A DNA stretch of 64,000 bases from Nocardioides sp. ChNu-153 (GTDB lineage Bacteria > Actinomycetota > Actinomycetes > Propionibacteriales > Nocardioidaceae), in the NCBI RefSeq assembly GCF_030466625.1, contig NZ_JADEVT010000011.1:1-64000 (forward strand), given 5' to 3'. The notes under the pieces were generated by a model. It was not told the DNA's origin, searched no databases, and was given only the letters and a program-made list of their open reading frames with translations. Shown one piece after another: positions 1-64,000 of the stretch; within the stretch, counting starts at the first letter, position 1, and each line of letters opens with the position of its first letter. The translations under genes and the position numbers were made by a program.

Positions 1-1918
1 CGGCCCCGTCGGCCGGGGCCGCGGGGGCGGGTGGTGCGGGAGCGGGCGCGGCCGGGGCGGGGGGCGGCGTCGCCGGACGCTGACCGCCGCCGCCGCTGGC
101 GCCGGGGTCGACGATGGCCTCGATGCGCCAGCTGACGCCGAGGACCTTCTCGGCCGCCGCCCGCACGATGTCGACGCTGCCGCCGGACTCGAAGGAGGCG
201 CGGGCGCCCGCGTTCTGGAACCCCAGGGTGAGCACCCCGCCGTCGAACGCCACCACCTGGGAGTTCTGCGCCAGGTGGATCCACGTGACGCGCCGCATGG
301 CCTTGGTGGCGTCGACGACGTCGGGCCAGAGGCGGCGCACGTCGGCGAGCGACATGCCGCCGGCGGCGGGCGCGGGCGTCGACGCGGCGGGCCGCTCCGC
401 CGGCGGGGCGGCGGCGGGGGCCAGAGCCGGGGCGGGCTCCGAAGCAGGCTCCGGGGCGGGTGTGGGCTCGGGAGCGGCAGCGGGCGTGGGCGCCGGGGAG
501 GCGGGCTCGGGGGCCGGCGCGGGCGCCAGGGAGGCGGGCGCCGGGGAGGCGGGCTCGCGCTCGGGCTCGCGCTGGCGGTCGGGCTGGGACGGCTCGGTCG
601 GGGCCTGCACCGCGGGCGGCTCCTCGGCCCGGGCCGAGGGCTCCGGCGTCGCGGGGCGCCCGGCCGGAGCAGGCGCCGGCGGGGCGGGAGCGGCCGGCGC
701 GGGAGCGGCGGGGGCGAGCACCGGCGTACCCCCGTCGGGACGACCCCCCGGCATGGCCAGACGGCGCTCGAGGCGGTCGAGGCGCGCCATCACGCCGTCG
801 CTCGTCGAGTCGGCGCCCGGCAGGAGCACGCGGGCGCAGATGAGCTCGAGCAGCAGGCGGGGGGCCGTGGCACCGCGCATCTCGGTGAGGCCGGCGGCGA
901 CGAGGTCGGCGGCCCGGCTGAGCTCGACCCCGCCGAAGCGCGCGGCCTGGGCCGTCAGGCGCTCGCCCACGTCGGGCGCGACGTCGAGCAGGCCCGTGGT
1001 CGCGGCGTCGGGCACGGCGGCCAGGATGACGAGGTCGCGCAGGCGGCGCAGCAGGTCCTCGGTGAAGCGACGCGGGTCCTGCCCCGTCTCGATGACCTTG
1101 TCGACGACCCCGAAGACGCCGCCACCGTCGCCCGCGGCGAACGCGTCGACGACCTCGTCGAGCAGCGTGTCGGGCGTGTAGCCGAGCAGCGCCGTCGCCA
1201 GCGCGTGCGTCACGCCGTCGGGCCCCGAACCACCGATGAGCTGGTCGAGCACCGAGAGCGTGTCGCGGGCCGAGCCCGCCCCGGCGCGCACCACGAGCGG
1301 CACGGCGGCCGGCTCGATCGGCACGCCCTCCTTCGCGCAGAGCTCCCCCAGGTACGACGACAGCAGCCGCGGCGGGATGAGGCGGAACGGGTAGTGGTGG
1401 GTGCGCGAGCGGATGGTCGGGATGACCTTGTCCGGCTCGGTGGTGGCGAAGATGAAGCGCAGGTGCGGCGGCGGCTCCTCCACCAGCTTGAGCAGGGCGT
1501 TGAAGCCCTGCGTCGTCACCATGTGGGCCTCGTCGATGACGTAGACCTTGTAGCGGCTGTGGACCGGCGCGAAGAACGCCTTCTCCCGCAGGTCGCGGGC
1601 GTCGTCCACGCCACCGTGGGAGGCGGCGTCGATCTCGATGACGTCGATCGAGCCAGGCCCGCCGCGCGCCAGGTCGGTGCAGGAGCGACACTCGCCGCAC
1701 GGGTCGGCGATCGGCGCGCGCTCGCAGTTGAGCGCCCGGGCCAGGATCCGCGCGCTCGTCGTCTTGCCGCAGCCGCGGGGGCCGGAGAAGAGGTAGGCGT
1801 GGTTCACCCGGTTGCTCGCCAGCGCGGCGCGCAGGGGCTCGGTGACGTGGTCCTGGCCGATGACCTCGGCGAACGTCTCCGGGCGGTAGCGCCGGTACAG
1901 CGCGAGGGGTGACTCCAC
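1..1918 (-). CDS. dnaX: DNA polymerase III subunit gamma/tau (partial, C-terminus off the left edge)
   Basis: Clamp-loader ATPase of the replicative polymerase. Translated on the minus strand it opens with VESPLALYRRYRPETFAEV, followed by the P-loop GPRGCGKT, the four-cysteine zinc module (C-x8-C-x2-C-x2-C, around CGECRSC), a DEAH-type Walker B (VIDEAHM) and the TTEPDK sensor 1 region. The last 700 or so bases visible encode an Ala/Pro/Glu-rich linker, as expected before the tau C-terminal domain, which lies outside the window. I chose the GTG at 1918 because a TAGGGT -10-like hexamer (1926-1931) ends 7 nt before it, as in a leaderless transcript. An in-frame GTG at 1927 is possible but would overlap that hexamer. 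The SRP RNA gene lies just upstream, a common actinobacterial arrangement. Confidence 0.95.
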   Translation of the reverse strand, partial: MESPLALYRRYRPETFAEVIGQDHVTEPLRAALASNRVNHAYLFSGPRGCGKTTSARILARALNCERAPIADPCGECRSCTDLARGGPGSIDVIEIDAASHGGVDDARDLREKAFFAPVHSRYKVYVIDEAHMVTTQGFNALLKLVEEPPPHLRFIFATTEPDKVIPTIRSRTHHYPFRLIPPRLLSSYLGELCAKEGVPIEPAAVPLVVRAGAGSARDTLSVLDQLIGGSGPDGVTHALATALLGYTPDTLLDEVVDAFAAGDGGGVFGVVDKVIETGQDPRRFTEDLLRRLRDLVILAAVPDAATTGLLDVAPDVGERLTAQAARFGGVELSRAADLVAAGLTEMRGATAPRLLLELICARVLLPGADSTSDGVMARLDRLERRLAMPGGRPDGGTPVLAPAAPAPAAPAPPAPAPAGRPATPEPSARAEEPPAVQAPTEPSQPDRQREPEREPASPAPASLAPAPAPEPASPAPTPAAAPEPTPAPEPASEPAPALAPAAAPPAERPAASTPAPAAGGMSLADVRRLWPDVVDATKAMRRVTWIHLAQNSQVVAFDGGVLTLGFQNAGARASFESGGSVDIVRAAAEKVLGVSWRIEAIVDPGASGGGGQRPATPPPAPAAPAPAPPAPAAPADGA

Positions 1919-1925
1919 GACCAGC

Positions 1926-1931
1926 ACCCTA
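1926..1931 (-). promoter_or_regulatory. -10-like hexamer of a putative leaderless dnaX promoter
   Basis: TAGGGT on the minus strand fits the actinobacterial TAnnnT -10 and ends 7 nt before the dnaX GTG. No Shine-Dalgarno sequence is visible. Inferred from spacing only. Confidence 0.45.
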
Positions 1932-1999
1932 ACGAGGGCCGCCGACAACGACGACGGCGGAGATGACGGCGAGCCCACGACAGGCGTCCGGGGACGAAA

Positions 2000-2092
2000 A
2001 GGCCCCCCGCGCACCCGGTAGAGCTCACTTGCCCTTGCTGCCTTCCGGCCCTGGGGGGATTGGGCGAGGTGCCGCCGCACGGGGGGTTGCGG
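2000..2092 (-). ncRNA. ffs: Small bacterial SRP RNA (4.5S-type)
   Basis: The minus strand carries the conserved domain IV core CCGGAAGGCAGCAAGGGCAA. The 5' CAACCCCCCGTGC block pairs with the 3' GCGCGGGGGGCC block to close the long hairpin, and a short T-run follows the 3' end at 1996-2000. The length of about 93 nt is typical of the short SRP RNA that binds Ffh. The ends are approximate. Confidence 0.93.
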
Positions 2093-2198
2093 GCGAGTGT
2101 AGGCGAGGCGCGCGGACGGGTCCAAGACGACCCCTGCCGACGCGGCACGCGCGGGACCCGATTTCCACGGTCCCAGCGCCACCCGCTACCCTCCTCGC

Positions 2199-2287
2199 GG
2201 AGGATTCGCCTAGTGGCCTATGGCGCTCGCTTGGAAAGCGGGTTGGGTTAACAGCCCTCAGGGGTTCGAATCCCCTATCCTCCGCCA
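2199..2287 (+). tRNA. tRNA-Ser (anticodon GGA)
   Basis: The acceptor stem GGAGGAT (2199-2205) pairs with ATCCTCC (2277-2283), followed by discriminator G and an encoded CCA (2285-2287). The anticodon loop TTGGAAA gives GGA. There is a long class II variable arm, and the T-arm contains GGTTCGAATCC. The length of 89 nt fits serine tRNA. Confidence 0.96.
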
Positions 2288-2364
2288 TCGCGCAGGACCC
2301 GGACGCCGGGACGGACCACGGTCCGTCCCGGCGTTCTGCGTCCCGCCGCCCGGTCGCGTCCGGC

Positions 2365-2811
2365 TCAGATGACGCCCGCGTCGACGATCTGCCAGCGACC
2401 GTCCTCGCCACGCTCCAGCACGTAGCCCCACAGCCCGTCCTGCATCGTGGCGTCGCCGGAGAAGTCCGCGTCGAAGAAGACCCACGGGCGGGTCGGCGTG
2501 CCGCGGGTCTCGCGGAGCTGCTCGATGTCGATCGAGCCTGGCCAGCTGAACCGGTCGTGGTCGTCCGAGGGGGAGATCGCGTTCGCGGTCGCGAAGTCGC
2601 GGGCGCTGATCGCCTCGGCGTAGGCCACGACGACCTCCTCGGGCGTCGCGTCCGGCCCGGGCAGGGGTACGTCGCCCCGCGGCGACGTCACCACCCACAC
2701 CGCCCCGGCGGCGACGGCGAGCGTGGTGCCGACCGCCCGGGCCCGGCGCGGCCACCGGCGGGTGGCGGCGAACGGGTCGCGGTCGGCGCGGTGGTCGAGC
2801 GTCGTGCTCAC
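2365..2811 (-). CDS. Membrane-anchored small protein, NTF2-like extracellular domain suspected
   Basis: 148 aa starting at a GTG with GGGGG 6-10 nt upstream. It has a basic N-terminus, then one membrane segment (about residues 27-43, VGTTLAVAAGAVWVV), then a roughly 100-residue external domain that starts PDATPEEVVVAYAEAISARDFATANAI and ends GRWQIVDAGVI. That pattern of helix, cup and final beta strand is typical of DUF4878/NTF2-like stress domains, but the assignment is by impression only. It is the last gene of the minus-strand run that contains mycP (72-nt gap), so it may be co-transcribed with the secretion genes. Confidence 0.7.
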   Translation of the reverse strand: MSTTLDHRADRDPFAATRRWPRRARAVGTTLAVAAGAVWVVTSPRGDVPLPGPDATPEEVVVAYAEAISARDFATANAISPSDDHDRFSWPGSIDIEQLRETRGTPTRPWVFFDADFSGDATMQDGLWGYVLERGEDGRWQIVDAGVI

Positions 2812-2883
2812 GTGGCCCCCTGGTGGCTCGGTCGGACCTGGAGGATCCCACGGTCCGACGTGAGGACGGGGCGTCTCGCCGGG

Positions 2884-4194
2884 CTAGCGGCGGCGCAGTC
2901 GACTGGTCGCCGGTCGCAGCACGAGGGCGAGCACCACGGCCGCGCCCGCGACGAGGCCCCACCACAGGAAGTCCTGCCGGGAGTCGTCGAGCAGGTCCTC
3001 CTGCGGCGTCGGCGCCTCGGCCTGGGTGGCGGGGCGAGGGGCGGACGCGCTGCGCGTCACCCTCCCGGTCTCGGGGTCGACCTGCAGCGTGCGGGTGAGC
3101 GCGTCGTACGGCTGCACGACCCCGGCGCCGCCGTACGCGTTCGGGGCGTCGGTGACCCCACCCGCGGTCTCCTCCAGACGCGTCGCGACCTCGGCCGCGG
3201 TCCAGTCGGGGTTGCGCTGGCGCAGGAGCGCGGCGACGCCGCTCACGACCGCGGTCGAGTACGACGACGCGAACTCGAGCGCGCACGAGCTGCCGTCCGG
3301 CAGGTAGGTGACGGCGCCCTGGCTCGGCGCGACGACGTCGGTGAAGTACGACGGGCGCGTCCCGTCCGAGGGCTCGGCGCCCCGGAACGGCATGGACCCC
3401 ACCGAGAGCACGTTGGGCAGCACGGGGCTGTAGCCGGCGGGGTAGGCGACCACGTCGGCCGGGTCCTCGGTGGGAGGGTCCCCGAGGGGCGTCAGCCCGT
3501 TCTCCTCGCCCTCCTGGGTCGGCGGCACGTTGGGCGCGGCCGCCACGACCAGCACGTCGAGAGCGGCCAGCGCCTCGAGCCGCGGACGGAGGACGTCGGT
3601 CCCGGCCACACCCGGGTCGACGCCCAGGGACACGTTGACGACGCCGATGTCGTTGCCGCCGCGCACCTGCGCAGCGACCCAGTCGAGGGCCTGGGCGACG
3701 GCTTGGGGGGTCAGCGTGGTCAGGCCCTGCTCCCGCGCCTGGGCGACCGCCTGCTCGCCCTGCGCGTCGATGTCGAGCACCTTCAGCGAGACGATCTGGG
3801 CGCCCGGCGCGACTCCGACCCCGCGGTCGGCGACGCCCCCGACCGGGGCGCCCGCGATGATGCCGGCCACCTCCGAGCCGTGCGGGTCCACGGGCGTGCC
3901 GCGCGACGCACCGCCGAACGCCTGCTCCCCGACGAGGTCGACCGGCACACGCGCACCCACGCCGCTGTCCACGACCGCGACCTTCACCCCCGTGCCGTCG
4001 ACGCCGAGCTCGTCGCGCACCTGGGCGAGGCCGAGCTGCTCGACGAGGGGCGAGCCCTCGTCGGAGGTGACCGGCTGACCGTCCTGGAAGGCGTTGAGGC
4101 ACAGGGCCGGCTCCGCGGACGCGGGACCGAGCGGCCCGACGACGGGGACCGTCAGGCCGAGCGCGAGCGCGCCGGCCGCCGTTCCCCACCTCAC
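2884..4194 (-). CDS. mycP: Type VII secretion-associated serine protease mycosin
   Basis: Membrane-anchored subtilisin-like protease of the ESX complex, 436 aa. A signal peptide covers residues 1-27 (ending ASA). The visible triad is D76 (VVDSGVG), H105 (DPHGSEVAG) and S311 (ASSYSTAVVSG), with the oxyanion Asn at about N222. The usual GTS before the nucleophile is ASS here, as it can vary in mycosins. A C-terminal membrane helix (about 411-429, WWGLVAGAAVVLALVL) is followed by a short basic tail. The GTG start overlaps the eccB stop (GTGA), so translation is probably coupled. Mycosins cleave some ESX substrates and stabilise the secretion machine. Confidence 0.95.
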   Translation of the reverse strand: MRWGTAAGALALGLTVPVVGPLGPASAEPALCLNAFQDGQPVTSDEGSPLVEQLGLAQVRDELGVDGTGVKVAVVDSGVGARVPVDLVGEQAFGGASRGTPVDPHGSEVAGIIAGAPVGGVADRGVGVAPGAQIVSLKVLDIDAQGEQAVAQAREQGLTTLTPQAVAQALDWVAAQVRGGNDIGVVNVSLGVDPGVAGTDVLRPRLEALAALDVLVVAAAPNVPPTQEGEENGLTPLGDPPTEDPADVVAYPAGYSPVLPNVLSVGSMPFRGAEPSDGTRPSYFTDVVAPSQGAVTYLPDGSSCALEFASSYSTAVVSGVAALLRQRNPDWTAAEVATRLEETAGGVTDAPNAYGGAGVVQPYDALTRTLQVDPETGRVTRSASAPRPATQAEAPTPQEDLLDDSRQDFLWWGLVAGAAVVLALVLRPATSRLRRR

Positions 4195-5678
4195 CCGGTG
4201 CCCCCGGTGCCCCCGGAGCCGCCCGGCGCGGCCTCCGCGCCGTCCGCGTCCCGCTGCCCGGGGCAGGACTGGGCCACCTGCCGGTCCGGGCTCAGCGTCT
4301 TCAGCGCCTCCTCGCGGGCCAGGGCGACGCCGCACTCGAACCCCTCCACCCACGAGGCCGGTACGACGGGGGTCGAGCCACCGTCGTACCCGAGCTGGGT
4401 CAGGGCGTTGCCCTGCAGGGCGTAGCGGATCCCCTGCGCGTCGACGAGGAACGCGTCGCCCGCCTCGCCGCGGCCGAAGCCGCCGCTGTCGACGACCGCA
4501 CCCCGTCCCTGCTGGACGGCGGGAGCGACGGTGCCCACGGGGACCCCGTCGGCCGCCGCGGCGTCGCCGGGCCGCACGGCCAGCTCGACGGTGGGTGGCA
4601 CGTCGTCGTGGGTGCGCAGGACGGCGCAGAAGCTGTCGGTGCGGTCGCCGGTCGCGAACTCGGGCAGGTCGGTGGGCCAGCGGCCCGGGTCGCCGGCCGC
4701 CGAGCCGCGGGTGCCGACGTCGCCGCTCACCTCGACCGGCGCCGCCCCCCGCAGCGACTGGTAGACCGCGGCCGCGAACGCGTCCAGCGGCTGGTAGCCG
4801 CCGGCCTGCAGGACGACGGGGCCGTCGTTGTACGTCGCGAGCGTGCCGACGGTCGCGGGCGCGCCGTTCGCCAGGGTGACCCCGGCGAGGGGCTGCCCCG
4901 TCTGCCCCTCCACGGCGAACGACGCGTCGGCGAGCGGGTCGGCGGCCGGGAACAGGTCGAGCCACCCGCGGGAGACCTCCGGGACCTCCTCCAGCGCCGG
5001 GCCGCGCAACAGCCCCAGCATCTCGTTCAGGACGGCCGGGTCGGAGGGCATCTGCATCCGGAAGGCCCGCGCGTTGCCCTCCTCGTCGGTCTGGCCGAGG
5101 GCGAGCAGGTGGTGCTCCTCGCCCACCCGCACGACCTGGGCGGAGCCGTCGACGGTCACGTCGGGTGACTCCTGCACGGCGATCCGGACGCCCTGCTCGC
5201 GACCCGTGCAGGCGGTCCAGCCCGAGCCGACCAGCCGGTTGGGCGACGGCAGCGACGGCGGCGCGTTGAGGATGCCGACGGTCTCGGTCAGCGCGTAGCG
5301 GTCGACCTCCTCCTGCGGCACCGTCGTCGGGGCGAGGTCGGGCCCGAGCACGAGCCGGGCGGAGGTGGTGTTGACGACGGGCACGAGGACCGTGTCGCCG
5401 CCCTCCTCGTCGACCTGCACGAGGAACTGCTCGCCGCTCTCCTCGACGATGACCAGGCCCTCGGTGTCGGCCCAGCCCGCGTCGGCGCGCGGCTTGAGGA
5501 AACCGACGACCGCGGCCGCGGCGAGGACGAGCACGGTGAGCGCGATGCCCCCGACGATGGCGCGCCCGGGGCGGCTGGGCTCGACCTCGCGGCCGCCCGG
5601 TGCCCCGCTGATGAAGGCGGTGACGAGGCGGCGGCGGCTGAAGCCGTAGGCCTCGACGAGGTCCCGCTTGGTGGCCAC
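4191..5678 (-). CDS. eccB: Type VII secretion protein EccB
   Basis: 495 aa, the usual EccB length. It starts VATKRDLVEAYGFSRRRLVTAF, the conserved cytoplasmic entry of the family. A single transmembrane segment (about 39-61, GIALTVLVLAAAAVVGFL) follows, and then a large periplasmic repeat domain with a conserved cysteine pair (GWTACTG... and DSFCAVL). EccB is a core membrane subunit of the ESX translocon and makes the periplasmic layer. The start at the GTG at 5678 lies 2 nt after the eccD stop. The protein ends in a Gly/Thr-rich tail. Confidence 0.95.
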   Translation of the reverse strand: MATKRDLVEAYGFSRRRLVTAFISGAPGGREVEPSRPGRAIVGGIALTVLVLAAAAVVGFLKPRADAGWADTEGLVIVEESGEQFLVQVDEEGGDTVLVPVVNTTSARLVLGPDLAPTTVPQEEVDRYALTETVGILNAPPSLPSPNRLVGSGWTACTGREQGVRIAVQESPDVTVDGSAQVVRVGEEHHLLALGQTDEEGNARAFRMQMPSDPAVLNEMLGLLRGPALEEVPEVSRGWLDLFPAADPLADASFAVEGQTGQPLAGVTLANGAPATVGTLATYNDGPVVLQAGGYQPLDAFAAAVYQSLRGAAPVEVSGDVGTRGSAAGDPGRWPTDLPEFATGDRTDSFCAVLRTHDDVPPTVELAVRPGDAAAADGVPVGTVAPAVQQGRGAVVDSGGFGRGEAGDAFLVDAQGIRYALQGNALTQLGYDGGSTPVVPASWVEGFECGVALAREEALKTLSPDRQVAQSCPGQRDADGAEAAPGGSGGTGGTG

Positions 5679-5680
5679 GC

Positions 5681-7033
5681 TCAGCCCCCGACGACGTCGA
5701 GCACGTCGATGGCGAGGACGAGGAGCGGCAGGAGCGCGACGAGGGCGAGCGTCTCGGCGACGTCGCCGAGACGGCCGCGGCGCAGGGACGGAGTGGACGG
5801 CACCAGGGTCGTGGCGAGCACGACCCCGCCCGCCGCGGCGAGGACGACGGCGGTGGTGGGCCGCCAGTCGGGGTGGATCACGAGCACCGCGGCGGCCGTG
5901 ACGAGCAGGCCGACGATGCCGGAGGCCAGCCCGACGAAGACCTCGAGGCCCGTGCGGTACTGCCGCGTGCGCAGCATGAGGACGAGGCAGGACAGCACCG
6001 CCACGAGCGTGCCGAACAGCCCGAGCGACACCTCGAACGGGATCGCGACCACGACGAGCAGGCCCACCGAGGCCGAGACGCCGACGAGGATCTCGTGGGC
6101 CGTGCGGGCGTCGGCGAGCACGCGGTCGGCGTCGATCTCGTCGGGGTCGTTCGTGATGTCCTCGACGGTGACGACCTGGTCGACCCGGGTGCTCGTGGCG
6201 CTGAGCGCCAGCCACGGGAAGACGCTGCCGGCGATGACGACGAAGGTGGTGACGACGGTCAGCACGACGGCCGCGTCGAGGTCGGTGACGTCGACGAACC
6301 AGCCGCCGACGGCGAGCAGCGCGCCCACGAGCACCGGCGGCGCGAGCAGGGGGCGCCCGTCGTCGATGCCGATGAGCACGGCGAGCGCCACGGCGAGCAC
6401 GCCCACCCCGACGTACGCCGCTCCCGGCCCCGTCAGCGTGCCGCCCTCACCGAGGAGCGCGCCGGCGACGCCGCCGAAGACCGACCCGACCAGCCCGAGC
6501 ACGACCGCCGCCTGGCGCTCGCGCTGCACGCGGGAGAGCACGACCGCGCCGGCCGCGAGCACGACGGCGACCACGGCCGCCCCCACCCCCGCCAGCAGGT
6601 CGTCGGTCTGCAGGAGCAGCGACCAGGCGCCGACGAGCAGGAGGAGGGCGGCTGCCCCCAGGGCGGTACGACGGCCCGCCTCCGGCTGCCACGGCTTGAG
6701 CTCGCGCTCCACCACGTCGGTCATCGCCTCGACGATGTCGTCGTAGACCCGCGGGGGCTCCTCGTCGACGCCGGCGCTGACGGTGAGGAGGGTGCCGTCC
6801 TCGACGCCCTGGATGGTGAGACCGGCGTCGGCGGCCAGCTGGCGACCGTCCTGCGTGACGACCTTGTACCCGCCGTACACGGTCGCGGCGTCGAGCAGGC
6901 CGACGCTGCGCGCCAGCTCCGGCACGAGCTCCGCGACCGGGACGGCGGCGGGGAGGACGAGGTCCACCCGTCGGCGTCCGGACGCCACGGTCACCCGGAC
7001 CAGTCCCGAGGCACCGGTCTGCAACTGGCTCAT
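5681..7033 (-). CDS. eccD: Type VII secretion integral membrane protein EccD
   Basis: 450 aa. The N-terminal 90 or so residues form the ubiquitin-like cytosolic domain (VRVTVASGRRRVDLVLPAAVP...), then about eleven hydrophobic segments from residue 125 onward. The ATG at 7033 has a strong upstream GAGAGGGGGAGA and is preferred over the longer frame starting at 7093. First gene of eccD-eccB-mycP. A perfect hairpin (7109-7152) separates it from the upstream substrate genes, so it probably has its own promoter or receives read-through. Confidence 0.93.
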   Translation of the reverse strand: MSQLQTGASGLVRVTVASGRRRVDLVLPAAVPVAELVPELARSVGLLDAATVYGGYKVVTQDGRQLAADAGLTIQGVEDGTLLTVSAGVDEEPPRVYDDIVEAMTDVVERELKPWQPEAGRRTALGAAALLLLVGAWSLLLQTDDLLAGVGAAVVAVVLAAGAVVLSRVQRERQAAVVLGLVGSVFGGVAGALLGEGGTLTGPGAAYVGVGVLAVALAVLIGIDDGRPLLAPPVLVGALLAVGGWFVDVTDLDAAVVLTVVTTFVVIAGSVFPWLALSATSTRVDQVVTVEDITNDPDEIDADRVLADARTAHEILVGVSASVGLLVVVAIPFEVSLGLFGTLVAVLSCLVLMLRTRQYRTGLEVFVGLASGIVGLLVTAAAVLVIHPDWRPTTAVVLAAAGGVVLATTLVPSTPSLRRGRLGDVAETLALVALLPLLVLAIDVLDVVGG

Positions 7034-7108
7034 CGAGCGTCTCCCCCTCTCGCGCCCGCCGCGGCGACCCCGCCGGCTCCGAGCGACCCGCATGCTACCG
7101 GTCGTGAC

Positions 7109-7152
7109 ACGGCCGGGCCGGGGAGGCGAACGCCCCTCCCCGGCCCGGCCGT
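7109..7152 (-). terminator. 18-bp perfect hairpin between the substrate operon and eccD
   Basis: The arm ACGGCCGGGCCGGGGAGG (7109-7126) and its exact complement (7135-7152) enclose an 8-nt loop. There is no T-run, as is common in high-GC actinobacteria. It lies in the only sizeable gap of the minus-strand secretion run and could terminate or attenuate transcription entering eccD. Confidence 0.7.
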
Positions 7153-7169
7153 CAGCGTCGTCGCCGACG

Positions 7170-8495
7170 TCACCTCAGGACGTCGGGCCCGGTCGCCTCG
7201 TCGTCGATCCAGTCCTCGTCGACGAGCAGGTGGTCCCGGTCGTCGGCGCCCTGGCGACCCGAGCGGCCGCCCCGGCCACCGGCACCGCCCGCGGCACCCA
7301 TCGCCCCGGACATGCCGCCCCGGCCACCGCGGCTGCCCACCGCGCCGGCACCACGGCCACCGGCACCGCCGGCGCCGCCGCGACCAGCAGCACCGCCGCC
7401 GCCCCCGGCGACCGTCGGTCCACCCCGGCCGCCGAGCGCACCCGGGCCGGCCGCGCGGTTCGTCGCACCGATGGCCCGACCGCCCGCGCCGGCCCCGCCG
7501 GCACCCCCGGCGGAGATCAGTCCGGCGCCCCCGCGCACGGCCGCGGCGCCGAGCGCACCGCCGGCCACGCCCGCGGCCGGGGCCACGGCACCGAGGCCGC
7601 CACCACCGCCGCCGGCGCTGATCGACGCACCGCCCCCACCCGTGACGTCGGGACCGCGGCCGAGCAGGCCGGTGTCGCCGGGCGAGGGGGGCGGGAGCAC
7701 GCCGGGGAGGGTGCCGACGGGCTGGGGGTGGGGGCTCGGGACGAGGCTGCCGTTGCCGACGTCGTCCCCGTCGACGACGACCTGGCCGCCGTCGTCGGGA
7801 CGGATCCCGACGTCCGTGCGGGGCGGGTCGCTGACGACCTCGCCCCAGTGCGCCCGGTCGATGACGCCGGCGCTGTTGCGCCCGGCCCCGGGGGAGCTGA
7901 CCGCCCCGGGCGTCGGGCTCGAGGGACCGCTCGAGGGGGCGCGGCCCTGGTCGTCGCTGTGGTAGTCGTTGATCTGCGACCACAGCACCTGACTCTCGCC
8001 CATGCCGCCGCGCAGGCCGGTGAGGATCTGCGCGCACTTGTTCTCGCGCTCCTGCAGGGCCTGCTGGTGGCTCGCCACGTCGGCGCTGTGCTGGCGGTCC
8101 GCCTCGGTGCGCTGGGCCTGGTCCCACTCGGGGTCGTACGGCGCCTGCGTCGGGGAGGACGGGACGGCCGCGCCCGCGATCGGCGCGTACGCCGCCTCGG
8201 CGGAGGACACGCTGCCGTTCGCCGTCTGGAGCGCGCTGACGCCGATCCCCATGTTGCTGCTGAGCTGCTTGAACTGCACGTCGATGCCCTCGAGCACGGC
8301 GATCATCTGGGCGCGCGTCTCCTCGCCCAGCTGCTGCTCCGCGTCGAGCTTGAGGCGCGCGGCGCGGAGCGCGGCGGCCGCGTCGCTGGCCATCTGCGAG
8401 CCGGTGTGCCACCCCTCGCGCTGGGTCTGCAGCACGCCACGGCGGGCGCGGAGCGCCTGGATGAGCTGCTGCTCGTTGGGTCCGGGAACGGGCAC
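7170..8495 (-). CDS. Putative ESX substrate with helical head and Gly-rich tail
   Basis: 441 aa, starting at a GTG 1 nt after the upstream stop. Residues 1-180 are helical (…NEQQLIQALRARRGVLQ…, then a long Gln/Glu/Ala-rich second helical block) and carry a W-x2-G turn at GWHTG (29-33). Near the end of that block is Y178-x3-D182, matching the YxxxD type VII export signal. Residues 230-420 are low-complexity Gly/Ala, rich in GGxGG runs. The C-terminus is acidic (DEDWIDDEATGPDVLR). The layout resembles PPE or EspB-like substrates but I do not recognise a named family. Position between the WXG100 genes and eccD supports a role as a secreted or partner protein. Confidence 0.75.
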   Translation of the reverse strand: MPVPGPNEQQLIQALRARRGVLQTQREGWHTGSQMASDAAAALRAARLKLDAEQQLGEETRAQMIAVLEGIDVQFKQLSSNMGIGVSALQTANGSVSSAEAAYAPIAGAAVPSSPTQAPYDPEWDQAQRTEADRQHSADVASHQQALQERENKCAQILTGLRGGMGESQVLWSQINDYHSDDQGRAPSSGPSSPTPGAVSSPGAGRNSAGVIDRAHWGEVVSDPPRTDVGIRPDDGGQVVVDGDDVGNGSLVPSPHPQPVGTLPGVLPPPSPGDTGLLGRGPDVTGGGGASISAGGGGGGLGAVAPAAGVAGGALGAAAVRGGAGLISAGGAGGAGAGGRAIGATNRAAGPGALGGRGGPTVAGGGGGAAGRGGAGGAGGRGAGAVGSRGGRGGMSGAMGAAGGAGGRGGRSGRQGADDRDHLLVDEDWIDDEATGPDVLR

Positions 8496-8496
8496 G

Positions 8497-8847
8497 TCAC
8501 ACCACCATCGGTCGGTTCGGGCCACCGGAGATGCGGTGGACGGCGGCGACCATCGCGGTCGCGGCCATCTCGTCCGTCGCCTCGACGTCGGCGGCGACCT
8601 GGCTGAGGACGTCGCGCACGCCCACGAGCACCTCGTGGTGGGAGGCGAGGTGCTCGGACAGGGTGCGCTGCGCCCCCGAGTGCTCGGCGCGCACGGCATA
8701 GCCCGGCTGCCACTCGCCGTACAGGTCCGGGTCCACGGTCACGGTGTCGACGAACGTCGACTGGTACTGGGCGATCAGCTCGATCTGCTTGTCGATGCTC
8801 TTCAGCGTGAGGTCGATGACCTCGCGCGAGACTCTGGTGGTAGCCAC
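8497..8847 (-). CDS. Small helical protein of the ESX substrate operon
   Basis: 116 aa from the GTG at 8847, which has GAGGGG 8 nt upstream; a longer frame from 8880 lacks that support. Helix 1 (REVIDLTLKSIDKQIELIAQY) and helix 2 (SEHLASHHEVLVGVRDVLSQVAADVEATDEMAA) flank a turn containing LYGEWQPGYAV. This looks like a WXG100-type helical hairpin with W rather than a strict WxG turn. It sits between the WXG100 pair and the Gly-rich protein and may be the binding partner of the latter. Function inferred from context only. Confidence 0.7.
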   Translation of the reverse strand: MATTRVSREVIDLTLKSIDKQIELIAQYQSTFVDTVTVDPDLYGEWQPGYAVRAEHSGAQRTLSEHLASHHEVLVGVRDVLSQVAADVEATDEMAATAMVAAVHRISGGPNRPMVV

Positions 8848-8958
8848 GTCGTCCCCTCGTCTCTCGTGCGGCTGCGGCACTCCGGTGGTGCGGTGGGTGC
8901 TGCGTCGGCAGCACGTGCGGTGCGTTCGGGTCCGGCGGCGTGACCGCGCCCGGACCCG

Positions 8959-8995
8959 CAGCCGCCCCGACCGCGTGGAGGCGTCGGGGCGGCTG
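8959..8995 (-). terminator. 13-bp hairpin downstream of the WXG100 pair
   Basis: CAGCCGCCCCGAC (8959-8971) pairs with GTCGGGGCGGCTG (8983-8995). It lies right after the second WXG100 gene (stop at 9005). It may partially terminate, or protect the 3' end of the abundant WXG100 messages relative to downstream genes. Confidence 0.55.
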
Positions 8996-9004
8996 GTGGG
9001 TGGA

Positions 9005-9301
9005 TCAGCCCGGGAAGCGGTTCGCGCCCCGCAGGTCGGCGGCGCGGTACTCCTGGTTGGACTGGCTGACCGAGGTGCTGGTCTGCTGCAGCAGCTCGAT
9101 CATCTCGGCGATGGCCGCGTCCCAGCGGGCCTTGGCGACGCGGTAGGCCTCCTGGGCCTGGCCGCTCCACTCGCTCTGCAGGGGGGCGAGCTCGCCCTCG
9201 AGGCGGTCGAGGCGGGCCTCGATGCCGCGGGCCGCGCCGACGAGGTCCGCGGAGGCGGTCTCGAGCGCGCCGTGGTCGACTGTGATTCCGGAGGTGTTCA
9301 T
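9005..9301 (-). CDS. WXG100 family protein with YxxxD export motif
   Basis: 98 aa, the canonical WXG100 size. Two helices are separated by W45-S-G47 (QSEWSGQAQ). The C-terminal flexible tail has Y85-R-A-A-D89, the YxxxD/E signal recognised by EccC. It lies 35 nt downstream of the other WXG100 gene, consistent with an EsxB/EsxA-like heterodimer. In mycobacteria the partner carrying this motif is the CFP-10-like one, so I give no esxA/esxB symbol. The ATG at 9301 is chosen by family length. Confidence 0.93.
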   Translation of the reverse strand: MNTSGITVDHGALETASADLVGAARGIEARLDRLEGELAPLQSEWSGQAQEAYRVAKARWDAAIAEMIELLQQTSTSVSQSNQEYRAADLRGANRFPG

Positions 9302-9336
9302 GCTGTCTGGTGCTCCTTCGACGTCGTGGGTGGCGC

Positions 9337-9648
9337 TCAGCCGAGGCGGCTGAAGCTGGAGGAGAAGGTGTCGGCCTGCGACGAGTCCGTCGAGGTCGTG
9401 TCGCGCTCGGTGTCGAGCAGCGAGCGCTCGAAGTCGTTGAGCGCGTCGTTGATCGTGCGCTGCTTCTCCTGCCACGCCACGTGCAGGCGGTGGAAGGCGG
9501 CGGCACCCTGGCCGCCCCAGCGGGCGCCGATCCCCTGGATCTGGCCCTCGAGGGTGCGGCACTTCTGGTCGATCTCGACCTTGGCGTCGGCCACCATCTG
9601 CGCGGCGTTGGAGAGGGTTCCCTCTCCCATCTGCATGTTGTCAGCCAT
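9337..9648 (-). CDS. WXG100 family protein
   Basis: 103 aa from the ATG at 9648, with AAGGGAAAGAG just upstream. It has two helices with the turn W44-G-G46 (ARWGGQGAAAF), a long second helix, then a Ser/Thr/Asp-rich tail with no YxxxD motif. First gene of the minus-strand substrate operon. It probably forms a heterodimer with the 98-aa WXG100 protein downstream and is exported through the EccC/EccB/EccD channel. Confidence 0.93.
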   Translation of the reverse strand: MADNMQMGEGTLSNAAQMVADAKVEIDQKCRTLEGQIQGIGARWGGQGAAAFHRLHVAWQEKQRTINDALNDFERSLLDTERDTTSTDSSQADTFSSSFSRLG

Positions 9649-9786
9649 GCTCTTTCCCTTCTTCCCCCGGTAGCGGCGAGCAGGCCGCCCGAGAACGTCT
9701 CGTGGATGTTGTCGTGAGCCGGCTGACGTCCCGATCACCCGGCGCGAGGGGCTGTGTACCCGGGTGGTAGAGGGGCGTAAACACCC

Positions 9787-11148
9787 TCAGCTGACGATTT
9801 CCCAGATCCGTCGGAAGAGGCCCACGGTCACCACGAACGCGGGCACGGCGAACGCCCCCGTGAGGGCCTCGGCGACCTCGGCCCGGCGCGACCACCACAC
9901 CGACCGCCAACCGCGGCCCAGTGCGACCGCGACCGGCACGAGCGCGGCGCCCAGCACGAGCGCGGCGACCCCGAGGCGACCGGACCAACCCTGGTCGGCG
10001 ACCGTGCCGACCAGGACGCACGCCAGGCACCACAGGCCGGCGGAGCGCAGCAGGAGCCGGGCGGCGACGTGGCGGTAGCTGCGGGCGACGAGCAGGTGGG
10101 TGGCCCCGACCAGCGCGACGAGCAGCGGCGCCCCGACGCGGTCCAGCGGCAGCGTGGTGGTCGCCAGCACGAGGGGGGCCGCCACGACGGTGGTGGCCAG
10201 CACGGCCACGCAGGCGGCGGTGACGACCCGGGCGCCCCGGGCCACCACGGCCTCGACGGCGCTGCGGCGGATCACCGTGCGCGAGCGCCGGCCGCCCGCG
10301 CGGTCGCGCGCCGACCAGGCCGAGACCGCCAGCCGCTCGATGTCGATGAGCGCCTGGTCGGGCACGTCGACGGCGGACCCGGGGACGAAGCGCCCGGCGA
10401 AGACGGTGAGGAGCAGGAGGGTCGCCCAGGCGACGCGCTCGTGCCAGCCGAGCACGGCCACGACGCCCGCGACGACGAAGACGACGATGCCGGCGACGAC
10501 CCACACCCGCAGGCCCTCGTCCTCCTCCTCGGTGAGGGCGCGGCCCACGGCGGCGGTGACGGCCGCCGCCAGCGCGGCCACGCCGAGCACCATGGGCAGC
10601 CGCGCGCTCGCGGTGTCGGCGACGACCACCAGGGCGGCCGCCGCCCCGAAGGCCGGCGCGGCGAGCGCCCGCTGGCGGGCCGCCCCGCCCAGCGGGAGGA
10701 CGCCGAGCACGGCGCAGCCGAGGAGGACGCCCCCGACGAGCTGCTCGTCGGCGGCGCCGGTCAGCGCGACGCAGACGGCCGCGAGCAGGGCTGCGACGGC
10801 GGCCAGCACGAGGGCGGCCGCGGTCACGACCGGGCCCCGGGGACCACGGTCGGCGCGGTCCGCCTCCGCGGCCTGCGCGGGCGGCGCCGGTGGTGCCTCG
10901 TCGGCCACCACGACCAGGCCGCCGGTGCGCACCCCGAGGTCCCCGAGGGCGGTGGCGGGCGGCAGGGCGCGGCCGCGTCCGTCGTACAGGCGCCGGGAGG
11001 CGGGGAGACCGGTCTGCTTCGCGTACTCCCGCAGGACGTCGGCCGCGGAGGCGCCGTCGGGGACCAGCAGGTCGAGGACGCCGGCCTCGCCGTGCACGCT
11101 CAGGGCGAGCGTGCCCACCGGCGCCGCACCCGCCGTGCTCTGGCTCAT
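9787..11148 (-). CDS. Second EccD-like membrane protein with ubiquitin-like N-terminus
   Basis: 453 aa from an ATG. Residues 10-85 (VGTLALSVHGEAGVLDLLVP... TGGLVVVADEA) look like a YukD/EccD ubiquitin fold. A charged Ala/Pro linker follows, then about ten hydrophobic segments to the C-terminus (...FVVTVGLFRRIWEIVS). The architecture parallels eccD at 5681-7033, but the sequence is quite different. It is encoded divergently from eccC. It could be the second protomer of an EccD dimer or a paralogue taking another role, for instance that of the missing EccE. Confidence 0.8.
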   Translation of the reverse strand: MSQSTAGAAPVGTLALSVHGEAGVLDLLVPDGASAADVLREYAKQTGLPASRRLYDGRGRALPPATALGDLGVRTGGLVVVADEAPPAPPAQAAEADRADRGPRGPVVTAAALVLAAVAALLAAVCVALTGAADEQLVGGVLLGCAVLGVLPLGGAARQRALAAPAFGAAAALVVVADTASARLPMVLGVAALAAAVTAAVGRALTEEEDEGLRVWVVAGIVVFVVAGVVAVLGWHERVAWATLLLLTVFAGRFVPGSAVDVPDQALIDIERLAVSAWSARDRAGGRRSRTVIRRSAVEAVVARGARVVTAACVAVLATTVVAAPLVLATTTLPLDRVGAPLLVALVGATHLLVARSYRHVAARLLLRSAGLWCLACVLVGTVADQGWSGRLGVAALVLGAALVPVAVALGRGWRSVWWSRRAEVAEALTGAFAVPAFVVTVGLFRRIWEIVS

Positions 11149-11293
11149 CGACCCGTCCCCCTCGTGCCCCCGGAGCCGCGGGCCGCGGGGCCCGGGGCTG
11201 TGCCGCCGGTCAGGGTAGTCCCTGCCGGTCGGCGGCACCTATCATCGCTCGCACCGCGGTGGAGCAGCCGGGGCCAGCACGAGGGGGAGCTCT

Positions 11294-14200
11294 TTGAGCA
11301 CGACGCTGCGCAGCAGCCACCGCATCGACGCACCCGAGGTGCCCACCGGGCAGATCGTCCTCCAACCCCCGCCGCAGCTCGCGGAGCACGAGGGCGCCGG
11401 CGGCGTCCTGATGAACGCCATCCCGATGCTCGGCAGCATCGGCTCGATCGTCGTCATCGCCTCGCTGAGCAGCCAGGGCGGCAGCACCGGCGGGCGCAGC
11501 ATGCTGGCGGCGGGCATGTTCCTCTTCGCCACCATCGGGTTCATCGGCGTGCAGATCGACCGGCAGCGCAAGCAGCGCAACCAGCAGGTCACGGGGTCGC
11601 GCACGGAGTACCTGCGCTACCTGGCCGGGGTCCGCAAGGCCGCCCGCGACTCCGCCGACCGCCAGCGGCGCGCCCTGACCTGGCACCACCCGGAGCCCGC
11701 GGCCCTGCCGGCCGTCGCCGAGGACCGCACCCGGCTGTGGGAGCGCTCCTCCTCCGACCCCCACTTCCTCCAGGTCCGCTGGGGCAGCTGCGCGCAGCCG
11801 CTCTCCGTCGAGCTGGTGCCGCCGGAGAGCGCACCGATCGACCAGGTCGACCCCGCCGCGGCCTCGGCCCTGCACCGCCTGCTCGTCGTCCACCGCATCC
11901 AGCCCGACCTGCCGGCCTCGGTCGACCTGCGGGCCTTCGACCGCGTCGAGGTCTGCGGCCCCGAGGAGCAGGCGCGCTCGCTGGCCCGTGCGGTGATCAC
12001 CAGCGCCGTCGCCTTCCACAACCCCGACCAGCTCGTGGTCGCCGTGCTCAGCTCGGACGACCACCTCGAGCACTGGGACTGGCTCAAGTGGCTCCCCCAC
12101 GCGCAGAGCGCGCAGCGCGCCGACGCGGTGGGCCCCATGCGGATGGTCTCGACCTCCATCGACGACCTGGCCACCCTGCTGCCGCCGGACCTGTCCGAGC
12201 GCCCGCGCTTCGGCGCCGACGAGCGCCCCGCCACCCCCCACGTGCTCCTCGTCGTCGACGGCGGCGCCCTGCCGCCGGGCAACCACGTCATCCCGCCGGA
12301 CGGCCTCCACGGCGTCACGGTGCTCGACCTGCCCGAGCAGTGGGAGGAGCTCGAGGACCCGACCCGCCTGCGGCTGGAGATCGTGGGCCTCGACGGCCGC
12401 GGCCGCCCGCGCGTCGAGGCGCTGCGGATGCGCACCGACACCGTGCAGGGCACCGGCGACCAGTGCTCGCTGGCGACGGCCGAGGCGATGGCGCGCCGGC
12501 TCACCCCGCTGCACACCGTGACCGCCGGTGACACGGGCGAGGGCGTCAACCCCGCCGAGATGGCCGGGCCCGCCGACTTCATGGAGCTGCTGGGCCTCGG
12601 CGACGTCCACGCGTACGACGCGACCACCGCCTGGCGGCCCCGGCCCGCCCGCGACCGCCTGCGGGTGCCCATCGGCATCGGCGACGGCGGCATGGTCCAC
12701 CTCGACATCAAGGAGTCCGCCCAGCAGGGCATGGGCCCCCACGGCCTGGTGATCGGCGCGACGGGCTCGGGCAAGTCGGAGTTCCTCCGCACCCTCGTGC
12801 TCGGCCTCGCGATGACGCACTCGTCGGAGCAGCTCAACATGGTGCTCGTCGACTTCAAGGGCGGCGCCACGTTCGCCGGCATGTCCCAGATGCCCCACGT
12901 CTCGGCGGTCATCACCAACCTCAGCCAGGAGCTGACGCTGGTCGACCGCATGCAGGACGCGCTGTCGGGCGAGATGGTGCGCCGCCAGGAGCTGCTGCGC
13001 GAGGCCGGCAACTACGCCTCGATCCGCGACTACGAGAAGGCCCGCGCGGCCGGCGAGGACCTCGCCCCGCTCCCCTCGCTCTTCCTCGTCGTCGACGAGT
13101 TCTCCGAGATGCTGACCGCCAAGCCGGAGTTCATCGACCTCTTCGTCGCCATCGGCCGCCTCGGCCGCTCGCTCGGCCTGCACCTGCTGCTCGCCTCGCA
13201 GCGCCTGGAGGAGGGACGCCTGCGGGGCCTGGAGTCGCACCTGTCCTACCGCGTCGGCCTGCGCACCTTCTCGGCCGGCGAGTCCCGGGCGGTCCTCGGC
13301 GTGCCCGACGCGTACGAGCTGCCCGCCGTACCGGGTCTGGGCTACCTCAAGCCCGACCAGTCCACGCTGCTGAAGTTCAAGGCGGCGTACGTCTCGGGCC
13401 CCCCGGCCACCAGCAGCCGCTCGCAGGTGCGCCGCGACGAGGGCGGCAACGTGCGCGGCATCCTGCCGTACACGATCTCCGAGGTGCAGACCCTCGACCC
13501 GGTCGAGGAGGAGGCCCCCGCCGAGGCTCCGCGCCCCACCGCGCACCAGGGCGAGCAGCCCTCCCTGCTCGACGTCGCGGTCGGCCGCATGGTCGGTCGC
13601 GGACCGGCCGCCCACCAGGTCTGGCTGCCCCCGCTCGACGTGCCCGACACGCTCGACCAGCTGATGCCCGACCTCACGACGACGCCCGAGCTGGGGCTGG
13701 TGTCGCCGCGCTGGCGCCAGCTGGGCGGGCTCACCGTCCCCCTCGGCACGGTGGACCGGCCCCGCGAGCAGCGCCGCGACACCTTGACCATCAACATGGC
13801 GGGCGCCGGCGGCCACGTCGCCGTCGTGGGCGGTCCGCGCAGCGGCAAGAGCACGCTGCTGCGCTCCATCGTCACGAGCACGGCGTTGACGACCACCCCG
13901 CTGGAGTCGCAGTTCTTCGTGCTCGACTTCGGCGGCGGCACCTTCGCGCCGCTGGCCCGCCTCCCCCACGTCAGCGGGGTCGGCACCCGTTCGGAGCCCG
14001 ACGTCGTGCGGCGCATCATCGCCGAGATCCGCGGCATCGTGGACCGGCGCGAGGCCTACTTCCGCTCCCACGGCATCGACTCGATCGAGACCTACCGCAG
14101 CCGGCGTCGCGAGGGTCGCGCCGACGACGGGTACGGCGACGTCTACCTCGTCGTCGACGGCTGGAGCACCCTGCGCTCCGACTTCGACGACCTCGAGATG

Positions 14201-15328
14201 GAGATCCAGCAGATCGCGGGCCGCGGCCTGACGTTCGGCCTCCACATCGTCGTCGGCGCCTCGCGCTGGCCCGACTTCCGCGCCGCCATGCGCGACGTCT
14301 TCGGCACCCGCCTCGAGCTGCGCCTGGGCGACCCCATCGACTCCGAGATCGACCGCAAGGTCGCGGCCCTCGTGCCGACGGGGCGCCCCGGTCGCGGTCT
14401 CGTGCCCGGCAAGCTCCACTTCCTCGCGGCCCTGCCGCGGGTCGACGGCGCCGGGGACCCGGCCACCATCGGCGACGGCGTCGACGACCTGGTACGCCGG
14501 GTCGCCGCGGCCTGGACGGGTCCCGCCGGCCCCAAGCTGCGGCTGCTGCCGGAGCGCATCGAGGTCGACCAGGTGCTGGCCCAGGCCCGCGGCGTCGTCG
14601 GCGACGACGGCCGCTCCCTGCTCGACTCGGGCCGCATCGTGCTGGGCGTCAACGAGAAGGAGCTGGCCCCCGTCGGCCTCGACGTCGACGCCGAGCCGCA
14701 CCTGCTGCTGTTCGGCGACGGGCGCTCGGGCAAGAGCTCGCTGCTGCGCACCTACGTGCGCGAGGTGATGCGCACCCGCACGCCGCAGCAGGCGCAGATC
14801 GTGGTCGTCGACTACCGCCGCTCGCTGCTCGGCGAGGTGCCGGAGGAGTACCAGCTCAACTACCTCACCAGTGCCGCGCAGGCGACGCCGTTGCTGCGCG
14901 ACCTGGCGAAGTACCTCGAGAACCGCATCCCCGGCCCCGACGTGACGCCCGAGCAGCTGCGCAACCGCTCGTGGTGGACCGGCGCCGAGGTCTTCGTGGT
15001 GGTCGACGACTACGACCTGGTCGCCACCGCGCAGAGCTCCCCGGTCCAGCCGCTGCAGCCGCTCATGGCCCAGGCCCGCGACGTCGGCCTCCACGTCGTC
15101 GTCGCGCGCCGCTCCGGCGGCGCGTCCCGCGCCCTCTACGAGCCGGTCGTGCAGTCGATGCGCGACCTCGCCATGCCGGGCCTCGTCCTGTCCGGCTCGC
15201 CCGACGAGGGCTTCCTCATCGGCAACGTGAAGCCGCAGAAGGCCCCGCCGGGCCGGGGACGCCTCGTGACCCGCGACCGCGGCACCGAGGTCGTCCAGCT
15301 CGCCTGGTCCAGCCCGGCGGACCTGTGA
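11294..15328 (+). CDS. eccC: Type VII secretion motor ATPase EccC (EccCa-EccCb fused, three FtsK/SpoIIIE domains)
   Basis: 1344 aa. It starts at a TTG with GAGGGGGAG 4-12 nt upstream. Two membrane segments lie at about residues 35-80, and a stalk domain follows. Three P-loops are visible: GATGSGKSE (about 488-496), GGPRSGKST (about 845-853) and GDGRSGKSS (about 1140-1148). Walker B stretches include LFLVVDEFSEML in the first domain and VFVVVDDYDLV in the third. EccC drives export and its last domain reads the C-terminal signal of WXG100 substrates. It is a single polypeptide here, as in many actinobacteria outside the ESX-1 split form. TATCAT at about 11239-11244 is a plausible -10. Confidence 0.97.
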   Translation: MSTTLRSSHRIDAPEVPTGQIVLQPPPQLAEHEGAGGVLMNAIPMLGSIGSIVVIASLSSQGGSTGGRSMLAAGMFLFATIGFIGVQIDRQRKQRNQQVTGSRTEYLRYLAGVRKAARDSADRQRRALTWHHPEPAALPAVAEDRTRLWERSSSDPHFLQVRWGSCAQPLSVELVPPESAPIDQVDPAAASALHRLLVVHRIQPDLPASVDLRAFDRVEVCGPEEQARSLARAVITSAVAFHNPDQLVVAVLSSDDHLEHWDWLKWLPHAQSAQRADAVGPMRMVSTSIDDLATLLPPDLSERPRFGADERPATPHVLLVVDGGALPPGNHVIPPDGLHGVTVLDLPEQWEELEDPTRLRLEIVGLDGRGRPRVEALRMRTDTVQGTGDQCSLATAEAMARRLTPLHTVTAGDTGEGVNPAEMAGPADFMELLGLGDVHAYDATTAWRPRPARDRLRVPIGIGDGGMVHLDIKESAQQGMGPHGLVIGATGSGKSEFLRTLVLGLAMTHSSEQLNMVLVDFKGGATFAGMSQMPHVSAVITNLSQELTLVDRMQDALSGEMVRRQELLREAGNYASIRDYEKARAAGEDLAPLPSLFLVVDEFSEMLTAKPEFIDLFVAIGRLGRSLGLHLLLASQRLEEGRLRGLESHLSYRVGLRTFSAGESRAVLGVPDAYELPAVPGLGYLKPDQSTLLKFKAAYVSGPPATSSRSQVRRDEGGNVRGILPYTISEVQTLDPVEEEAPAEAPRPTAHQGEQPSLLDVAVGRMVGRGPAAHQVWLPPLDVPDTLDQLMPDLTTTPELGLVSPRWRQLGGLTVPLGTVDRPREQRRDTLTINMAGAGGHVAVVGGPRSGKSTLLRSIVTSTALTTTPLESQFFVLDFGGGTFAPLARLPHVSGVGTRSEPDVVRRIIAEIRGIVDRREAYFRSHGIDSIETYRSRRREGRADDGYGDVYLVVDGWSTLRSDFDDLEMEIQQIAGRGLTFGLHIVVGASRWPDFRAAMRDVFGTRLELRLGDPIDSEIDRKVAALVPTGRPGRGLVPGKLHFLAALPRVDGAGDPATIGDGVDDLVRRVAAAWTGPAGPKLRLLPERIEVDQVLAQARGVVGDDGRSLLDSGRIVLGVNEKELAPVGLDVDAEPHLLLFGDGRSGKSSLLRTYVREVMRTRTPQQAQIVVVDYRRSLLGEVPEEYQLNYLTSAAQATPLLRDLAKYLENRIPGPDVTPEQLRNRSWWTGAEVFVVVDDYDLVATAQSSPVQPLQPLMAQARDVGLHVVVARRSGGASRALYEPVVQSMRDLAMPGLVLSGSPDEGFLIGNVKPQKAPPGRGRLVTRDRGTEVVQLAWSSPADL

Positions 15329-15368
15329 CGCGCGGGGACGGCCGCCGGGACGGGGCGCGGCTCGTCCG

Positions 15369-15374
15369 TATGAT
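15369..15374 (+). promoter_or_regulatory. -10 element TATGAT of a putative leaderless gene
   Basis: TATGAT ends 6 nt before the GTG at 15381, so transcription would start at the initiation codon. No Shine-Dalgarno sequence lies in front of this GTG. Confidence 0.6.
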
Positions 15375-15380
15375 CAGCGC

Positions 15381-15677
15381 GTGATCTTCAAGCGCGTCGG
15401 CAGTGGACGGCCCTACCCGTCCCACGGGCTCGACGCCGCGGCGTGGGCCGCGGTCCCCCCGCGGCAGATCCGTCTCGACCAGCTGGTGACCACGAAGGAC
15501 ACGCTCCAGCTGGGCGCGCTGCTCGACGAGGACTCGACGTTCTTCGGCGACCTCTTCGCGCACGTGGTGCTCTGGCGGGGCGAGCTCTTCCTCGAGGACG
15601 GGCTGCACCGCGCGCTGCGGGCCGCCCTCCAGCAGCGCAACGTGCTGCACGCCCGCGTCGTGGTGGTGGAGCAGTGA
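15381..15677 (+). CDS. Conserved actinobacterial small protein (often labelled VapB-type antitoxin)
   Basis: 98 aa beginning MIFKRVGSGRPYPSHGLD and ending LHARVVVVEQ. The pattern WAAVPPRQIRLDQLVTTKDTL, DSTFFGDLFAHVVLWRGELFLEDGLHRALRAALQQR is strongly conserved in actinobacteria by my recollection. Databases sometimes call it a VapB antitoxin, but no PIN-domain toxin is nearby, and the RGELFLEDGLHR core looks like a ParB-like fold instead. I would not assign a toxin-antitoxin function. Probably leaderless (TATGAT at 15369). Its stop overlaps the next start (GTGA). Confidence 0.85.
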   Translation: MIFKRVGSGRPYPSHGLDAAAWAAVPPRQIRLDQLVTTKDTLQLGALLDEDSTFFGDLFAHVVLWRGELFLEDGLHRALRAALQQRNVLHARVVVVEQ

Positions 15678-16225
15678 GCGACCGGACCTCGGAGGGCATG
15701 TCGGCCCACACCCGCTCGGCGATCACCCTCGCGGTGCTCGTGGTCGTGCTGCTCGTCGGCCTCGTCCTGGGGTGGAACCGCGTGACGGCGCCGGTGCCGA
15801 GCGCCTCGCTCGGGGGCGGCGGCAACGAGGTGTGCACGCTGCGCTCGTTCGAGCCGGGTGACGCCCTCACCACGGCCGACGTGACCGTCAGCGTCTACAA
15901 CGCGAGCGGCCGCTCGCGCCTGGCCAGCCAGACGATGGGCCAGCTCACCGACCGCGGGTTCGTGGCCGGCCAGGTGGGCGACGCGCCCGAGGGCGCCGTG
16001 GTGGACCGGGTCGAGATCCGTGCGGCCGCGCCGAGCTCGGCGGCGGCCGTCCTGGTGCGGGAGAACGTCGGCAGCCCGGCGGCGGTCGTCGAGGACCCGA
16101 CGGTCGACGGCATCGTCGTCTACGTGGGGCCGTCCTGGCAGGGGCCGACCGGCGACGCGCGCGGGGACATCACGGTGGCGAACGCCGAGGAGGTCTGCGG
16201 CCCGCAGGAGACCGCGCTCCCCTGA
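15674..16225 (+). CDS. LytR C-terminal domain membrane protein
   Basis: 183 aa starting at the GTG that overlaps the previous stop. A cytoplasmic N-terminus is followed by one membrane helix (about 18-36, AITLAVLVVVLLVGLVLGW) and then an extracellular LytR_C fold (DVTVSVYNASGRSRLASQTMGQLTDRGFVAGQVG...). This domain occurs alone or fused to LytR-CpsA-Psr cell-wall ligases, so a role at the cell wall is likely. Translational coupling to the preceding small protein suggests a shared process. Confidence 0.9.
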   Translation: MSDRTSEGMSAHTRSAITLAVLVVVLLVGLVLGWNRVTAPVPSASLGGGGNEVCTLRSFEPGDALTTADVTVSVYNASGRSRLASQTMGQLTDRGFVAGQVGDAPEGAVVDRVEIRAAAPSSAAAVLVRENVGSPAAVVEDPTVDGIVVYVGPSWQGPTGDARGDITVANAEEVCGPQETALP

Positions 16226-16241
16226 CCCGGTACGGCGGGCG

Positions 16242-17765
16242 TCAGCGCCGCCGTACCCCCGGACCACGGGTGCCCCAGCGGGCCAGCCGACCGTTCTGGG
16301 AGACCAGGCGCAGACGCGCCTCGGTGGCCTCGCGCAGGGCGCGCGGCGTGACGAGGATGAGGTCGTCGCCGCGGCGCAGCGCCGTGGTCGGCTCGGGCAC
16401 CAGCACCGCGTCGCCCCGCACCACCAGCGAGATGGACGCCCCCACGGGCAGGCGCAGCTCCGCCACCTCGACGCCGTGCAGCAGCGACTCCTCGCTGATG
16501 CGCACCTGCAGCAGGTCGGCGGCCACGCGCTCCAACGGCGCCGCCTCGACCTCGAGGTCGCGCGCCTCGCCGTCGTCGGCCAGCCCGAGCCGCCGCGCCA
16601 CCCACGGCAGGGTGGGACCGGTGAGCAGGGTGTAGACCACGACGAGCACGAAGACGATGTCGAAGAGCTGCTCCGAGCCCGCCACGCCGCCCGCGAGCGG
16701 GATGGTGGCGAAGACGATGGGCACCGCGCCGCGCAGGCCGGCCCAGGAGAGGAACGCCTGGTCGCGCCAGGGCGTGCGCGGCCGGCCCAGTGCGCTCACC
16801 ACCACCGAGACGGGCCGGGCCACCACGGTCAGCAGCAGGCCGGCCGCCAGGGCGATGCCGATGGTCTGCCAGGTGAGGCGGGCCGGGCTGAGCAGCAGCC
16901 CGAGCATGACGAACAGACCGATCTGCGCGAGCCACGCGACGCCCTCGGAGAAGGACCGGGTGGCGGCGCGGTGGGGCAGGTCGGCGTTGCCGAGAACCAG
17001 CGCGGCGACGTACACCGCCGCGAAGCCGGACGCGTGGGCCGCGGCCCCGAGGCCGTAGGCGAGCACCGTCAGGCACAGCACGGCGATGGGGTAGAGGCCG
17101 GAGGCGGGCAGCGCGGCGCGGCGCATCGTCCAGGCGCCGCCGAGGCCCACGGCGAGCCCGAGCGCCAGGCCCAGCACCAGCTCGTAGACGATCTCGGCGA
17201 CGAGGAACGCGACCCCGTGCTCGAGCGCGGCGCCGGAGCTGACCAGCACGACGAGGACCACCGTCGGCGCGTCGTTGAGGCCCGACTCGGCCTCGAGGAC
17301 CCCGGTGATGCGGCGCGGCAGCGGCACGACGCGCAGCACCGAGAACACCGCCGCCGCGTCGGTCGCCGACGTGGCGGCGCCCAGGAGCACCGACAGCTGC
17401 CACGACAGGCCGAGCAGGAAGTGGGCCCCGAGCGCGACGACGAGCACCGAGACGCCCATGCCCACCGTGGCCAGCGTCAGCCCGAGCCGCATGCTGGGCC
17501 GGATCTCGCGCCAGTCGGTCGTCAGGCCGCCCTCGGCCAGGATGACGACGAGGGCGCCGAACCCCAGCGCGTGCGCCAGGCCGGCGTCGGAGAACTCGAT
17601 GCCGAGGCCCGCGTCGCCCAGGGCCACGCCCATCAGCAGGTAGAGGATGAGGCTCGGCAGACCCGCCCTCGTGGAGACCCGCACCGCGAGGATGGCGAGC
17701 AGGGTGACCGCGGAGCCGACGAGCAGGAACCTGTCGAGGTCGTGCGCGTCGAAGGTCACGTGCAC
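16242..17765 (-). CDS. Potassium/proton antiporter (CPA1, NhaP2/CvrA type) with C-terminal TrkA_C domain
   Basis: 507 aa from a GTG. About twelve membrane segments span residues 10-390. The CPA family core is visible in ATSATDAAAVFSVLR and in the unwound-helix region ESGLNDAPTVVLVVL, with the ND pair that binds the cation. The C-terminal 100 residues (VEVAELRLPVGASISLVVRGDAVLVPEPTTALRRGDDLILVT) form a TrkA_C/RCK-C regulatory module. It exchanges K+ for H+ to control cell K+ and pH. Convergent with the LytR_C gene, with a 16-nt gap. Confidence 0.92.
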   Translation of the reverse strand: MHVTFDAHDLDRFLLVGSAVTLLAILAVRVSTRAGLPSLILYLLMGVALGDAGLGIEFSDAGLAHALGFGALVVILAEGGLTTDWREIRPSMRLGLTLATVGMGVSVLVVALGAHFLLGLSWQLSVLLGAATSATDAAAVFSVLRVVPLPRRITGVLEAESGLNDAPTVVLVVLVSSGAALEHGVAFLVAEIVYELVLGLALGLAVGLGGAWTMRRAALPASGLYPIAVLCLTVLAYGLGAAAHASGFAAVYVAALVLGNADLPHRAATRSFSEGVAWLAQIGLFVMLGLLLSPARLTWQTIGIALAAGLLLTVVARPVSVVVSALGRPRTPWRDQAFLSWAGLRGAVPIVFATIPLAGGVAGSEQLFDIVFVLVVVYTLLTGPTLPWVARRLGLADDGEARDLEVEAAPLERVAADLLQVRISEESLLHGVEVAELRLPVGASISLVVRGDAVLVPEPTTALRRGDDLILVTPRALREATEARLRLVSQNGRLARWGTRGPGVRRR

Positions 17766-17928
17766 CTCGGGGGCGTCGGCGGTGGGGGCGTGCGCCTGAT
17801 CCTAGTGCCGCGGCAGGGGCGCCTCCTCCACAGGCGCGGCGGACGGGGTTTGGGCCACCGTGCCGACCGGGGCACCCCGGGGTCGAGACGGGCGCGCACC
17901 GCGCCCGGGCACACCCCGAGGAGGAGAC

Positions 17929-18438
17929 ATGCTGCTGCCCGATCCGGACGCCCTGCGACGCCTGGCGACGACGTACGACGCCCGTGCCACCGCGATCCGC
18001 ACCGAGGCCGACGCCCTGGTGGGCCGGGCGGAGGCCACGCCCTGGCTCGGGGCCGGCGCGGTCGCGATGCGCCTGGGCACGTCGTGCGCGGCGGACGACC
18101 TGCGTCGTAGTGCCGAGGACCACGCGGAGGTCGCCCGCGCCCTGGAGGCCCACGCCCTGCAGGTGGAGGTCTCGCTGGTGGCCGTCGAGGCGGCGCGCCG
18201 GGAGTTCCTGGAGATCGCGTCGTCGGTCGGCGCCCGCGTCGTCGACGTCGGCGGGGCCGTGGTGGACCTGGCCCAGGACGTCGCCGGCGGCGTGGCCGGC
18301 GGTCTCGCCGACCTCGTGGGCCTCGGCGACGACGCGGCCGAGGCGGCCGACGACCTGCGCGAGCGGATCGAGCGCATGGACGTGCCCGAGCCCGGCGACG
18401 CCGCCTGGCTCACCTTCGACGTGCCGGGCCTGCGATGA
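17929..18438 (+). CDS. Helical hairpin protein upstream of the alpha/beta hydrolase
   Basis: 169 aa from the ATG at 17929, preceded by GAGGAGGAGAC; a longer frame from 17860 has no such site. Residues 5-110 form two long helices (DPDALRRLATTYDARATAIRTEADALVG... and DHAEVARALEAHALQVEVSLVAVEAARREF) with PWLG in the turn, in the style of WXG100/T7SS substrates. A Val/Ala/Gly-rich segment (115-150) follows. Overlaps the hydrolase gene by ATGA, so the two products probably act together. Family not recognised. Confidence 0.72.
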   Translation: MLLPDPDALRRLATTYDARATAIRTEADALVGRAEATPWLGAGAVAMRLGTSCAADDLRRSAEDHAEVARALEAHALQVEVSLVAVEAARREFLEIASSVGARVVDVGGAVVDLAQDVAGGVAGGLADLVGLGDDAAEAADDLRERIERMDVPEPGDAAWLTFDVPGLR

Positions 18439-20054
18439 GCACCGGGACGCGGTCGGACCCGCCGTACGGGCCGGTGGTGCCGGGGACCGGAGCGGCGCCG
18501 GGCGCCGGAGCGGCGCCGGGCGCACCCGTCGAACCCGTCGTACCCGCCGTGCCCGTCACGCCCGTCGTGCCCGCCGAGGGCCTGCGGACCACGGGCGGCA
18601 CCGCCAGCCTCGCCGCGACCTACGAGGCGGTCGAGCAGCTCGGCGGCCTGATGCTGGACACCGGTGAGCGGGCACTGGTCCGGGGCGCGGCGGCGGCGGA
18701 CACGCTGGTCGACGGCGACCTGCTGATGTCCGTGGCCTACGCGCCCGTCACCTTCGCCCGGGTGGAGGCCCTGCTCGTGGGGCTCACCACGGGCCCGCAC
18801 GGCCTCGCGGCGCAGGCCGCGACCTGGTCGGCGCTGGGGTTCGCCGTGCGGGAGGCGGTCCAGCACCTGCGCACCGCGGACGAGGCGGTGGCCCTCAGCA
18901 TGGGCCTCCAGCGGTACCTGTGCTCCTACACCAGCGGCTGGGCCACGGTGCGGACCGCCCGCGCGTTCGGGTACGACGGACCGGTCCCCGGCGGCCCGGG
19001 GGACGACCTCACGTGGCTCCGAGGCGGCGGTGACCCTGACCCGGAGGACGCGGCCCGGACCGCGGCCATGGCGCGCCTGGCGGAGCGGCTCGCCCAGGAC
19101 GACCCGACCGTGGTCGAGGGGCTGCTCGGACGCAGCAGCGGGTTCCTCGAGGGCGCGTGGGACGCCGACGACTCGTGGGTGCCGAGCCCGTTCGGCGGCG
19201 ACACCTTCGTCCCGCACCTGGGCGAGGCCGCGGCCGTGTGGTCGGACGCCTACGTCGACGGGGTCCCGGTCGTCGAGCAGGTCGGGGCACCCGGCACGGG
19301 GGCCGCGGCCGTCGGTGCGGGCGGTCTCGTCGCGGCCCTCGCACGCACGGCCGCGCAGCCGGCCAGCGGGACCATCGAGATCCAGCGCGTCGGCACGGGC
19401 GCGGGCGCCCACCACGTCGTGCTGCTCCCGGGCACGGACGACCTGGGCACCCTGCCGTGGACGCAGGACACCGACGCGCGCGACCTCGGCACCAACCTGC
19501 GGTCGATGGCCGGGGAGAGCACCGTCTACCAGCGCGGGGTCGAGGAGGCGATGCGCGCCGCCGGCATCGGCCCGGACGACCCCGTCACCCTCGTCGGGCA
19601 CTCGCAGGGCGGGATGGCGGCGGTGCAGGTGGCGGCGGGTGGGGAGTTCCGGGTGGAGGACGTGGTGACCCTCGGGTCCCCCGTGGCCCTCATGCCGGAG
19701 GTCCCGGCAGGCACCCGCGTCACGTCGCTGGAGAACACGCGGGACCTCGTGCCGCTGCTCGACGGCAGGCCCAACACACCGGCTGCGCACCACCTCACCG
19801 TGACCTTCGAGGGGGGCGGGGACGGGATGGTGGAGGGCCACTCCCTCGACACCTACGCCCGCGGGGCGGCGGCGATGGACGGCTCCGACGACCCGGCGGT
19901 GCGGCAGCGGCTGGAGGGCCTGCGGGCCAGCGGCGCCATCGACGGGGACGGTCCCGTCGAGGTGTCCACCTTCAGGATCACCCGCGGCGCACCCCCCGAC
20001 CTGCCGTTCGGACCGGACCCGGCGTGGCTGGAGGAGCCGCGTCAGGCCGGGTAG
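18435..20054 (+). CDS. Alpha/beta hydrolase with intact catalytic triad, probable secreted or T7SS-linked lipase-like enzyme
   Basis: 539 aa. A Pro/Val/Gly-rich N-terminus (residues 10-50) precedes a helical region and then an alpha/beta hydrolase core. Visible candidates are S390 in GHSQGG, D437 in NTRDLVPLLDG and H469 in MVEGHSLDTYARG, in the right order and spacing for a PGAP1/lipase-3-type fold. No signal peptide is visible; the preceding WXG-like partner gene suggests export by the type VII system. It has a paralogue at 22544-23947 in which S and H are lost. Its 3' end overlaps galE by 13 nt in convergent orientation. Substrate unknown. Confidence 0.8.
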   Translation: MSTGTRSDPPYGPVVPGTGAAPGAGAAPGAPVEPVVPAVPVTPVVPAEGLRTTGGTASLAATYEAVEQLGGLMLDTGERALVRGAAAADTLVDGDLLMSVAYAPVTFARVEALLVGLTTGPHGLAAQAATWSALGFAVREAVQHLRTADEAVALSMGLQRYLCSYTSGWATVRTARAFGYDGPVPGGPGDDLTWLRGGGDPDPEDAARTAAMARLAERLAQDDPTVVEGLLGRSSGFLEGAWDADDSWVPSPFGGDTFVPHLGEAAAVWSDAYVDGVPVVEQVGAPGTGAAAVGAGGLVAALARTAAQPASGTIEIQRVGTGAGAHHVVLLPGTDDLGTLPWTQDTDARDLGTNLRSMAGESTVYQRGVEEAMRAAGIGPDDPVTLVGHSQGGMAAVQVAAGGEFRVEDVVTLGSPVALMPEVPAGTRVTSLENTRDLVPLLDGRPNTPAAHHLTVTFEGGGDGMVEGHSLDTYARGAAAMDGSDDPAVRQRLEGLRASGAIDGDGPVEVSTFRITRGAPPDLPFGPDPAWLEEPRQAG

Positions 20055-21061
20055 CCGTCGGGGTTCGCCTGCTGCCAGCGCCAGGTGTCGGCGACCATGT
20101 CGTCGACCGTGCGGCGGGCGCGCCACCCCAGCTCCTCGGCGGCGCGCGTGGTGTCGGCCCAGTACGCCGGGAGGTCACCGGGGCGACGCGCGACGACCTC
20201 GTGCGGCAGCGGGCGGCCCACGACCGCGCAGAAGGCGTCGAAGAGCTCGCGCACGCTCGTGCCGCGCCCGGCCCCGAGGTTGAAGGCCCGCACGGGCGTG
20301 GCCATGGTGTCGAGGTGCTCGAGGGCGGCGAGGTGGCCCTCGGCCAGGTCGAGCACGTGGACGTAGTCCCGCAGGCAGGTGCCGTCGGGGGTGTCGTAGT
20401 CGTCACCGAAGATGGCGAGCCGGTCGCGGCGCCCGACGGCGACCTGCGCGACGTACGGCATCAGGTTGTTCGGCACGCCCTGGGGGTCCTCCCCCATGCG
20501 GCCGGACGGGTGCGCCCCGACGGGGTTGAAGTAGCGGAGCAGGGCCACGCGCAGCCCGGGCGTGGCGGCGGCGACGTCGGTGAGCACCTGCTCGGTCATC
20601 ACCTTGGTGCGCCCGTAGGGGCTCGCGGCCGCGAGCGGCTGGTGGGTCTCGACGTACGGCACGGGGGCGTGGTCGCCGTACACCGTCGCCGACGACGAGT
20701 AGACGAGCCGGCGCACGTCGTGGCGCTCCATGGCCTCCAGGAGGGAGAAGGTGGAGTCGAGGTTGGTGCGGTAGTACTCCAGCGGGCGCTCGGCGCTCTC
20801 GCCGACGGCCTTGCGGCCCGCGAAGTGCACGACCGCGTCGGGGGCGGTCGCCGCGACGACGGCGTCGGTGCGGGTCGCGTCCGTGAGGTCCACCACCTCG
20901 AGCGCGGCGGGACGCCCGGCGAGCTCCGCGACGCGGTCGAGCACCGCCGGCCGCGCGTTCGAGAAGTCGTCGGCGACCACGACGTCGTGGCCCCGCTCCA
21001 GCAGGGCCAGCACCGTGTGGGAGCCGATGTAGCCGGCTCCGCCGGTGACGAGGATGCGCAC
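20042..21061 (-). CDS. galE: UDP-glucose 4-epimerase
   Basis: 339 aa. The N-terminal NAD motif GGAGYIGSH is followed by YSSSATVYG, the catalytic Y-x3-K (SPYGRTKVMTE) and RYFNPVGAHPSG, all typical of GalE. It interconverts UDP-glucose and UDP-galactose for cell-surface polysaccharide or galactose use. The start is a GTG at 21061, preceded at 6 nt by TAGGAT (21068-21073 on the minus strand), which suggests a leaderless message. It sits between two secretion-like cassettes; no functional link to them is evident. Confidence 0.96.
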   Translation of the reverse strand: MRILVTGGAGYIGSHTVLALLERGHDVVVADDFSNARPAVLDRVAELAGRPAALEVVDLTDATRTDAVVAATAPDAVVHFAGRKAVGESAERPLEYYRTNLDSTFSLLEAMERHDVRRLVYSSSATVYGDHAPVPYVETHQPLAAASPYGRTKVMTEQVLTDVAAATPGLRVALLRYFNPVGAHPSGRMGEDPQGVPNNLMPYVAQVAVGRRDRLAIFGDDYDTPDGTCLRDYVHVLDLAEGHLAALEHLDTMATPVRAFNLGAGRGTSVRELFDAFCAVVGRPLPHEVVARRPGDLPAYWADTTRAAEELGWRARRTVDDMVADTWRWQQANPDGYPA

Positions 21062-21067
21062 CGGGTC

Positions 21068-21073
21068 ATCCTA
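21068..21073 (-). promoter_or_regulatory. -10-like TAGGAT for leaderless galE
   Basis: TAGGAT on the minus strand ends 6 nt before the galE GTG. No ribosome-binding site is present. Confidence 0.5.
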
Positions 21074-21166
21074 GGGATGCGCCAGGGCCCGCGTACTCGG
21101 ATGTTTCGCCCTCCCGACCGCCGGGCAAGCAATCGGACGGACGGGGACCGAGCGGGAGGACGAGGG

Positions 21167-21610
21167 ATGTACGGCGACGCCACAGTGATCCGCAGACGGG
21201 CCGCGCAGCTGCGCGAGCAGGCGGTCGACGTGCGCGCCCTGGCGGACCGCCTGGTGGCGGGCGCGGACGGCATCGACTGGAGCGGGCGTGCGGCGGAGGA
21301 CCTCCGGCTGCGCATGCGCGACCGGGCCGCGCAGCTGCGGCAGGTCGCCGCGCTGCACGAGACGGCCGCCGAGTCCCTCGCCCGGCACGGCGCGGAGGTG
21401 GGCGACCTCAAGGACGCGATCGCCGACGCCGAGCGCAAGGTCGGCGCCCTCGTCGCCGAGGCCCGCACCCGCCAGGCCGAGCTGTCGTCGTACGACGACG
21501 CCGCCGGCGTCACCCGCACGCTGAGCCGAGAGGACCAGGAGCTCGTGGACGCAGACCTCCCCCCCGCCGGTCACAAGGACTGGCTCGACCTGACCCTGCA
21601 GGGCCGCTGA
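21167..21610 (+). CDS. WXG100-like protein with C-terminal extension
   Basis: 147 aa from the ATG at 21167, after GGGAGGACGAGGG. A first helix (TVIRRRAAQLREQAVDVRALADRLV), the turn IDWSGRAAEDL (W38-S-G40), a second helix, and a further helical stretch to about residue 110 precede a short tail. Longer than a standard 100-residue family member. Followed after 1 nt by the EspG-like gene, as expected if the latter is its chaperone. Probable type VII substrate; direct family membership is inferred. Confidence 0.8.
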   Translation: MYGDATVIRRRAAQLREQAVDVRALADRLVAGADGIDWSGRAAEDLRLRMRDRAAQLRQVAALHETAAESLARHGAEVGDLKDAIADAERKVGALVAEARTRQAELSSYDDAAGVTRTLSREDQELVDADLPPAGHKDWLDLTLQGR

Positions 21611-21611
21611 C

Positions 21612-22547
21612 ATGACGACCATCGATCTCGGGTCCCCGCCCGTCGCAACGCTGCCCCTGCTCGACGGCCTGCCGCGCCGGGTCGCGCTGACCCTGCCCGA
21701 GCTGCAGCACTGCGCGGTCGCCGCCGGCGGCGCGCCGCTCCCCTTCCTCCTGGCCGGCCCGGCCGCCGGTGACGCGCCGGCCGACGCCCTGGCGGACCGC
21801 CTGGGCGCGCAGCGCGCCGACACCGACGTGCAGGCGTACGCCGACGCGATCGCCTCGCTGCACGACCCGGCCGGCACCCTCGCCCGGCGCGGGCTGCTCG
21901 ACGAGGAGGGGGTGGACGCCGGCGTGCTCGGCGCGATCGGCCTGCTCGCCGCGCCCCGCATCGGCGTGGACCTCGACGTGGTCGCCGGCGGCGTGCGCGC
22001 CAAGGCCTGGCACCGCCAGGCCGGCGGCGCCGTCGCCACGCTGGCCACGGTCGACGGCATCGTCTTCGACCTCGCCTGGTTCCCGAGCGACGCGTGGGCC
22101 GACGAGCTCGGCCGCGTCGCCGTGATCCCCGAGGACGTGACGCTGACGCCGTCGTCGGTCCCCGAGTGCGTCGACCTCCCCTACGAGCTCGTCGACGCCG
22201 CCGGCGAGGCGCTGCGCACCCACCGCGCGGACGTGCTGCCCGCCCTCGTGGCGCAGCACCTCGGCGCCGTGCGCGACCAGGACGGCCGCGTGCTCGGCGA
22301 GGGCGAGGTGCTCACCGTCGTGCAGGCGCTGCACACCGAGACCCAGGGCCGGCTGCGCGCGATGCTCGCCGACATCGCGGCCGAGGCCACGACCGTCGGT
22401 GTCGTCTCCTGGCTCCTGCTGGCCGACGGCTGGCACCAGCTCCGTCCCCACCGGGACGGCGACACCCACCGGGTGGAGGTGCGCCGGGTCGACCCCGGTG
22501 ACTTCCCCACCGCTCTCGCACCCGTCCTCGCGGAGGTGACCGCATGA
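21612..22547 (+). CDS. EspG-like ESX secretion-associated protein
   Basis: 311 aa, soluble, without a signal peptide. The overall order of short beta strands and helices, with the C-terminal block VGVVSWLLLADGWHQLRPH...HRVEVRRVDPGDFPTALAPVLAEV, resembles the EspG family (chaperones that deliver PE/PPE-type substrates to the ESX machine). The match is by eye and not strong. Placed between a WXG-like protein and a degenerate hydrolase, and it overlaps the latter by ATGA, which supports a chaperone or adaptor role. Confidence 0.6.
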   Translation: MTTIDLGSPPVATLPLLDGLPRRVALTLPELQHCAVAAGGAPLPFLLAGPAAGDAPADALADRLGAQRADTDVQAYADAIASLHDPAGTLARRGLLDEEGVDAGVLGAIGLLAAPRIGVDLDVVAGGVRAKAWHRQAGGAVATLATVDGIVFDLAWFPSDAWADELGRVAVIPEDVTLTPSSVPECVDLPYELVDAAGEALRTHRADVLPALVAQHLGAVRDQDGRVLGEGEVLTVVQALHTETQGRLRAMLADIAAEATTVGVVSWLLLADGWHQLRPHRDGDTHRVEVRRVDPGDFPTALAPVLAEVTA

Positions 22548-23947
22548 CCGTCCCGGAGACCGCCCCCGAGACGACGCAGGACGGCACGGCCGAGACGGCC
22601 GGGCCCGACGCGGCGACCACGGAGGCCGCCGACCTCTCCCCCGCCGCGAAGGCCGAGGAGCGCTACGAGCGGATGCTCGGCCTCGCCGACCTGTTCGACG
22701 GCACGGGCGACGAGCTGCGCGCCCGGGCGCGCCTGGGCAAGGAGGTGCTGGAGGACGAGGCGGTCGCCGAGTCCGCCCCGCTCTCGCCCCGCACGTTCGA
22801 GACGGCCGAGGGCGACGTCCGTGCCGCCACGACGGGCCGCCACGGCCTGATGAGCCGCTCGGTCGACCTCGACGCCGACGCCCTCGTGGTGCGCGCGACC
22901 GTGCTGACCTACCAGTGGATCGACGAGCTGCAGGACGTCGCGTTCCGCACCCTGGGCTCCGCCGCGGGCCGGGCGATCGGCTACCTGGCGCCCGAGGTGG
23001 CGCTCGGCGGCGCGATCGTCTCCGCCGGGCTCATCGAGACCGACGCGATGGACCGCGACGGGCTGGCGGCGTACCTCGGGGAGCTCGCCGAGCAGAACCC
23101 CGAGCTGCTCGACCACGTCTCCACCGGTGGTGGGGGCCTGCTGGAGAGCCTGCAGATGCGGTCGCTGCTCACCGCCGCCTTCCTCGCGGGCGACCGCGGG
23201 CCGGCGGCCGGGCGGGCCGGGCTCGCCGCCGTCGGTGCCGGTGACTTCGCAGCCGACTCCGGCGCCGCCTTCCGCGACGTCGCCGTCGGGCTCGCCGACG
23301 TCGAGGCCTCCGCCGCACCCGGCGCGCCGGCGCCGGCGGCCGTCGACGCGGACGGGCTGACCGTCCCGCGCTCCATCGAGGACCTCATGACCTCCCTGGC
23401 CACGCTGACCCGCCGCGTGCAGGTGCAGCGGGTCGGCGAGGGCCGCTACATCGCCTACCTGCCCGGCCCCGACGGCGGCGCCCGCGGCCGGCTGCGGCTC
23501 GTCGGGGGCGACCACGCGGCGTACGGCGACGAGGTGGTCGCCGCGATCGAGCGTGCGGTCGGCGACGAGCCGGACGCGCGGGTCATGCTCGTGGGGTCGG
23601 CCCAGGGCGGGCTGACGGCCGCCGAGGTGGCCGCGGCCGCGTCGTCGGGCGTCTTCACCATCGACCAGGTGGTGACGGCGGGCGCGCCCTCCTCGCAGGT
23701 GCCCCGCATCCCCGAGGCCACGCGGGTGCTATCCCTGGAGGACCGCACCGACCCCGTCGCGCTGCTCGGCTCGCTCATCAACCAGGGGCTGACGAACCGC
23801 GTCACCGTCGTGTTCGACGGCGAGCACGCGCGAGGTGACCGCAGCGACCTCTACGTCGCGGGCGGGCGGGCGGCCGACGCGGCGACGCACCCGGCGCTGC
23901 GGGCGGAAATCGACCGCATCACGCAGCTGGGGTACCTGGCGGGCTGA
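22544..23947 (+). CDS. Degenerate alpha/beta hydrolase paralogue (probable pseudoenzyme)
   Basis: 467 aa. The C-terminal 190 residues align by eye with the hydrolase at 18435-20054: VQVQRVGEG/IEIQRVGTG, VMLVGSAQGG/VTLVGHSQGG, VLSLEDRTDPVALL/VTSLENTRDLVPLL. The nucleophile position is A353 (G-S-A-Q-G-G), and the catalytic His position is D432 (GDRSDLY versus GHSLDTY); only the Asp is kept. The reading frame is otherwise intact with good codon use, so it is probably expressed but not catalytic by the usual triad. S352 is one residue away and could conceivably act. N-terminal half helical, acidic at first. Confidence 0.78.
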   Translation: MTVPETAPETTQDGTAETAGPDAATTEAADLSPAAKAEERYERMLGLADLFDGTGDELRARARLGKEVLEDEAVAESAPLSPRTFETAEGDVRAATTGRHGLMSRSVDLDADALVVRATVLTYQWIDELQDVAFRTLGSAAGRAIGYLAPEVALGGAIVSAGLIETDAMDRDGLAAYLGELAEQNPELLDHVSTGGGGLLESLQMRSLLTAAFLAGDRGPAAGRAGLAAVGAGDFAADSGAAFRDVAVGLADVEASAAPGAPAPAAVDADGLTVPRSIEDLMTSLATLTRRVQVQRVGEGRYIAYLPGPDGGARGRLRLVGGDHAAYGDEVVAAIERAVGDEPDARVMLVGSAQGGLTAAEVAAAASSGVFTIDQVVTAGAPSSQVPRIPEATRVLSLEDRTDPVALLGSLINQGLTNRVTVVFDGEHARGDRSDLYVAGGRAADAATHPALRAEIDRITQLGYLAG

Positions 23948-23968
23948 GCCCGCCGGGCCCCCGCCCCG

Positions 23969-25495
23969 TCACAGCACGCGCTGCACGAACTCCTCGAGCT
24001 GCACGAGGTTGCGGCACTCGACCATGGGCACGACGGCGGCGTAGCGGGACGCCGCCGAGTCGCCGCTGTCCCAGTGCCGCGGGTGCTCGGGGTTGAGCCA
24101 CCAGGCGGCGCGGATGCCGCTCGTCATGGCACGCAGGTCGTCGAGGGCCAGGTCGGAGTAGTTGCTGCGAGCGTCGCCGAGCACGAGCAGGGACGACGCC
24201 GGGCCCAGCGCGTCGCCGTACTGGCTGCGGAAGCTGTGCAGCGCGGCGCCGTAGCTGGTGCGGCCGACGAGCGCCGCGTGCTGGGTGCTGGCCACCAGCT
24301 CCTCCATCACCTCGGCCGGGTCGCGGCCGGGGCGCAGCACGTGCGTCACCTCGGTGGTGCGGTCGACGAAGGTGAACGCGCGCAGCCGGCCGAGGTTCTC
24401 GCGCAGCGCGTAGGTCAGCAGCAGCGTGAACTGGGCGAAGTGCGCCACCGAGCCACTGACGTCGCAGAGCACGACGAGATCGGTGCGGTGGGGCCGGCGC
24501 GGGCGGTGCAGCGTGCGGATCGGCACGCCGCCGGTGGACATCGAGGCGCGGACGGTGCGGCGGAAGTCGAGCGGCCCGCCGCGCTGCGCGGCGCGCTGCT
24601 TCGCGAGCCGGGTCGCGAGGCGCCGGGCGAGGGGGGCGACCTGGCGGCGCATCTCCTCGAGGTCCTCGCGCCGGGCGGCGGTGAACGCGAGCCGGTCGAT
24701 GCTGGGGCGCACGGCGACGTCCGCGACGTACTCCGGCGACTTGCGCTCCGCGATCCGGCGCCGGGCGTCGTCCTCGACCAGCCGGGTGAACCGGCCCACG
24801 CCGCGCGCGACGCTGCGCTCCGCCCGCTCGCGGGCCGCCGGGTCCATCGCGTCGGTGTCGAGGTCGCCGAGGAGGCCGGCGACGACGCGGTCGGTGAGCT
24901 CGCCGGGGGCGAGGCGCCGCAGGGTCTGGTACGCCGAGTACGCCGTCTGCCCGGCGGTGCGCCCGGGCATGGCGCCGAAGCGGCCGACGGCCTCGGCAGC
25001 GAGGCGCGCCAGGTCGTCCCCCGGCGGGGCGGCGTCGCCGTCGCTGTGCTCGGAGCGCTCTCCCGCCTCCGCGGCGAGCGCGTCGGCCAGCGTGGTGGCG
25101 AGGCGCTCGCGGAAGGCGGCGACGGCCTCGGCGTTGTCGCGGCTCGGGTCGAGGGCGCGGCCGGCGGCCGGGTCCTCGGCAGCCGGGTCGAGCGTGGCCA
25201 GGCCCTCGCCGACGAGGTGGGGGAAGAAGAGGTCGAACAGGGTGTCGAAGGTGGTGCGCTGACCGGCCTTCTTGACCAGCGTGGCGGCGTACCCGGCCCG
25301 CACCGCGGAGCGGTCGGTCCAGTCGAGCCGGCGCAGGGCGGCGGTGGCGTCGAGCCCCTCGGCCAGGCTCACCGGCAGCCCGGCGCCGCGCAGCGCCTCG
25401 ACGAAGGCGATGTGGCGGTCGATGAGGCCGCTGCGCACGGCGGACCCGGCGGGCTCGCGCGGCGGCGGGCCGGGGGGCGGCGGGGCGGGGGGCAC
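23969..25495 (-). CDS. VWA domain-containing CoxE-like protein
   Basis: 508 aa from the GTG at 25495; a Pro-rich head is followed by LIDRHIAFVEALRGAGLPVSLAEGLDATAAL, the common start of the family, so a start at 25438 is possible. The C-terminal von Willebrand A domain has the MIDAS-like DVSGSV (at LVVLCDVSGSV), with TSYG and GDARSNY downstream. Located 5 nt after the MoxR-type ATPase stop. MoxR AAA proteins with CoxE/VWA partners act as metal-cofactor or complex-assembly chaperone pairs; the client here is unknown because no carbon monoxide dehydrogenase genes are in the window. Confidence 0.9.
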   Translation of the reverse strand: MPPAPPPPGPPPREPAGSAVRSGLIDRHIAFVEALRGAGLPVSLAEGLDATAALRRLDWTDRSAVRAGYAATLVKKAGQRTTFDTLFDLFFPHLVGEGLATLDPAAEDPAAGRALDPSRDNAEAVAAFRERLATTLADALAAEAGERSEHSDGDAAPPGDDLARLAAEAVGRFGAMPGRTAGQTAYSAYQTLRRLAPGELTDRVVAGLLGDLDTDAMDPAARERAERSVARGVGRFTRLVEDDARRRIAERKSPEYVADVAVRPSIDRLAFTAARREDLEEMRRQVAPLARRLATRLAKQRAAQRGGPLDFRRTVRASMSTGGVPIRTLHRPRRPHRTDLVVLCDVSGSVAHFAQFTLLLTYALRENLGRLRAFTFVDRTTEVTHVLRPGRDPAEVMEELVASTQHAALVGRTSYGAALHSFRSQYGDALGPASSLLVLGDARSNYSDLALDDLRAMTSGIRAAWWLNPEHPRHWDSGDSAASRYAAVVPMVECRNLVQLEEFVQRVL

Positions 25496-25500
25496 GGCGC

Positions 25501-26376
25501 TCAGGCCCTCAGCCGCAGCTCGCGGACGGCGCGGTCGTGGTCGGTGGCGTGCTTGAGCACGGCGCCGAGGGTCGCGCTGATCGCGGCCTGGTCGAGCTCG
25601 CGCACCTCGAGCGCGACGAGGGTGCGGGCCCAGTCGATGGACTCGGCGATCGAGGGGGCCTTCTTCAGCTCGAGCTCGCGCAGCCGCACGACGGTGGCGA
25701 CGAGCTGGCGGGCGACCGCGTCGTCGAGGTCGGGCACCTGGGCCGCGACGATCTCGCGCTCCCGCTCGGCGTCGGGGTAGTCGAGGTGCAGGTAGAGGCA
25801 GCGTCGCTTCAGCGCCTCGGAGAGCTCGCGGGCGGCGTTGGAGGTGAGCACGACCAGCGGCTTGCGGGTCGCGACCACGGTGCCGAGCTCGGGGATGGTG
25901 ACCTGGAAGTCGCTCAGCACCTCGAGCAGGAGGCCCTCGACCTCGACGTCGGTCTTGTCGACCTCGTCGATGAGCAGCACGGTCGGCTCGTCGCGCCGGA
26001 TGGCGGTGAGCAGCGGCCGGGTGAGGAGGAACTCCTCGGTGAAGATGTCGTCGTGCGTGGCGTCCCAGTCGGGGGCGGCGCCGTCGGCACCGCGCGCGGT
26101 CTGGATGCGCAGCAGCTGCTTGGAGTAGTTCCACTCGTACAGCGCCCGGGCCTCGTCGAGACCCTCGTAGCACTGGAGCCGCACCAGGCCGGCGCCCGTC
26201 GCGCGGGCCACGGCCTTGGCGAGCTCGGTCTTGCCGACCCCCGCCGGACCCTCGAGCAGCAGGGGCTTCTCGAGCGCCCCCGCGAGGTACGCCGTCGTGG
26301 CCGTCGCCGTGTCGGCGAGGTAGCCGGCGTCGCCCAGGCGGGCAGCAGCGTCGGTGGGCGAGGAGAACCAGGTCAT
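25501..26376 (-). CDS. MoxR family AAA+ ATPase
   Basis: 291 aa from the ATG at 26376, with TGAGGA about 10 nt upstream. The P-loop is EGPAGVGKTELAK, Walker B is VLLIDEVDKTD, and sensor 1 follows in VLTSNAARELSEALKRRC with the arginine finger region. Works with the adjacent CoxE-like VWA protein as a remodelling pair. Confidence 0.95.
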   Translation of the reverse strand: MTWFSSPTDAAARLGDAGYLADTATATTAYLAGALEKPLLLEGPAGVGKTELAKAVARATGAGLVRLQCYEGLDEARALYEWNYSKQLLRIQTARGADGAAPDWDATHDDIFTEEFLLTRPLLTAIRRDEPTVLLIDEVDKTDVEVEGLLLEVLSDFQVTIPELGTVVATRKPLVVLTSNAARELSEALKRRCLYLHLDYPDAEREREIVAAQVPDLDDAVARQLVATVVRLRELELKKAPSIAESIDWARTLVALEVRELDQAAISATLGAVLKHATDHDRAVRELRLRA

Positions 26377-26417
26377 GGCGTCATCCTCACCCACCGCGCT
26401 CACCGGTGGACGGTGGG

Positions 26418-26684
26418 TCAGGCGTGGGTCTTGCGACGGCCCATGATGCCCTCGACGAAGCCGACCAGCACGACGGCGGCGATGATCGCCACGATGGCGC
26501 CGATGATGTTGAGCTCGCCGAAGTCACCCGTGCCGAGCAGCGTCGCGACGACGCCGCCGATCAGCGAGCCGATGACACCCAGCACGAGCGTGCCGACGAG
26601 GCCGAGGTTCTGGCGACCCGGCTTGATGAGGCGCGCGACGACGCCGACGAAGAGACCGAACACGATGAAACCGATGATTCCCAT
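26418..26684 (-). CDS. GlsB/YeaQ/YmgE family small membrane protein
   Basis: 88 aa with three Gly-rich membrane segments (MGIIGFIVFGLFVGVVARLI, LGLVGTLVLGVIGSLIGGVVATLLG, IGAIVAIIAAVVLVGFVEGI) and the KPG turn between the first two, as in transglycosylase-associated/stress membrane proteins. The ATG at 26684 is chosen over an upstream frame start at 26744 because the family begins MGII. Confidence 0.93.
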   Translation of the reverse strand: MGIIGFIVFGLFVGVVARLIKPGRQNLGLVGTLVLGVIGSLIGGVVATLLGTGDFGELNIIGAIVAIIAAVVLVGFVEGIMGRRKTHA

Positions 26685-26842
26685 GGGACACCAGTACCCA
26701 CCCGGCCGCTCCCCGTGCGAATCGGCGCACGTCGCGCAGCCCACACCCCGGGTACGTCGAGCCGAACTCGCCGGGTCGTCGCTCGCGTGCCCGGCAGCAC
26801 CCGATTCGGAACGCCGGGCGCCCGTCGGCTAATGTCTCCCGC

Positions 26843-26932
26843 GGTGGCGTGTCCGAGCGGCCTAAGGAGAACGCCTCGAAAGCGTTTGTGGGTGCAAGCC
26901 CACCGAGGGTTCAAATCCCTCCGCCACCGCCA
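26843..26932 (+). tRNA. tRNA-Ser (anticodon CGA)
   Basis: The acceptor GGTGGCG (26843-26849) pairs with CGCCACC (26922-26928); discriminator G and encoded CCA follow. The anticodon stem AACGC/GCGTT encloses CTCGAAA, giving CGA. There is a long variable arm, and the T-arm contains GGTTCAAATCC. It is followed by a strong terminator and by the left repeat of the insert described below. Confidence 0.96.
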
Positions 26933-26942
26933 TACGTCCGGG

Positions 26943-26968
26943 AGCCCGGGCCCCACGGGGCCCGGGCT
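26943..26968 (+). terminator. Terminator of tRNA-Ser(CGA)
   Basis: AGCCCGGGCCCC and GGGGCCCGGGCT form a 12-bp perfect stem around AC, followed by TCTTG. It starts 11 nt after the tRNA CCA end. A second, slightly degenerate copy without any tRNA is found at 29796-29821. Confidence 0.85.
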
Positions 26969-27023
26969 TCTTGCATCTCCGCCCACCCGTCGGCGCGACG
27001 CCACGCGAACCGCATCATGGTCC

Positions 27024-27039
27024 TGTGACCCCGGTCACG
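27024..27039 (+). promoter_or_regulatory. CRP-type palindrome inside R1 (orphan copy)
   Basis: TGTGACCCCGGTCACG is identical to the copy upstream of the GAF regulator at 29878-29893, but here it lies over 330 bp from the next start codon. Probably the result of the duplication that made R1 and R2. Confidence 0.45.
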
Positions 27040-27055
27040 GGCCGCCGCGCGCTCC

Positions 27056-27359
27056 GGCGAGCGATCGTGACACCGTGGGCCACCCCAGGGAACCGAAGGG
27101 GCGCATCCGTTTCGAGTCACGGACCATGGTCTGACCGCAGGTCGGCCCGGCTGACGACGCCGCGCTCCCCGCCACGCCGCGCACCGAACCCAACCGGTGA
27201 TGCGTTCCCCGTTCGACCCTCGAGAGCAGAGGTGCGGATGGTCCCGGGCGACGACCACCCGCGCAGTGGAGATTCCGCGCGACATCTGCGGCGTTCTCCG
27301 AACAAGGTCGGCGCTGCCTCTTACTCTCGGCATGTCCGGGCGAGCGAGGGGGTAGCGGT
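27056..27359. other. Non-coding stretch between R1 and the insert gene
   Basis: About 300 bp with no convincing coding frame or RNA. GC starts high and falls towards the gene. The AGGGGG at 27346-27352 is the ribosome-binding site of the next gene; TTACTCT near 27320 could be part of its promoter. Nothing else seen. Confidence 0.5.
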
Positions 27360-29504
27360 GTGGCCGCGACATTAAGTGGCACTAGGTCGTCACTGGGAAT
27401 TTCAACGGAGGACGTGAGTTCCTACCGTTCGTACCTAACGTTCGACCCTCGTCCCGACGCTGTCGACCTGGCCTTACAGCAGATTGCCGCCTGGCTCCGC
27501 GAGAAGAGCTACGGGGAGCCAGACCTCCAAGTTTCGCAATTGTTGAGGGTTTCAAACTCCGCAGAACTCGTGGTTGCCCACCACGAAGCCAAGCGTGTGA
27601 GCGATTTCCGCATTCGACTCACCGAGACCGAACGCAACGGGACGCAGTGGCTTACCTCAGTAGCCATGCACTCGCCGGCCCGAGGCACTGGGTGGCTGTC
27701 CATTCGCAGCGGCCACACCGGCGGCAAACAGGCCGAGCGACCTAAAGTGGCGAAGTACCTCATCGAGGTTCTGGAACTGCGGGATGGCGACTACCCCGTC
27801 TCTGCTGGCGCACAGATCGTTCGTCCCGACGACGTTGAGGACCTGCTCGAGGCCGTATGCGACCTCAACCGGAACGGATTGCTATTCGTCGCCGCCACCG
27901 ACAAGTCGCAAGCCGACATGCTGCCCGCTTTCGCGAAGCGGGCAGAGACGTGGGCCCGCCGCATTCACGGCATCGCTCAGTTCGTTGTGCTCGACCCGGA
28001 AGCCAGCACGGTCTTCAACGAGGGCGTTGGCCCGACCCACGCAGCGATACCCTGGACGGTCCGCACCTACGCCCCAGGCGTCGACCCCGCTTGGGAACCT
28101 GACGCACGCCGCCACCGCGTCCTCGGTACGCGACGACTGGCTGACGAGACTGATCAAGCCATTGCCGGGATCATCACCAGAGCGGCCCGCAAACACTCGG
28201 CTGGCCACAAGTTGCCCGACGCCGCCCGGACAGTCATAAAGGGATTGAACCGGGTAGAAGACCGGCTTCTCTTGGACGCACTTTTCTCTCCAGGGTCGCC
28301 CACTGCTCAATTACTTTCCGACGCGAGCGAGGGCCTCGCGGTCGCTGCGGACAAGTCGACTGGAACCGATCTCGCCCCACGGGAAGCCGTTGCGGAGACA
28401 GGAGCAGTCGCAGAGACGCTCGCCTCGGAGGCAGCCCAATTGCTCGCTCACGGGCCTGCAACGAACGGGGCCTCCATCGAAGTCGATACCGAGACTTTCG
28501 AAGCGGACTACTCGAGGGAACCCGATGACTCGAATATCACGACACCTCGCGACCCCCGTGCCCTCAACGGCATCTCAGCAAGCACCGCCCACGCGGCAAA
28601 TGATGGCGAAACCAGATCAGTCGACTCCGAAGGTGACATAGCTGCTGTCGCCGCCGAATACCTTTCGATCATTGAACTCGTAAAGCAAACCCTTGGCGTT
28701 GACGACCTCACACCCCAGGCGCTCGAGCAAGTGGCCATGTCGGCAAGCCGGGCCTCGGACCAGGCGGCGGCTCGCGAACAGATGGCTGAACGAATCAGCT
28801 CGGAGTTGGCCGAGCGCCAAGGACGGATAGAGGCTCTCGAAGAAGAGGTGGAGGCGTGGCGGGAAACCGCCGAGGAGGCGCTCCTAGAGCAGGGCAGCGC
28901 TGAGGAGGATCGGCGCGCCATCCAGGACGAGGTGCTACGACTGCGCCGGTTCTTGCTCGAGCAAGGTCGCCATACAGAGGCACTCAGCCCGACCCCGACC
29001 TCCGCCTCGACCAGTGCGCCGAGAAACTTCGAAGAGCTTCTAGACCGGCTCGGCGAGTTCGAGCAACACGGCGTCGTTTTCACAGGCGACCGGCGACGGA
29101 CCATAGGACTTGACGACAACGACACTGTCGGCAACCTCGTGGGCGCGGCATGGGAGTACCTACTGGTCTTGGCCGACTACGTACGGTCGAAAATGTTGGG
29201 TCACTTCGACGGCAACATGAAGAGCTACCTACTCCACACTCCAGCCGGCTACCGGCCCCTTCCCAAGAGCCGCTTTGGCGAGAAGGAGAGCAGGTCCACC
29301 CTCAACCAGTGGGGCGCCGACCGAGTTTTTCCTGTGCCGCCTGAGGTAGCGCCGACGGGGGAGATCCTGATGGAGGCGCACTTCAAGCTGCCCCGATGCG
29401 GCATGGTCACTCCACGTATCCATTACTACGACAACGCTCACGCCGACGGCAGGGTCTACGTCGGCTATATCGGTCCGCATCTTCGAACCAAGGCAACAAA
29501 CTGA
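27360..29504 (+). CDS. Large orphan protein of unknown function carried by the tRNA-Ser insert
   Basis: 714 aa from a GTG with GAGGGGG 5-6 nt upstream. Not recognised. An alpha/beta N-terminal domain covers about 1-290, and an acidic Ala/Thr-rich linker about 330-430. Then comes a strong coiled coil (about 462-540, ERISSELAERQGRIEALEEE and onward), and a C-terminal globular domain (about 555-714) ends with GRVYVGYIGPHL. No signal peptide, membrane helix, P-loop or nuclease motif is evident. GC is visibly lower than in all neighbours. Three TTA leucine codons occur (residues 5, 39 and 318), rare in such genomes. Both point to recent transfer. A single large cargo gene beside a tRNA is suggestive of a host-conflict (defence) gene, but this is speculation. 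Confidence 0.85.
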   Translation: MAATLSGTRSSLGISTEDVSSYRSYLTFDPRPDAVDLALQQIAAWLREKSYGEPDLQVSQLLRVSNSAELVVAHHEAKRVSDFRIRLTETERNGTQWLTSVAMHSPARGTGWLSIRSGHTGGKQAERPKVAKYLIEVLELRDGDYPVSAGAQIVRPDDVEDLLEAVCDLNRNGLLFVAATDKSQADMLPAFAKRAETWARRIHGIAQFVVLDPEASTVFNEGVGPTHAAIPWTVRTYAPGVDPAWEPDARRHRVLGTRRLADETDQAIAGIITRAARKHSAGHKLPDAARTVIKGLNRVEDRLLLDALFSPGSPTAQLLSDASEGLAVAADKSTGTDLAPREAVAETGAVAETLASEAAQLLAHGPATNGASIEVDTETFEADYSREPDDSNITTPRDPRALNGISASTAHAANDGETRSVDSEGDIAAVAAEYLSIIELVKQTLGVDDLTPQALEQVAMSASRASDQAAAREQMAERISSELAERQGRIEALEEEVEAWRETAEEALLEQGSAEEDRRAIQDEVLRLRRFLLEQGRHTEALSPTPTSASTSAPRNFEELLDRLGEFEQHGVVFTGDRRRTIGLDDNDTVGNLVGAAWEYLLVLADYVRSKMLGHFDGNMKSYLLHTPAGYRPLPKSRFGEKESRSTLNQWGADRVFPVPPEVAPTGEILMEAHFKLPRCGMVTPRIHYYDNAHADGRVYVGYIGPHLRTKATN

Positions 29505-29777
29505 TGGGCGGGCGTACGCCACGACCGCTGATCGTTGGACGGGACGGCCACCCGACGACGGGTGGCTAAACAAGGCTTCCTGCCCCCTGCCATCAGGACG
29601 CCCAAGCGGCCCAGGAACAAACCAGTTCGACGGTAAGCGTCCGCTATTCCGCGCACGGCCCGGCCGAGACCCAAGCTCGACAGCCTTCCCGTGTCGAAGG
29701 AGCGGTCCGTTCAATCCCGGCTAACCGTCACAGAACTCGGTCGTCTGCGGCGGCGTACCCTGAAGTCGAGCGCGCTT
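29505..29777. other. Non-coding stretch between the insert gene and R2
   Basis: About 270 bp, GC between that of the insert gene and that of the host genome. No convincing ORF, RNA or integrase remnant is visible. Confidence 0.5.
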
Positions 29778-29795
29778 ACCGCCATACCTCCCGGG

Positions 29796-29821
29796 AGCCC
29801 GGGCCCCACGGGGTCCGGGCT
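29796..29821 (+). terminator. Orphan copy of the tRNA terminator in R2
   Basis: Same 12-bp stem as at 26943-26968 with one change (T at 29814) that gives a G-T pair. No RNA gene precedes it; it may now end transcription of the insert gene. Confidence 0.6.
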
Positions 29822-29877
29822 TCCGGCAACTCCGCCTCACCCGTCGACGCGGCGCCGAGCCAGGAGCATCATGGGTC

Positions 29878-29893
29878 TGTGACCCCGGTCACG
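29878..29893 (+). promoter_or_regulatory. CRP-type palindrome upstream of the GAF regulator
   Basis: TGTGACCCCGGTCACG matches TGTGA-N6-TCACA except for the last base. It lies 72 bp before the chosen regulator start. A similar perfect site precedes the aldehyde dehydrogenase gene (32618-32633). Confidence 0.5.
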
Positions 29894-29965
29894 AGCCGCC
29901 GCGCGCTCGCGCCGGTCGTGGGCAACGGCGCCCCCGGGGTCCACGGACGGACGGGAGAGCGACGC

Positions 29966-31210
29966 GTGGGCATGACGAGACACCTCCCGCCACGGCGCGA
30001 CGGCGGGATGCGGTCGGCGGTGGTGGACTCCTGGCACCGCTCCGCCTCGGCGGGCGTGCGGCCCGACGACGCCACGGCGCCGATCACGCTGCCGGAGGAC
30101 GCGCTGCGGGACCAGCGCGAGGCCCACCCGCTCGCCCGCGTGTTCCCCCTGCTCGACGACGTGCTCGGCCACGCCGCGCGCGACTGCGGCGCGGTCATGG
30201 CGGTCTCGGACGCCGACGGGCAGCTGCTGTGGGTATGCGGCACCCCGACGACGCTGCGCAGGGCCGAGGCCATCGGGTTCGTCGAGGGGTCGAACTGGGA
30301 CGAGCGGCTCGCCGGCACCAACGCCCCCGGTCTCGCCCTCGCGCTCGACCAGCCCGTCAGCATCGTGCGCGACGAGCACTTCCGCTCCGCCGTGCAGGGC
30401 TGGAGCTGCGGCGCCGCCCCCATCCACGACCCCGGCACGCACGCGCTGCTCGGGGTCCTGGACATCACCGGCGGCGACCAGATCGTCGTACCCCAGACCA
30501 TGGCGATGATCCGCGCTGCGGCCCGCATGGCCGAGCTCGAGCTGGCCCGGGACCTGCTGACCCGGCAGGCGCCGGCCCCCGCCTCGACCGCGCCCGGTGC
30601 CCACCTCGTGCTCGAGGGGCTCGGGCGCACCGACGCGCTCCTCACCGTCGAGGGCGCGGGCGGCGCCCCCCGGACCGTGCGGCTCTCCCCCCGGCACAGC
30701 GAGATCCTGCTGCTCCTCGCCTCGGCGCCGCAGGGACTGTCGGGCGACGAGCTGGCCGTGCTGCTCTACGCCGACGACGGGAGCGGCGGCAGCGGGTCCT
30801 CGACGCTGCGGGCGGAGCTCAACCGCCTGCGCCACCTGCTGGGCGGCGACCTGCTGGCGTCGCGCCCGTACCGCCTCACCGCCCAGGTCACCGGCGACTG
30901 GCTCACCGTCGAGGCCCTGCTCGCGACGGGCGACCTGCGGGCCGCCATGCGCGCGTACGGCGGACCCGTGCTGCCCCGCTCGACCGCCCCGGGCGTGACC
31001 CGGCTGCGGGAGAACCTCGGGTCGCAGCTGCGGGGGGCGCTGCTGCGCAGCCGCGAGGCCGACCTGATGTCGCAGTGGACGCGGTCGACGTGGGGCGCCG
31101 ACGACTACGAGATGTGGCAGGCCCAGCGCCGCGCCGTCGGGGCGACGTCGCCGATGCTGCCGCTCATCGACGGCCAGCTCGCGCGGCTCGACCGAGAGCT
31201 GGGGGTCTGA
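29966..31210 (+). CDS. GAF domain transcriptional regulator of the aldehyde dehydrogenase locus
   Basis: 414 aa. The start at the GTG at 29966 is chosen for the GGGAG at 29953-29957; an in-frame GTG at 29879 lies in repeat R2 and in the palindrome. It begins with VVDSWHRSASAGVRPD, the entry motif of AcoR-type activators. A GAF domain follows at about 50-190 (GAVMAVSDADGQLLWVCG...LLGVLDITGG). The C-terminal half has a winged-helix-like part (RTVRLSPRHSEILLLLASAPQGLSGDELAVLLY...STLRAELNRLRHLLG) instead of the sigma-54 AAA domain. Such proteins sit next to acetaldehyde dehydrogenase genes in actinobacteria and probably sense an aldehyde or alcohol. Confidence 0.88.
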   Translation: MGMTRHLPPRRDGGMRSAVVDSWHRSASAGVRPDDATAPITLPEDALRDQREAHPLARVFPLLDDVLGHAARDCGAVMAVSDADGQLLWVCGTPTTLRRAEAIGFVEGSNWDERLAGTNAPGLALALDQPVSIVRDEHFRSAVQGWSCGAAPIHDPGTHALLGVLDITGGDQIVVPQTMAMIRAAARMAELELARDLLTRQAPAPASTAPGAHLVLEGLGRTDALLTVEGAGGAPRTVRLSPRHSEILLLLASAPQGLSGDELAVLLYADDGSGGSGSSTLRAELNRLRHLLGGDLLASRPYRLTAQVTGDWLTVEALLATGDLRAAMRAYGGPVLPRSTAPGVTRLRENLGSQLRGALLRSREADLMSQWTRSTWGADDYEMWQAQRRAVGATSPMLPLIDGQLARLDRELGV

Positions 31211-31216
31211 GGGGGC

Positions 31217-31347
31217 GTGGTCTCGAGGGCCGCTGGCGCGGCCACCTCAACCACCGGGTGGCTGGCGCGGCCACCTCGACCACCGGGACGGGCCGCGCGG
31301 CCACCTCGACCACCGGGACGGGCCGCGCGGCCACCTCGACCACCGGG
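31217..31347 (+). repeat. Hairpin repeat family, cluster A (one full copy plus three short tandem units)
   Basis: A full unit (31217-31258) runs from GTGGTCTCGAGGGCCGC through to CCACCTCAACCACCGGG. Three shortened units of 29-30 bp follow, each ending GCGGCCACCTCGACCACCGGG (31259-31287, 31288-31317, 31318-31347). Each can fold around GGCCGC/GCGGCC. The same family occurs at 52407-52448 and 54158-54336. Confidence 0.85.
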
Positions 31348-31428
31348 TTGTCTAGACCGGGCCATCCGGACGGCGGGGTGCGCCGAACGTGAGGCGGGAC
31401 ACACGTCCCCCGACCCGAAGGAACCGCC

Positions 31429-32289
31429 ATGGCCCCCTCACGCCGTCCCCGCCTCCCCCGCGTCGCCCTGCCCGCCCGCCTCCGCTCGCTGCGCCCCACG
31501 CCGTCGCTCATCGTCGCCTCCCTCGCCCTCGCGGTCGCCGCGGGTGGCGGCACGGCGTACGCCGCCAGCCAGATCGGCGGGGAGAACATCCGCAACGGCT
31601 CCATCACGGGGTACGACGTGCGGGACGGCTCGCTCTACCGCGCCGACTTCGCGAAGAACCAGATCCCGGCCGGCCCGCGCGGTGCTACGGGCGCGACCGG
31701 TCCGCGCGGCGCGACGGGCGCCCCCGGTGCCCGCGGGCCCCAGGGCGCCCCCGGCACGCCGGGCGCGCCTGGCGCTCCGGGCCAGCAGGGACCCCAGGGC
31801 GAGCAGGGCGAGCAGGGCCCCGCCGGGCCGGGCGTCCGCTGGTTCCTCATCGACGCCTCGGGCGCGATCGTCGACCAGTCGGGCGGCTTCACGGTCGCCG
31901 CGGCGTACCCCGAGCTGGCCAACACCGCCCCGGCGGGCGCGCCCTCGAACGCGCTGCGCGCGGCCGGCAACGTCTACGTGAACGCGGGCGAGGACCTCAC
32001 CGGTTCGGGCATCGTGGCGACCATCGCGCTGCAGAACCAGGTCGACCAGAACGGCGACGGCGTGACCAACGGCCGGGCGGGCGCGGCCGACGCCAACCCC
32101 GAGTTCTCCGGCGAGATCACCGCGACCACCTGCGGCCTGGCCGGGATCGTGGCCTGCGCTCCGACGGGCACGAACAACACGAACCACCTCGTCGTCAGCC
32201 CGCGCCTCAGCGACGGCTCGGTCACGACGTCGACGAACCGCAAGCGCTTCTACGTGATCGTCACCGACGGCGGGATCACCATCGGCTGA
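31429..32289 (+). CDS. Secreted collagen-like repeat protein
   Basis: 286 aa, with AAGGA 7 nt before the ATG. A long basic N-terminus leads into a membrane or signal segment (about 28-45, LIVASLALAVAAGGGTAYAA). Then comes a short domain (QIGGENIRNGSITGYDVRDGSLYRADFAKNQI) that in actinobacteria often precedes collagen repeats. Next are about 18 Gly-X-Y triplets (residues 82-136, GATGPRGATGAPGARGPQG...), and finally a C-terminal domain of about 150 residues rich in beta strands. No sorting motif is visible. Likely surface-associated or secreted; function unknown. Confidence 0.88.
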   Translation: MAPSRRPRLPRVALPARLRSLRPTPSLIVASLALAVAAGGGTAYAASQIGGENIRNGSITGYDVRDGSLYRADFAKNQIPAGPRGATGATGPRGATGAPGARGPQGAPGTPGAPGAPGQQGPQGEQGEQGPAGPGVRWFLIDASGAIVDQSGGFTVAAAYPELANTAPAGAPSNALRAAGNVYVNAGEDLTGSGIVATIALQNQVDQNGDGVTNGRAGAADANPEFSGEITATTCGLAGIVACAPTGTNNTNHLVVSPRLSDGSVTTSTNRKRFYVIVTDGGITIG

Positions 32290-32314
32290 CCGCCGTACCC
32301 CGGCCGCCTGCTGC

Positions 32315-32342
32315 AGGTTTCCCCGCCCAGGCGGGGAAACCT
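32315..32342. terminator. 13-bp perfect hairpin downstream of the collagen-like gene
   Basis: AGGTTTCCCCGCC (32315-32327) and GGCGGGGAAACCT (32330-32342) around CA. Strong stem without T-run. Its right arm shares 4 nt with the left arm of the next hairpin. Confidence 0.75.
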
Positions 32343-32380
32343 GTGGTCTGCGGCCGATGCCTGGGCCGCAGACCACAGGT
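32339..32380. terminator. 17-bp perfect hairpin overlapping the preceding one
   Basis: ACCTGTGGTCTGCGGCC (32339-32355) pairs exactly with 32364-32380 across an 8-nt loop. Together with the hairpin at 32315-32342 it forms a tandem pair whose edges are shared, so only one can be fully paired at a time. Probably a strong terminator between the collagen-like gene and the aldehyde dehydrogenase. Confidence 0.72.
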
Positions 32381-32612
32381 GTTCGTCGCAGAGTCGCGGC
32401 GGCCCGGGGCCGAGGCGGGCCCGGGCGGCGGCGCCCGGGCGGCGGCGCCTGGGCGGCGGCAGGCGGTCGCCCTCGCGCGCCCGAGTGCGCAGGTTCAGCC
32501 GGAACGCGGGCCGAGGACTGAATCCACGCACTCCGCGGGAGCCCGCCGCCCCCGCCGACCGCCCGCTCCCGGCCGGGAGCGGCGCGCAACGGTCCTGCAA
32601 CGTGGGCAGCCC
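32381..32612. other. Non-coding stretch before the aldehyde dehydrogenase promoter
   Basis: About 230 bp, with a GGCGGCGCC-type low-complexity patch near 32430-32460. No gene or RNA recognised. Confidence 0.5.
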
Positions 32613-32618
32613 TAGCGT
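32613..32618 (+). promoter_or_regulatory. -10-like TAGCGT before the aldehyde dehydrogenase
   Basis: Fits TAnnnT and sits immediately before the CRP-type palindrome, giving a leader of about 40 nt. A factor bound at that palindrome would cover the start site. Confidence 0.4.
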
Positions 32619-32633
32619 GTGAGCGCAGTCACA
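32618..32633 (+). promoter_or_regulatory. Perfect CRP-type site upstream of the aldehyde dehydrogenase
   Basis: TGTGAGCGCAGTCACA equals the TGTGA-N6-TCACA consensus of Crp/Fnr regulators. 33 bp upstream of the ATG. It could equally be the binding site of the GAF regulator, whose own leader carries a near-identical palindrome. Confidence 0.6.
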
Positions 32634-32665
32634 CACCGCCTCACGCACCGAGGAGATCCCACCCC

Positions 32666-34188
<1,523 letters not shown>

Positions 34189-34189
<1 letters not shown>

Positions 34190-34623
34190 TGACGACCCCC
34201 GACACCGGCTCCGGCGGCGCGCCGCTGCCGCCCGAGCCGGTGCGGGTGGCGGTCACCGACGCGGCGGCCGAGCTCGTGCGGCGTCTCACCGAGACGCACG
34301 GACCGGTGATGTTCCACCAGTCCGGCGGCTGCTGCGACGGGTCGGCGCCGATGTGCTACCCCGACGGCGACTTCCTCACCGGCGACGCCGACATCCACCT
34401 CGGCGACCTCGACGTCGGGCTGGAGCGCGCCGTGCCCGTGTGGATGTCGCGGGCGCAGTTCGAGTACTGGAAGCACACCCACCTCACCATCGACGTCGTG
34501 AAGGGACGCGGGGCCGGCTTCTCCCTCGAGGCCCCGGAGGGTCTGCGGTTCCTGCTGCGCTCGCGGATCCTCACCGACGACGAGTTCCTGGCGCTCGAGA
34601 AGAGGATCGCCGACGCGTCCTGA
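34189..34623 (+). CDS. DUF779 protein, partner of the aldehyde dehydrogenase
   Basis: 144 aa. Carries the family motif HQSGGCCDGSAPMCYPDGDF with three Cys, and WKHTHLTIDVVKGRGAGFSLE. DUF779 proteins are almost always encoded after ExaC-type aldehyde dehydrogenases; their biochemical role is not known. Start overlaps the preceding stop (TGATG). Convergent with lutC with an 18-nt gap. Confidence 0.94.
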
Positions 34624-34641
34624 CGCCCCGCCCCGGCGGGC

Positions 34642-35280
34642 TCAGCCGACGAGGAGCACGTGCAGCGTGCGGGGGCCGTGGACGCCCTCGACGCGGTCGA
34701 GCTCGATGTCGCTCGTCGCGCTGGGCCCGCTGATCCACGTCGCCGGGCGCGCCGGGTCGAGCAGCGCGACCGCGTCGGGCACGTCGTCGACGACCTGGTC
34801 GGCGCGCACGAGGCACACGTGCAGGTCCGGCACGAGGCTGATCGCCCGCCGTCCCTGGTCGGGCGCGTGGTCGAGCACGATCGTGCCGGTCTCCGCGATG
34901 CCCACCCGGGCCGCCGTGACGACGCCCTGGGTGTCGTCGAGCTCGAGCGCGCTGAGCGGCGCCCCCGGCGCGTCGACGACGGTGCCGACGTCGCCCGCCG
35001 ACAGCGCCGCGACCACGTCCGGGTCGAGGTCGGGCGGGACGACGACCAGCGCGGCGGGGCCGGCGTGCCGCCGTACCGCCGCGAGCACGCGCTCGCCCAC
35101 CTCGGCGGGCGAGCACCGCTCGACGACGGCCTTGTAGTCCTCGACCCGCTCGACGAAGAGGTCGAGCCGCTCCTGGGGCGAGTACGCCGGCACGCGGGGT
35201 GCGTCGGGCACCTCACGGGTCCGCTCGACCCCGGCCAGCGCGGAGCGCACCCTGCCGAGGATCTCGTCGCGGGCGCTCAT
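34642..35280 (-). CDS. lutC: L-lactate utilisation protein LutC (LUD domain)
   Basis: 212 aa. LUD-domain features: GIAETGTIVLDHAPDQGRRAISLVPDLHVCLV and WISGPSATSDIELDRVEGVHGPRTLHVLLV. Third subunit of the LutABC iron-sulphur lactate dehydrogenase. Start overlaps the lutB stop (ATGA). Last gene of the long minus-strand rhamnose/lactate operon. Confidence 0.95.
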   Translation of the reverse strand: MSARDEILGRVRSALAGVERTREVPDAPRVPAYSPQERLDLFVERVEDYKAVVERCSPAEVGERVLAAVRRHAGPAALVVVPPDLDPDVVAALSAGDVGTVVDAPGAPLSALELDDTQGVVTAARVGIAETGTIVLDHAPDQGRRAISLVPDLHVCLVRADQVVDDVPDAVALLDPARPATWISGPSATSDIELDRVEGVHGPRTLHVLLVG

Positions 35281-36761
35281 CGCTGCTCCTCCCCACGGGT
35301 GCGCGCCCACCAGGCGCGGAAGGACTCGCGCGGCGGGGCCGGCAGGTCGCGCGCCCCGGTCCAGGCGGCGGCGCCCGGCCCGGGGAGGGGTCCGGCCGCC
35401 GACCGGCCGCCGGGCAGGTGCCGCTTGCCGAAGCGGCCCAGCACCCGGCCGCCGAGGCCCGACAGCTTCTCGACCCGGGCGAGGCGGCGGTGGTCGGACA
35501 GGGCCCAGGCCGCGCCCTTCATCGCCACGGCCTCGGCCTTCGGCACGCGGTCCTCGCGGTGGCCGTCGACCACTTTCGAGCGCAGGTGCACGAGCACCTC
35601 GGGGATGTCGATGCGCACGGGGCAGACCTCGAAGCACGCGCCGCACAGCGAGGAGGCGTAGGGCAGCGAGTCCGTCTGCGGGTCGCCGGTCCCCTTCATC
35701 AGCGGGTTGAGGATCGCGCCGATGGGGCCCGGGTAGACCGAGCCGTAGGAGTGGCCGCCGGTTCGCTCGTAGACCGGGCACACGTTGAGGCAGGCCGAGC
35801 AGCGGATGCAGCGCAGGGCCTGGCGGCCGACGTCGTCGGCCAGCGCGCGGGTGCGCCCGTTGTCGAGGAGCACGACGTGCACCTCCTGCGGCCCGTCGCC
35901 GGGGGTCACGCCCGTCCACGTCGAGGTGTAGGGGTTCATCCGCTCGCCGGTGGAGCTGCGCGGGAGCAGCCGGAGCAGGGGGTCGAGGTCGGCGTACGTC
36001 GGCACGACCTTCTCGATGCCCACGACGCTGACGAGCACCTCGGGCAGCGTCAGGCACATGCGCCCGTTGCCCTCGGACTCCACGACGACCAGCGTGCCGG
36101 TCTCCGCTACCGCGAAGTTGGCGCCGGAGACGGCCACCTTGGCGCGCAGGAACTTCTCGCGCAGGTGCGCCCGGGCCGCAGCGGCCAGCACGGCCGGCTC
36201 GTCGGTGAGGTCGGCCGGGGCGGGCCGGCCCACGGCGCCCATCTCGCGCAGGAAGATCTCCCGCACCTCGGCGCGGTTGCGGTGGATGGCCGGCACGAGG
36301 ATGTGGCTGGGCAGGTCACCGGCGAGCTGCACGATGAGCTCGGCCAGGTCGGTCTCCCAGGCGGCGATGCCCTCGGCCGCGAGCGCCTCGTTGAGGTCGA
36401 TCTCGGCGGTCGCCATCGACTTCACCTTGACGACCTCGTCGACCTCGTGGGCCCGGGCCACCTCGGCGACGATGCGGCAGGCCTCCTCGGCGTCGCGGGC
36501 CCAGTGCACCGTCGCGCCGTTCGCGACCAGGGAGGCCTCGAGGCGCTCGAGCTGCACGTCGAGGTCGCGCAGCGCCGAGTCCTTGACGGCGGCGCCCGCG
36601 AGGCGCAGGTCCTCCCACTCCGCCACCTCGCCCACGACCGCGGCCCGCTTGCCGCGGATGACGCCCGTGGCGTGGGCGAGGTTGTGGCGCAGCTGGGTGT
36701 CGCCGAGCGCGGCGCGCGCGGCGGTCGGGAACGCCGGCATGCCGACGAAGGTGCCGGTCAC
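35277..36761 (-). CDS. lutB: L-lactate utilisation iron-sulphur protein LutB
   Basis: 494 aa from a GTG that overlaps the lutA stop. N-terminal LUD-like domain (about 60-290, with VVKVKSMATAEIDLNEAL and NFAVAETGTLVVVESEGN), then two 4Fe-4S cysteine sets: CIRCSACLNVCPVY and CGACFEVCPVRIDIP. Transfers electrons from lactate during oxidation to pyruvate. A C-terminal extension after residue 400 is Arg/Pro/Gly-rich. Confidence 0.95.
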   Translation of the reverse strand: MTGTFVGMPAFPTAARAALGDTQLRHNLAHATGVIRGKRAAVVGEVAEWEDLRLAGAAVKDSALRDLDVQLERLEASLVANGATVHWARDAEEACRIVAEVARAHEVDEVVKVKSMATAEIDLNEALAAEGIAAWETDLAELIVQLAGDLPSHILVPAIHRNRAEVREIFLREMGAVGRPAPADLTDEPAVLAAAARAHLREKFLRAKVAVSGANFAVAETGTLVVVESEGNGRMCLTLPEVLVSVVGIEKVVPTYADLDPLLRLLPRSSTGERMNPYTSTWTGVTPGDGPQEVHVVLLDNGRTRALADDVGRQALRCIRCSACLNVCPVYERTGGHSYGSVYPGPIGAILNPLMKGTGDPQTDSLPYASSLCGACFEVCPVRIDIPEVLVHLRSKVVDGHREDRVPKAEAVAMKGAAWALSDHRRLARVEKLSGLGGRVLGRFGKRHLPGGRSAAGPLPGPGAAAWTGARDLPAPPRESFRAWWARTRGEEQR

Positions 36762-37558
36762 GTAGCACCCCCGGCGCGCGGCGTGGCGGCGGCCGGCGTA
36801 CCCGCCTCGGTGGCGGAGCCCGTGGGCCCGGCCTCCGTGCTGGCGAGGATCTCCGCGAGGTGCACGACCCGCACGCCGGCCTGCTGACGCGAGAGCATGC
36901 CGCCGATGTGGAGCAGGCAGGAGTTGTCGCCGGCCACCAGCACCTCGGCGTTCGTGGAGCGCACGTGGCGGGCCTTGTCGGCCCCCATCGCCACGGAGGT
37001 GTCGGCGTTCTTCACCGCGAAGGTGCCACCGAAGCCGCAGCACTCCTCGGCGCCGGGCAGGTCGACGAGCCGCAGCCCGCGCACCTCCTCCAGCAGCTGC
37101 CGGGGCCGGTCACCCACCCCCAGCGTGCGCAGCGAGTGGCACGTCGGGTGGTAGGTGACGGTGTGGGGGAAGTAGGCCCCCACGTCCGTCACGCCCAGCA
37201 CGTCGACGAGGAACTCGGTGAGCTCGTAGGTGCGCGGCGCGGTCTCCGCGACCGCGGCCTGGAGCCCGGCGTCACCGGAGCGGCGCGCCACCAGCGAGTG
37301 CTGGTGGCGCACCGAGCCCGCGCACGAGCCGGAGGGGGTGACCACGGCGTCGTACCCGGCGAAGGCCTCGACGAAGGTGCGCACGACCGGCACCGCCTCG
37401 TCGAGGTAGCCGGTGTTGACCATCGGCTGGGCGCAGCACGTCTGCGCCACCGGGAAGTCCACCTCGACCCCCAGCCGCTCCAGCAGCGTCACGACCGCCT
37501 GCCCCGTCGCCGGGAACATGGCGTCGTTGACGCAGGTGACCATCAGCGCGACGCGCAC
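36758..37558 (-). CDS. lutA: L-lactate utilisation protein LutA (CCG-domain subunit)
   Basis: 266 aa from the GTG at 37558. Two CCG-type cysteine motifs (CCAQPMVNTG and CCGFGGTFAVKN) typical of GlpC/LutA heterodisulfide-reductase-like subunits. The longer frame from 37621 would run into the preceding gene and is rejected. 7 nt downstream of the GH106 gene and overlapping lutB, so clearly part of the rhamnose operon. Confidence 0.94.
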   Translation of the reverse strand: MRVALMVTCVNDAMFPATGQAVVTLLERLGVEVDFPVAQTCCAQPMVNTGYLDEAVPVVRTFVEAFAGYDAVVTPSGSCAGSVRHQHSLVARRSGDAGLQAAVAETAPRTYELTEFLVDVLGVTDVGAYFPHTVTYHPTCHSLRTLGVGDRPRQLLEEVRGLRLVDLPGAEECCGFGGTFAVKNADTSVAMGADKARHVRSTNAEVLVAGDNSCLLHIGGMLSRQQAGVRVVHLAEILASTEAGPTGSATEAGTPAAATPRAGGAT

Positions 37559-37565
37559 GGGACGC

Positions 37566-40500
37566 TCACCTGACCTCCTGCTCGACGTACGGGACCAGCC
37601 GGACCGGGCCCAGCAGACCATAGTTCTGCCGGGTCGCCACGCCGTACACCTCGGGGGTCACCGTGCGCAGGCGGTTGAGCAGGGTGGAGGCCACCTCGAC
37701 CTGGATCGTGTTGCGGCCGCGGCGCAGGCGGCGACCGAGGTCGACCGTCGTGACCAGCGGGTCGCACGGGGGCAGCGCCTGGCCGTTGACCGACACCCGG
37801 AAGGTGTCCTCGACCGCGCCGAGCTCGAGCAGCGCGCCCGTGCCCGTCGGCCACTGCTGGCCGAGGTCGATCGTCACCGAGTAGCGGCCGATGCCGGAGA
37901 CGTCCTCCAGCCCGGGGATCTGCGACCAGGGACGCAGGCCCTCCACCCGGGTACGGCGGGTGGTGCGGGTGGTCGTCGTGGCCGTGCGGCCCGGCGTCCA
38001 GTCCTCGACCTCGAGGTCCCACGTGCCCAGCGTCAGCGGCGCGCGGACCGAGGCGATGGTCGTCACCTTCGTGCGTCCGCCGGCGAGGGTGACCGTGTGG
38101 CGCCCCGCGGTCGAGGAGCGCACGACGATGCGGCGCTCGTCGCCCGACACGGCCTCGGCCGTGGTGGCGACGACCGAGACCGGACGCTCGGAGCGCGCCG
38201 GCGCGGCGAGCACGACGACGGTCGACTGGCCGGGCTGCAGGTCGACGCGCACCCGCACCTTCGACCCGGACCGCTCGTGGAACGCGACCGGCGTGAGCGT
38301 GCCGCTCCACGTGTCGAGGCGGTAGGGCACCGCGTCGGCGCGCGTGGCGGTCAGCCACACGTCCTGGGTGACGCGGGTGAGGCGGCGGTTCTCGGCGTGC
38401 TTGGCGTTGGCCAGGTAGTAGAGGTCGACACCGCCGCCCTCGGCGAGCACCCGGCGCACCGACATGACCGTCGAGCGCTCGTGGGTGACGTCGGGGGTGA
38501 CGCCCAGCGCGGCCAGCGCGCCCGGCACGTCGGCGTTGGCGGTCGCGCCCACCGTGCGGGTCGTCGGCAGCGCCGCGACCGCGGCCATCTCGGCGCGGAT
38601 CTGCGCCACGGTCTCCGCGGACTCGACGCCGACGGGCTCGGCCAGGTTCGCCCAGTCGCCCATGAGCACGACCTTGAGGCCGGCCTCGGCCAGCGCGCGC
38701 ACCCGGCGGGCGGCCGACAGCTCGATCGACAGGCGGTTGCCCCGGAACTGGTCCGGGCCCACGATCATCACCTTGTACGCCGGACCGTCCGGCGCGAGCC
38801 GGCCGTCCCGCACGGTCGCCAGCGGCAGGTCGAGCAGCGCGGGCGTCGCGAACCCGTGGGTCCAGCCCAGCGGGATGCCGTCGTTGGTCGCCCAGGGGGC
38901 GCCGATGCCGGTGGACGCCCAGCCCTTGGGCCGCAGGAACACCACGTCGTACTTCGGGACACCGGTCTGCAGCACCAGCTGGGTGCGGGCGAGGTGGGCC
39001 GCGATGCCGGGCATGTGCTGCCACAGCGGCGTGCGCGGGCCCCACGCCTCGCCGAAGCCGATGGCGCCGTTGTAGTACGGCGAGAACGCCGCGAAGCCGG
39101 GCCAGGTCACGCCCGGCGCGGTGGCGTGGGCGAAGCCGTGGAGCACGGCCATGTTGACGCCGGCCGCGTAGATGCTGTGGATCGTCTGGAGCGCGCGCTC
39201 CCAGGTCGTCGAGTAGGCGCCGCCGTTGTAGCAGGCCGCCTCGCACGACAGCACGGTGCGGCCGCCGAGGTCGCGACCGCCCGCCATCACGCGGTAGTCG
39301 TCGAGGTTCTTGAACCCGAGCGACTCGGTCTCCGGCACGTCGACGACGGCGCTGTGCTCGACCGTGTCGGTCTCCAGGCCGTAGGGCTGCACGCGCAGGC
39401 CCATGTCGAGGGTGCGGGCGAACTCCTGGATCGGCTTCAGGTGGTGGTCGCGGTAGAGGTCGGAGATCGTCTGGTTGACGTCGTCGCGCACCCGGATCGT
39501 CGTCGTGGCGTCGAACGCGAACTGGTAGCGCTCGTGGAGCTCGAGGACGCAGGCGAGGTAGGGGCGCAGGTCGTAGCCGCGGCGCTCGGCGAACTCCTCG
39601 AGGAAGCGCGGCGTCCAGATCGTCGCCTCGGTCTCGATCTCGAGGGAGTCCTCGAAGAGGTAGCCACCGGCGGAGCGCAGGAGGCGGCGCAGCTCGTCGT
39701 CGAGGATCGTGGACTCCCACAGGTCGATCACGGCCTGCGAGCCGAGCGGCGAGAAGTGGTCGACGACCCAGCAGCGCGGGTCGGTGTGCGGGCCGGCCTC
39801 GGGCTCCTGGCCCGAGCCGCGCTGCCAGTAGGCGAGCAGCTCCCACGAGCCGGAACCGGCGGGCGCGGTCCACGTCAGCCGCCCGTCGACGACCTCGTCG
39901 GTCAGCTCGACGACGGAGGCGAGGTCGAGGACGGCCTCCGCGCGGGCGGTGCCCGGCGTGACGACGCGCGCGGCCTGGACGCCGACGAGCGTGCGGACGG
40001 TGGCGGCCTCGACGGGCTCCACGACCGGCTCCGGCAGTGCGTCGTCGTACGTCGCGCCGGCGGCGAGGGCGACCCGCCCGTGCACGAGCTCGGCGCAGGC
40101 GCCCTCGTCGTCCGGCGTCAGCGTCGGCACGGCGGCCGGCCACGAGGGACCGACGGTGATGTCGACGCGGACGCCGCGGCGACCTGCCTCGCCGAGGGCG
40201 GCCTTGACGCCGTCCACCCACGACCGGGTGCCCCAGCCCTGGGTGGCCAGCGGGATCTCGATGTCGCGGGCCCGGAGGCTGTGGGTGACGTCCGCGATCT
40301 CGACGGCGCCGAAGCCGGCGGCGGCGATCTGCTGGACCTCGAGCTTGATCTGCGCCGGGTCGACGGCGCCGTGCGGCCACCACCAGCGGAAGCCGGCGGC
40401 GGTCGCCAGGCCGGGGGTGGCCAGGCGGCGGGCCAGGTCGTCCGGCAGGCCCGGGTGCGGGTTGCCGGCCGCGGCGGCCGGGGAGGCGCCCGCACCGGTC

Positions 40501-40616
40501 GCGACGGTGGCGATGCCGGCCGTGGCCACGGCGGCGGTCAGGAGGCGGCGGCGGTCGAGGCGCGGGCCGCCCGTCGGCGTGCTGCCGGGGCCGGCGGAGG
40601 TGACGTCGTTGTCCAT
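37566..40616 (-). CDS. Tat-exported alpha-L-rhamnosidase, glycoside hydrolase family 106
   Basis: 1016 aa. The N-terminus has the twin-arginine signal LDRRRLLTAAVATAGIATV, then an Ala-rich cleavage region. The mature enzyme begins FRWWWPHGAVDPAQIKLEVQQIAAAGFGAVEIADV, characteristic of GH106, and shows GYLFEDSLEIE and the long central TIM-barrel region with LSCEAACYNGGAYSTTWERALQTIHSIYAAGVNMAVLHGFAH. C-terminal beta-sandwich domains have GTWDLEVEDWTPG and GRYSVTIDLGQQW. It removes terminal L-rhamnose from plant glycosides or pectin outside the cytoplasm and feeds the importer encoded in the same regulon. Confidence 0.92.
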   Translation of the reverse strand: MDNDVTSAGPGSTPTGGPRLDRRRLLTAAVATAGIATVATGAGASPAAAAGNPHPGLPDDLARRLATPGLATAAGFRWWWPHGAVDPAQIKLEVQQIAAAGFGAVEIADVTHSLRARDIEIPLATQGWGTRSWVDGVKAALGEAGRRGVRVDITVGPSWPAAVPTLTPDDEGACAELVHGRVALAAGATYDDALPEPVVEPVEAATVRTLVGVQAARVVTPGTARAEAVLDLASVVELTDEVVDGRLTWTAPAGSGSWELLAYWQRGSGQEPEAGPHTDPRCWVVDHFSPLGSQAVIDLWESTILDDELRRLLRSAGGYLFEDSLEIETEATIWTPRFLEEFAERRGYDLRPYLACVLELHERYQFAFDATTTIRVRDDVNQTISDLYRDHHLKPIQEFARTLDMGLRVQPYGLETDTVEHSAVVDVPETESLGFKNLDDYRVMAGGRDLGGRTVLSCEAACYNGGAYSTTWERALQTIHSIYAAGVNMAVLHGFAHATAPGVTWPGFAAFSPYYNGAIGFGEAWGPRTPLWQHMPGIAAHLARTQLVLQTGVPKYDVVFLRPKGWASTGIGAPWATNDGIPLGWTHGFATPALLDLPLATVRDGRLAPDGPAYKVMIVGPDQFRGNRLSIELSAARRVRALAEAGLKVVLMGDWANLAEPVGVESAETVAQIRAEMAAVAALPTTRTVGATANADVPGALAALGVTPDVTHERSTVMSVRRVLAEGGGVDLYYLANAKHAENRRLTRVTQDVWLTATRADAVPYRLDTWSGTLTPVAFHERSGSKVRVRVDLQPGQSTVVVLAAPARSERPVSVVATTAEAVSGDERRIVVRSSTAGRHTVTLAGGRTKVTTIASVRAPLTLGTWDLEVEDWTPGRTATTTTRTTRRTRVEGLRPWSQIPGLEDVSGIGRYSVTIDLGQQWPTGTGALLELGAVEDTFRVSVNGQALPPCDPLVTTVDLGRRLRRGRNTIQVEVASTLLNRLRTVTPEVYGVATRQNYGLLGPVRLVPYVEQEVR

Positions 40617-40659
40617 GGGGGTCTCCGAGAGGGGCGGGGCCGGGGAGGGCCGGGGACGC

Positions 40660-42180
40660 TCAGCCGACGGGCGTCGGTCGGGCGGTCTGGACGCGTCGCT
40701 CCGCGGCGGCCCAGTCGAGGTGGTCGCGCGGCTCGTAGCGGCGCAGCTGGTGGGTCTCGCGCAGCAGGGCGCGCATGGCGGTCAGGTCGGGGAGGTCCGC
40801 GCCGAGGGTGCGGGCCTGGACGAGCACGTTGCCGAGCGCGGCCGCCTCGCCGGGACCGGCCAGCACGGGCACGCCGACGGCGTCGGCCGTGAGCTGGCAC
40901 AGCAGCGTGTTGTGCGTGCCGCCGCCCACGACGTGGAGAACGTCGAAGCCCTCGCCCGACGTCTCCGCCGCGGCCCGCAGGTGGCGACGGTAGGCGACGG
41001 CGAGCGAGTCGACGACCGTGCGGGTGACCTCGGCGCGCGTGGTGGGCACCGGCTCCCCCGCCGCCTCGGCGAGCGCGCGGATGCGGGTCGGCATGTCGCC
41101 GGGCGGCAGGAGGCTCGCGTCGTCGATGTCGACGACGGTGCGCAGCGCGGGCAGCTCCGCGGCCTCGGCGAGCAGGCCGGGCAGGTCGACCGTCGAGCCG
41201 TCGCGCTCCCAGGTGTGCACCGACTGCGAGAGCACCCACAGGCCCATGACGTTCTTGAGGTAGCGGACGGTGCCGTCGACGCCGGCCTCGTTGGTGAAGT
41301 TGGCAGCCCGCGCCTCCTCGGTGAGCACCGGGGCGCGCAGCTCGAGGCCGACGAGCGACCACGTGCCCGAGGAGATGTACGCCGACCGCTCGCCCGCCGC
41401 GGCCGGGACCCCGACGACGGCGGAGGCCGTGTCGTGCGAGCCCACCGCGACGACGGGCACCGGCGGCTCGTCGGCGCCGCGGCCCAGCGCCGCGGACACG
41501 TCGGGCAGCAGCGTGCCGACGCGGTCGCCGGCCTCGCGCAGCGGCGGCAGGATCGACCACGGGATGCCGAGGCGCGCGGCGAGGTCGGTCGCCCAGCTGC
41601 CGGTCGTGGCGTCGTACAGCCCCGTGGTGGAGGCGTTGGTGCGCTCCGCGCCGATCTCGCCGGTCAGCCAGTAGCCGAGCAGGTCGGGCAGCAGGAGCAG
41701 GGTCTGCGCCGACTCCAGCGCGGCCGTGCCGCGGGCGGCGGCGAGCTGGAAGACGGTGTTGAACGGCAGGTGCTGCAGGCCGGTGCGGGCGAAGAGCTCG
41801 GCGGCGGGCACGGTCTCCCACACCTGCTCCGGCACCCCGACGGTGCGGGCGTCGCGGTGGCTGTAGGGGTTGCCGAGCAGCACGCCGTCGCGGTCGAGCA
41901 GGCCGTAGTCGACCGCCCACGAGTCGATGCCGATGCCGTCGAGCGGGCCGGTGGCCGCGATGCGGCGCAGGCCGGCGACCACCTCGCGGTGGATGCCCAG
42001 CACGTCCCAGTAGAGCGAACCGCCCGCGCTGACGCCCCCGTTGGGGAAGCGGTGCACCTCGGCCAGCTCGAGCCGCCCGGGCCCGACGACCGCCACCATG
42101 ACCCGGCCGCTGGTGGCGCCCAGGTCGACGGCCGCCACCCGCAGGTCACCGGGGCGCGGGGTGGGCAGGTCGGGGGTCAC
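40660..42180 (-). CDS. rhaB: Rhamnulokinase
   Basis: 506 aa from a GTG. FGGY kinase signature: the phosphate-1 motif VAAVDLGATSGRVMVA, GIDSWAVDYGLLD, and C-terminal HVVGGGTHNTLLCQLTADAVGVPVLAGPGEAAALGN, all typical of RhaB. Phosphorylates L-rhamnulose at C1. Between the aldolase and GH106 genes; a hairpin in the 141-nt leader (42261-42293) may tune expression. Confidence 0.95.
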   Translation of the reverse strand: MTPDLPTPRPGDLRVAAVDLGATSGRVMVAVVGPGRLELAEVHRFPNGGVSAGGSLYWDVLGIHREVVAGLRRIAATGPLDGIGIDSWAVDYGLLDRDGVLLGNPYSHRDARTVGVPEQVWETVPAAELFARTGLQHLPFNTVFQLAAARGTAALESAQTLLLLPDLLGYWLTGEIGAERTNASTTGLYDATTGSWATDLAARLGIPWSILPPLREAGDRVGTLLPDVSAALGRGADEPPVPVVAVGSHDTASAVVGVPAAAGERSAYISSGTWSLVGLELRAPVLTEEARAANFTNEAGVDGTVRYLKNVMGLWVLSQSVHTWERDGSTVDLPGLLAEAAELPALRTVVDIDDASLLPPGDMPTRIRALAEAAGEPVPTTRAEVTRTVVDSLAVAYRRHLRAAAETSGEGFDVLHVVGGGTHNTLLCQLTADAVGVPVLAGPGEAAALGNVLVQARTLGADLPDLTAMRALLRETHQLRRYEPRDHLDWAAAERRVQTARPTPVG

Positions 42181-42260
42181 GGCTCGTCCTCTTCTCGGTG
42201 CGGGGTGGGTGGTGCCGGGGCGTGCTGGTGGGTGCTGCGGGTGCTGCGGGGTGGGGTGGC

Positions 42261-42293
42261 CCGGCGGCGGGCGGGATCGGCGCCCGCCGCCGG
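42261..42293 (-). terminator. 13-bp hairpin between rhaEW and rhaB
   Basis: CCGGCGGCGGGCG (42261-42273) pairs with CGCCCGCCGCCGG (42281-42293). No T-run. Possible attenuator or mRNA-processing stem inside the rhamnose operon. Confidence 0.5.
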
Positions 42294-42321
42294 AGCCGTC
42301 AGGGGTTCCTCGGCGCGGGGG

Positions 42322-44361
42322 TCAGCGGAGGAACGCGGCGGCGACGCCCGCGTCGACCGGCACGTGCAGCCCGGTCGTGTGGGTCATCTCCGGGCCGCAG
42401 AGCACGAACACCGCGTTGGCGATGTGCTCGGGCAGCACCTCCTTCTTCAGGATGGTGCGCTGCGCGTAGAACTTGCCGAGGTCCTTCTCCTCCACGCCGT
42501 AGACGGCGGCGCGGTTGGCGCCCCAGCCCGAGGCGAAGATGCCGGAGCCCTGGACGACGCCGTCGGGGTTGACGCCGTTGACCTTGATCCCGTGGGCGCC
42601 GAGCTCGGCGGCCAGCAGGCGGACCTGGTGGGCCTGGTTCGCCTTCGTCGCCGAGTAGGCGATGTTGTTCGGGCCGGCGAAGACGGAGTTCTTCGAGGAG
42701 ATGTAGATGATGTCGCCGCCCATCTCCTGGGCGATCATCACCGTGGCCGCGGCCTTGGAGACGAGGAACGAGCCCTTCGCCATCACGCGGTGCTGGAGGT
42801 CGAAGTCCTCGCCGGTGGTGTCGAGCAGCGACTTCGACAGCGACAGGCCCGCGTTGTTGACGACCAGGTCGATGCCGCCGAAGGCGAGCACCGCGGCGTC
42901 GATCGCCGCCTGCACCGCGACCTCGTCGGAGACGTCCGCCGCCACGCCGAGCGCGACGTCGGCGCCACCGATCTCGGAGGCCGCGGCCTGCGCCTTCGCC
43001 AGGTCGAGGTCGGCGATGACGACGCAGGCGCCCTCGGCGGCCAGCTTCTTCGCCGTGGCCTTGCCGATGCCGCCGGCGGCGCCGGTGATGAACGCGATGC
43101 GCGAGGCCATCGGCTTCGGCTTCGGCATGCGCTGGAGCTTCGCCTCCTCGAGCGCCCAGTACTCGATGCGGAACTTCTCCGCCTCGTCGATGGGGGCGTA
43201 CGTCGAGAGGCCCTCGGCGCCGCGCATGACGTTGATGGCGTTGGTGTAGAACTCGCCGGCCACGCGGGCGGTCTGCTTGTCCTTGCCGAAGCTGAACATG
43301 CCGACGCCCGGGACGAGCACGATGAGCGGGTCCGCGCCGCGGATCGCCGGGCTGTCGGCCGTGGCGTTGCGGTCGTAGTAGCCCTGGTAGTCCTCGCGGT
43401 AGGCCTCGTGCAGCTCCTTGAGCCGCGCGATCGAGTCCTCGACGCTCGCCGAGGCGGGCAGGTCGAGCACGAGGGGCTTCACCTTGGTGCGCAGGAAGTG
43501 GTCGGGGCAGGAGGTGCCCAGGGCCGCCAGGCGCGGGTGCTCCGCGGCGGCGAGGAAGTCGAGGACGACGTCGGCGTCGCTGAAGTGACCGACCATCGGG
43601 CGGTCCTTGCTGGCGATGCCGCGGATGGTGCCCGCGAGCGCGGCGGCCTTCGCCCGGCGCTCGGCCTCGGGGAGCGCGCCGTACCCGTCGAGTGCGGGGC
43701 CGAAGGGCTCCGCCTTGGAGTTCTGGGCGATGTAGGCCGCGGCGGTGTCGATGATCCACAGCGAGTTGGCCTCGGCCTCGTCGCTCGTGTCGCCCCACGC
43801 GGTGATGCCGTGGCCGCCGAGGATGCAGCCGACCGCCTGCGGGTTCTTCTCCTTGATGGCCGCGATGTCGAGGCCCAGCTGGAAGCCGGGGCGGCGCCAC
43901 GGCACCCACACGACCTTGTCGCCGTAGATCTTGCTGGTCAGCGCCTCGCCGTCCGCGGCGGTCGCGATCGCGATGCCGGAGTCGGGGTGGAGGTGGTCGA
44001 CGTGCGCGGCGTCGACGAGGCCGTGCATGGCCGTGTCGATGCTCGGCGCGGCGCCGCCCTTGCCGTGGAGGCAGTAGTCGAACGCGGCGACCATCTCGTC
44101 CTCACGCTCGATGCCCGGGTAGACGTCGACGAGCGCGCGCATGCGGTCGAGCCGCAGCACCGCCAGCCCGGCCTCCTGCAGCGTGCCCAGGTCGCCGCCC
44201 GAGCCCTTGACCCACACGAGCTCGACGGGCCGGCCCGTCACCGGGTCCGTCTCGGTGCCCTTGGCGGACGTGTTGCCGCCGGCGTAGTTGGTGTTCTTGG
44301 GGTCCGAGCCCAGGCGGTTGGACCGGGCGATCAGCTGCTGGGGGACGGTGAGATCAGTCAT
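42322..44361 (-). CDS. rhaEW: Bifunctional L-rhamnulose-1-phosphate aldolase / lactaldehyde dehydrogenase
   Basis: 679 aa from the ATG of MTDLTVPQQLIARSNRLGSDP. The N-terminal class II aldolase domain (1 to about 410) has the metal site HVDHLHPDSGIAIA plus LGGHGITAWG. The C-terminal short-chain dehydrogenase (from about 425) has GAAGGIGKATA, NNAGLS and the catalytic Y-x3-K in IAYSATKANQ. Matches the YuxG/RhaEW fusion of Bacillus: splits rhamnulose-1-P to DHAP and L-lactaldehyde and oxidises the latter to L-lactate. The upstream frame start at 44466 is not supported. Confidence 0.93.
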   Translation of the reverse strand: MTDLTVPQQLIARSNRLGSDPKNTNYAGGNTSAKGTETDPVTGRPVELVWVKGSGGDLGTLQEAGLAVLRLDRMRALVDVYPGIEREDEMVAAFDYCLHGKGGAAPSIDTAMHGLVDAAHVDHLHPDSGIAIATAADGEALTSKIYGDKVVWVPWRRPGFQLGLDIAAIKEKNPQAVGCILGGHGITAWGDTSDEAEANSLWIIDTAAAYIAQNSKAEPFGPALDGYGALPEAERRAKAAALAGTIRGIASKDRPMVGHFSDADVVLDFLAAAEHPRLAALGTSCPDHFLRTKVKPLVLDLPASASVEDSIARLKELHEAYREDYQGYYDRNATADSPAIRGADPLIVLVPGVGMFSFGKDKQTARVAGEFYTNAINVMRGAEGLSTYAPIDEAEKFRIEYWALEEAKLQRMPKPKPMASRIAFITGAAGGIGKATAKKLAAEGACVVIADLDLAKAQAAASEIGGADVALGVAADVSDEVAVQAAIDAAVLAFGGIDLVVNNAGLSLSKSLLDTTGEDFDLQHRVMAKGSFLVSKAAATVMIAQEMGGDIIYISSKNSVFAGPNNIAYSATKANQAHQVRLLAAELGAHGIKVNGVNPDGVVQGSGIFASGWGANRAAVYGVEEKDLGKFYAQRTILKKEVLPEHIANAVFVLCGPEMTHTTGLHVPVDAGVAAAFLR

Positions 44362-44434
44362 CTCGGGTGGTTCCTCTGGGGTGTGAGGGTGTGCGGTCGG
44401 GTCGGTGCGTCCGGGGTGCGGCAGGCGGGGCGGG

Positions 44435-45598
44435 TCAGTTCCAGCCGACCTGCGTGCCGCCGACACGGGCGGCCTCGAGGCCCTCCTGGTGGCCGCTCGC
44501 GGCGTACGCCTTCATCGGGTGCGCGGGCAGGCCGCGCTCCTCGCGCCAGGCGGCGAGGTCGGCGCGGACGTCGGTGGAGAAGGCGTCCATGAAGATCTCG
44601 TGCGCCTCGAGCACCTCGCCGGCCTCCTGGGCGGCGGTGAGGGCCTCGCGGTCGAGCAGCAGCGCCCGGGCCGTCATCTCCTGCACGTTGAGCACGGAGC
44701 GGATCTGGCCGGGGATCTTCTTCTCGATGTTGTGGCACTGGTCGAGCATCAGCGCGACGTCGGAGTCGGCGTCGAGGCCGCCCCCGCGGATGACCTCGAC
44801 CATGATGCGGAAGAGTTGGAACGGGTCGGCCGAGCCCACGATGAGGTCGTCGTCGGCGTAGAAGCGGCTGTTGAAGTCGAACGAGCCGAGCTTCCCCAGG
44901 CGCAGCAGCTGGGCGACGATGAACTCGATGTTCGTGCCGGGCGCGTGGTGGCCCGTGTCGAGGCAGACCTTCGCGCGGTCGCCCAGGGCGCTGACCTGCA
45001 CGTACGACGTGCCCCAGTCCGGGACGTCGGTGTGGTAGAAGGCCGGCTCGAAGAACTTGTACTCGAGCACGAGGCGCTGGTCCTCGCCGATCCGGTCGTA
45101 GATCTTGGTCAGCGACTCGTGCAGGCGGTCCTGGCGGCCGCGCATGTCGGCCTGGCCCGGGTAGTTCGAGCCCTCGGCGAGCCAGATCTTCAGGTCGCGC
45201 GAGCCGGTGGCGTCCATGACGTCGATGCACTCGAAGTGGTGGTCGACGGCCTTCTGGCGGATCTTCGGGTCCGTGTGGGTCAGGGCGCCGAGCTTGTAGT
45301 CGTCGTCCTGGAACGTGTTCGAGTTGACCGTGCCCAGCGCGATCCCCAGGTCCTCGGCGTAGCGGCGCAGGGCCGCCCAGTCGTCCACGAGGTCCCACGG
45401 GATGTGCAGGGCGACGGCCGGCGCGAGACCGGTGAAGCGGTTGACGGTCGCGGCGTCCGCGATCTTCTCCTCCACCGAGCGCGGGGTGCCCGGGGTGCCG
45501 AACACCTTGAAGCGCGTGCCCGAGTTGCCGTAGGCCCAGGAGGGGACCTCGATCGCCAGGCGCTCGAGCGTCGGCGTGATGGCGGTGAAGCTGGTCAT
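44435..45598 (-). CDS. rhaI: L-rhamnose isomerase (RhaI type)
   Basis: 387 aa. TIM-barrel sugar isomerase with VALHIPWDLVDDW, LKIWLAEGSNYPGQADMR, LEYKFFEPAFYHTDVPDWG, CLDTGHHAPGTNIE and FDFNSRFYADDDLIVGSADP. These hold the metal ligands of the Pseudomonas stutzeri-type L-rhamnose isomerase rather than the E. coli RhaA type. Start overlaps the rhaM stop by ATGA. Confidence 0.94.
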   Translation of the reverse strand: MTSFTAITPTLERLAIEVPSWAYGNSGTRFKVFGTPGTPRSVEEKIADAATVNRFTGLAPAVALHIPWDLVDDWAALRRYAEDLGIALGTVNSNTFQDDDYKLGALTHTDPKIRQKAVDHHFECIDVMDATGSRDLKIWLAEGSNYPGQADMRGRQDRLHESLTKIYDRIGEDQRLVLEYKFFEPAFYHTDVPDWGTSYVQVSALGDRAKVCLDTGHHAPGTNIEFIVAQLLRLGKLGSFDFNSRFYADDDLIVGSADPFQLFRIMVEVIRGGGLDADSDVALMLDQCHNIEKKIPGQIRSVLNVQEMTARALLLDREALTAAQEAGEVLEAHEIFMDAFSTDVRADLAAWREERGLPAHPMKAYAASGHQEGLEAARVGGTQVGWN

Positions 45599-46044
45599 GC
45601 GGGGTCTCCCTCGGTACGACGGCTCGCGGCCGCCGCGCTGTCGCTGTGGTCGGTGGGGCTCGGTGCGGTGGTGCCCGGTGCGCTGGTGCCGGTAGTGCTG
45701 GAGGTGGCTGCGGCGAGCTGGTCCTCCAGGTGGAAGACCTCCTCGAGCTGCAGGAAGCCGGTGTCGGGGGCGGCGCCGTCGAGGTCGACGAAGAACTCGC
45801 CCATCTCGGCTTGCCAGCGGGCGTTGACCTCGGTGGCGGCCATCGCGGCCTGCGCGTCCTCGATGGTCGTGGTCACCTCGACGTACCCGACGAGCAGGCC
45901 GTCGGGACGCACGAAGAGGGAGTAGTTGCGCCAGCCGGACGCGTGGAGCGCCTCGAGCATGTCGGGCCACACGGCGGCGTGGCGCTCGCGGTACTCCGCC
46001 AGGCGGTCGGGCTTCACCTGGAGCTGGAAGCAGACGCGCTGCAC
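45595..46044 (-). CDS. rhaM: L-rhamnose mutarotase
   Basis: 149 aa from a GTG preceded by GAGGAGGTCCC. Starts QRVCFQLQVKPDRLAEYRERHAAVWPDMLEALHASGWRNYSLF, the standard RhaM fold with the catalytic His, and keeps ARWQAEMGEFF. The C-terminal 40 residues are a Ser/Thr/Ala-rich extension beyond the usual 104 or so. Speeds anomer exchange of imported rhamnose. First gene of the catabolic operon; operator O1 overlaps its promoter. Confidence 0.93.
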   Translation of the reverse strand: MQRVCFQLQVKPDRLAEYRERHAAVWPDMLEALHASGWRNYSLFVRPDGLLVGYVEVTTTIEDAQAAMAATEVNARWQAEMGEFFVDLDGAAPDTGFLQLEEVFHLEDQLAAATSSTTGTSAPGTTAPSPTDHSDSAAAASRRTEGDPA

Positions 46045-46064
46045 GGGACCTCCTCGACACGGGA

Positions 46065-46078
46065 TTGAATCGTTTTAA
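46065..46078. promoter_or_regulatory. Rhamnose operator O1 (LacI-type)
   Basis: TTGAATCGTTTTAA, a near palindrome with central CG. It overlaps a TAGGAT -10-like hexamer (46078-46083, minus strand) in front of rhaM. Same pattern as O2 and O3. Confidence 0.8.
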
Positions 46079-46108
46079 TCCTACGCCACCGCGGGGTTCC
46101 GGCCGGTC

Positions 46109-46147
46109 GCGGTACCAGCGGTAGTCCTCGACTACCGCTGGTACCGC
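46109..46147. terminator. Perfect 18-bp hairpin between rhaS and rhaM
   Basis: GCGGTACCAGCGGTAGTC and its exact complement around CTC. It ends the importer operon before the rhaM promoter. Confidence 0.75.
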
Positions 46148-46259
46148 GAGCGCGGGTGGTGCGGTGGATCAGGTGGTGCGGTGCTGCGGTGCTGCAGTGG
46201 ATCAGGTGCTGCGGGTGGCCGCGGGCGGCCGGGGGTCGACGTACGACCTGATCGACCGA

Positions 46260-47285
46260 TCAGAAGTCGAAGTCGCCGATGTTCTCCGACGTGAAGACGG
46301 TCGGGTCGCCCAGGAGGACCTCGCCGTCGGCGCCGACGGTGTACTCGCCCAGGTCGCCGGCGGTGAAGGTGTCACCCTCCTCGCCGGTGATGTCGCCCTC
46401 GACGAGCGCGTGGGCGGCGTGCGCGGCCAGGTAGCCCAGGTCCTCGGGGTTCCACAGCGCGAACGAGGTGACGGTGCCGTCCTCGATGAACTCGCGCATC
46501 TGGTTCGGCGTGCCGAGGCCGGTCAGCGCGACCTGGCCCTTGTACTGCGACGTCGAGAGGTAGCGCGCCGCGGCGGCGATGCCGACCGTGGTCGGGCTGA
46601 TGATGCCCTTGAGCTCCGGGTTCGACTGCAGCAGCGCCGCGGTCTTGTCGAAGGACGTCTGGTCGTCGTCGTCGCCGTAGACCGTCTCGACGATCTCGAT
46701 GTTCGGGTACGTCTCGGCGGCGTAGGACTCCATGAGCTCGATCCACGCGTTCTGGTTCGTCGCGTTGGCCGCGGCGGACAGGATCGCCACCTGGCCCTCC
46801 TCACCGATCTGCTCGGCGATGAGGTCGACCTGCGTCTGGGCGATGCCCTCGGCGGACGCCTGGTTGACGAAGATGTCGCGGTACTCGGGGTCGACGTCGG
46901 AGTCGAAGGTGACGACCTTGACGCCCGCGTCCCGGGCCTCCTCGAGCGCGGAGCCCAGGGCGGTCGGGTCGTTCGCCGAGACGACGAGGGCGCCGACGCC
47001 CTGCTGGGCCGCCGTGTTGATGAACGGGACCTGCGCGTCGGGGGTCGCCGTGGTCGGGCCGACCTCCTCGAAGGTGCCGTCGAACTCGCCGACGGCACGC
47101 TCGCCACCGGTGCTGGAGGCGTCGAAGTACGGGTTGCCGAGGTTCTTCGGGAGGAAGGTGATGGTGGAGGCCGAGTCGCCGCCACCGCCACCCTCGCCGT
47201 CGTCGGAACCGCAGGCGGTCAGGGCTGCACTCGCGGCGAGCGTGAGGGCGACGAGCGCGGAGACGCGCCGGGTGTTGAACTTCAT
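46260..47285 (-). CDS. rhaS: Rhamnose ABC transporter substrate-binding lipoprotein
   Basis: 341 aa from the ATG at 47285. Lipoprotein signal with lipobox LTAC (AALTACGSDD), then a Gly/Asp/Ser linker and a periplasmic-binding-protein-1 fold (ITFLPKNLGNPYFDASSTGGERA... GVGALVVSANDPTAL... GVKVVTFDSDVD). KNLGNPYF and the gene set match RhaS of rhizobia. Last gene of the importer operon. Confidence 0.93.
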   Translation of the reverse strand: MKFNTRRVSALVALTLAASAALTACGSDDGEGGGGGDSASTITFLPKNLGNPYFDASSTGGERAVGEFDGTFEEVGPTTATPDAQVPFINTAAQQGVGALVVSANDPTALGSALEEARDAGVKVVTFDSDVDPEYRDIFVNQASAEGIAQTQVDLIAEQIGEEGQVAILSAAANATNQNAWIELMESYAAETYPNIEIVETVYGDDDDQTSFDKTAALLQSNPELKGIISPTTVGIAAAARYLSTSQYKGQVALTGLGTPNQMREFIEDGTVTSFALWNPEDLGYLAAHAAHALVEGDITGEEGDTFTAGDLGEYTVGADGEVLLGDPTVFTSENIGDFDF

Positions 47286-47328
47286 CGTTCTTGCCTTTCG
47301 ATGGTGGTGACGTCGATGTGCGACGAGA

Positions 47329-48426
47329 TCACGCGGATGGGCGCCGTCCGAGGCGGCCGAGCGGCCCCTTCGCTCCCGTGGGCATGCGCCCCGAGGCCCA
47401 CGCGAGGAAGCGGGGTGCCACGACCGACGCCACGAGCAGGAGCCCGATGACGATCGTCGTGACGTTCTCGGTCTCACCCTGCAGGCGCATGGCGCTGGAG
47501 ATGACACCGATGAGCAGGACGCCGGCGACGACACCGTGGAGGGCACCGCGGCCGCCGAAGATGGAGACCCCGCCGAGGAGCACGGCGGCGATCACCTGGA
47601 GCTCCATGCCCGTGGCGGCGTCACCGCGCGCCAGGTCGTAGCGGAGCGTGTAGTAGACGCCGGCCAGGCCCGAGACGGCGCCGGCCAGCAGGAACAGGAC
47701 GAGCTTGGTGCGGGCCACGTCGACGCCGCTGAAGCGCGCCGCCTCGTCGTTGAGACCGATCTCGTAGACCCCGCGGCCGAAGCCGGAGAAGTGCAGCAGG
47801 GCGGCGAAGACGACGGCCAGCACGAGGAACACCACGAGCACCTGGGGGTAGCTGGTCTCGCCGAAGCGCTCCTTGACCCGGTCGGTCCACTCCTCGGGGA
47901 AGCCCGTCTTGGCCTCGGTGCCGAGCAGGCCCACCGCGATGCCGCGGTAGAGGGCGAGCGTGCCGATCGTGACCGCCAGCGAGGGGAGCCCGACGTACCC
48001 GACGAGGAACCCGTTGAAGGCGCCGCAGAGCGCGCCGACCGCGATCGCGGCGAGGGCGGCCATCGTGAACGACAGGCCGGCGTCGGCGAACAGCACGCCG
48101 GTGAGCACGCTGGTCAGCGCGACCGTGCTCGCCACCGACAGGTCGATCTCGCCGGTGATGATGATCATGGTCATCGGCAGGGCGATGAGCAGGATCGGCA
48201 TGAGGTCGAGGAACAGGTAGTAGACCGTCAGCGGGCCGTCGAAGTTCGGGACGTTGACGTTCGCCCAGACGAGCACCACGACGAGGAGCGCGATGATGGC
48301 GGTCTCGCGGGTGAGCAGCCAGCGCTGCCAGGCCGGACGGGCGTACGACGGGTACGTGCGCGCCGCGCTCGCTCCGGTGCCCGGGCCCGACGCGGTCGGG
48401 GCCTTCGTGGGGGTGGAGGCGGACAT
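47329..48426 (-). CDS. rhaQ: Rhamnose ABC transporter permease
   Basis: 365 aa. After a Ser/Thr/Ala-rich cytoplasmic head come 8-10 hydrophobic segments of the BPD_transp_2 family, with IIITGEIDLSVASTVALTSVLTGVLF and GGVSIFGGRGALHGVVAGVLLIGVI. Start overlaps the upstream permease stop by one base. The rhaP/rhaQ labels of the two permeases follow the rhizobial convention and could be swapped. Confidence 0.9.
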   Translation of the reverse strand: MSASTPTKAPTASGPGTGASAARTYPSYARPAWQRWLLTRETAIIALLVVVLVWANVNVPNFDGPLTVYYLFLDLMPILLIALPMTMIIITGEIDLSVASTVALTSVLTGVLFADAGLSFTMAALAAIAVGALCGAFNGFLVGYVGLPSLAVTIGTLALYRGIAVGLLGTEAKTGFPEEWTDRVKERFGETSYPQVLVVFLVLAVVFAALLHFSGFGRGVYEIGLNDEAARFSGVDVARTKLVLFLLAGAVSGLAGVYYTLRYDLARGDAATGMELQVIAAVLLGGVSIFGGRGALHGVVAGVLLIGVISSAMRLQGETENVTTIVIGLLLVASVVAPRFLAWASGRMPTGAKGPLGRLGRRPSA

Positions 48427-49493
48427 CAGCCTTCCCTCTCTTCGTCGAACTTGCGGGCCTGGCGCAGCGCGAGGATCCGGTCGAGGACGACCGCGCCGAG
48501 GATGAGGGCACCGACGACGGCGCGCTGCCAGAAGTCGGGGATGCCGAGGATCGGGAGCGCCCGGTTGATCGTCACGAGCAGGACCGCGCCGATGGCCGCG
48601 CCCCACACCGTGCCGGAGCCGCCGAAGATCGCGACGCCGCCGATGACGGCCGCGCCGACCGCCTGCAGCTCGATGCCGTTGCCGACGCCGGAGCTGACCG
48701 TGCCGTAGCGGGCGGCGTGGACGACGCCGGCCAGGCCGGCGAGGGCGCCGCAGAGCACGAAGGCGGTGAGCACGCGGGTCGGGACCTTGAGGCCGTAGAG
48801 CTTCGCGGCGTCGGGGTCGGAGCCGATGGCGTAGAGCTCGCGGCCCGAGCGGGCCGTGTGGAGGTAGTAGCCGACGAGGGCCACCACGGCGACCGCGACG
48901 ATCGTCAGCAGCGGGATGGTGAGGAACGACTTGGTGCCGAGCGCCAGGAAGCCCGAGGGCATGTCGCTCGCGTTGATCCGGTCGCTGCCGGCCCAGGTCA
49001 GCATGATGCCGCGGTAGCTGTACATCGTGCCGAGCGTGATGACGAGCGCGGGCACCTGGGCGTAGGCGACCAGGACGCCGTTGATGACACCGAGGAACGC
49101 ACCGAGCGCGACGCCCGCCAGCACCACGACGATGATCGGGATGCCCGGCACGTCGATGAAGAGCCGGCCGGTCAGGTACGCCGTGAGCGCCATCGTCGAG
49201 CCGACCGACAGGTCGACGCTGCGGGTGACGATGACCATCATCTGGCCCGCCGCGAGGAGCAGCAGGATGGACGGGGTCAGCAGCAGATCGCGCCAGCCGT
49301 CACCGGTCAGCAGGAAGCTGTCGTTGCGCGCCGTCGCGACGGCGATGACCGCCAGCAGGAAGATCGCCACGGCGATCTCGCGGGAGCGCAGGGCGGCGCC
49401 GAGGGCGCCCCGGGCCGCGGCGCCGCGTCCCGGCGTACCGGCACCCGGGCCGGGGGCCGAGTGGGGCTCCGGCTTGGTCAGGGTGGCGCTCAT
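48426..49493 (-). CDS. rhaP: Rhamnose ABC transporter permease
   Basis: 355 aa. BPD_transp_2 permease with MVIVTRSVDLSVGSTMALTAYLTGRLF, the conserved cytoplasmic loop GSDPDAAKLYGLKV and GGVAIFGGSGTVWGAAIGAVLL. Overlaps the ATPase gene by ATGA. Forms the channel with the 365-aa permease. Confidence 0.9.
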   Translation of the reverse strand: MSATLTKPEPHSAPGPGAGTPGRGAAARGALGAALRSREIAVAIFLLAVIAVATARNDSFLLTGDGWRDLLLTPSILLLLAAGQMMVIVTRSVDLSVGSTMALTAYLTGRLFIDVPGIPIIVVVLAGVALGAFLGVINGVLVAYAQVPALVITLGTMYSYRGIMLTWAGSDRINASDMPSGFLALGTKSFLTIPLLTIVAVAVVALVGYYLHTARSGRELYAIGSDPDAAKLYGLKVPTRVLTAFVLCGALAGLAGVVHAARYGTVSSGVGNGIELQAVGAAVIGGVAIFGGSGTVWGAAIGAVLLVTINRALPILGIPDFWQRAVVGALILGAVVLDRILALRQARKFDEEREG

Positions 49494-51082
49494 GCGCCCA
49501 CCTCCTTCAGGAGGGCGTCGGGCAGGACGGGGGCGAGCTCGCCGGTGGACTCGTGGCCGGCGGTGGCGGCCTTCATGACCGCCTCCGGGGTGGCCTGCTC
49601 ACGGCTGAGCTCGGCGGTGATCTCGCCCTCGCGGACGACGAGGACGCGGTCGGCCATGCCGAGCACCTCGGGCAGCTCGGAGGAGATCATGAGGATGGCG
49701 AGGCCCTGGCCGGCGAGGTCGGAGAGGAGGCGGTGCACCTCGGACTTCGTGCCGACGTCGATGCCGCGCGTGGGCTCGTCGATGATGAGCAGCTCCGGCT
49801 CGGTGGCCAGCCACTTGGCGATGACGACCTTCTGCTGGTTGCCGCCGCTCATGGTGGTCGCGGCCATGTCGAGCGCGTTGGTCTTCACCTCGAGGCGGTC
49901 GGCCCAGGGGGCGACGGCCTTGTTCTCGGCGGCGGTGGTGAGCAGGCCCAGCTTGTCGAGCTTCGTGCGGATGACCGCGGCGACGTTGTGGGCCACCGAG
50001 TTGTCCACGACGAGGCCCTGCTTGCGGCGGTCCTCGGGGACGAAGGCCATGCCGGCGGCGATCGCGGCGCGGGGGCGGCGGGGCTTGACCGCCTTGCCGT
50101 GCATCCGCACCGAGCCGGCGTCGTAGCGGTCGACGCCGAAGACGGCGCGCGCGATCTCGCTGCGCCCGGCGCCGACGAGGCCGGCCAGGCCGACGATCTC
50201 GCCCGCGCGGACCTCGAAGGAGATGTCACGGAAGGTGCCGGCGGAGCTGAGGCCCTCGACCTGCAGGACCGGCTCGCCGATGGTGGCGGGCTGCTTCGGG
50301 AAGAGCTCCCCGACCTCGCGGCCGACCATCATCTCGACGATCGCGTCGGGCGTGGTGGAGGCGATGGCGGTGGTCGCGACGTACTCGCCGTCCCGCATGA
50401 CCGTCACCTGGTCGCAGAGGGCGAAGACCTCCTCGAACCGGTGGGAGATGAACACGAGGCCGCGGCCCTCGTCGCGCAGGCTCCGGGCCACGGCGAAGAG
50501 GCGCTCGACCTCGACGCCGGAGAGCGCGGCGGTCGGCTCGTCCATGATGAGGAGGCGGGCGTCGAGCGAGATGGCCTTGGCGATCTCGATGATCTGCTGG
50601 TCGGCGATCGAGAGGCCGAGCGCGGGGCGCTTCGGGTCGATGTCGACACCGAGGCGCGCGAAGATCGAGCGGGTCTCGGCGAGCATCGCGGCCCGGTCGA
50701 TGCGGCGGCCGCGGCCCAGGGGCTGGCGGCCCATGAAGATGTTCTCCGTGACCGAGAGGTCGGGGAACAGCGTGGGCTCCTGGTAGATGACGGCGATGCC
50801 GGCCGCCTTCGACTCCGCGGTCGACGTGAAGTCGACGTCGCGGCCCTCGAAGCGCAGCGTGCCGCCGTCGCGGCGGTGGACGCCGGCGACGATCTTGATC
50901 AGCGTCGACTTGCCTGCGCCGTTCTCCCCCACCAGGGCGTGGATCGACCCGGGGTGCACGGTGATGGTGCCCGACCGCAGCGCGGCGACGGGACCGAAGG
51001 ACTTCCGCACGTCGGCCATCTCGAGCACCGGGGTCGCCGGTGTCGAGGCCGGCGCGGACGCCTTCGTCAGGGGGTCAGGCAT
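49490..51082 (-). CDS. rhaT: Rhamnose ABC transporter ATP-binding protein (two ABC domains)
   Basis: 530 aa from an ATG with GAGGAAGCAGG upstream. First ABC domain: GENGAGKSTLIK, LGLSIADQQIIEIAKA, LLIMDEPTAAL. Second: the Walker A is GLVGAGRSEIARAVFG (Lys replaced by Arg), followed by MSGGNQQKVVIAKW and LLIIDEPTRGIDVG. This asymmetry is usual in RbsA/CUT2-type ATPases. First gene of the importer operon, controlled through operator O2. Confidence 0.94.
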   Translation of the reverse strand: MPDPLTKASAPASTPATPVLEMADVRKSFGPVAALRSGTITVHPGSIHALVGENGAGKSTLIKIVAGVHRRDGGTLRFEGRDVDFTSTAESKAAGIAVIYQEPTLFPDLSVTENIFMGRQPLGRGRRIDRAAMLAETRSIFARLGVDIDPKRPALGLSIADQQIIEIAKAISLDARLLIMDEPTAALSGVEVERLFAVARSLRDEGRGLVFISHRFEEVFALCDQVTVMRDGEYVATTAIASTTPDAIVEMMVGREVGELFPKQPATIGEPVLQVEGLSSAGTFRDISFEVRAGEIVGLAGLVGAGRSEIARAVFGVDRYDAGSVRMHGKAVKPRRPRAAIAAGMAFVPEDRRKQGLVVDNSVAHNVAAVIRTKLDKLGLLTTAAENKAVAPWADRLEVKTNALDMAATTMSGGNQQKVVIAKWLATEPELLIIDEPTRGIDVGTKSEVHRLLSDLAGQGLAILMISSELPEVLGMADRVLVVREGEITAELSREQATPEAVMKAATAGHESTGELAPVLPDALLKEVGA

Positions 51083-51121
51083 GGGACCTGCTTCCTCGTT
51101 CGGGGGAACTGCCGCTCGGTC

Positions 51122-51135
51122 TTAAATCGTTTCAA
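51122..51135. promoter_or_regulatory. Rhamnose operator O2 (LacI-type)
   Basis: TTAAATCGTTTCAA, on the rhaT side of the divergent intergenic region; on the minus strand TTGAAACGATTTAA. Confidence 0.82.
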
Positions 51136-51191
51136 TATGAGCGGCGTCACGCACGCTATGACGGCAGTCACGACACTGTCAACCAATTCCG

Positions 51192-51205
51192 TTGAATCGT
51201 GTTAA
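51192..51205. promoter_or_regulatory. Rhamnose operator O3, overlapping the repressor promoter
   Basis: TTGAATCGTGTTAA. Overlaps the TAACGT -10-like hexamer (51203-51208) that ends 7 nt before the repressor ATG. Suggests autoregulation. Confidence 0.8.
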
Positions 51206-51215
51206 CGTCCGCGAC

Positions 51216-52223
51216 ATGCCCGAGGCCCAGGTGCGCGACGTCGCCCGCCTCGCCGGCGTCTCCCCCGGGACCGTCTCCAACGCGCTCAACCACCCGGAGA
51301 AGGTCTCGCCCGCCACGCGCGAGCGCATCCTCTCCGCGATCAGCGAGCTGGGCTTCGTCCCGAACGACGCGGCCCGCCAGCTGCGGCGCGGCACCAACGC
51401 GAGCATCGGCATGATCGTGCTCGACATCGCGAACCCCTTCTTCACCGCCGTCGCCCACGGCGTCGAGCAGCGCCTCGCCGAGGTCGGGCGCCCCCTCGTG
51501 CTGGCCAACAGCGGGCAGAACCACGAGCGGGAGGTCGCCTACCTCGACCTGTTCGCCGAGCAGCGCCTCTCCGGCGTGCTCGTCACGCCGGCCGGCCAGG
51601 TGCTCGACCGGCTGCGGCGCCTGCGCGACCGCGGCACCGCGATCGTCGTCGTCGACCGCAAGACCGGCGCCCGCGAGTTCTCCTCGGTCTCCGTCGACGA
51701 CTCCCTCGGCGGGCGCCTCGCGACGCAGCACCTCCTCGAGATCGGCCGCCGCCGCATCGCCTTCATCGGCGGCCCCGAGGACCTCAGCCAGATCGAGCAC
51801 CGCCTCGGCGCCGCACGCACCGCCGTCGAGGAGCACGGGTCCGGCGAGATCGTGCACCTCGACGTACCCACCCTCGACGTCGAGGCGGGCCGCACCGGCG
51901 CCCGCGAGCTGCTCGACCTCCCCGCCGCCCGCCGGCCCGACGCGATCTTCGCGGCCAACGACCTCATCGCCCTCGGCGTGCTGCAGACGCTGACGCTGCG
52001 CGGCGTGCGGGTGCCGGACGACATCGCGCTCGTCGGCTACGACGACATCGACTTCGCCGCCGCCGCGGCCATCCCCCTGACCTCCGTGCGCCAGCCCGCC
52101 GTCGCCATGGGCGAGGCCGCCACGACGCGGCTCCTCGACGTCATCGCCGACCCCGCCGGGTCACAGGTCGAGCACATCGTGCTCGAGCCCGAGCTCGTCG
52201 TGCGCCGCTCCACCGTCGCCTGA
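51216..52223 (+). CDS. LacI family repressor of the rhamnose regulon
   Basis: 335 aa. N-terminal LacI HTH VRDVARLAGVSPGTVSNALNHPEKVSPATRERI, then the sugar-binding core (ASIGMIVLDIANPFFTAVAHGVEQ... IFAANDLIALGVLQTL... VALVGYDDIDFA). The ATG at 51216 has no Shine-Dalgarno and is probably leaderless. The TTG at 51192 is inside operator O3 and is rejected. Divergent from rhaTPQS; the three identical-type palindromes in this window define its regulon. The ligand is probably rhamnose or rhamnulose. Confidence 0.92.
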   Translation: MPEAQVRDVARLAGVSPGTVSNALNHPEKVSPATRERILSAISELGFVPNDAARQLRRGTNASIGMIVLDIANPFFTAVAHGVEQRLAEVGRPLVLANSGQNHEREVAYLDLFAEQRLSGVLVTPAGQVLDRLRRLRDRGTAIVVVDRKTGAREFSSVSVDDSLGGRLATQHLLEIGRRRIAFIGGPEDLSQIEHRLGAARTAVEEHGSGEIVHLDVPTLDVEAGRTGARELLDLPAARRPDAIFAANDLIALGVLQTLTLRGVRVPDDIALVGYDDIDFAAAAAIPLTSVRQPAVAMGEAATTRLLDVIADPAGSQVEHIVLEPELVVRRSTVA

Positions 52224-52270
52224 GGGGTACGGCGGGCCGCGGGGCGGGTGCGGCTGTTGCCGATCGCCCC

Positions 52271-52321
52271 GGGGCACCGATCGCGGCGGGGCACCGATCG
52301 CGGCGGGGCACCGATCGCGGC
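52271..52321 (+). repeat. Tandem repeat, three units of 17 bp
   Basis: Three identical copies of GGGGCACCGATCGCGGC, each with the palindrome CGATCG, downstream of the repressor gene. Function unknown. Confidence 0.85.
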
Positions 52322-52406
52322 GAACGCGGCCGGATCGGGGCCCAGGGGCGGTCCGTCGGGGGCGATCGCCGCGATCCGTGCTGGTGGGCGACTCGGCGGC
52401 CGCGCA

Positions 52407-52448
52407 CCGGTGGTTGAGGTGGCCGCCCCGGCGGCCCTCGAAACCACC
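52407..52448 (-). repeat. Hairpin repeat family, single inverted copy B
   Basis: CCGGTGGTTGAGGTGGCCGC...GCGGCCCTCGAAACCACC, the reverse complement of the copies at 54158-54336. Lies 115 bp before the DUF222-HNH gene. Confidence 0.88.
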
Positions 52449-52550
52449 TCGGGAGCGGCCGCCGGCTGGCGCTCCGAGGACACGCGAGATCGCTGATTCT
52501 CTTCTCCCCAGCCCGCCGCGCTCCCGGCCGAGACTGTCGGTGGCCACCTC

Positions 52551-52556
52551 TAGCGT
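52551..52556 (+). promoter_or_regulatory. -10-like TAGCGT for the leaderless DUF222-HNH gene
   Basis: Ends 7 nt before the ATG at 52564. No Shine-Dalgarno. Confidence 0.5.
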
Positions 52557-52563
52557 TGTCGGT

Positions 52564-54093
52564 ATGAACCACCCGAGCACCGCCGTCGTCGAGGGCCCTC
52601 CGGCCGTCGACACGACGGCGCTGCTCGCGACCGCTCGAGCCGCTTCGGCGACCCAGATGGCCGCCGAGGTAACGGCGTTCGTGGCGGTCGCTGACTGGGC
52701 CGAGGCCCACACCGACGGGGTGGTGGGTGACCCCATCGGGCCGCTCGGGCTCCGGCACGAAGACCCCAGCTCAGTACCGGGTGGCGACCGGTTCCTCGAG
52801 CTCGGCGGCCCGGGCGCACCCATGGTCTCCGAGTTCTGCCTCTACGAGATCTCCGCGGCCCTCGGCCGCTCCGTCACCTCCGGTCGGCCGTTGGTCGGTG
52901 ACGCGGTCGAGCTGCGCCACCGCCTCCCGCGGCTGTGGGCCCGGGTCCTCGCCGGCGCCGACCCGGCCACGCAGAAGCGCGCGCTGCCGGTGTGGCGGGC
53001 CCGCAAGATCGCCGCTCTCACCCGGACACTGACTGCCGAGGCGGCCGACTTCGTGGACCGCAACCTCGCCCCCGTCGCGCACCGCGCCACGATGCCGACC
53101 GTCGAACGGCTCGTCGCCGAAGCGGTAGCGCGCTTCGACCCCGAGAACGCCGAGCTCGACCGCGCCGATGCGGACGAGGCCCGGTACTTCACCATCGAGA
53201 CCACCCCGGTCGACACCGCCTCGCCCTGGAGCGGGGTCGTGCCCGTGCACGGCACCCTCGACATCGCCGACGCCCTCGACCTGGACAACGCCGTTCAACG
53301 AGTGGCTGCCGACCTCGCCGCCGCGGGCTGCGACGCCGACCTCGACGTCCGCCGTTCGATGGCGGTGGGTGAGCTCGCCCGCCGCCAGACCGCACTTGAC
53401 CTGTACGGCGTCATTGACGACGCCGGCGACGCCGGCGGACGTGCAGCCTCGACGCGCACCCCGGCCCGGAAGGTCGTGCTCTACGTCCACCTCAGCGACG
53501 CCGCCATCGCTGGGAACCGCTCCGCCGACGACTTGGCGGCGGGGCCCGGCGTCGATACCGCGACCGGTGGCGTCGGGATCGACCTGGCCCGCCTCGAGAA
53601 CACCCGGGACCTCATCACCGCCGACCAGGTCCGCGACTGGTGCCACACCCCGGGCACGACGATCACCGTCAAGCCCGTCATCGACCTGAACGAGCACGTG
53701 GCGGTGGACGCGTACGAGATCCCCGACCGCATCGCCGAACGGGTCCGGCTCGACCGGGCCACCTGCGCCTTCCCCTACTGCGGCCGACCAGCCAGGGGCC
53801 TCGATCTCGACCACATCCAGCCCTACCGGTGGGAAGCAGCACCCGGCGCCGGACAGACCTCCACCAGCAACCTGGCGCCACTGTGCCGCGGCGAACACCG
53901 CGCCAAGACCCACCCGTCGCCGACGGGGGTCAGCCCACCGGAGAACGAACCGACGGGCATCGACCCGCCCGGCACCGGTCCGCCCGACCGGCGATGGCAT
54001 TACCGCCGAGACCTGCTCGGCACCTACATCTGGACCAGTCCGCACGGGTTGCAGTACGCCGTCGACTCGACCGGCACCACACCGCTGAACTAG
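52564..54093 (+). CDS. DUF222 / HNH endonuclease (13E12 repeat family)
   Basis: 509 aa. The N-terminal two thirds are the DUF222 helical domain (FCLYEISAALGRSVTSGRPLVGDAVELRHRLPRLWARVLAG... typical). The C-terminal HNH domain has C401AFPYCGRPARGLDLDH417I, then NLAPLCRGEHRAKTH, with zinc Cys and the catalytic His. This family is multi-copy in Mycobacterium (REP13E12) and in nocardioform genomes and behaves as a selfish or phage-attachment-linked element. It is bracketed by inverted copies of a hairpin repeat (52407-52448 and 54158-54336), so repeat and gene may move together. Confidence 0.92.
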   Translation: MNHPSTAVVEGPPAVDTTALLATARAASATQMAAEVTAFVAVADWAEAHTDGVVGDPIGPLGLRHEDPSSVPGGDRFLELGGPGAPMVSEFCLYEISAALGRSVTSGRPLVGDAVELRHRLPRLWARVLAGADPATQKRALPVWRARKIAALTRTLTAEAADFVDRNLAPVAHRATMPTVERLVAEAVARFDPENAELDRADADEARYFTIETTPVDTASPWSGVVPVHGTLDIADALDLDNAVQRVAADLAAAGCDADLDVRRSMAVGELARRQTALDLYGVIDDAGDAGGRAASTRTPARKVVLYVHLSDAAIAGNRSADDLAAGPGVDTATGGVGIDLARLENTRDLITADQVRDWCHTPGTTITVKPVIDLNEHVAVDAYEIPDRIAERVRLDRATCAFPYCGRPARGLDLDHIQPYRWEAAPGAGQTSTSNLAPLCRGEHRAKTHPSPTGVSPPENEPTGIDPPGTGPPDRRWHYRRDLLGTYIWTSPHGLQYAVDSTGTTPLN

Positions 54094-54157
54094 TCCCGTC
54101 ACCAGCGCCGACCCCGCCACCCAGCACCACGTGGCGGGGCCACCGGCATGTCCCGGC

Positions 54158-54336
54158 GTGGTTTCGAGGGCCGCCGGGGCGGCCACCTCAACCACCGGAC
54201 GACCCCCACCAGCGGCATGTCCCGGCGTGGTTTCGAGGGCCGCCGGGGCGGCCACCTCAACCACCGGACGACCCCCACCACCGGCATGTCCCGGCGTGGT
54301 TTCGAGGGGTGCTAGCGCACCCACCTCAACCACCGG
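54158..54336 (+). repeat. Hairpin repeat family, cluster C (three tandem copies, 69-bp period)
   Basis: Copies at 54158-54198, 54227-54267 and 54296-54336, each GTGGTTTCGAGG...CCACCTCAACCACCGG. The first two have the stem GGCCGCC/GGCGGCC; the third has GGGTGC/GCACCC, a compensatory change that keeps the pairing. Degenerate remnants (CTCGACCACC) run on to about 54420. Confidence 0.9.
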
Positions 54337-54466
54337 GACGCGCCCGCCGCCTCGACCACCAGGACGCCGCCACGTCGACCACCGCCGTACCCGCCCGGCC
54401 ACCTCGACCGCCGCCGTACCCACGCACGTGCCGCCGCGGCGGGTGGGCACGTCGTACGGTCGTCGG

Positions 54467-55387
54467 GTGGGTCGACGTCTCCGTTCTGCGACGGTCACCG
54501 TCGTGACGACGGCGCTGCTGCTCGCGGCGTGTGCGGGCGCGCCCGACGACCCGGAGCCCGCGGAAACGCCGCGCGCCGCGGCCCCGACGGCGGCCGCGCC
54601 CGCAACCACCCAGCCGGCGACCACGACCGCCGCCCCCGCACCCGCACCCGCACCCGCACCCGCACCCGGTACGCAACCACCCGCGTGGCTCGGCACGCGC
54701 GTGCTGCCCGTGCGCTCGGACGGGTCGGTCGCGCCGCAGCCCACCCCGCCGGAGCTGGACCCGCGGCGCTTCACGCTGCCGGACGAGCTGGCGCCGCTGC
54801 CGGGGGACGGCTACGCGGCGGAGGTCACCTCACCGGCACCCGCCGACGTCCTGGCGCGGTCGACGTGGCGGCCGGGCTGCCCGGTGGCGGCGCGGGAGCT
54901 GGCGTGGGTGCGTCTCACCTTCTGGGGCTTCGACGACGCCCGGCACACCGGCGAGCTGCTCGTCGCCGCGGACGTCGCGGACGACCTGGTGAAGGTGTTC
55001 CGCACGCTCTACGCGGCGCGCTTCCCGATCGAGGCGATGCGGGTCACCCCGATGGCAGCGCTCGACGCGCCACCGACGGGCGACGGGAACACGACGGAGT
55101 CGTTCGTCTGCCGCGCGACGACCGGCGAGTCCGCGTTCTCCCAGCACGCCTACGGCACGGCGGTGGACGTCAACCCGTTCCAGAACCCCTACGACAAGGG
55201 CGCGGGCGCGGCCCGGGTGGTGATCCCGGAGCTGGCGACGTCGTACACCGACCGCACCGCCGTCCGCCCCGGCATGGTGCTGCCCGACGACGCGGTCGTC
55301 CGCGCCTTCGCCGCGGTCGGCTGGGAGTGGGGCGGCGCGTGGCGGACGCTGTCCGACCCCCAGCACTTCAGCCGGAACGGGCGGTAG
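54467..55387 (+). CDS. M15-family peptidoglycan peptidase lipoprotein
   Basis: 306 aa from a GTG. Lipobox LLAAC (residue about 23), then an Ala/Pro/Thr-rich wall-spanning linker containing (AP) repeats. The catalytic domain has the M15 zinc set: SAFSQHAYGTAVDVNPF (His about 227, Asp about 234) and the C-terminal WEWGGAW...DPQHFSR. Likely a D-Ala-D-Ala or L-Ala-D-Glu carboxypeptidase acting on the cell wall. Its 3' end overlaps the convergent lipoprotein gene by 20 nt. Start approximate: no clear ribosome-binding site, and repeat remnants lie upstream. Confidence 0.87.
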   Translation: MGRRLRSATVTVVTTALLLAACAGAPDDPEPAETPRAAAPTAAAPATTQPATTTAAPAPAPAPAPAPGTQPPAWLGTRVLPVRSDGSVAPQPTPPELDPRRFTLPDELAPLPGDGYAAEVTSPAPADVLARSTWRPGCPVAARELAWVRLTFWGFDDARHTGELLVAADVADDLVKVFRTLYAARFPIEAMRVTPMAALDAPPTGDGNTTESFVCRATTGESAFSQHAYGTAVDVNPFQNPYDKGAGAARVVIPELATSYTDRTAVRPGMVLPDDAVVRAFAAVGWEWGGAWRTLSDPQHFSRNGR

Positions 55388-56321
55388 CCGGGCCGAGCTC
55401 GACGGTCGTGGGCAGGTCGTCGGCGCGCACGTCGACGACGAGGAGGTACGGCTCGTCGGGGTCGCACGTCGCCCCCACGTCCGGCCACTCGGGCCGCAGG
55501 TGCGTGGCGTCGGCCTCGAACTCCGCCACGACGTCGGGTGCGGGCTGCAGCGGGCCACCCGTCTCGCAGGCGGCGAGGAGCCACGCGAACCGCCGGTACG
55601 CCGGGGCTGGCGCCGCCACCGTCACCGGGCTCCACTCCGACTCCACGGTCACGGGCACCTCGACGGCCCCCTCGACCTCGCGGCCCGTCCCGACCTCCAG
55701 CCCCGTCGCCGCCTCGACCCGCGCGAGGTCGACCGGCACCTGCCGGCTCTCGACGCGCTCGACGACCACGTCCGGGAGCTCGTCGCGGGCGACCTCGGGC
55801 GCGACGTCGAGGACGTAGACCTCCCAGTCCGGCTCCGCGCAGTGGACGCCGTCGGGGTCGTCGAGCGCCTGGTGCTCGCTGCCGCGCGGAGTGGCGACAC
55901 CGACGGTGCCGTCGCGCTCCCACAGGACCGGTTCGCCGACCCGCCCGCACGCGTCGTCCACGAACTGGAAACGCCGCACTCCGGGCGCGAGGTCCGGCAG
56001 GTCGGCATCGACCTCGGCGACCTCCGGCCGCGGCTCCTCCCCCGCGCGCAGCTCGAGGGGGTGGTGCCCCGGAGCCACGTCGTCGACGGGCTCGTCGACG
56101 ACCAGCCGCGCCTCGACCCGGCCCTCGACCCGGCCCTCCCGGCCCTCCCCCGGCTCACCCGGGCCACCCGGCTCGCCGGCGGACGGCCCCGTCGTACCGG
56201 GCAGCCCCGACCCGCCGCCCAGCAACCGGCCGCCGTCGCACCCGGCGAGCACCGGGCCGGCCGCGGCGACCAGCAGGGCGGCGAGCACCGCCGTACGCCC
56301 GCGGGCTCGCGCGTGGGTCAT
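55368..56321 (-). CDS. Lipoprotein of unknown function
   Basis: 317 aa from an ATG. Lipobox LAGC (VLAGCDGG), then a Gly/Pro/Glu-rich linker (GEPGGPGEPGEGREGRVEGRVEARL) and an acidic, Val/Pro/Glu-rich domain of about 230 residues with few cysteines (VDDACGRV, VHCAEPDW, LLAACETGG, GATCDPDEP). No family recognised. Overlaps the M15 gene tail to tail. Confidence 0.82.
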   Translation of the reverse strand: MTHARARGRTAVLAALLVAAAGPVLAGCDGGRLLGGGSGLPGTTGPSAGEPGGPGEPGEGREGRVEGRVEARLVVDEPVDDVAPGHHPLELRAGEEPRPEVAEVDADLPDLAPGVRRFQFVDDACGRVGEPVLWERDGTVGVATPRGSEHQALDDPDGVHCAEPDWEVYVLDVAPEVARDELPDVVVERVESRQVPVDLARVEAATGLEVGTGREVEGAVEVPVTVESEWSPVTVAAPAPAYRRFAWLLAACETGGPLQPAPDVVAEFEADATHLRPEWPDVGATCDPDEPYLLVVDVRADDLPTTVELGPATARSG

Positions 56322-56450
56322 CCCGCCTCCTCCTCCTGCGGCCGGTCCGCCCGGCCCTCGCGGTTGGGACGCGCGCCGCGGCCCGGCGGTTCCGTACCCC
56401 GGGCGAGCACCGGCGAACCCGCCCGCCGGCGTCGGTTAGGGTTCCCTCAC

Positions 56451-58229
56451 GTGCGCCGCCTCCGCCTGCTCCCCGACCCGGAGAGCCCGCCGCCCCCGGT
56501 GGTCGACGCCCGGCCCGCCACCGGCGCCGCCCTCCTGCGACGCACGCTGCGCCGCCACCGCGGCCGGCTCGGCGCCGCGTTCGCCCTCATCTCCACCTGG
56601 CAGGTCTGCGAGGCACTCGTGCCCGTCGCGATCGGCCTCACGATCGACCGCGCCGTCGCCACCGGCGACCTGAGGAACCTGGCGATCGCGGCGGTCGGGC
56701 TGTGCGTGCTGTTCGCGGTGCTGAGCTTCTCCTACCGCTTCGGCTCCCAGGTCGCGTGGCGGGCGATGCAGACGGAGACCCACCGCATCCGCACCGAGGT
56801 GGCCGACCACGTGCTCGCGCCCGCCGGGGCCCGCACCGGCGCCCTGCCCGGCGAGGTCCTCTCGTTGGCCACGGCCGACGCCGACGTCGCCACCGCCGTG
56901 GTCCGCCAGGTCGCGCAGAGCTGCGCCGCGCTGTGCGGCCTCCTCGTGGCGGTCGTCCTGCTGCTCGCCATCGACCCGCTGCTGGGGCTCGTCGTGCTCG
57001 TCGGCACCCCGCTCGTGCTGCTGCTGTCCCAGTCGCTGGCGCCGCGGCTGACCCGCCGTACCGCCGTCGCGCAGGAGCGCATCGCCCGCGCGTCCGGCCT
57101 GGCCACCGACGTCGTCACCGGCCTGCGGCCCCTCAAGGGCATCGGCGGCGAGGCGGTCGCGCTGGCCCGCTACCGCGCCGCCAGCGGCGAGGCCGCCCGC
57201 GCCGGTGTGGCCACCGCCCGCTCCGAGGGCCTGCTGTACGGCGCCACCGCGGGCGCCGCGATGCTCTTCCTCGCCGTCGTGGCCCTGCTCGCCGGGCTGC
57301 GCGCCGTCGACGGCCACCTCAGCGTCGGCGAGCTCGTCGCCGTCGTCGGCCTCGCGCAGTTCCTGGCGGAGCCGCTGCAGATGTGTGCCGCGACGATCGC
57401 GGCGCTGGCCGCCTCCCGCGCCTCGGCGGACCGGCTCGTCACCTTCCTCGCCACCCCCGAGCTCGAGCTGCACGGCGAGCGGCCCGCGGGCGCGGGGACC
57501 GCCGTACGTCTCGACGACGTCCACGCCGGCCCGCTGACCGGGCTCACCCTCGAGGTCGCGCCCGGCGAGCTCGTCGCGCTCGTGGTCGACGACCCGGCGG
57601 CGTCGCGGTCCCTGCTCGAGGTGCTGCGCGCCGAGACCGTGCCGGTGCGCGGCGCGGCCACGCTGGGCGGCGTACCGCTCCACGCCCTCGACCTCGCCGA
57701 GCGCCACCGCCACCTGCTCGTCGCGGGCCACCGCGTCGACCTCTTCGAGGGCACGCTGGCCGACAACGTCGACCCGGCCGGCGCACTCGACGGCGCGCGC
57801 CGCGACGCCGTGCTCGCCGCCTCCGCGGCCGACGAGGTCGCGGCGCTCGGCCCCGACGGCCTCGCGACCCCCGTCGCCGCCCACGGCTCGAGCCTCTCGG
57901 GCGGGCAGCAGCAGCGCGTCGCGCTCGCCCGCGCGCTGGCCGCGGACCCCCCGGTGCTCGTGCTCGACGAGCCGACCACCGCGGTCGACGCCGTCACCGA
58001 GCAGCGGGTCGCCGCGGGCCTCGCGGGCCTGCGCCACCCCCGCTCCCGCAGCGGTACGGCGCACCCCGCCGACCCCGCCCGCTCGACGCTCGTCGTCACC
58101 TCGAGCCCGGCGCTGCTCGACCTCGCCGACCGCGTGCTCCACCTGCGCGAGGGCCGGGTCGCCGCCGCCGGCACCCACGCCGACCTGCTCGCCACCGACG
58201 CCACCTACCGCGACGCGGTGCTGCGATGA
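56451..58229 (+). CDS. ABC exporter half-transporter with degenerate nucleotide site (subunit 1)
   Basis: 592 aa from a GTG that follows TAGGGT (56437-56442) by 8 nt, probably leaderless. Six-helix exporter domain (about 20-320). In the ATPase domain the Walker A is lost (VVDDPAASRSLL near 378-389, no GKS/T), while the signature LSGGQQQR (482-489) and Walker B VLVLDEPTTAVD are intact and the H-loop His is Ser (VVTSSPALL). It must work with subunit 2, which has the complementary set. Overlaps subunit 2 by ATGA. Confidence 0.92.
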   Translation: MRRLRLLPDPESPPPPVVDARPATGAALLRRTLRRHRGRLGAAFALISTWQVCEALVPVAIGLTIDRAVATGDLRNLAIAAVGLCVLFAVLSFSYRFGSQVAWRAMQTETHRIRTEVADHVLAPAGARTGALPGEVLSLATADADVATAVVRQVAQSCAALCGLLVAVVLLLAIDPLLGLVVLVGTPLVLLLSQSLAPRLTRRTAVAQERIARASGLATDVVTGLRPLKGIGGEAVALARYRAASGEAARAGVATARSEGLLYGATAGAAMLFLAVVALLAGLRAVDGHLSVGELVAVVGLAQFLAEPLQMCAATIAALAASRASADRLVTFLATPELELHGERPAGAGTAVRLDDVHAGPLTGLTLEVAPGELVALVVDDPAASRSLLEVLRAETVPVRGAATLGGVPLHALDLAERHRHLLVAGHRVDLFEGTLADNVDPAGALDGARRDAVLAASAADEVAALGPDGLATPVAAHGSSLSGGQQQRVALARALAADPPVLVLDEPTTAVDAVTEQRVAAGLAGLRHPRSRSGTAHPADPARSTLVVTSSPALLDLADRVLHLREGRVAAAGTHADLLATDATYRDAVLR

Positions 58230-60136
58230 CCGCTCCTTCTCCTACCCCGGCCCCGGCTCCGATCTCGGACCGCGCGCTGCTGCCCGTCGCTGCGCCGCGC
58301 GAGGCGGCGGCGCTGGCGTGGCGGGCGCTGGACGGGCACCGCCGCCCCCTCGTGGTCGCCGCCGTGATGTTCGCGCTCTCGGGTCTCGCGGGCCTCGTCG
58401 CGCCGGTGGTGTTCGGCCAGGTCGTCGACGCCGTCGCCGACCCCGGGGACGGCGCACGGGCCGTCGTCGGGTGGGGCGCGGCGGCGATCGCGGTAGCGGC
58501 CCTCGTCGAGCTGGTCGCCACGACCGCGTCGGTGACCTTCCTCGCCCGCGCCGGCGAGCCGGCCCTGGCGTCGCTGCGCGAGGACGTTCTCGACCGGGCC
58601 CTCGCGCTCGACCACGCGGTCGTCGAGGGCGCCGGCGAGGGCGACCTGCTCTCCCGCGTCGGCGACGACGTGCGCGTGCTGGCCGAGGCGGTGACGACGA
58701 TCCTGCCGATGCTCGTGCGCTCGGTCGTGGCGATCGCGTTCACGGCCGTCGGGTTCTTCGCGCTCGACTGGCGCCTCGGCCTCGCCGGGCTGGCCGCCCT
58801 GCCGTTCTACGCGCTCGGCCTGCGCTGGTACCTCCCCCGCTCCGGCCCCTTCTACCGCGCCGAGCGCCTCGCGAACGGCGAGCGGGCCCAGGCGCTCGTC
58901 ACCGCCGTGCACGGCAGCGCGACGCTGCGCGCCCACGGCCTCGGCGAGGCCCACCGTCGCCGCGTCGAGGACGCGTCGTGGCGCTCCGCGAGCCTCACCC
59001 TGCGCGTGTGGGAGCTGCTCACCCGCTTCGGCCAGCGCACCAACCGCTCGGAGCTCATCGGGCTCCTCATCGTGCTCGGCACCGGCTTCTTCCTCGTGCG
59101 CGGCGACCTCGGCGCCCCCGTGAGCATCGGCGCCGTCACCACGGCCGCCCTGTTCTTCCACCGCCTCTTCAACCCGATCGGCGTCATCCTCTTCGTCTTC
59201 GGCGAGGTGCAGTCCGCCGGCGCCTCGCTGACCCGCGTGGCGGGCGTCGCCGGCCTGCCCGCGGCCCCCACGCCTCCCGCCGTACCCGCGCCCGGCCCCT
59301 CGGTCGGCACGCCGTCCGGCACCCCGTCCGGCACCCCGTCCGGCACCCCCGGTACGGCGACGCTCGAGCTCCGCGGCGTCGGCCACGCCTACGTGCCCGG
59401 CCGCCCGGTGCTCGCCGACGTCGACCTGGTGCTCGCGCCCGGCGAGCGGGTCGCCGTCGTCGGCACCAGCGGGGCCGGGAAGTCCACGCTGGGCCAGGTC
59501 GCCGCCGGCCGCATCGCCCCGACCCGGGGGTCCGTGCTCGTGGGCGGCACCCCCCTCGCCGACCTGCTCGCGGCCCGCGGTGGCGGCCGCCTGCCGGTCG
59601 CGCTCGTCACCCAGGAGGTGCACGTCTTCGCCGGCACGCTGCGCGACAACCTCACGCTCGCCGCCCCCGACGCCGACGACGCCCGGCTGTGGGCCGTGCT
59701 CGAGCGGCTCGGCGCCGCCGGGTGGGTGCGCGCACTGGCGGGCGGCGACGCGGGCGGCGGAAGCACGGCCGACGGGACCGCTGCGCTCGACGTCGTGGTC
59801 GGCGCCGGCGGCACGCCGCTGACACCGGCCCAGGCCCAGCTGCTCGCGCTGGCCCGCGTCGAGCTCGCCGACCCGCTCGTCGTCGTGCTCGACGAGGCCA
59901 CCGCCGACGCCGGCTCGACCGGTGTGCGCGAGCTGGAGCGGGCCGCGACGACGGTGACCGACCGGCGTACGACGCTGACCATCGCCCACCGCCTCACGCA
60001 GGCGGAGGCCAGCGACCGGGTGCTCGTCATGGCCGACGGGCGGGTCGTCGAGGAGGGCACCCCGGCGCAGCTCGCGGCCGGTGACGGGCACTACGCCCGG
60101 CTCTCGGCGGCCTGGCACGCGCGCACCGCCCACTGA
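58226..60136 (+). CDS. ABC exporter half-transporter with canonical Walker A (subunit 2)
   Basis: 636 aa. Six-helix exporter domain, then a linker with four GTPS-type repeats (59307-59355, 12-bp units), then the ATPase: Walker A GTSGAGKST (413-421), Walker B VVVLDEATADAGS, H-loop TIAHRL intact, but the signature is LTPAQAQ (about 532) instead of LSGGQ. Together with subunit 1 this yields one complete and one degenerate ATP site, as in heterodimeric exporters of the TM287/288 and Rv1272c/Rv1273c kind. Substrate unknown. Confidence 0.93.
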   Translation: MTAPSPTPAPAPISDRALLPVAAPREAAALAWRALDGHRRPLVVAAVMFALSGLAGLVAPVVFGQVVDAVADPGDGARAVVGWGAAAIAVAALVELVATTASVTFLARAGEPALASLREDVLDRALALDHAVVEGAGEGDLLSRVGDDVRVLAEAVTTILPMLVRSVVAIAFTAVGFFALDWRLGLAGLAALPFYALGLRWYLPRSGPFYRAERLANGERAQALVTAVHGSATLRAHGLGEAHRRRVEDASWRSASLTLRVWELLTRFGQRTNRSELIGLLIVLGTGFFLVRGDLGAPVSIGAVTTAALFFHRLFNPIGVILFVFGEVQSAGASLTRVAGVAGLPAAPTPPAVPAPGPSVGTPSGTPSGTPSGTPGTATLELRGVGHAYVPGRPVLADVDLVLAPGERVAVVGTSGAGKSTLGQVAAGRIAPTRGSVLVGGTPLADLLAARGGGRLPVALVTQEVHVFAGTLRDNLTLAAPDADDARLWAVLERLGAAGWVRALAGGDAGGGSTADGTAALDVVVGAGGTPLTPAQAQLLALARVELADPLVVVLDEATADAGSTGVRELERAATTVTDRRTTLTIAHRLTQAEASDRVLVMADGRVVEEGTPAQLAAGDGHYARLSAAWHARTAH

Positions 60137-60161
60137 CCACCCACCCGGCATGCTGGGGGGC

Positions 60162-61109
60162 GTGCCCGAGCAGAGCGAGACCTCGCCCGCGCCGCGCCTG
60201 CGCGTGCTGGTGACCGGAGCCGCCGGATTCGTCGGCCGGCGCCTGGTGCCCGCCCTCGTCGCCGACGGCCACGAGGTGCGTGCGATGACCCGCCACCCCG
60301 AGGACTACGCCGGGCAGGGCACCCCGGTCCACGGCGACGTGGACGACCCGGGCACGCTGGCCGAGCCGCTGGCCGGGGTGGACGTCGCCTACTACCTCGT
60401 CCACTCGCTCGACGCCGACGACTTCGAGGCCAAGGACGCAGCCGCCGCGCGCGCGTTCGGCCAGGCCGCCGCGGCCCACGGGGTGCGGCAGATCATCTAC
60501 CTGGGCGGCCTCGGCGCCGACGGTGAGGACCTCTCGCCGCACCTGCGCTCCCGCCGCGAGGTCGAGCACCTGCTGGGCCAGAGCGGCGTGCCCGTCACCG
60601 TGCTGCGCGCCGCGATCGTCGTCGGCCACGGCGGCATCTCGTGGGAGATCACCCGCCAGCTCGTCGACAAGCTGCCCGCCATGGTCGCCCCCAGGTGGGT
60701 CAAGACCCTGACGCAGCCGATCGCCGTCGACGACGTCACCCGCTACCTCGTCGGGGTCGCGGACCGCGAGGAAGCCCTCGACCGCGTCTTCGAGATCGGC
60801 GGGCCCGACCGCCTCGACTACCTGGGGATGCTGCGCGAGGCGGCGAAGGTCATCAAGGGCCACGCGCCGCCGATCCTCCCCGTCCCCGTGCTGAGCCCCC
60901 GGCTCTCCTCGCGCTGGCTGTCGCTCGTCACCGACGTCGACACGACGACCGGCCGCAACCTCGTGGACTCGATGGGGGTGGAGGTCGTCGTCACCGACGA
61001 CTCCATCCGCGAGCTCGTGCCCGGGGAGCCCCTGTCGTACGCCGAGGCCGTCCGCCGCGCGATCGCCGAGCGCGCCGCGGAGCAGGCCACCACCCCGACC
61101 GAGAGGTGA
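60162..61109 (+). CDS. NAD(P)-binding atypical SDR protein
   Basis: 315 aa from the GTG at 60162, which has GGGGGG 4-5 nt upstream (an ATG at 60150 would add four residues). Rossmann N-terminus LVTGAAGFVGRRLVPALVADGHEVRAMTRHP, then YYLVHSLDADDFEAKDAAAARAFG and IIYLGGLGADGEDLSPHLRSRREVE. This resembles the NmrA/YbjT-like group that often has DUF2867 appended (absent here). Role unknown. 10-nt gap to the CPBP gene. Confidence 0.87.
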   Translation: MPEQSETSPAPRLRVLVTGAAGFVGRRLVPALVADGHEVRAMTRHPEDYAGQGTPVHGDVDDPGTLAEPLAGVDVAYYLVHSLDADDFEAKDAAAARAFGQAAAAHGVRQIIYLGGLGADGEDLSPHLRSRREVEHLLGQSGVPVTVLRAAIVVGHGGISWEITRQLVDKLPAMVAPRWVKTLTQPIAVDDVTRYLVGVADREEALDRVFEIGGPDRLDYLGMLREAAKVIKGHAPPILPVPVLSPRLSSRWLSLVTDVDTTTGRNLVDSMGVEVVVTDDSIRELVPGEPLSYAEAVRRAIAERAAEQATTPTER

Positions 61110-61119
61110 CCCCGGCGCC

Positions 61120-61746
61120 GTGACCGCCGACCGCATGCGCACGACCGCCATCGCGACCGTCGTGGCCGGGGCCGTCGTGCTCGCCATGATGCTGCGCACC
61201 GAGCCCGGCTCGACCGCGTTCTACGTGGTCACCGTGCTGCTCGCCGCCGTGTGGGCGGGCGGCGCGCTGCTCGCCGGGCCGGTGCGGCTCGGCCGGGTGG
61301 GCCCGCCGCCGGGCCGGCCACCCGTCGTCGGACCCTTCCTGCTCGGCCTCGTGCTCGTCGGCGTCTTCGTGCTCGGCGCGCTCGTCGTGCGCGAGATCGG
61401 GCCGCTCGACGAGGCCATCCGCCGCGTCATGTCGTTCACCGGCGGCGAGGTGACCATCGGCATCCTGCTCATCACCATGGCCGCCGGCGTCGCCGAGGAG
61501 ATGTTCTTCCGGGGCGTGCTCTTCGACGTGGTCGAGCGGCACCCGGTCGTGGTGACCACGGTCGTCTACGCCGTCGCCACCGCCGCGACCGGCAACGTCA
61601 TGCTGGCCTTCGCGGCCCTGCTGCTCGGCGTCGTGACGGCGCTGCAGCGGCAGGCGACGCACGGCATCCTCGCGGGCGCCATCACGCACGTCACCTGGTC
61701 GGTCGGCATGCTGTTCGCGCTGCCGCCGCTCTTCCCGCCGCTGTAG
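61120..61746 (+). CDS. CPBP family intramembrane metalloprotease
   Basis: 208 aa from a GTG. Five or six membrane helices; the diagnostic motifs are AGVAEEMFFRGVLF (EExxxR) and a later HVTWS with the second His region QRQATHGILAGAITH. CPBP (Abi/CaaX-type) proteases process membrane-associated peptides; some protect against bacteriocins. Probably co-transcribed with the SDR gene. Confidence 0.92.
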   Translation: MTADRMRTTAIATVVAGAVVLAMMLRTEPGSTAFYVVTVLLAAVWAGGALLAGPVRLGRVGPPPGRPPVVGPFLLGLVLVGVFVLGALVVREIGPLDEAIRRVMSFTGGEVTIGILLITMAAGVAEEMFFRGVLFDVVERHPVVVTTVVYAVATAATGNVMLAFAALLLGVVTALQRQATHGILAGAITHVTWSVGMLFALPPLFPPL

Positions 61747-61808
61747 CCCCCAGCAGCCCGCCGCGAGCCCGGGGTCCGACCGGGGGTCGGACCGGGGCGG
61801 GACCGGGC

Positions 61809-62747
61809 TCAGCCCGGGGGTGCGGTGGCCCCGTCGCCGACGGCCGCGACGAGCTCCTCGGGCGGCACGATCTCCTCGGGTGCGGGCACCTCCAGGCCGA
61901 GCGGCTCGTCCTGCTCCGAGAGCGTGTACGACGCGCTCGTCTCGCCCTCGGCGACGTCGGCGCGCAGCACGTAGGGCTCCCCGGTCGTCGCGACCCACAG
62001 CGTCACGGCCGACCCGGCGTCGTCGTCCTCCCGCTCGAGGCGCACGGCCGGCCGGCCGTCGACCTCGTCCTCCTCGCCGACGGTCCAGCCGTCCTGCTCG
62101 AAGGCCGTCGCGTCGTACGCGTCGCTGGTGAGCGCCTCGACGCCGCCGGAGCAGAGCGTGCCCAGGCTGGAGACGCCGGCGGTCTCGGAGCCGTCGATCC
62201 AGCGGTCCCCGACCAGCTCCTGCAGCGTCGCCGCGGTGGCGGCGTCCAGGCCCGAGGTCTCCCAGTAGTTCGCGCTGGGCCGGTAGAAGAACCGGTCGTC
62301 GACGCTCAGCACGGTGGCCTCGACGCCCTGGGCCTCGTAGGTGCCCTCGCACTCGCCGGCGTCGTCGACCCGCAGGTCGAGGGAGAACGCGTCCTCCCCG
62401 CCGGTGGGGGCGATGACGATGCGCACCGAGGTGAGGCCGTTCATCGCGGCGTCCACCTCGGCGCCGATCTCGCCGATCGACTTCTCGGCCACGCCGTTGT
62501 CCTCGCCGCCGCCATCGCCGTCGTCGTCGCCGCCGACCTGGGTGAGGGCCACCGCGGCGCCGGCCACGACCACCAGGGCCGCGGCGCCGCCGAGGAGCAC
62601 CTTGCGGTCGGGGACCCGTCGCCGGGTCGGGCTGACCCCGCCGCGCACGAGGGTGACGCCGTCGTCGGAGGGCCGAGACACCTTCACTCGACGTGTTTCA
62701 GTGAACGTCTCTTCGACCTCGACGGTTTCCTCCGGGGGCTCAGCCAC
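61809..62747 (-). CDS. Membrane-anchored protein, LppX/LprG-like extracellular domain suspected
   Basis: 312 aa from the GTG at 62747, with GGAG 6-9 nt upstream; a longer frame from 62786 is less supported. Acidic N-terminus (VEVEETFTETRRVKV), one membrane helix (about 53-70, VLLGGAAALVVVAGAAVAL), a Gly/Asp linker, then a 200-residue domain with LTSVRIVIAPTGG...SLDLRVDDAGECEG and VDGRPAVRLEREDDDAGSAVTLWVATTGEPYVLRAD. This beta-rich pattern recalls the LppX/LprAFG lipid-carrier fold. Paralogous in layout to the lipoprotein at 62850-63686. Confidence 0.8.
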   Translation of the reverse strand: MAEPPEETVEVEETFTETRRVKVSRPSDDGVTLVRGGVSPTRRRVPDRKVLLGGAAALVVVAGAAVALTQVGGDDDGDGGGEDNGVAEKSIGEIGAEVDAAMNGLTSVRIVIAPTGGEDAFSLDLRVDDAGECEGTYEAQGVEATVLSVDDRFFYRPSANYWETSGLDAATAATLQELVGDRWIDGSETAGVSSLGTLCSGGVEALTSDAYDATAFEQDGWTVGEEDEVDGRPAVRLEREDDDAGSAVTLWVATTGEPYVLRADVAEGETSASYTLSEQDEPLGLEVPAPEEIVPPEELVAAVGDGATAPPG

Positions 62748-62849
62748 GGTTTGCTCCGATCGACCGCTCGACGTGGGCCACGTCACCTCGACGCGCCGAC
62801 GGCGAACGCTACCCGCCGTTCCTGAGGGCCGCCGTACCCGTCCACGGGC

Positions 62850-63686
62850 TCAGCTCAGGCCGACGTCCACGGAGTCCACGACGCCGCGCTCCTCCGGCAC
62901 GGGCACCTCGACCTCCGCGTCGTACTCGACCTGGTCGACCACCAGCGGCCGACCGTCGCGCAGGGTCTCGACCTGCACGTAGCGGTGCGGGGTGGTGGCA
63001 CGCACCCGGGCGGTGGTGGGCCCGTGCACCGGGTCCGTCCGCGAGACCACCAGCACCGGCTCGCCGTCGAGCTCCCCCAGTCCGTCGACGCTGAGGTCGG
63101 CGTCGCCGTCGGGCGAGAAGAGGGCGCCGCCGAGCGCGTCGACGGCCGCCTGGCAGGCGAGGCCGACGTCGGTGAGGCCCGAGGCGACGTCGAGCAGCAC
63201 CCACCGGTCGCCGGCGCGCTCGACGATGGCGGCGGCGTCGGCCGGGGAGTGGCCGAGGGTCTCGAGGAGGGCCTGGTCGAAGGAGGCGTGCACGTCCCCG
63301 CCGGTGCGCAGCAGCTCGACGGTGCCGTCGCCGATGCTCAGGGAGCCGGCGCAGTTCGCGTCCGCGTCGACCGCGACCCGGGCGACGACGTCGAGGCCGC
63401 GGTGGGTGGTGCGCACGCGGGCCTGCATCGTGGAGACGTCGACCATGTCGGCCAGCACCGCCGCGCCGACCGAGTCGGCGGGCAGCCGGGCGAAGCGCTC
63501 GGCCGCCGCCCGGTCGGTCGGCACGCCGGCGCCGGGGACCGGCGTACCGCTCGCGTCCCCTCGCCCGCCCCCGTCACCCGCGCCGTCGCTGCTGCACGCG
63601 GCCGTCGCGACCAGGACGACGAGCGCCGTCCCCACACCGGTACGGCGGACCCACCGCCCGCGGGCGCGCCCGGGTCGCGCGCTCAT
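62850..63686 (-). CDS. Lipoprotein, LppX/LprG-like domain suspected
   Basis: 278 aa. Lipobox VATAACSSD, a Gly/Asp/Ser linker, then ARVRTTHRGLDVVARVAVDADANCAGSLSIGDGTVELLRTGGDVHASFDQALL and LDGEPVLVVSRTDPVHGPTTARVRATTPHRYVQVE. The same order of strands as the neighbour at 61809-62747, so they may be distant paralogues. The start overlaps the sirtuin stop (ATGA). Confidence 0.82.
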   Translation of the reverse strand: MSARPGRARGRWVRRTGVGTALVVLVATAACSSDGAGDGGGRGDASGTPVPGAGVPTDRAAAERFARLPADSVGAAVLADMVDVSTMQARVRTTHRGLDVVARVAVDADANCAGSLSIGDGTVELLRTGGDVHASFDQALLETLGHSPADAAAIVERAGDRWVLLDVASGLTDVGLACQAAVDALGGALFSPDGDADLSVDGLGELDGEPVLVVSRTDPVHGPTTARVRATTPHRYVQVETLRDGRPLVVDQVEYDAEVEVPVPEERGVVDSVDVGLS

Positions 63687-64000
63687 CGCCGGAGCTGCTC
63701 CTCGACCCAGACCGGCACGACCTCGCCGGCGCGGCCGTGGCGGGCCTCGTGGAACATCGAGCGGCCCTCGCTGGGCACGAGGTTGAGCTCGAGGGTGTGC
63801 GCGCCGTACGCACGGGCGACCTGCACGAACCCGGCCGCGGGGTAGACCGCGCCGGACGTGCCGATGGAGACGAACAGGTCGGCCTCGGCCAGCGCGTCCT
63901 CGATCTCCCGCATCCGGTAGGGGATCTCGCCGAACCACACCACGTCGGGGCGCAGGTCGCACTGGCCGCACCGGGGGCACGGCGGCAGGTCGGCGAGGTC
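63683..64000 (-). CDS. cobB: NAD-dependent protein deacylase, sirtuin (partial, N-terminus off the right edge)
   Basis: The C-terminal part of a Sir2 protein is visible: the zinc-site end CPRCGQCDLRPDVVWFGEIPY, then LFVSIGTSGAVYPAAGFV (NAD-binding GTS) and ELNLVPS. The reading frame is open to the window edge. Removes acyl groups from lysines using NAD. Overlaps the next lipoprotein gene by 4 nt. Confidence 0.95.
   Translation of the reverse strand, partial: DLADLPPCPRCGQCDLRPDVVWFGEIPYRMREIEDALAEADLFVSIGTSGAVYPAAGFVQVARAYGAHTLELNLVPSEGRSMFHEARHGRAGEVVPVWVEEQLRR

Follow-up and report, generated by a model that had tools for sequence, protein, structure and literature searches.

A foreign single-gene insert between diverged direct repeats beside a reversed tRNA-Ser(CGA) gene in Nocardioides sp. 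ChNu-153

The window, i.e. the whole stretch of 64 000 nucleotides that we analysed (NZ_JADEVT010000011.1), contains an intact tRNA-Ser(CGA) gene that is separated from the gene of a GAF-domain transcriptional regulator by foreign DNA lying between two imperfect direct repeats, R1 and R2 (Table 1). The regulator gene is followed by a collagen-repeat gene and then by an aldehyde dehydrogenase gene.

Table 1. Features of the locus (positions are those of the window)
Feature	Position	Strand	Remarks
Transglycosylase-associated-type small membrane protein gene	26418..26744	-	left neighbour; Pfam match weak, under cut-off; syntenic with G058
Conserved segment upstream of tRNA	26801..26842	+	turned round along with tRNA; opposite orientation to neighbours
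tRNA-Ser(CGA), intact	26843..26932	+	ARAGORN, Rfam; orientation opposite to relatives
Repeat R1	26926-27054	+	7-nt tRNA tail, terminator-like hairpin, fragment of regulator leader
Terminator-like hairpin of R1	26940..26971	+	z -4.7
Palindrome in R1	27024..27039		TGTGACCCCGGTCACG; in fragment of regulator leader
Foreign insert	27055..29777		~2.7 kb; X 27055-27359, gene, Y 29505-29777
Cargo gene, 714 codons	27360..29504	+	start possibly 27414; encodes an N-terminal part, a coiled coil and a conserved C-terminal domain; candidate defence protein, HEC-07/NsnC-like
C-terminal domain of cargo protein	29064..29498	+	~residues 569-713; RelE/ParE/YoeB-like predicted fold
Repeat R2	29778-29908	+	7-nt tRNA tail, terminator-like hairpin, regulator leader
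Terminator-like hairpin of R2	29791..29826	+	z -5.0; G-U pair preserves pairing
Palindrome in R2	29878..29893		in native regulator leader
GAF-domain transcriptional regulator	29972..31210	+	start codon putative

The two repeats start with the final seven bases of the tRNA gene (ACCGCCA), and their alignment has 131 columns, of which 113 are identical, 16 are mismatches and two are single-base gaps, in line with the agreement of about 85% that an earlier note on this DNA had estimated by eye. That note also had the repeats begin at the end of the tRNA, hold a terminator stem and a palindrome and reach the leader of the GAF regulator, as we find: the hairpins are strong in both copies, the TGTGA-N6-TCAC palindrome is present in both (and conserved in the regulator leaders of relatives), and the right side of R2 continues into the leader, where the match of the relative G058 to the R2 region begins at 29863. 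R1 and R2 hold the same terminator-to-leader junction. A chance likeness in GC-rich DNA, which by the earlier note would have refuted its reading, is ruled out by a BLAST E-value of 1e-36 (search within the own genome) and a local alignment score of 168 (the maximum over 2971 random window segments is 38), and the similarity is genuine. On its left the repeat reaches 7 nt into the 3' end of the tRNA, a zone that integrases usually target; this mild coincidence counts against the explanation we prefer below.

The GC content of the insert is 0.70 in X, 0.62 in the gene and 0.66 in Y, compared with 0.74 for the whole window. It has one intact frame, whose GC3 is 0.71 (0.98 and 0.99 in two neighbour genes), so the ~2.7 kb insert with one lower-GC gene of the earlier note is borne out. 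No Pfam family was found in this frame or in seven further frames (115-208 codons) within or crossing the insert; these frames therefore encode no transposase or integrase, as the earlier note had also concluded. Among 215 genomes of the genus, G000 (the own genome) included, no second copy of the insert was found and, beyond weak short matches, only a 137-base stretch of the homologous gene in G002 resembles it; searches of plasmids and phages found no similar DNA. Within its outer 80 bases, the insert has no inverted match longer than 7 bp between the two ends, and a duplication of 131 bp far exceeds the usual target duplication of a transposon or IS element. The end of R1 has an 8-bp inverted match with the insert end (seen in 0.13% of random 10-bp pairs, and spotted post hoc), which also sits uneasily with our best explanation.

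The cargo protein matches two PADLOC models, each covered in part: HEC-07 (E-value 2.2e-16, residues 67-283) and NsnC (E-value 3.9e-11, residues 641-711). Each model (PDLC04161 for HEC-07 and PDLC03912 for NsnC) is matched by 10 out of 12 members of the cargo family. According to passages in PMC12111858 and PMC12988326, HEC stands for Hma-embedded candidate (Payne et al.), and such candidates were discovered through their location in Hma or other defence loci, a location that is no requirement; the cargo gene differs in that it apparently stands alone and not within an Hma system. We found no report of HEC-07 itself being tested, and literature searches with the names NsnC and HEC-07 gave no relevant result. 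Among the seven window neighbours scanned with PADLOC there is one weak match (an AAA protein to PDC-M37B, E-value 1.2e-7), and a JetC (Wadjet) gene lies ~4 kb from the homologue in G002 only (eight proteins in three genomes scanned).

The conserved C-terminal domain of the cargo protein was modelled with a pLDDT of 83.7 and a pTM of 0.82. Foldseek gave no PDB match with an E-value below 1 for this model, and fold searches gave nothing at E ≤0.001 in PDB or viral libraries; VIA-align against the 478 chains ranked highest by Foldseek gave a best Z of 6.2, below the guide value of 8 (rmsd 2.9, 89 aligned residues, target 91). The neighbours are consistent: 34 out of the 42 entries listed are, by title or name, toxins of the RelE/ParE/YoeB/HigB kind. 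The predicted resemblance to RelE/ParE/YoeB RNase toxins is a lead; unlike those toxins, this domain is fused to a large N-terminal part and is not paired with a small antitoxin. The full-length model has a mean pLDDT of 47, which gives no structural reading of the N-terminal part, and a profile search against solved structures gave weak matches, mainly to coiled-coil stretches. Judged from its family and predicted fold, the cargo protein most likely acts as an effector of the RNase type, which the rest of the protein would restrain and which would serve against phages.

The cargo gene is sporadic, with homologues (frames set by tblastn) in 4/146 relatives of the genus and 10/340 of the family. 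No repeats comparable to R1 and R2 flank any of 13 homologue stretches (11 from our numbered genomes, two from plasmids), where direct repeats do not exceed 36 bp, and only the stretch of G147 has a tRNA-Ser (GGA), ~2 kb off.

In 28/28 relatives of the genus with both genes at most 2.5 kb apart, the tRNA-Ser(CGA) gene is divergent from the GAF regulator gene, a count that leaves out five pairs more than 2.5 kb apart (G130, G085, G104, G022 and G124; G130 and G104 are not divergent) and any pair on separate contigs, ~30 kb or more apart (e.g. G132 and G034) or with a tRNA that is not among the matches listed. The tRNA-terminator-regulator order was seen only in G000; this order is therefore derived and arose when the tRNA unit was reversed. 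G058 aligns with both sides of the locus (C3, 71-26684 and 30004-52226) in one orientation, in blocks of 73-91% identity (one of 65%), and within this alignment the tRNA alone is reversed; the alignment starts in the segment upstream of the tRNA, at 26804 with G058 and at 26801 with G106. G058 keeps the old tRNA orientation and has neither the cargo gene nor the repeat. Between left gene and tRNA it carries 11.4 kb that is absent from this locus in G000, and the first 9771 bases of this segment have only 37 scattered matches in G000 (the longest with 75% identity over ~700 bases and 66% over ~1.1 kb). No inverted repeats longer than 11 bp were found around the flipped unit. The earlier note had an insertion split an ancestral tRNA-terminator-regulator order and duplicate the junction: the duplicated junction stands, but we reject that order as the ancestral one in view of the divergent relatives and the orientation in G058. 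The same collinearity, over more than 20 kb on each side, bears on an assembly artefact, which a draft in 29 contigs might suggest; R1 and R2 differ at 18 columns and are thus distinguishable in assembly, and we consider an artefact hardly credible.

The earlier note had also proposed looking for strains with one repeat and no insert. Relatives without gene and repeat exist, but an exact empty site with a single repeat did not turn up: among the matches listed from a BLAST search of the 215 genus genomes with R2 plus the regulator, none entered the terminator part of R2, and the exact tRNA-to-palindrome pattern occurs in G000 only among 391 genomes of the order. The exact pattern has seven matches in genome_contigs (where the own and near genomes may be missing), none titled as this genus.

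We place slightly more belief than doubt in a two-step history within the lineage of G000 itself. In the first step, the tRNA-Ser(CGA) unit (upstream segment, tRNA and terminator) was turned round from its ancestral orientation away from the regulator, and the DNA once 3' of it was lost or was never present, giving a novel junction in which the tRNA tail and the terminator are followed by the regulator leader. In the second, foreign DNA of lower GC content, ~2.7 kb long and with a single HEC-07/NsnC-like gene, would have entered this junction, and 131 bp of the junction would have been doubled, one copy on each side. The same junction in R1 and R2 indicates that it formed once and was duplicated around the insert afterwards; as no genome with a single junction minus the insert was found, we infer the order of the steps. 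The insert ends carry no clear recombinase signature, from which we infer that the event was non-specific, perhaps strand switching during break repair or single-crossover integration of a circle bearing the same stretch. Homology-facilitated illegitimate recombination, with one homologous and one illegitimate end, is a known route for inserting non-homologous DNA, but the abstract of PMC3240628 describes no two-sided duplication, unlike this locus. The arrangement should be harmless to the host genes, since the left copy preserves the tRNA 3' end and terminator and the right copy the terminator and leader ahead of the regulator.

R1 and R2 mismatch at 16 of 129 ungapped columns (12%), less than the fourfold-site divergence from G058 (18% in the dehydrogenase gene, 43% in the regulator gene), so the duplication is old and, if the repeats have evolved roughly neutrally, younger than the split from G058. 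At 15 R1/R2 differences in an outgroup alignment, the outgroups agree with R2 at eight and with R1 at four (three undecided), or at five and three (three undecided) with four edge columns removed, and with matches split in this way both copies have changed. Two bases are common to R1 and R2 and different in all four outgroups (by eye on the alignment), thin evidence of a common lineage and as such a weak point of our best explanation. Alternatively, one repeat copy may have been imported: a sister species that shares the flipped junction would have supplied a circle or a fragment, this would have recombined here by homology, and the 12% would be divergence between species. The mismatch matches the size seen between species at this locus, and derived changes are more numerous in R1 than in R2; against this stand the two shared bases, thin as they are, and the lack of any other genome with the junction in the genus search (among the matches listed), the order or genome_contigs, and we think such an import rather improbable.

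The main rival, poorly supported and in our view unlikely, although less so than an import, is that the insert is what remains of a tRNA-integrating element (an AICE, a prophage or a satellite) that lost its integrase and other genes and kept one cargo gene, as in CIME remnants, R1 and R2 being attL and attR. As in such remnants and other tRNA genomic islands, the insert lies 3' of an intact tRNA gene between direct repeats, with no recombinase found, and the left copy, which begins in the tRNA 3' end, rebuilds the tRNA. Cargo family members occur at 11 viral-contig loci and, by protein, on seven actinomycete plasmid records (a phage protein search gave no cargo homologue), and a distant homologue in G000 has an integrase ~1 kb away, in a stretch of low GC (C12) that ends in a partial tRNA 3' half. 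Most tyrosine-recombinase AICEs are located in tRNA 3' ends, according to the part of PMC3218068 that deals with them. But the tRNA part of R2 is just 7 nt, not a substantial 3' part, whereas the partial tRNA at C12 begins in the anticodon region (by eye), and the repeats, 12% diverged, run across the terminator into the regulator leader. No integrase was found in the insert or, among the matches listed for 18 relatives (draft contigs), within 30 kb of tRNA-Ser(CGA), the nearest being 37 kb away; nor is more than 15 bp of the tRNA 3' end repeated in any of 28 stretches checked. The earlier note had argued that the repeats are too long for att sites, an argument that is not safe, as some actinomycete elements have long att identities; the short tRNA part, the included leader and the distance to any integrase listed are better ones. 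A non-autonomous unit mobilised in trans, for which G000 might offer seven PF00589 matches at six places, is very improbable given the single copy of the insert in the genus genomes and the 13 homologue stretches without such repeats.

The locus resembles a single, old gene capture and not a novel type of mobile element. There is little chance that it represents a recombinase-less accessory unit, with its own tRNA tail, terminator and regulator leader, that re-enters the junction by short diverged homology; if it did, defence-type genes could be swapped behind a tRNA gene without an integrase while tRNA and regulator still function. Foreign cargo and repeats beside a tRNA gene thus do not necessarily imply an integrase, and an empty site should be assumed only once the order of the genes next to a repeat has been polarised by comparison with relatives. 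The cargo itself would be a single-gene, possibly (by prediction) RNase-armed addition to a family of candidate defence proteins that has received little study.

The two direct repeats around the foreign insert, R1 and R2, agree at 113 of 131 columns in a pairwise alignment (16 mismatches, 2 gaps), and the alignment score is 168, whereas random segments taken from the window, 2971 in all, scored no higher than 38, so their likeness, as the earlier note had it, goes beyond that of random GC-rich DNA. Both repeats open with the 7-base 3' end of the intact tRNA-Ser(CGA), and both contain a strong hairpin (R1 -32.6, R2 -37.2 kcal/mol) and the palindrome TGTGACCCCGGTCACG; at its right side R2 reaches the GAF-domain regulator gene. 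The 2723 bp between them consist of 305 bp, the 714-codon cargo gene and 273 bp, with GC contents of 70, 62 and 66%, respectively, versus 74% across the window. The cargo gene has a GC3 of 0.71, versus 0.98 and 0.99 in two neighbours, and no integrase was found within the insert, in line with the single lower-GC gene and the lack of a recombinase described previously. An 8-bp inverted match (GCGCGCTC / GAGCGCGC) links the ends of R1 and of the insert; it was noticed after the fact, and 0.13% of random 10-bp pairs equal it. A short part of the insert has weak matches in several genus genomes (E about 3e-5 to 1e-3), which probably reflect GC-rich chance.

Features of the repeat locus and of related loci
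Feature	Position	Basis or content
Blocks aligned with G058 in a single orientation	71-26684 and 30004-52226	
Inverted tRNA-Ser(CGA) unit	26801-26932	28/28 relatives with the near arrangement have the other orientation
Stretch aligned with G058 in reverse	26804-26932	
tRNA-Ser(CGA)	26843-26932	intact
R1	26926-27054	
Insert	27055-29777	
8-bp inverted match	27047-27054 and 29768-29775	end of R1 and end of insert
Weak genus matches	27133-27200	
Cargo gene (+)	27360-29504	
R2	29778-29908	
Collagen-repeat gene	31429-32289	
L123 element (G000:C12:41001-61000)	about 9361-9753 and 10754-12095	HEC-07-like gene and PF00589 integrase
L164 protein (viral contig)	5803-6183	

The genus comparison covered the tRNA region in 147 genomes, the regulator region in 215 and 17 stretches of 19-20 kb. 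Usually the tRNA-Ser(CGA) and the GAF regulator sit on opposite strands and point away from each other: this holds in 28 of the 28 relatives where the listed rows place both within 2.5 kb, a set that leaves out five pairs further apart (two of them not divergent), along with pairs absent from the listing, split between contigs or separated by too great a distance. The old orientation is clearest in G058, where blocks on either side align in one direction and the tRNA stretch alone is reversed. The tRNA unit has therefore been turned round in the lineage of our genome (G000), a small, lineage-specific inversion next to the conserved gene for an aldehyde dehydrogenase, and the succession of tRNA tail, terminator and regulator leader, which had been taken for the ancestral order, is a new junction. 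Of the order's 391 genomes, only G000 matched its exact pattern; no genus-titled record of the genome_contigs database did, a collection that may omit near genomes. In G058, 11.4 kb absent from G000 separate the left gene from the tRNA; on the tRNA side opposite the regulator gene content varies among the 14 stretches listed, with a transporter-like gene common (by eye) to G058, G106, G150 and G214. The same four carry the collagen-repeat gene between the regulator and aldehyde dehydrogenase genes, and the other 13 stretches do not.

The hairpin and the piece of leader that meet in R1 are also those that meet in R2, so most simply the junction formed once and was duplicated afterwards. The leader portions of R1 and R2 can be aligned with the corresponding leaders of these four relatives, and two bases common to R1 and R2 are lacking in all four (by eye), thin evidence for a common lineage. 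These bases, and the failure to find another genome with the junction, speak only mildly against import of one repeat from a sister species. At 15 R1/R2 differences in the leader alignment the relatives agree with R2 at eight and R1 at four, with three undecided (five, three and three once four edge columns, whose homology is doubtful, are dropped). Change has occurred in both copies, perhaps to a greater extent in R1, which is what continued service of R2 to the regulator would predict; four clustered R1 changes may be a single event. The repeats mismatch at 16 of 129 positions. Compared with G058, the fourfold-degenerate sites of the regulator (n = 135) show 43% divergence and those of the dehydrogenase (n = 189) 18%; under roughly neutral evolution of the repeats, the duplication would be old yet would postdate the split from G058. 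Such an age would still be compatible with the low GC of the cargo gene, because few sites would have changed since.

The cargo protein matches no Pfam family. Two defence-candidate models of PADLOC match it over part of their length, HEC-07 at E 2.2e-16 and NsnC at E 3.9e-11; each of the two matches 10 of 12 family members. HEC is short for Hma-embedded candidate; several HECs are described as active in passages of PMC12111858 and PMC12988326, and a literature search on HEC-07 itself came up empty. Structure prediction for the C-terminal domain (about residues 569-713) gave a model with pLDDT 83.7 and pTM 0.82; the full-length protein gave no usable one. Foldseek returned no significant match to the domain model, and in VIA-align 34 of the 42 listed entries are RelE, ParE, YoeB or HigB-like toxins by title or name. 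The best match has Z 6.2 (rmsd 2.9 over 89 residues); since Z is under 8, the resemblance of the modelled domain to RelE/ParE-type RNase toxins is only a lead, which invariant His, Arg and Gly positions close to the C-terminus fit. The product is probably a coiled-coil protein that ends in an effector of RNase type. A short viral-contig protein (L164) has little beyond this domain, suggesting that it can stand alone.

The gene is sporadic: 4 of 146 relatives in the genus and 10 of 340 in the family have a match, the closest being that in G002 (40% identity). Seven plasmid records (Streptomyces, Nocardiopsis, Kitasatospora) match the protein, phage records do not, and viral contigs hold 11 loci with family members (from 18 pattern matches). 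A JetC-type (Wadjet) gene lies ~4 kb from the G002 homologue; seven other homologue-neighbour proteins from three genomes have no PADLOC match, and the seven window neighbours gave one weak AAA match. Comparable flanking repeats were found in none of 13 homologue stretches.

Four routes could give such repeats: a site-specific integrase, import, movement in trans and non-specific insertion. An integrase would explain why the repeats start inside the tRNA 3' end, but the repeated part of the tRNA is just 7 nt long, the terminator and regulator leader are included in the repeat, the insert yielded no such gene, and the nearest integrase among the matches listed is 37 kb from this tRNA (18 relatives, several draft assemblies). 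The one point in favour of movement in trans, by an integrase elsewhere in the genome, is that G000 contains integrases. One lies on contig 12, ~1 kb from a second, distant HEC-07-like gene, in DNA of low GC (64-66%) that stops at the 3' half of a tRNA; by eye this half begins in the anticodon region, with a CAT anticodon. That locus resembles an ordinary tRNA-integrated element whose load includes a member of the cargo gene's family, unlike the R1/R2 locus with its short tRNA repeat and no integrase found. With modest confidence we rate highest a non-specific insertion of foreign DNA, following the flip, that would have duplicated the junction; it fits everything and predicts nothing special. 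The R1/R2 case would then be an instructive though fairly ordinary gene acquisition.
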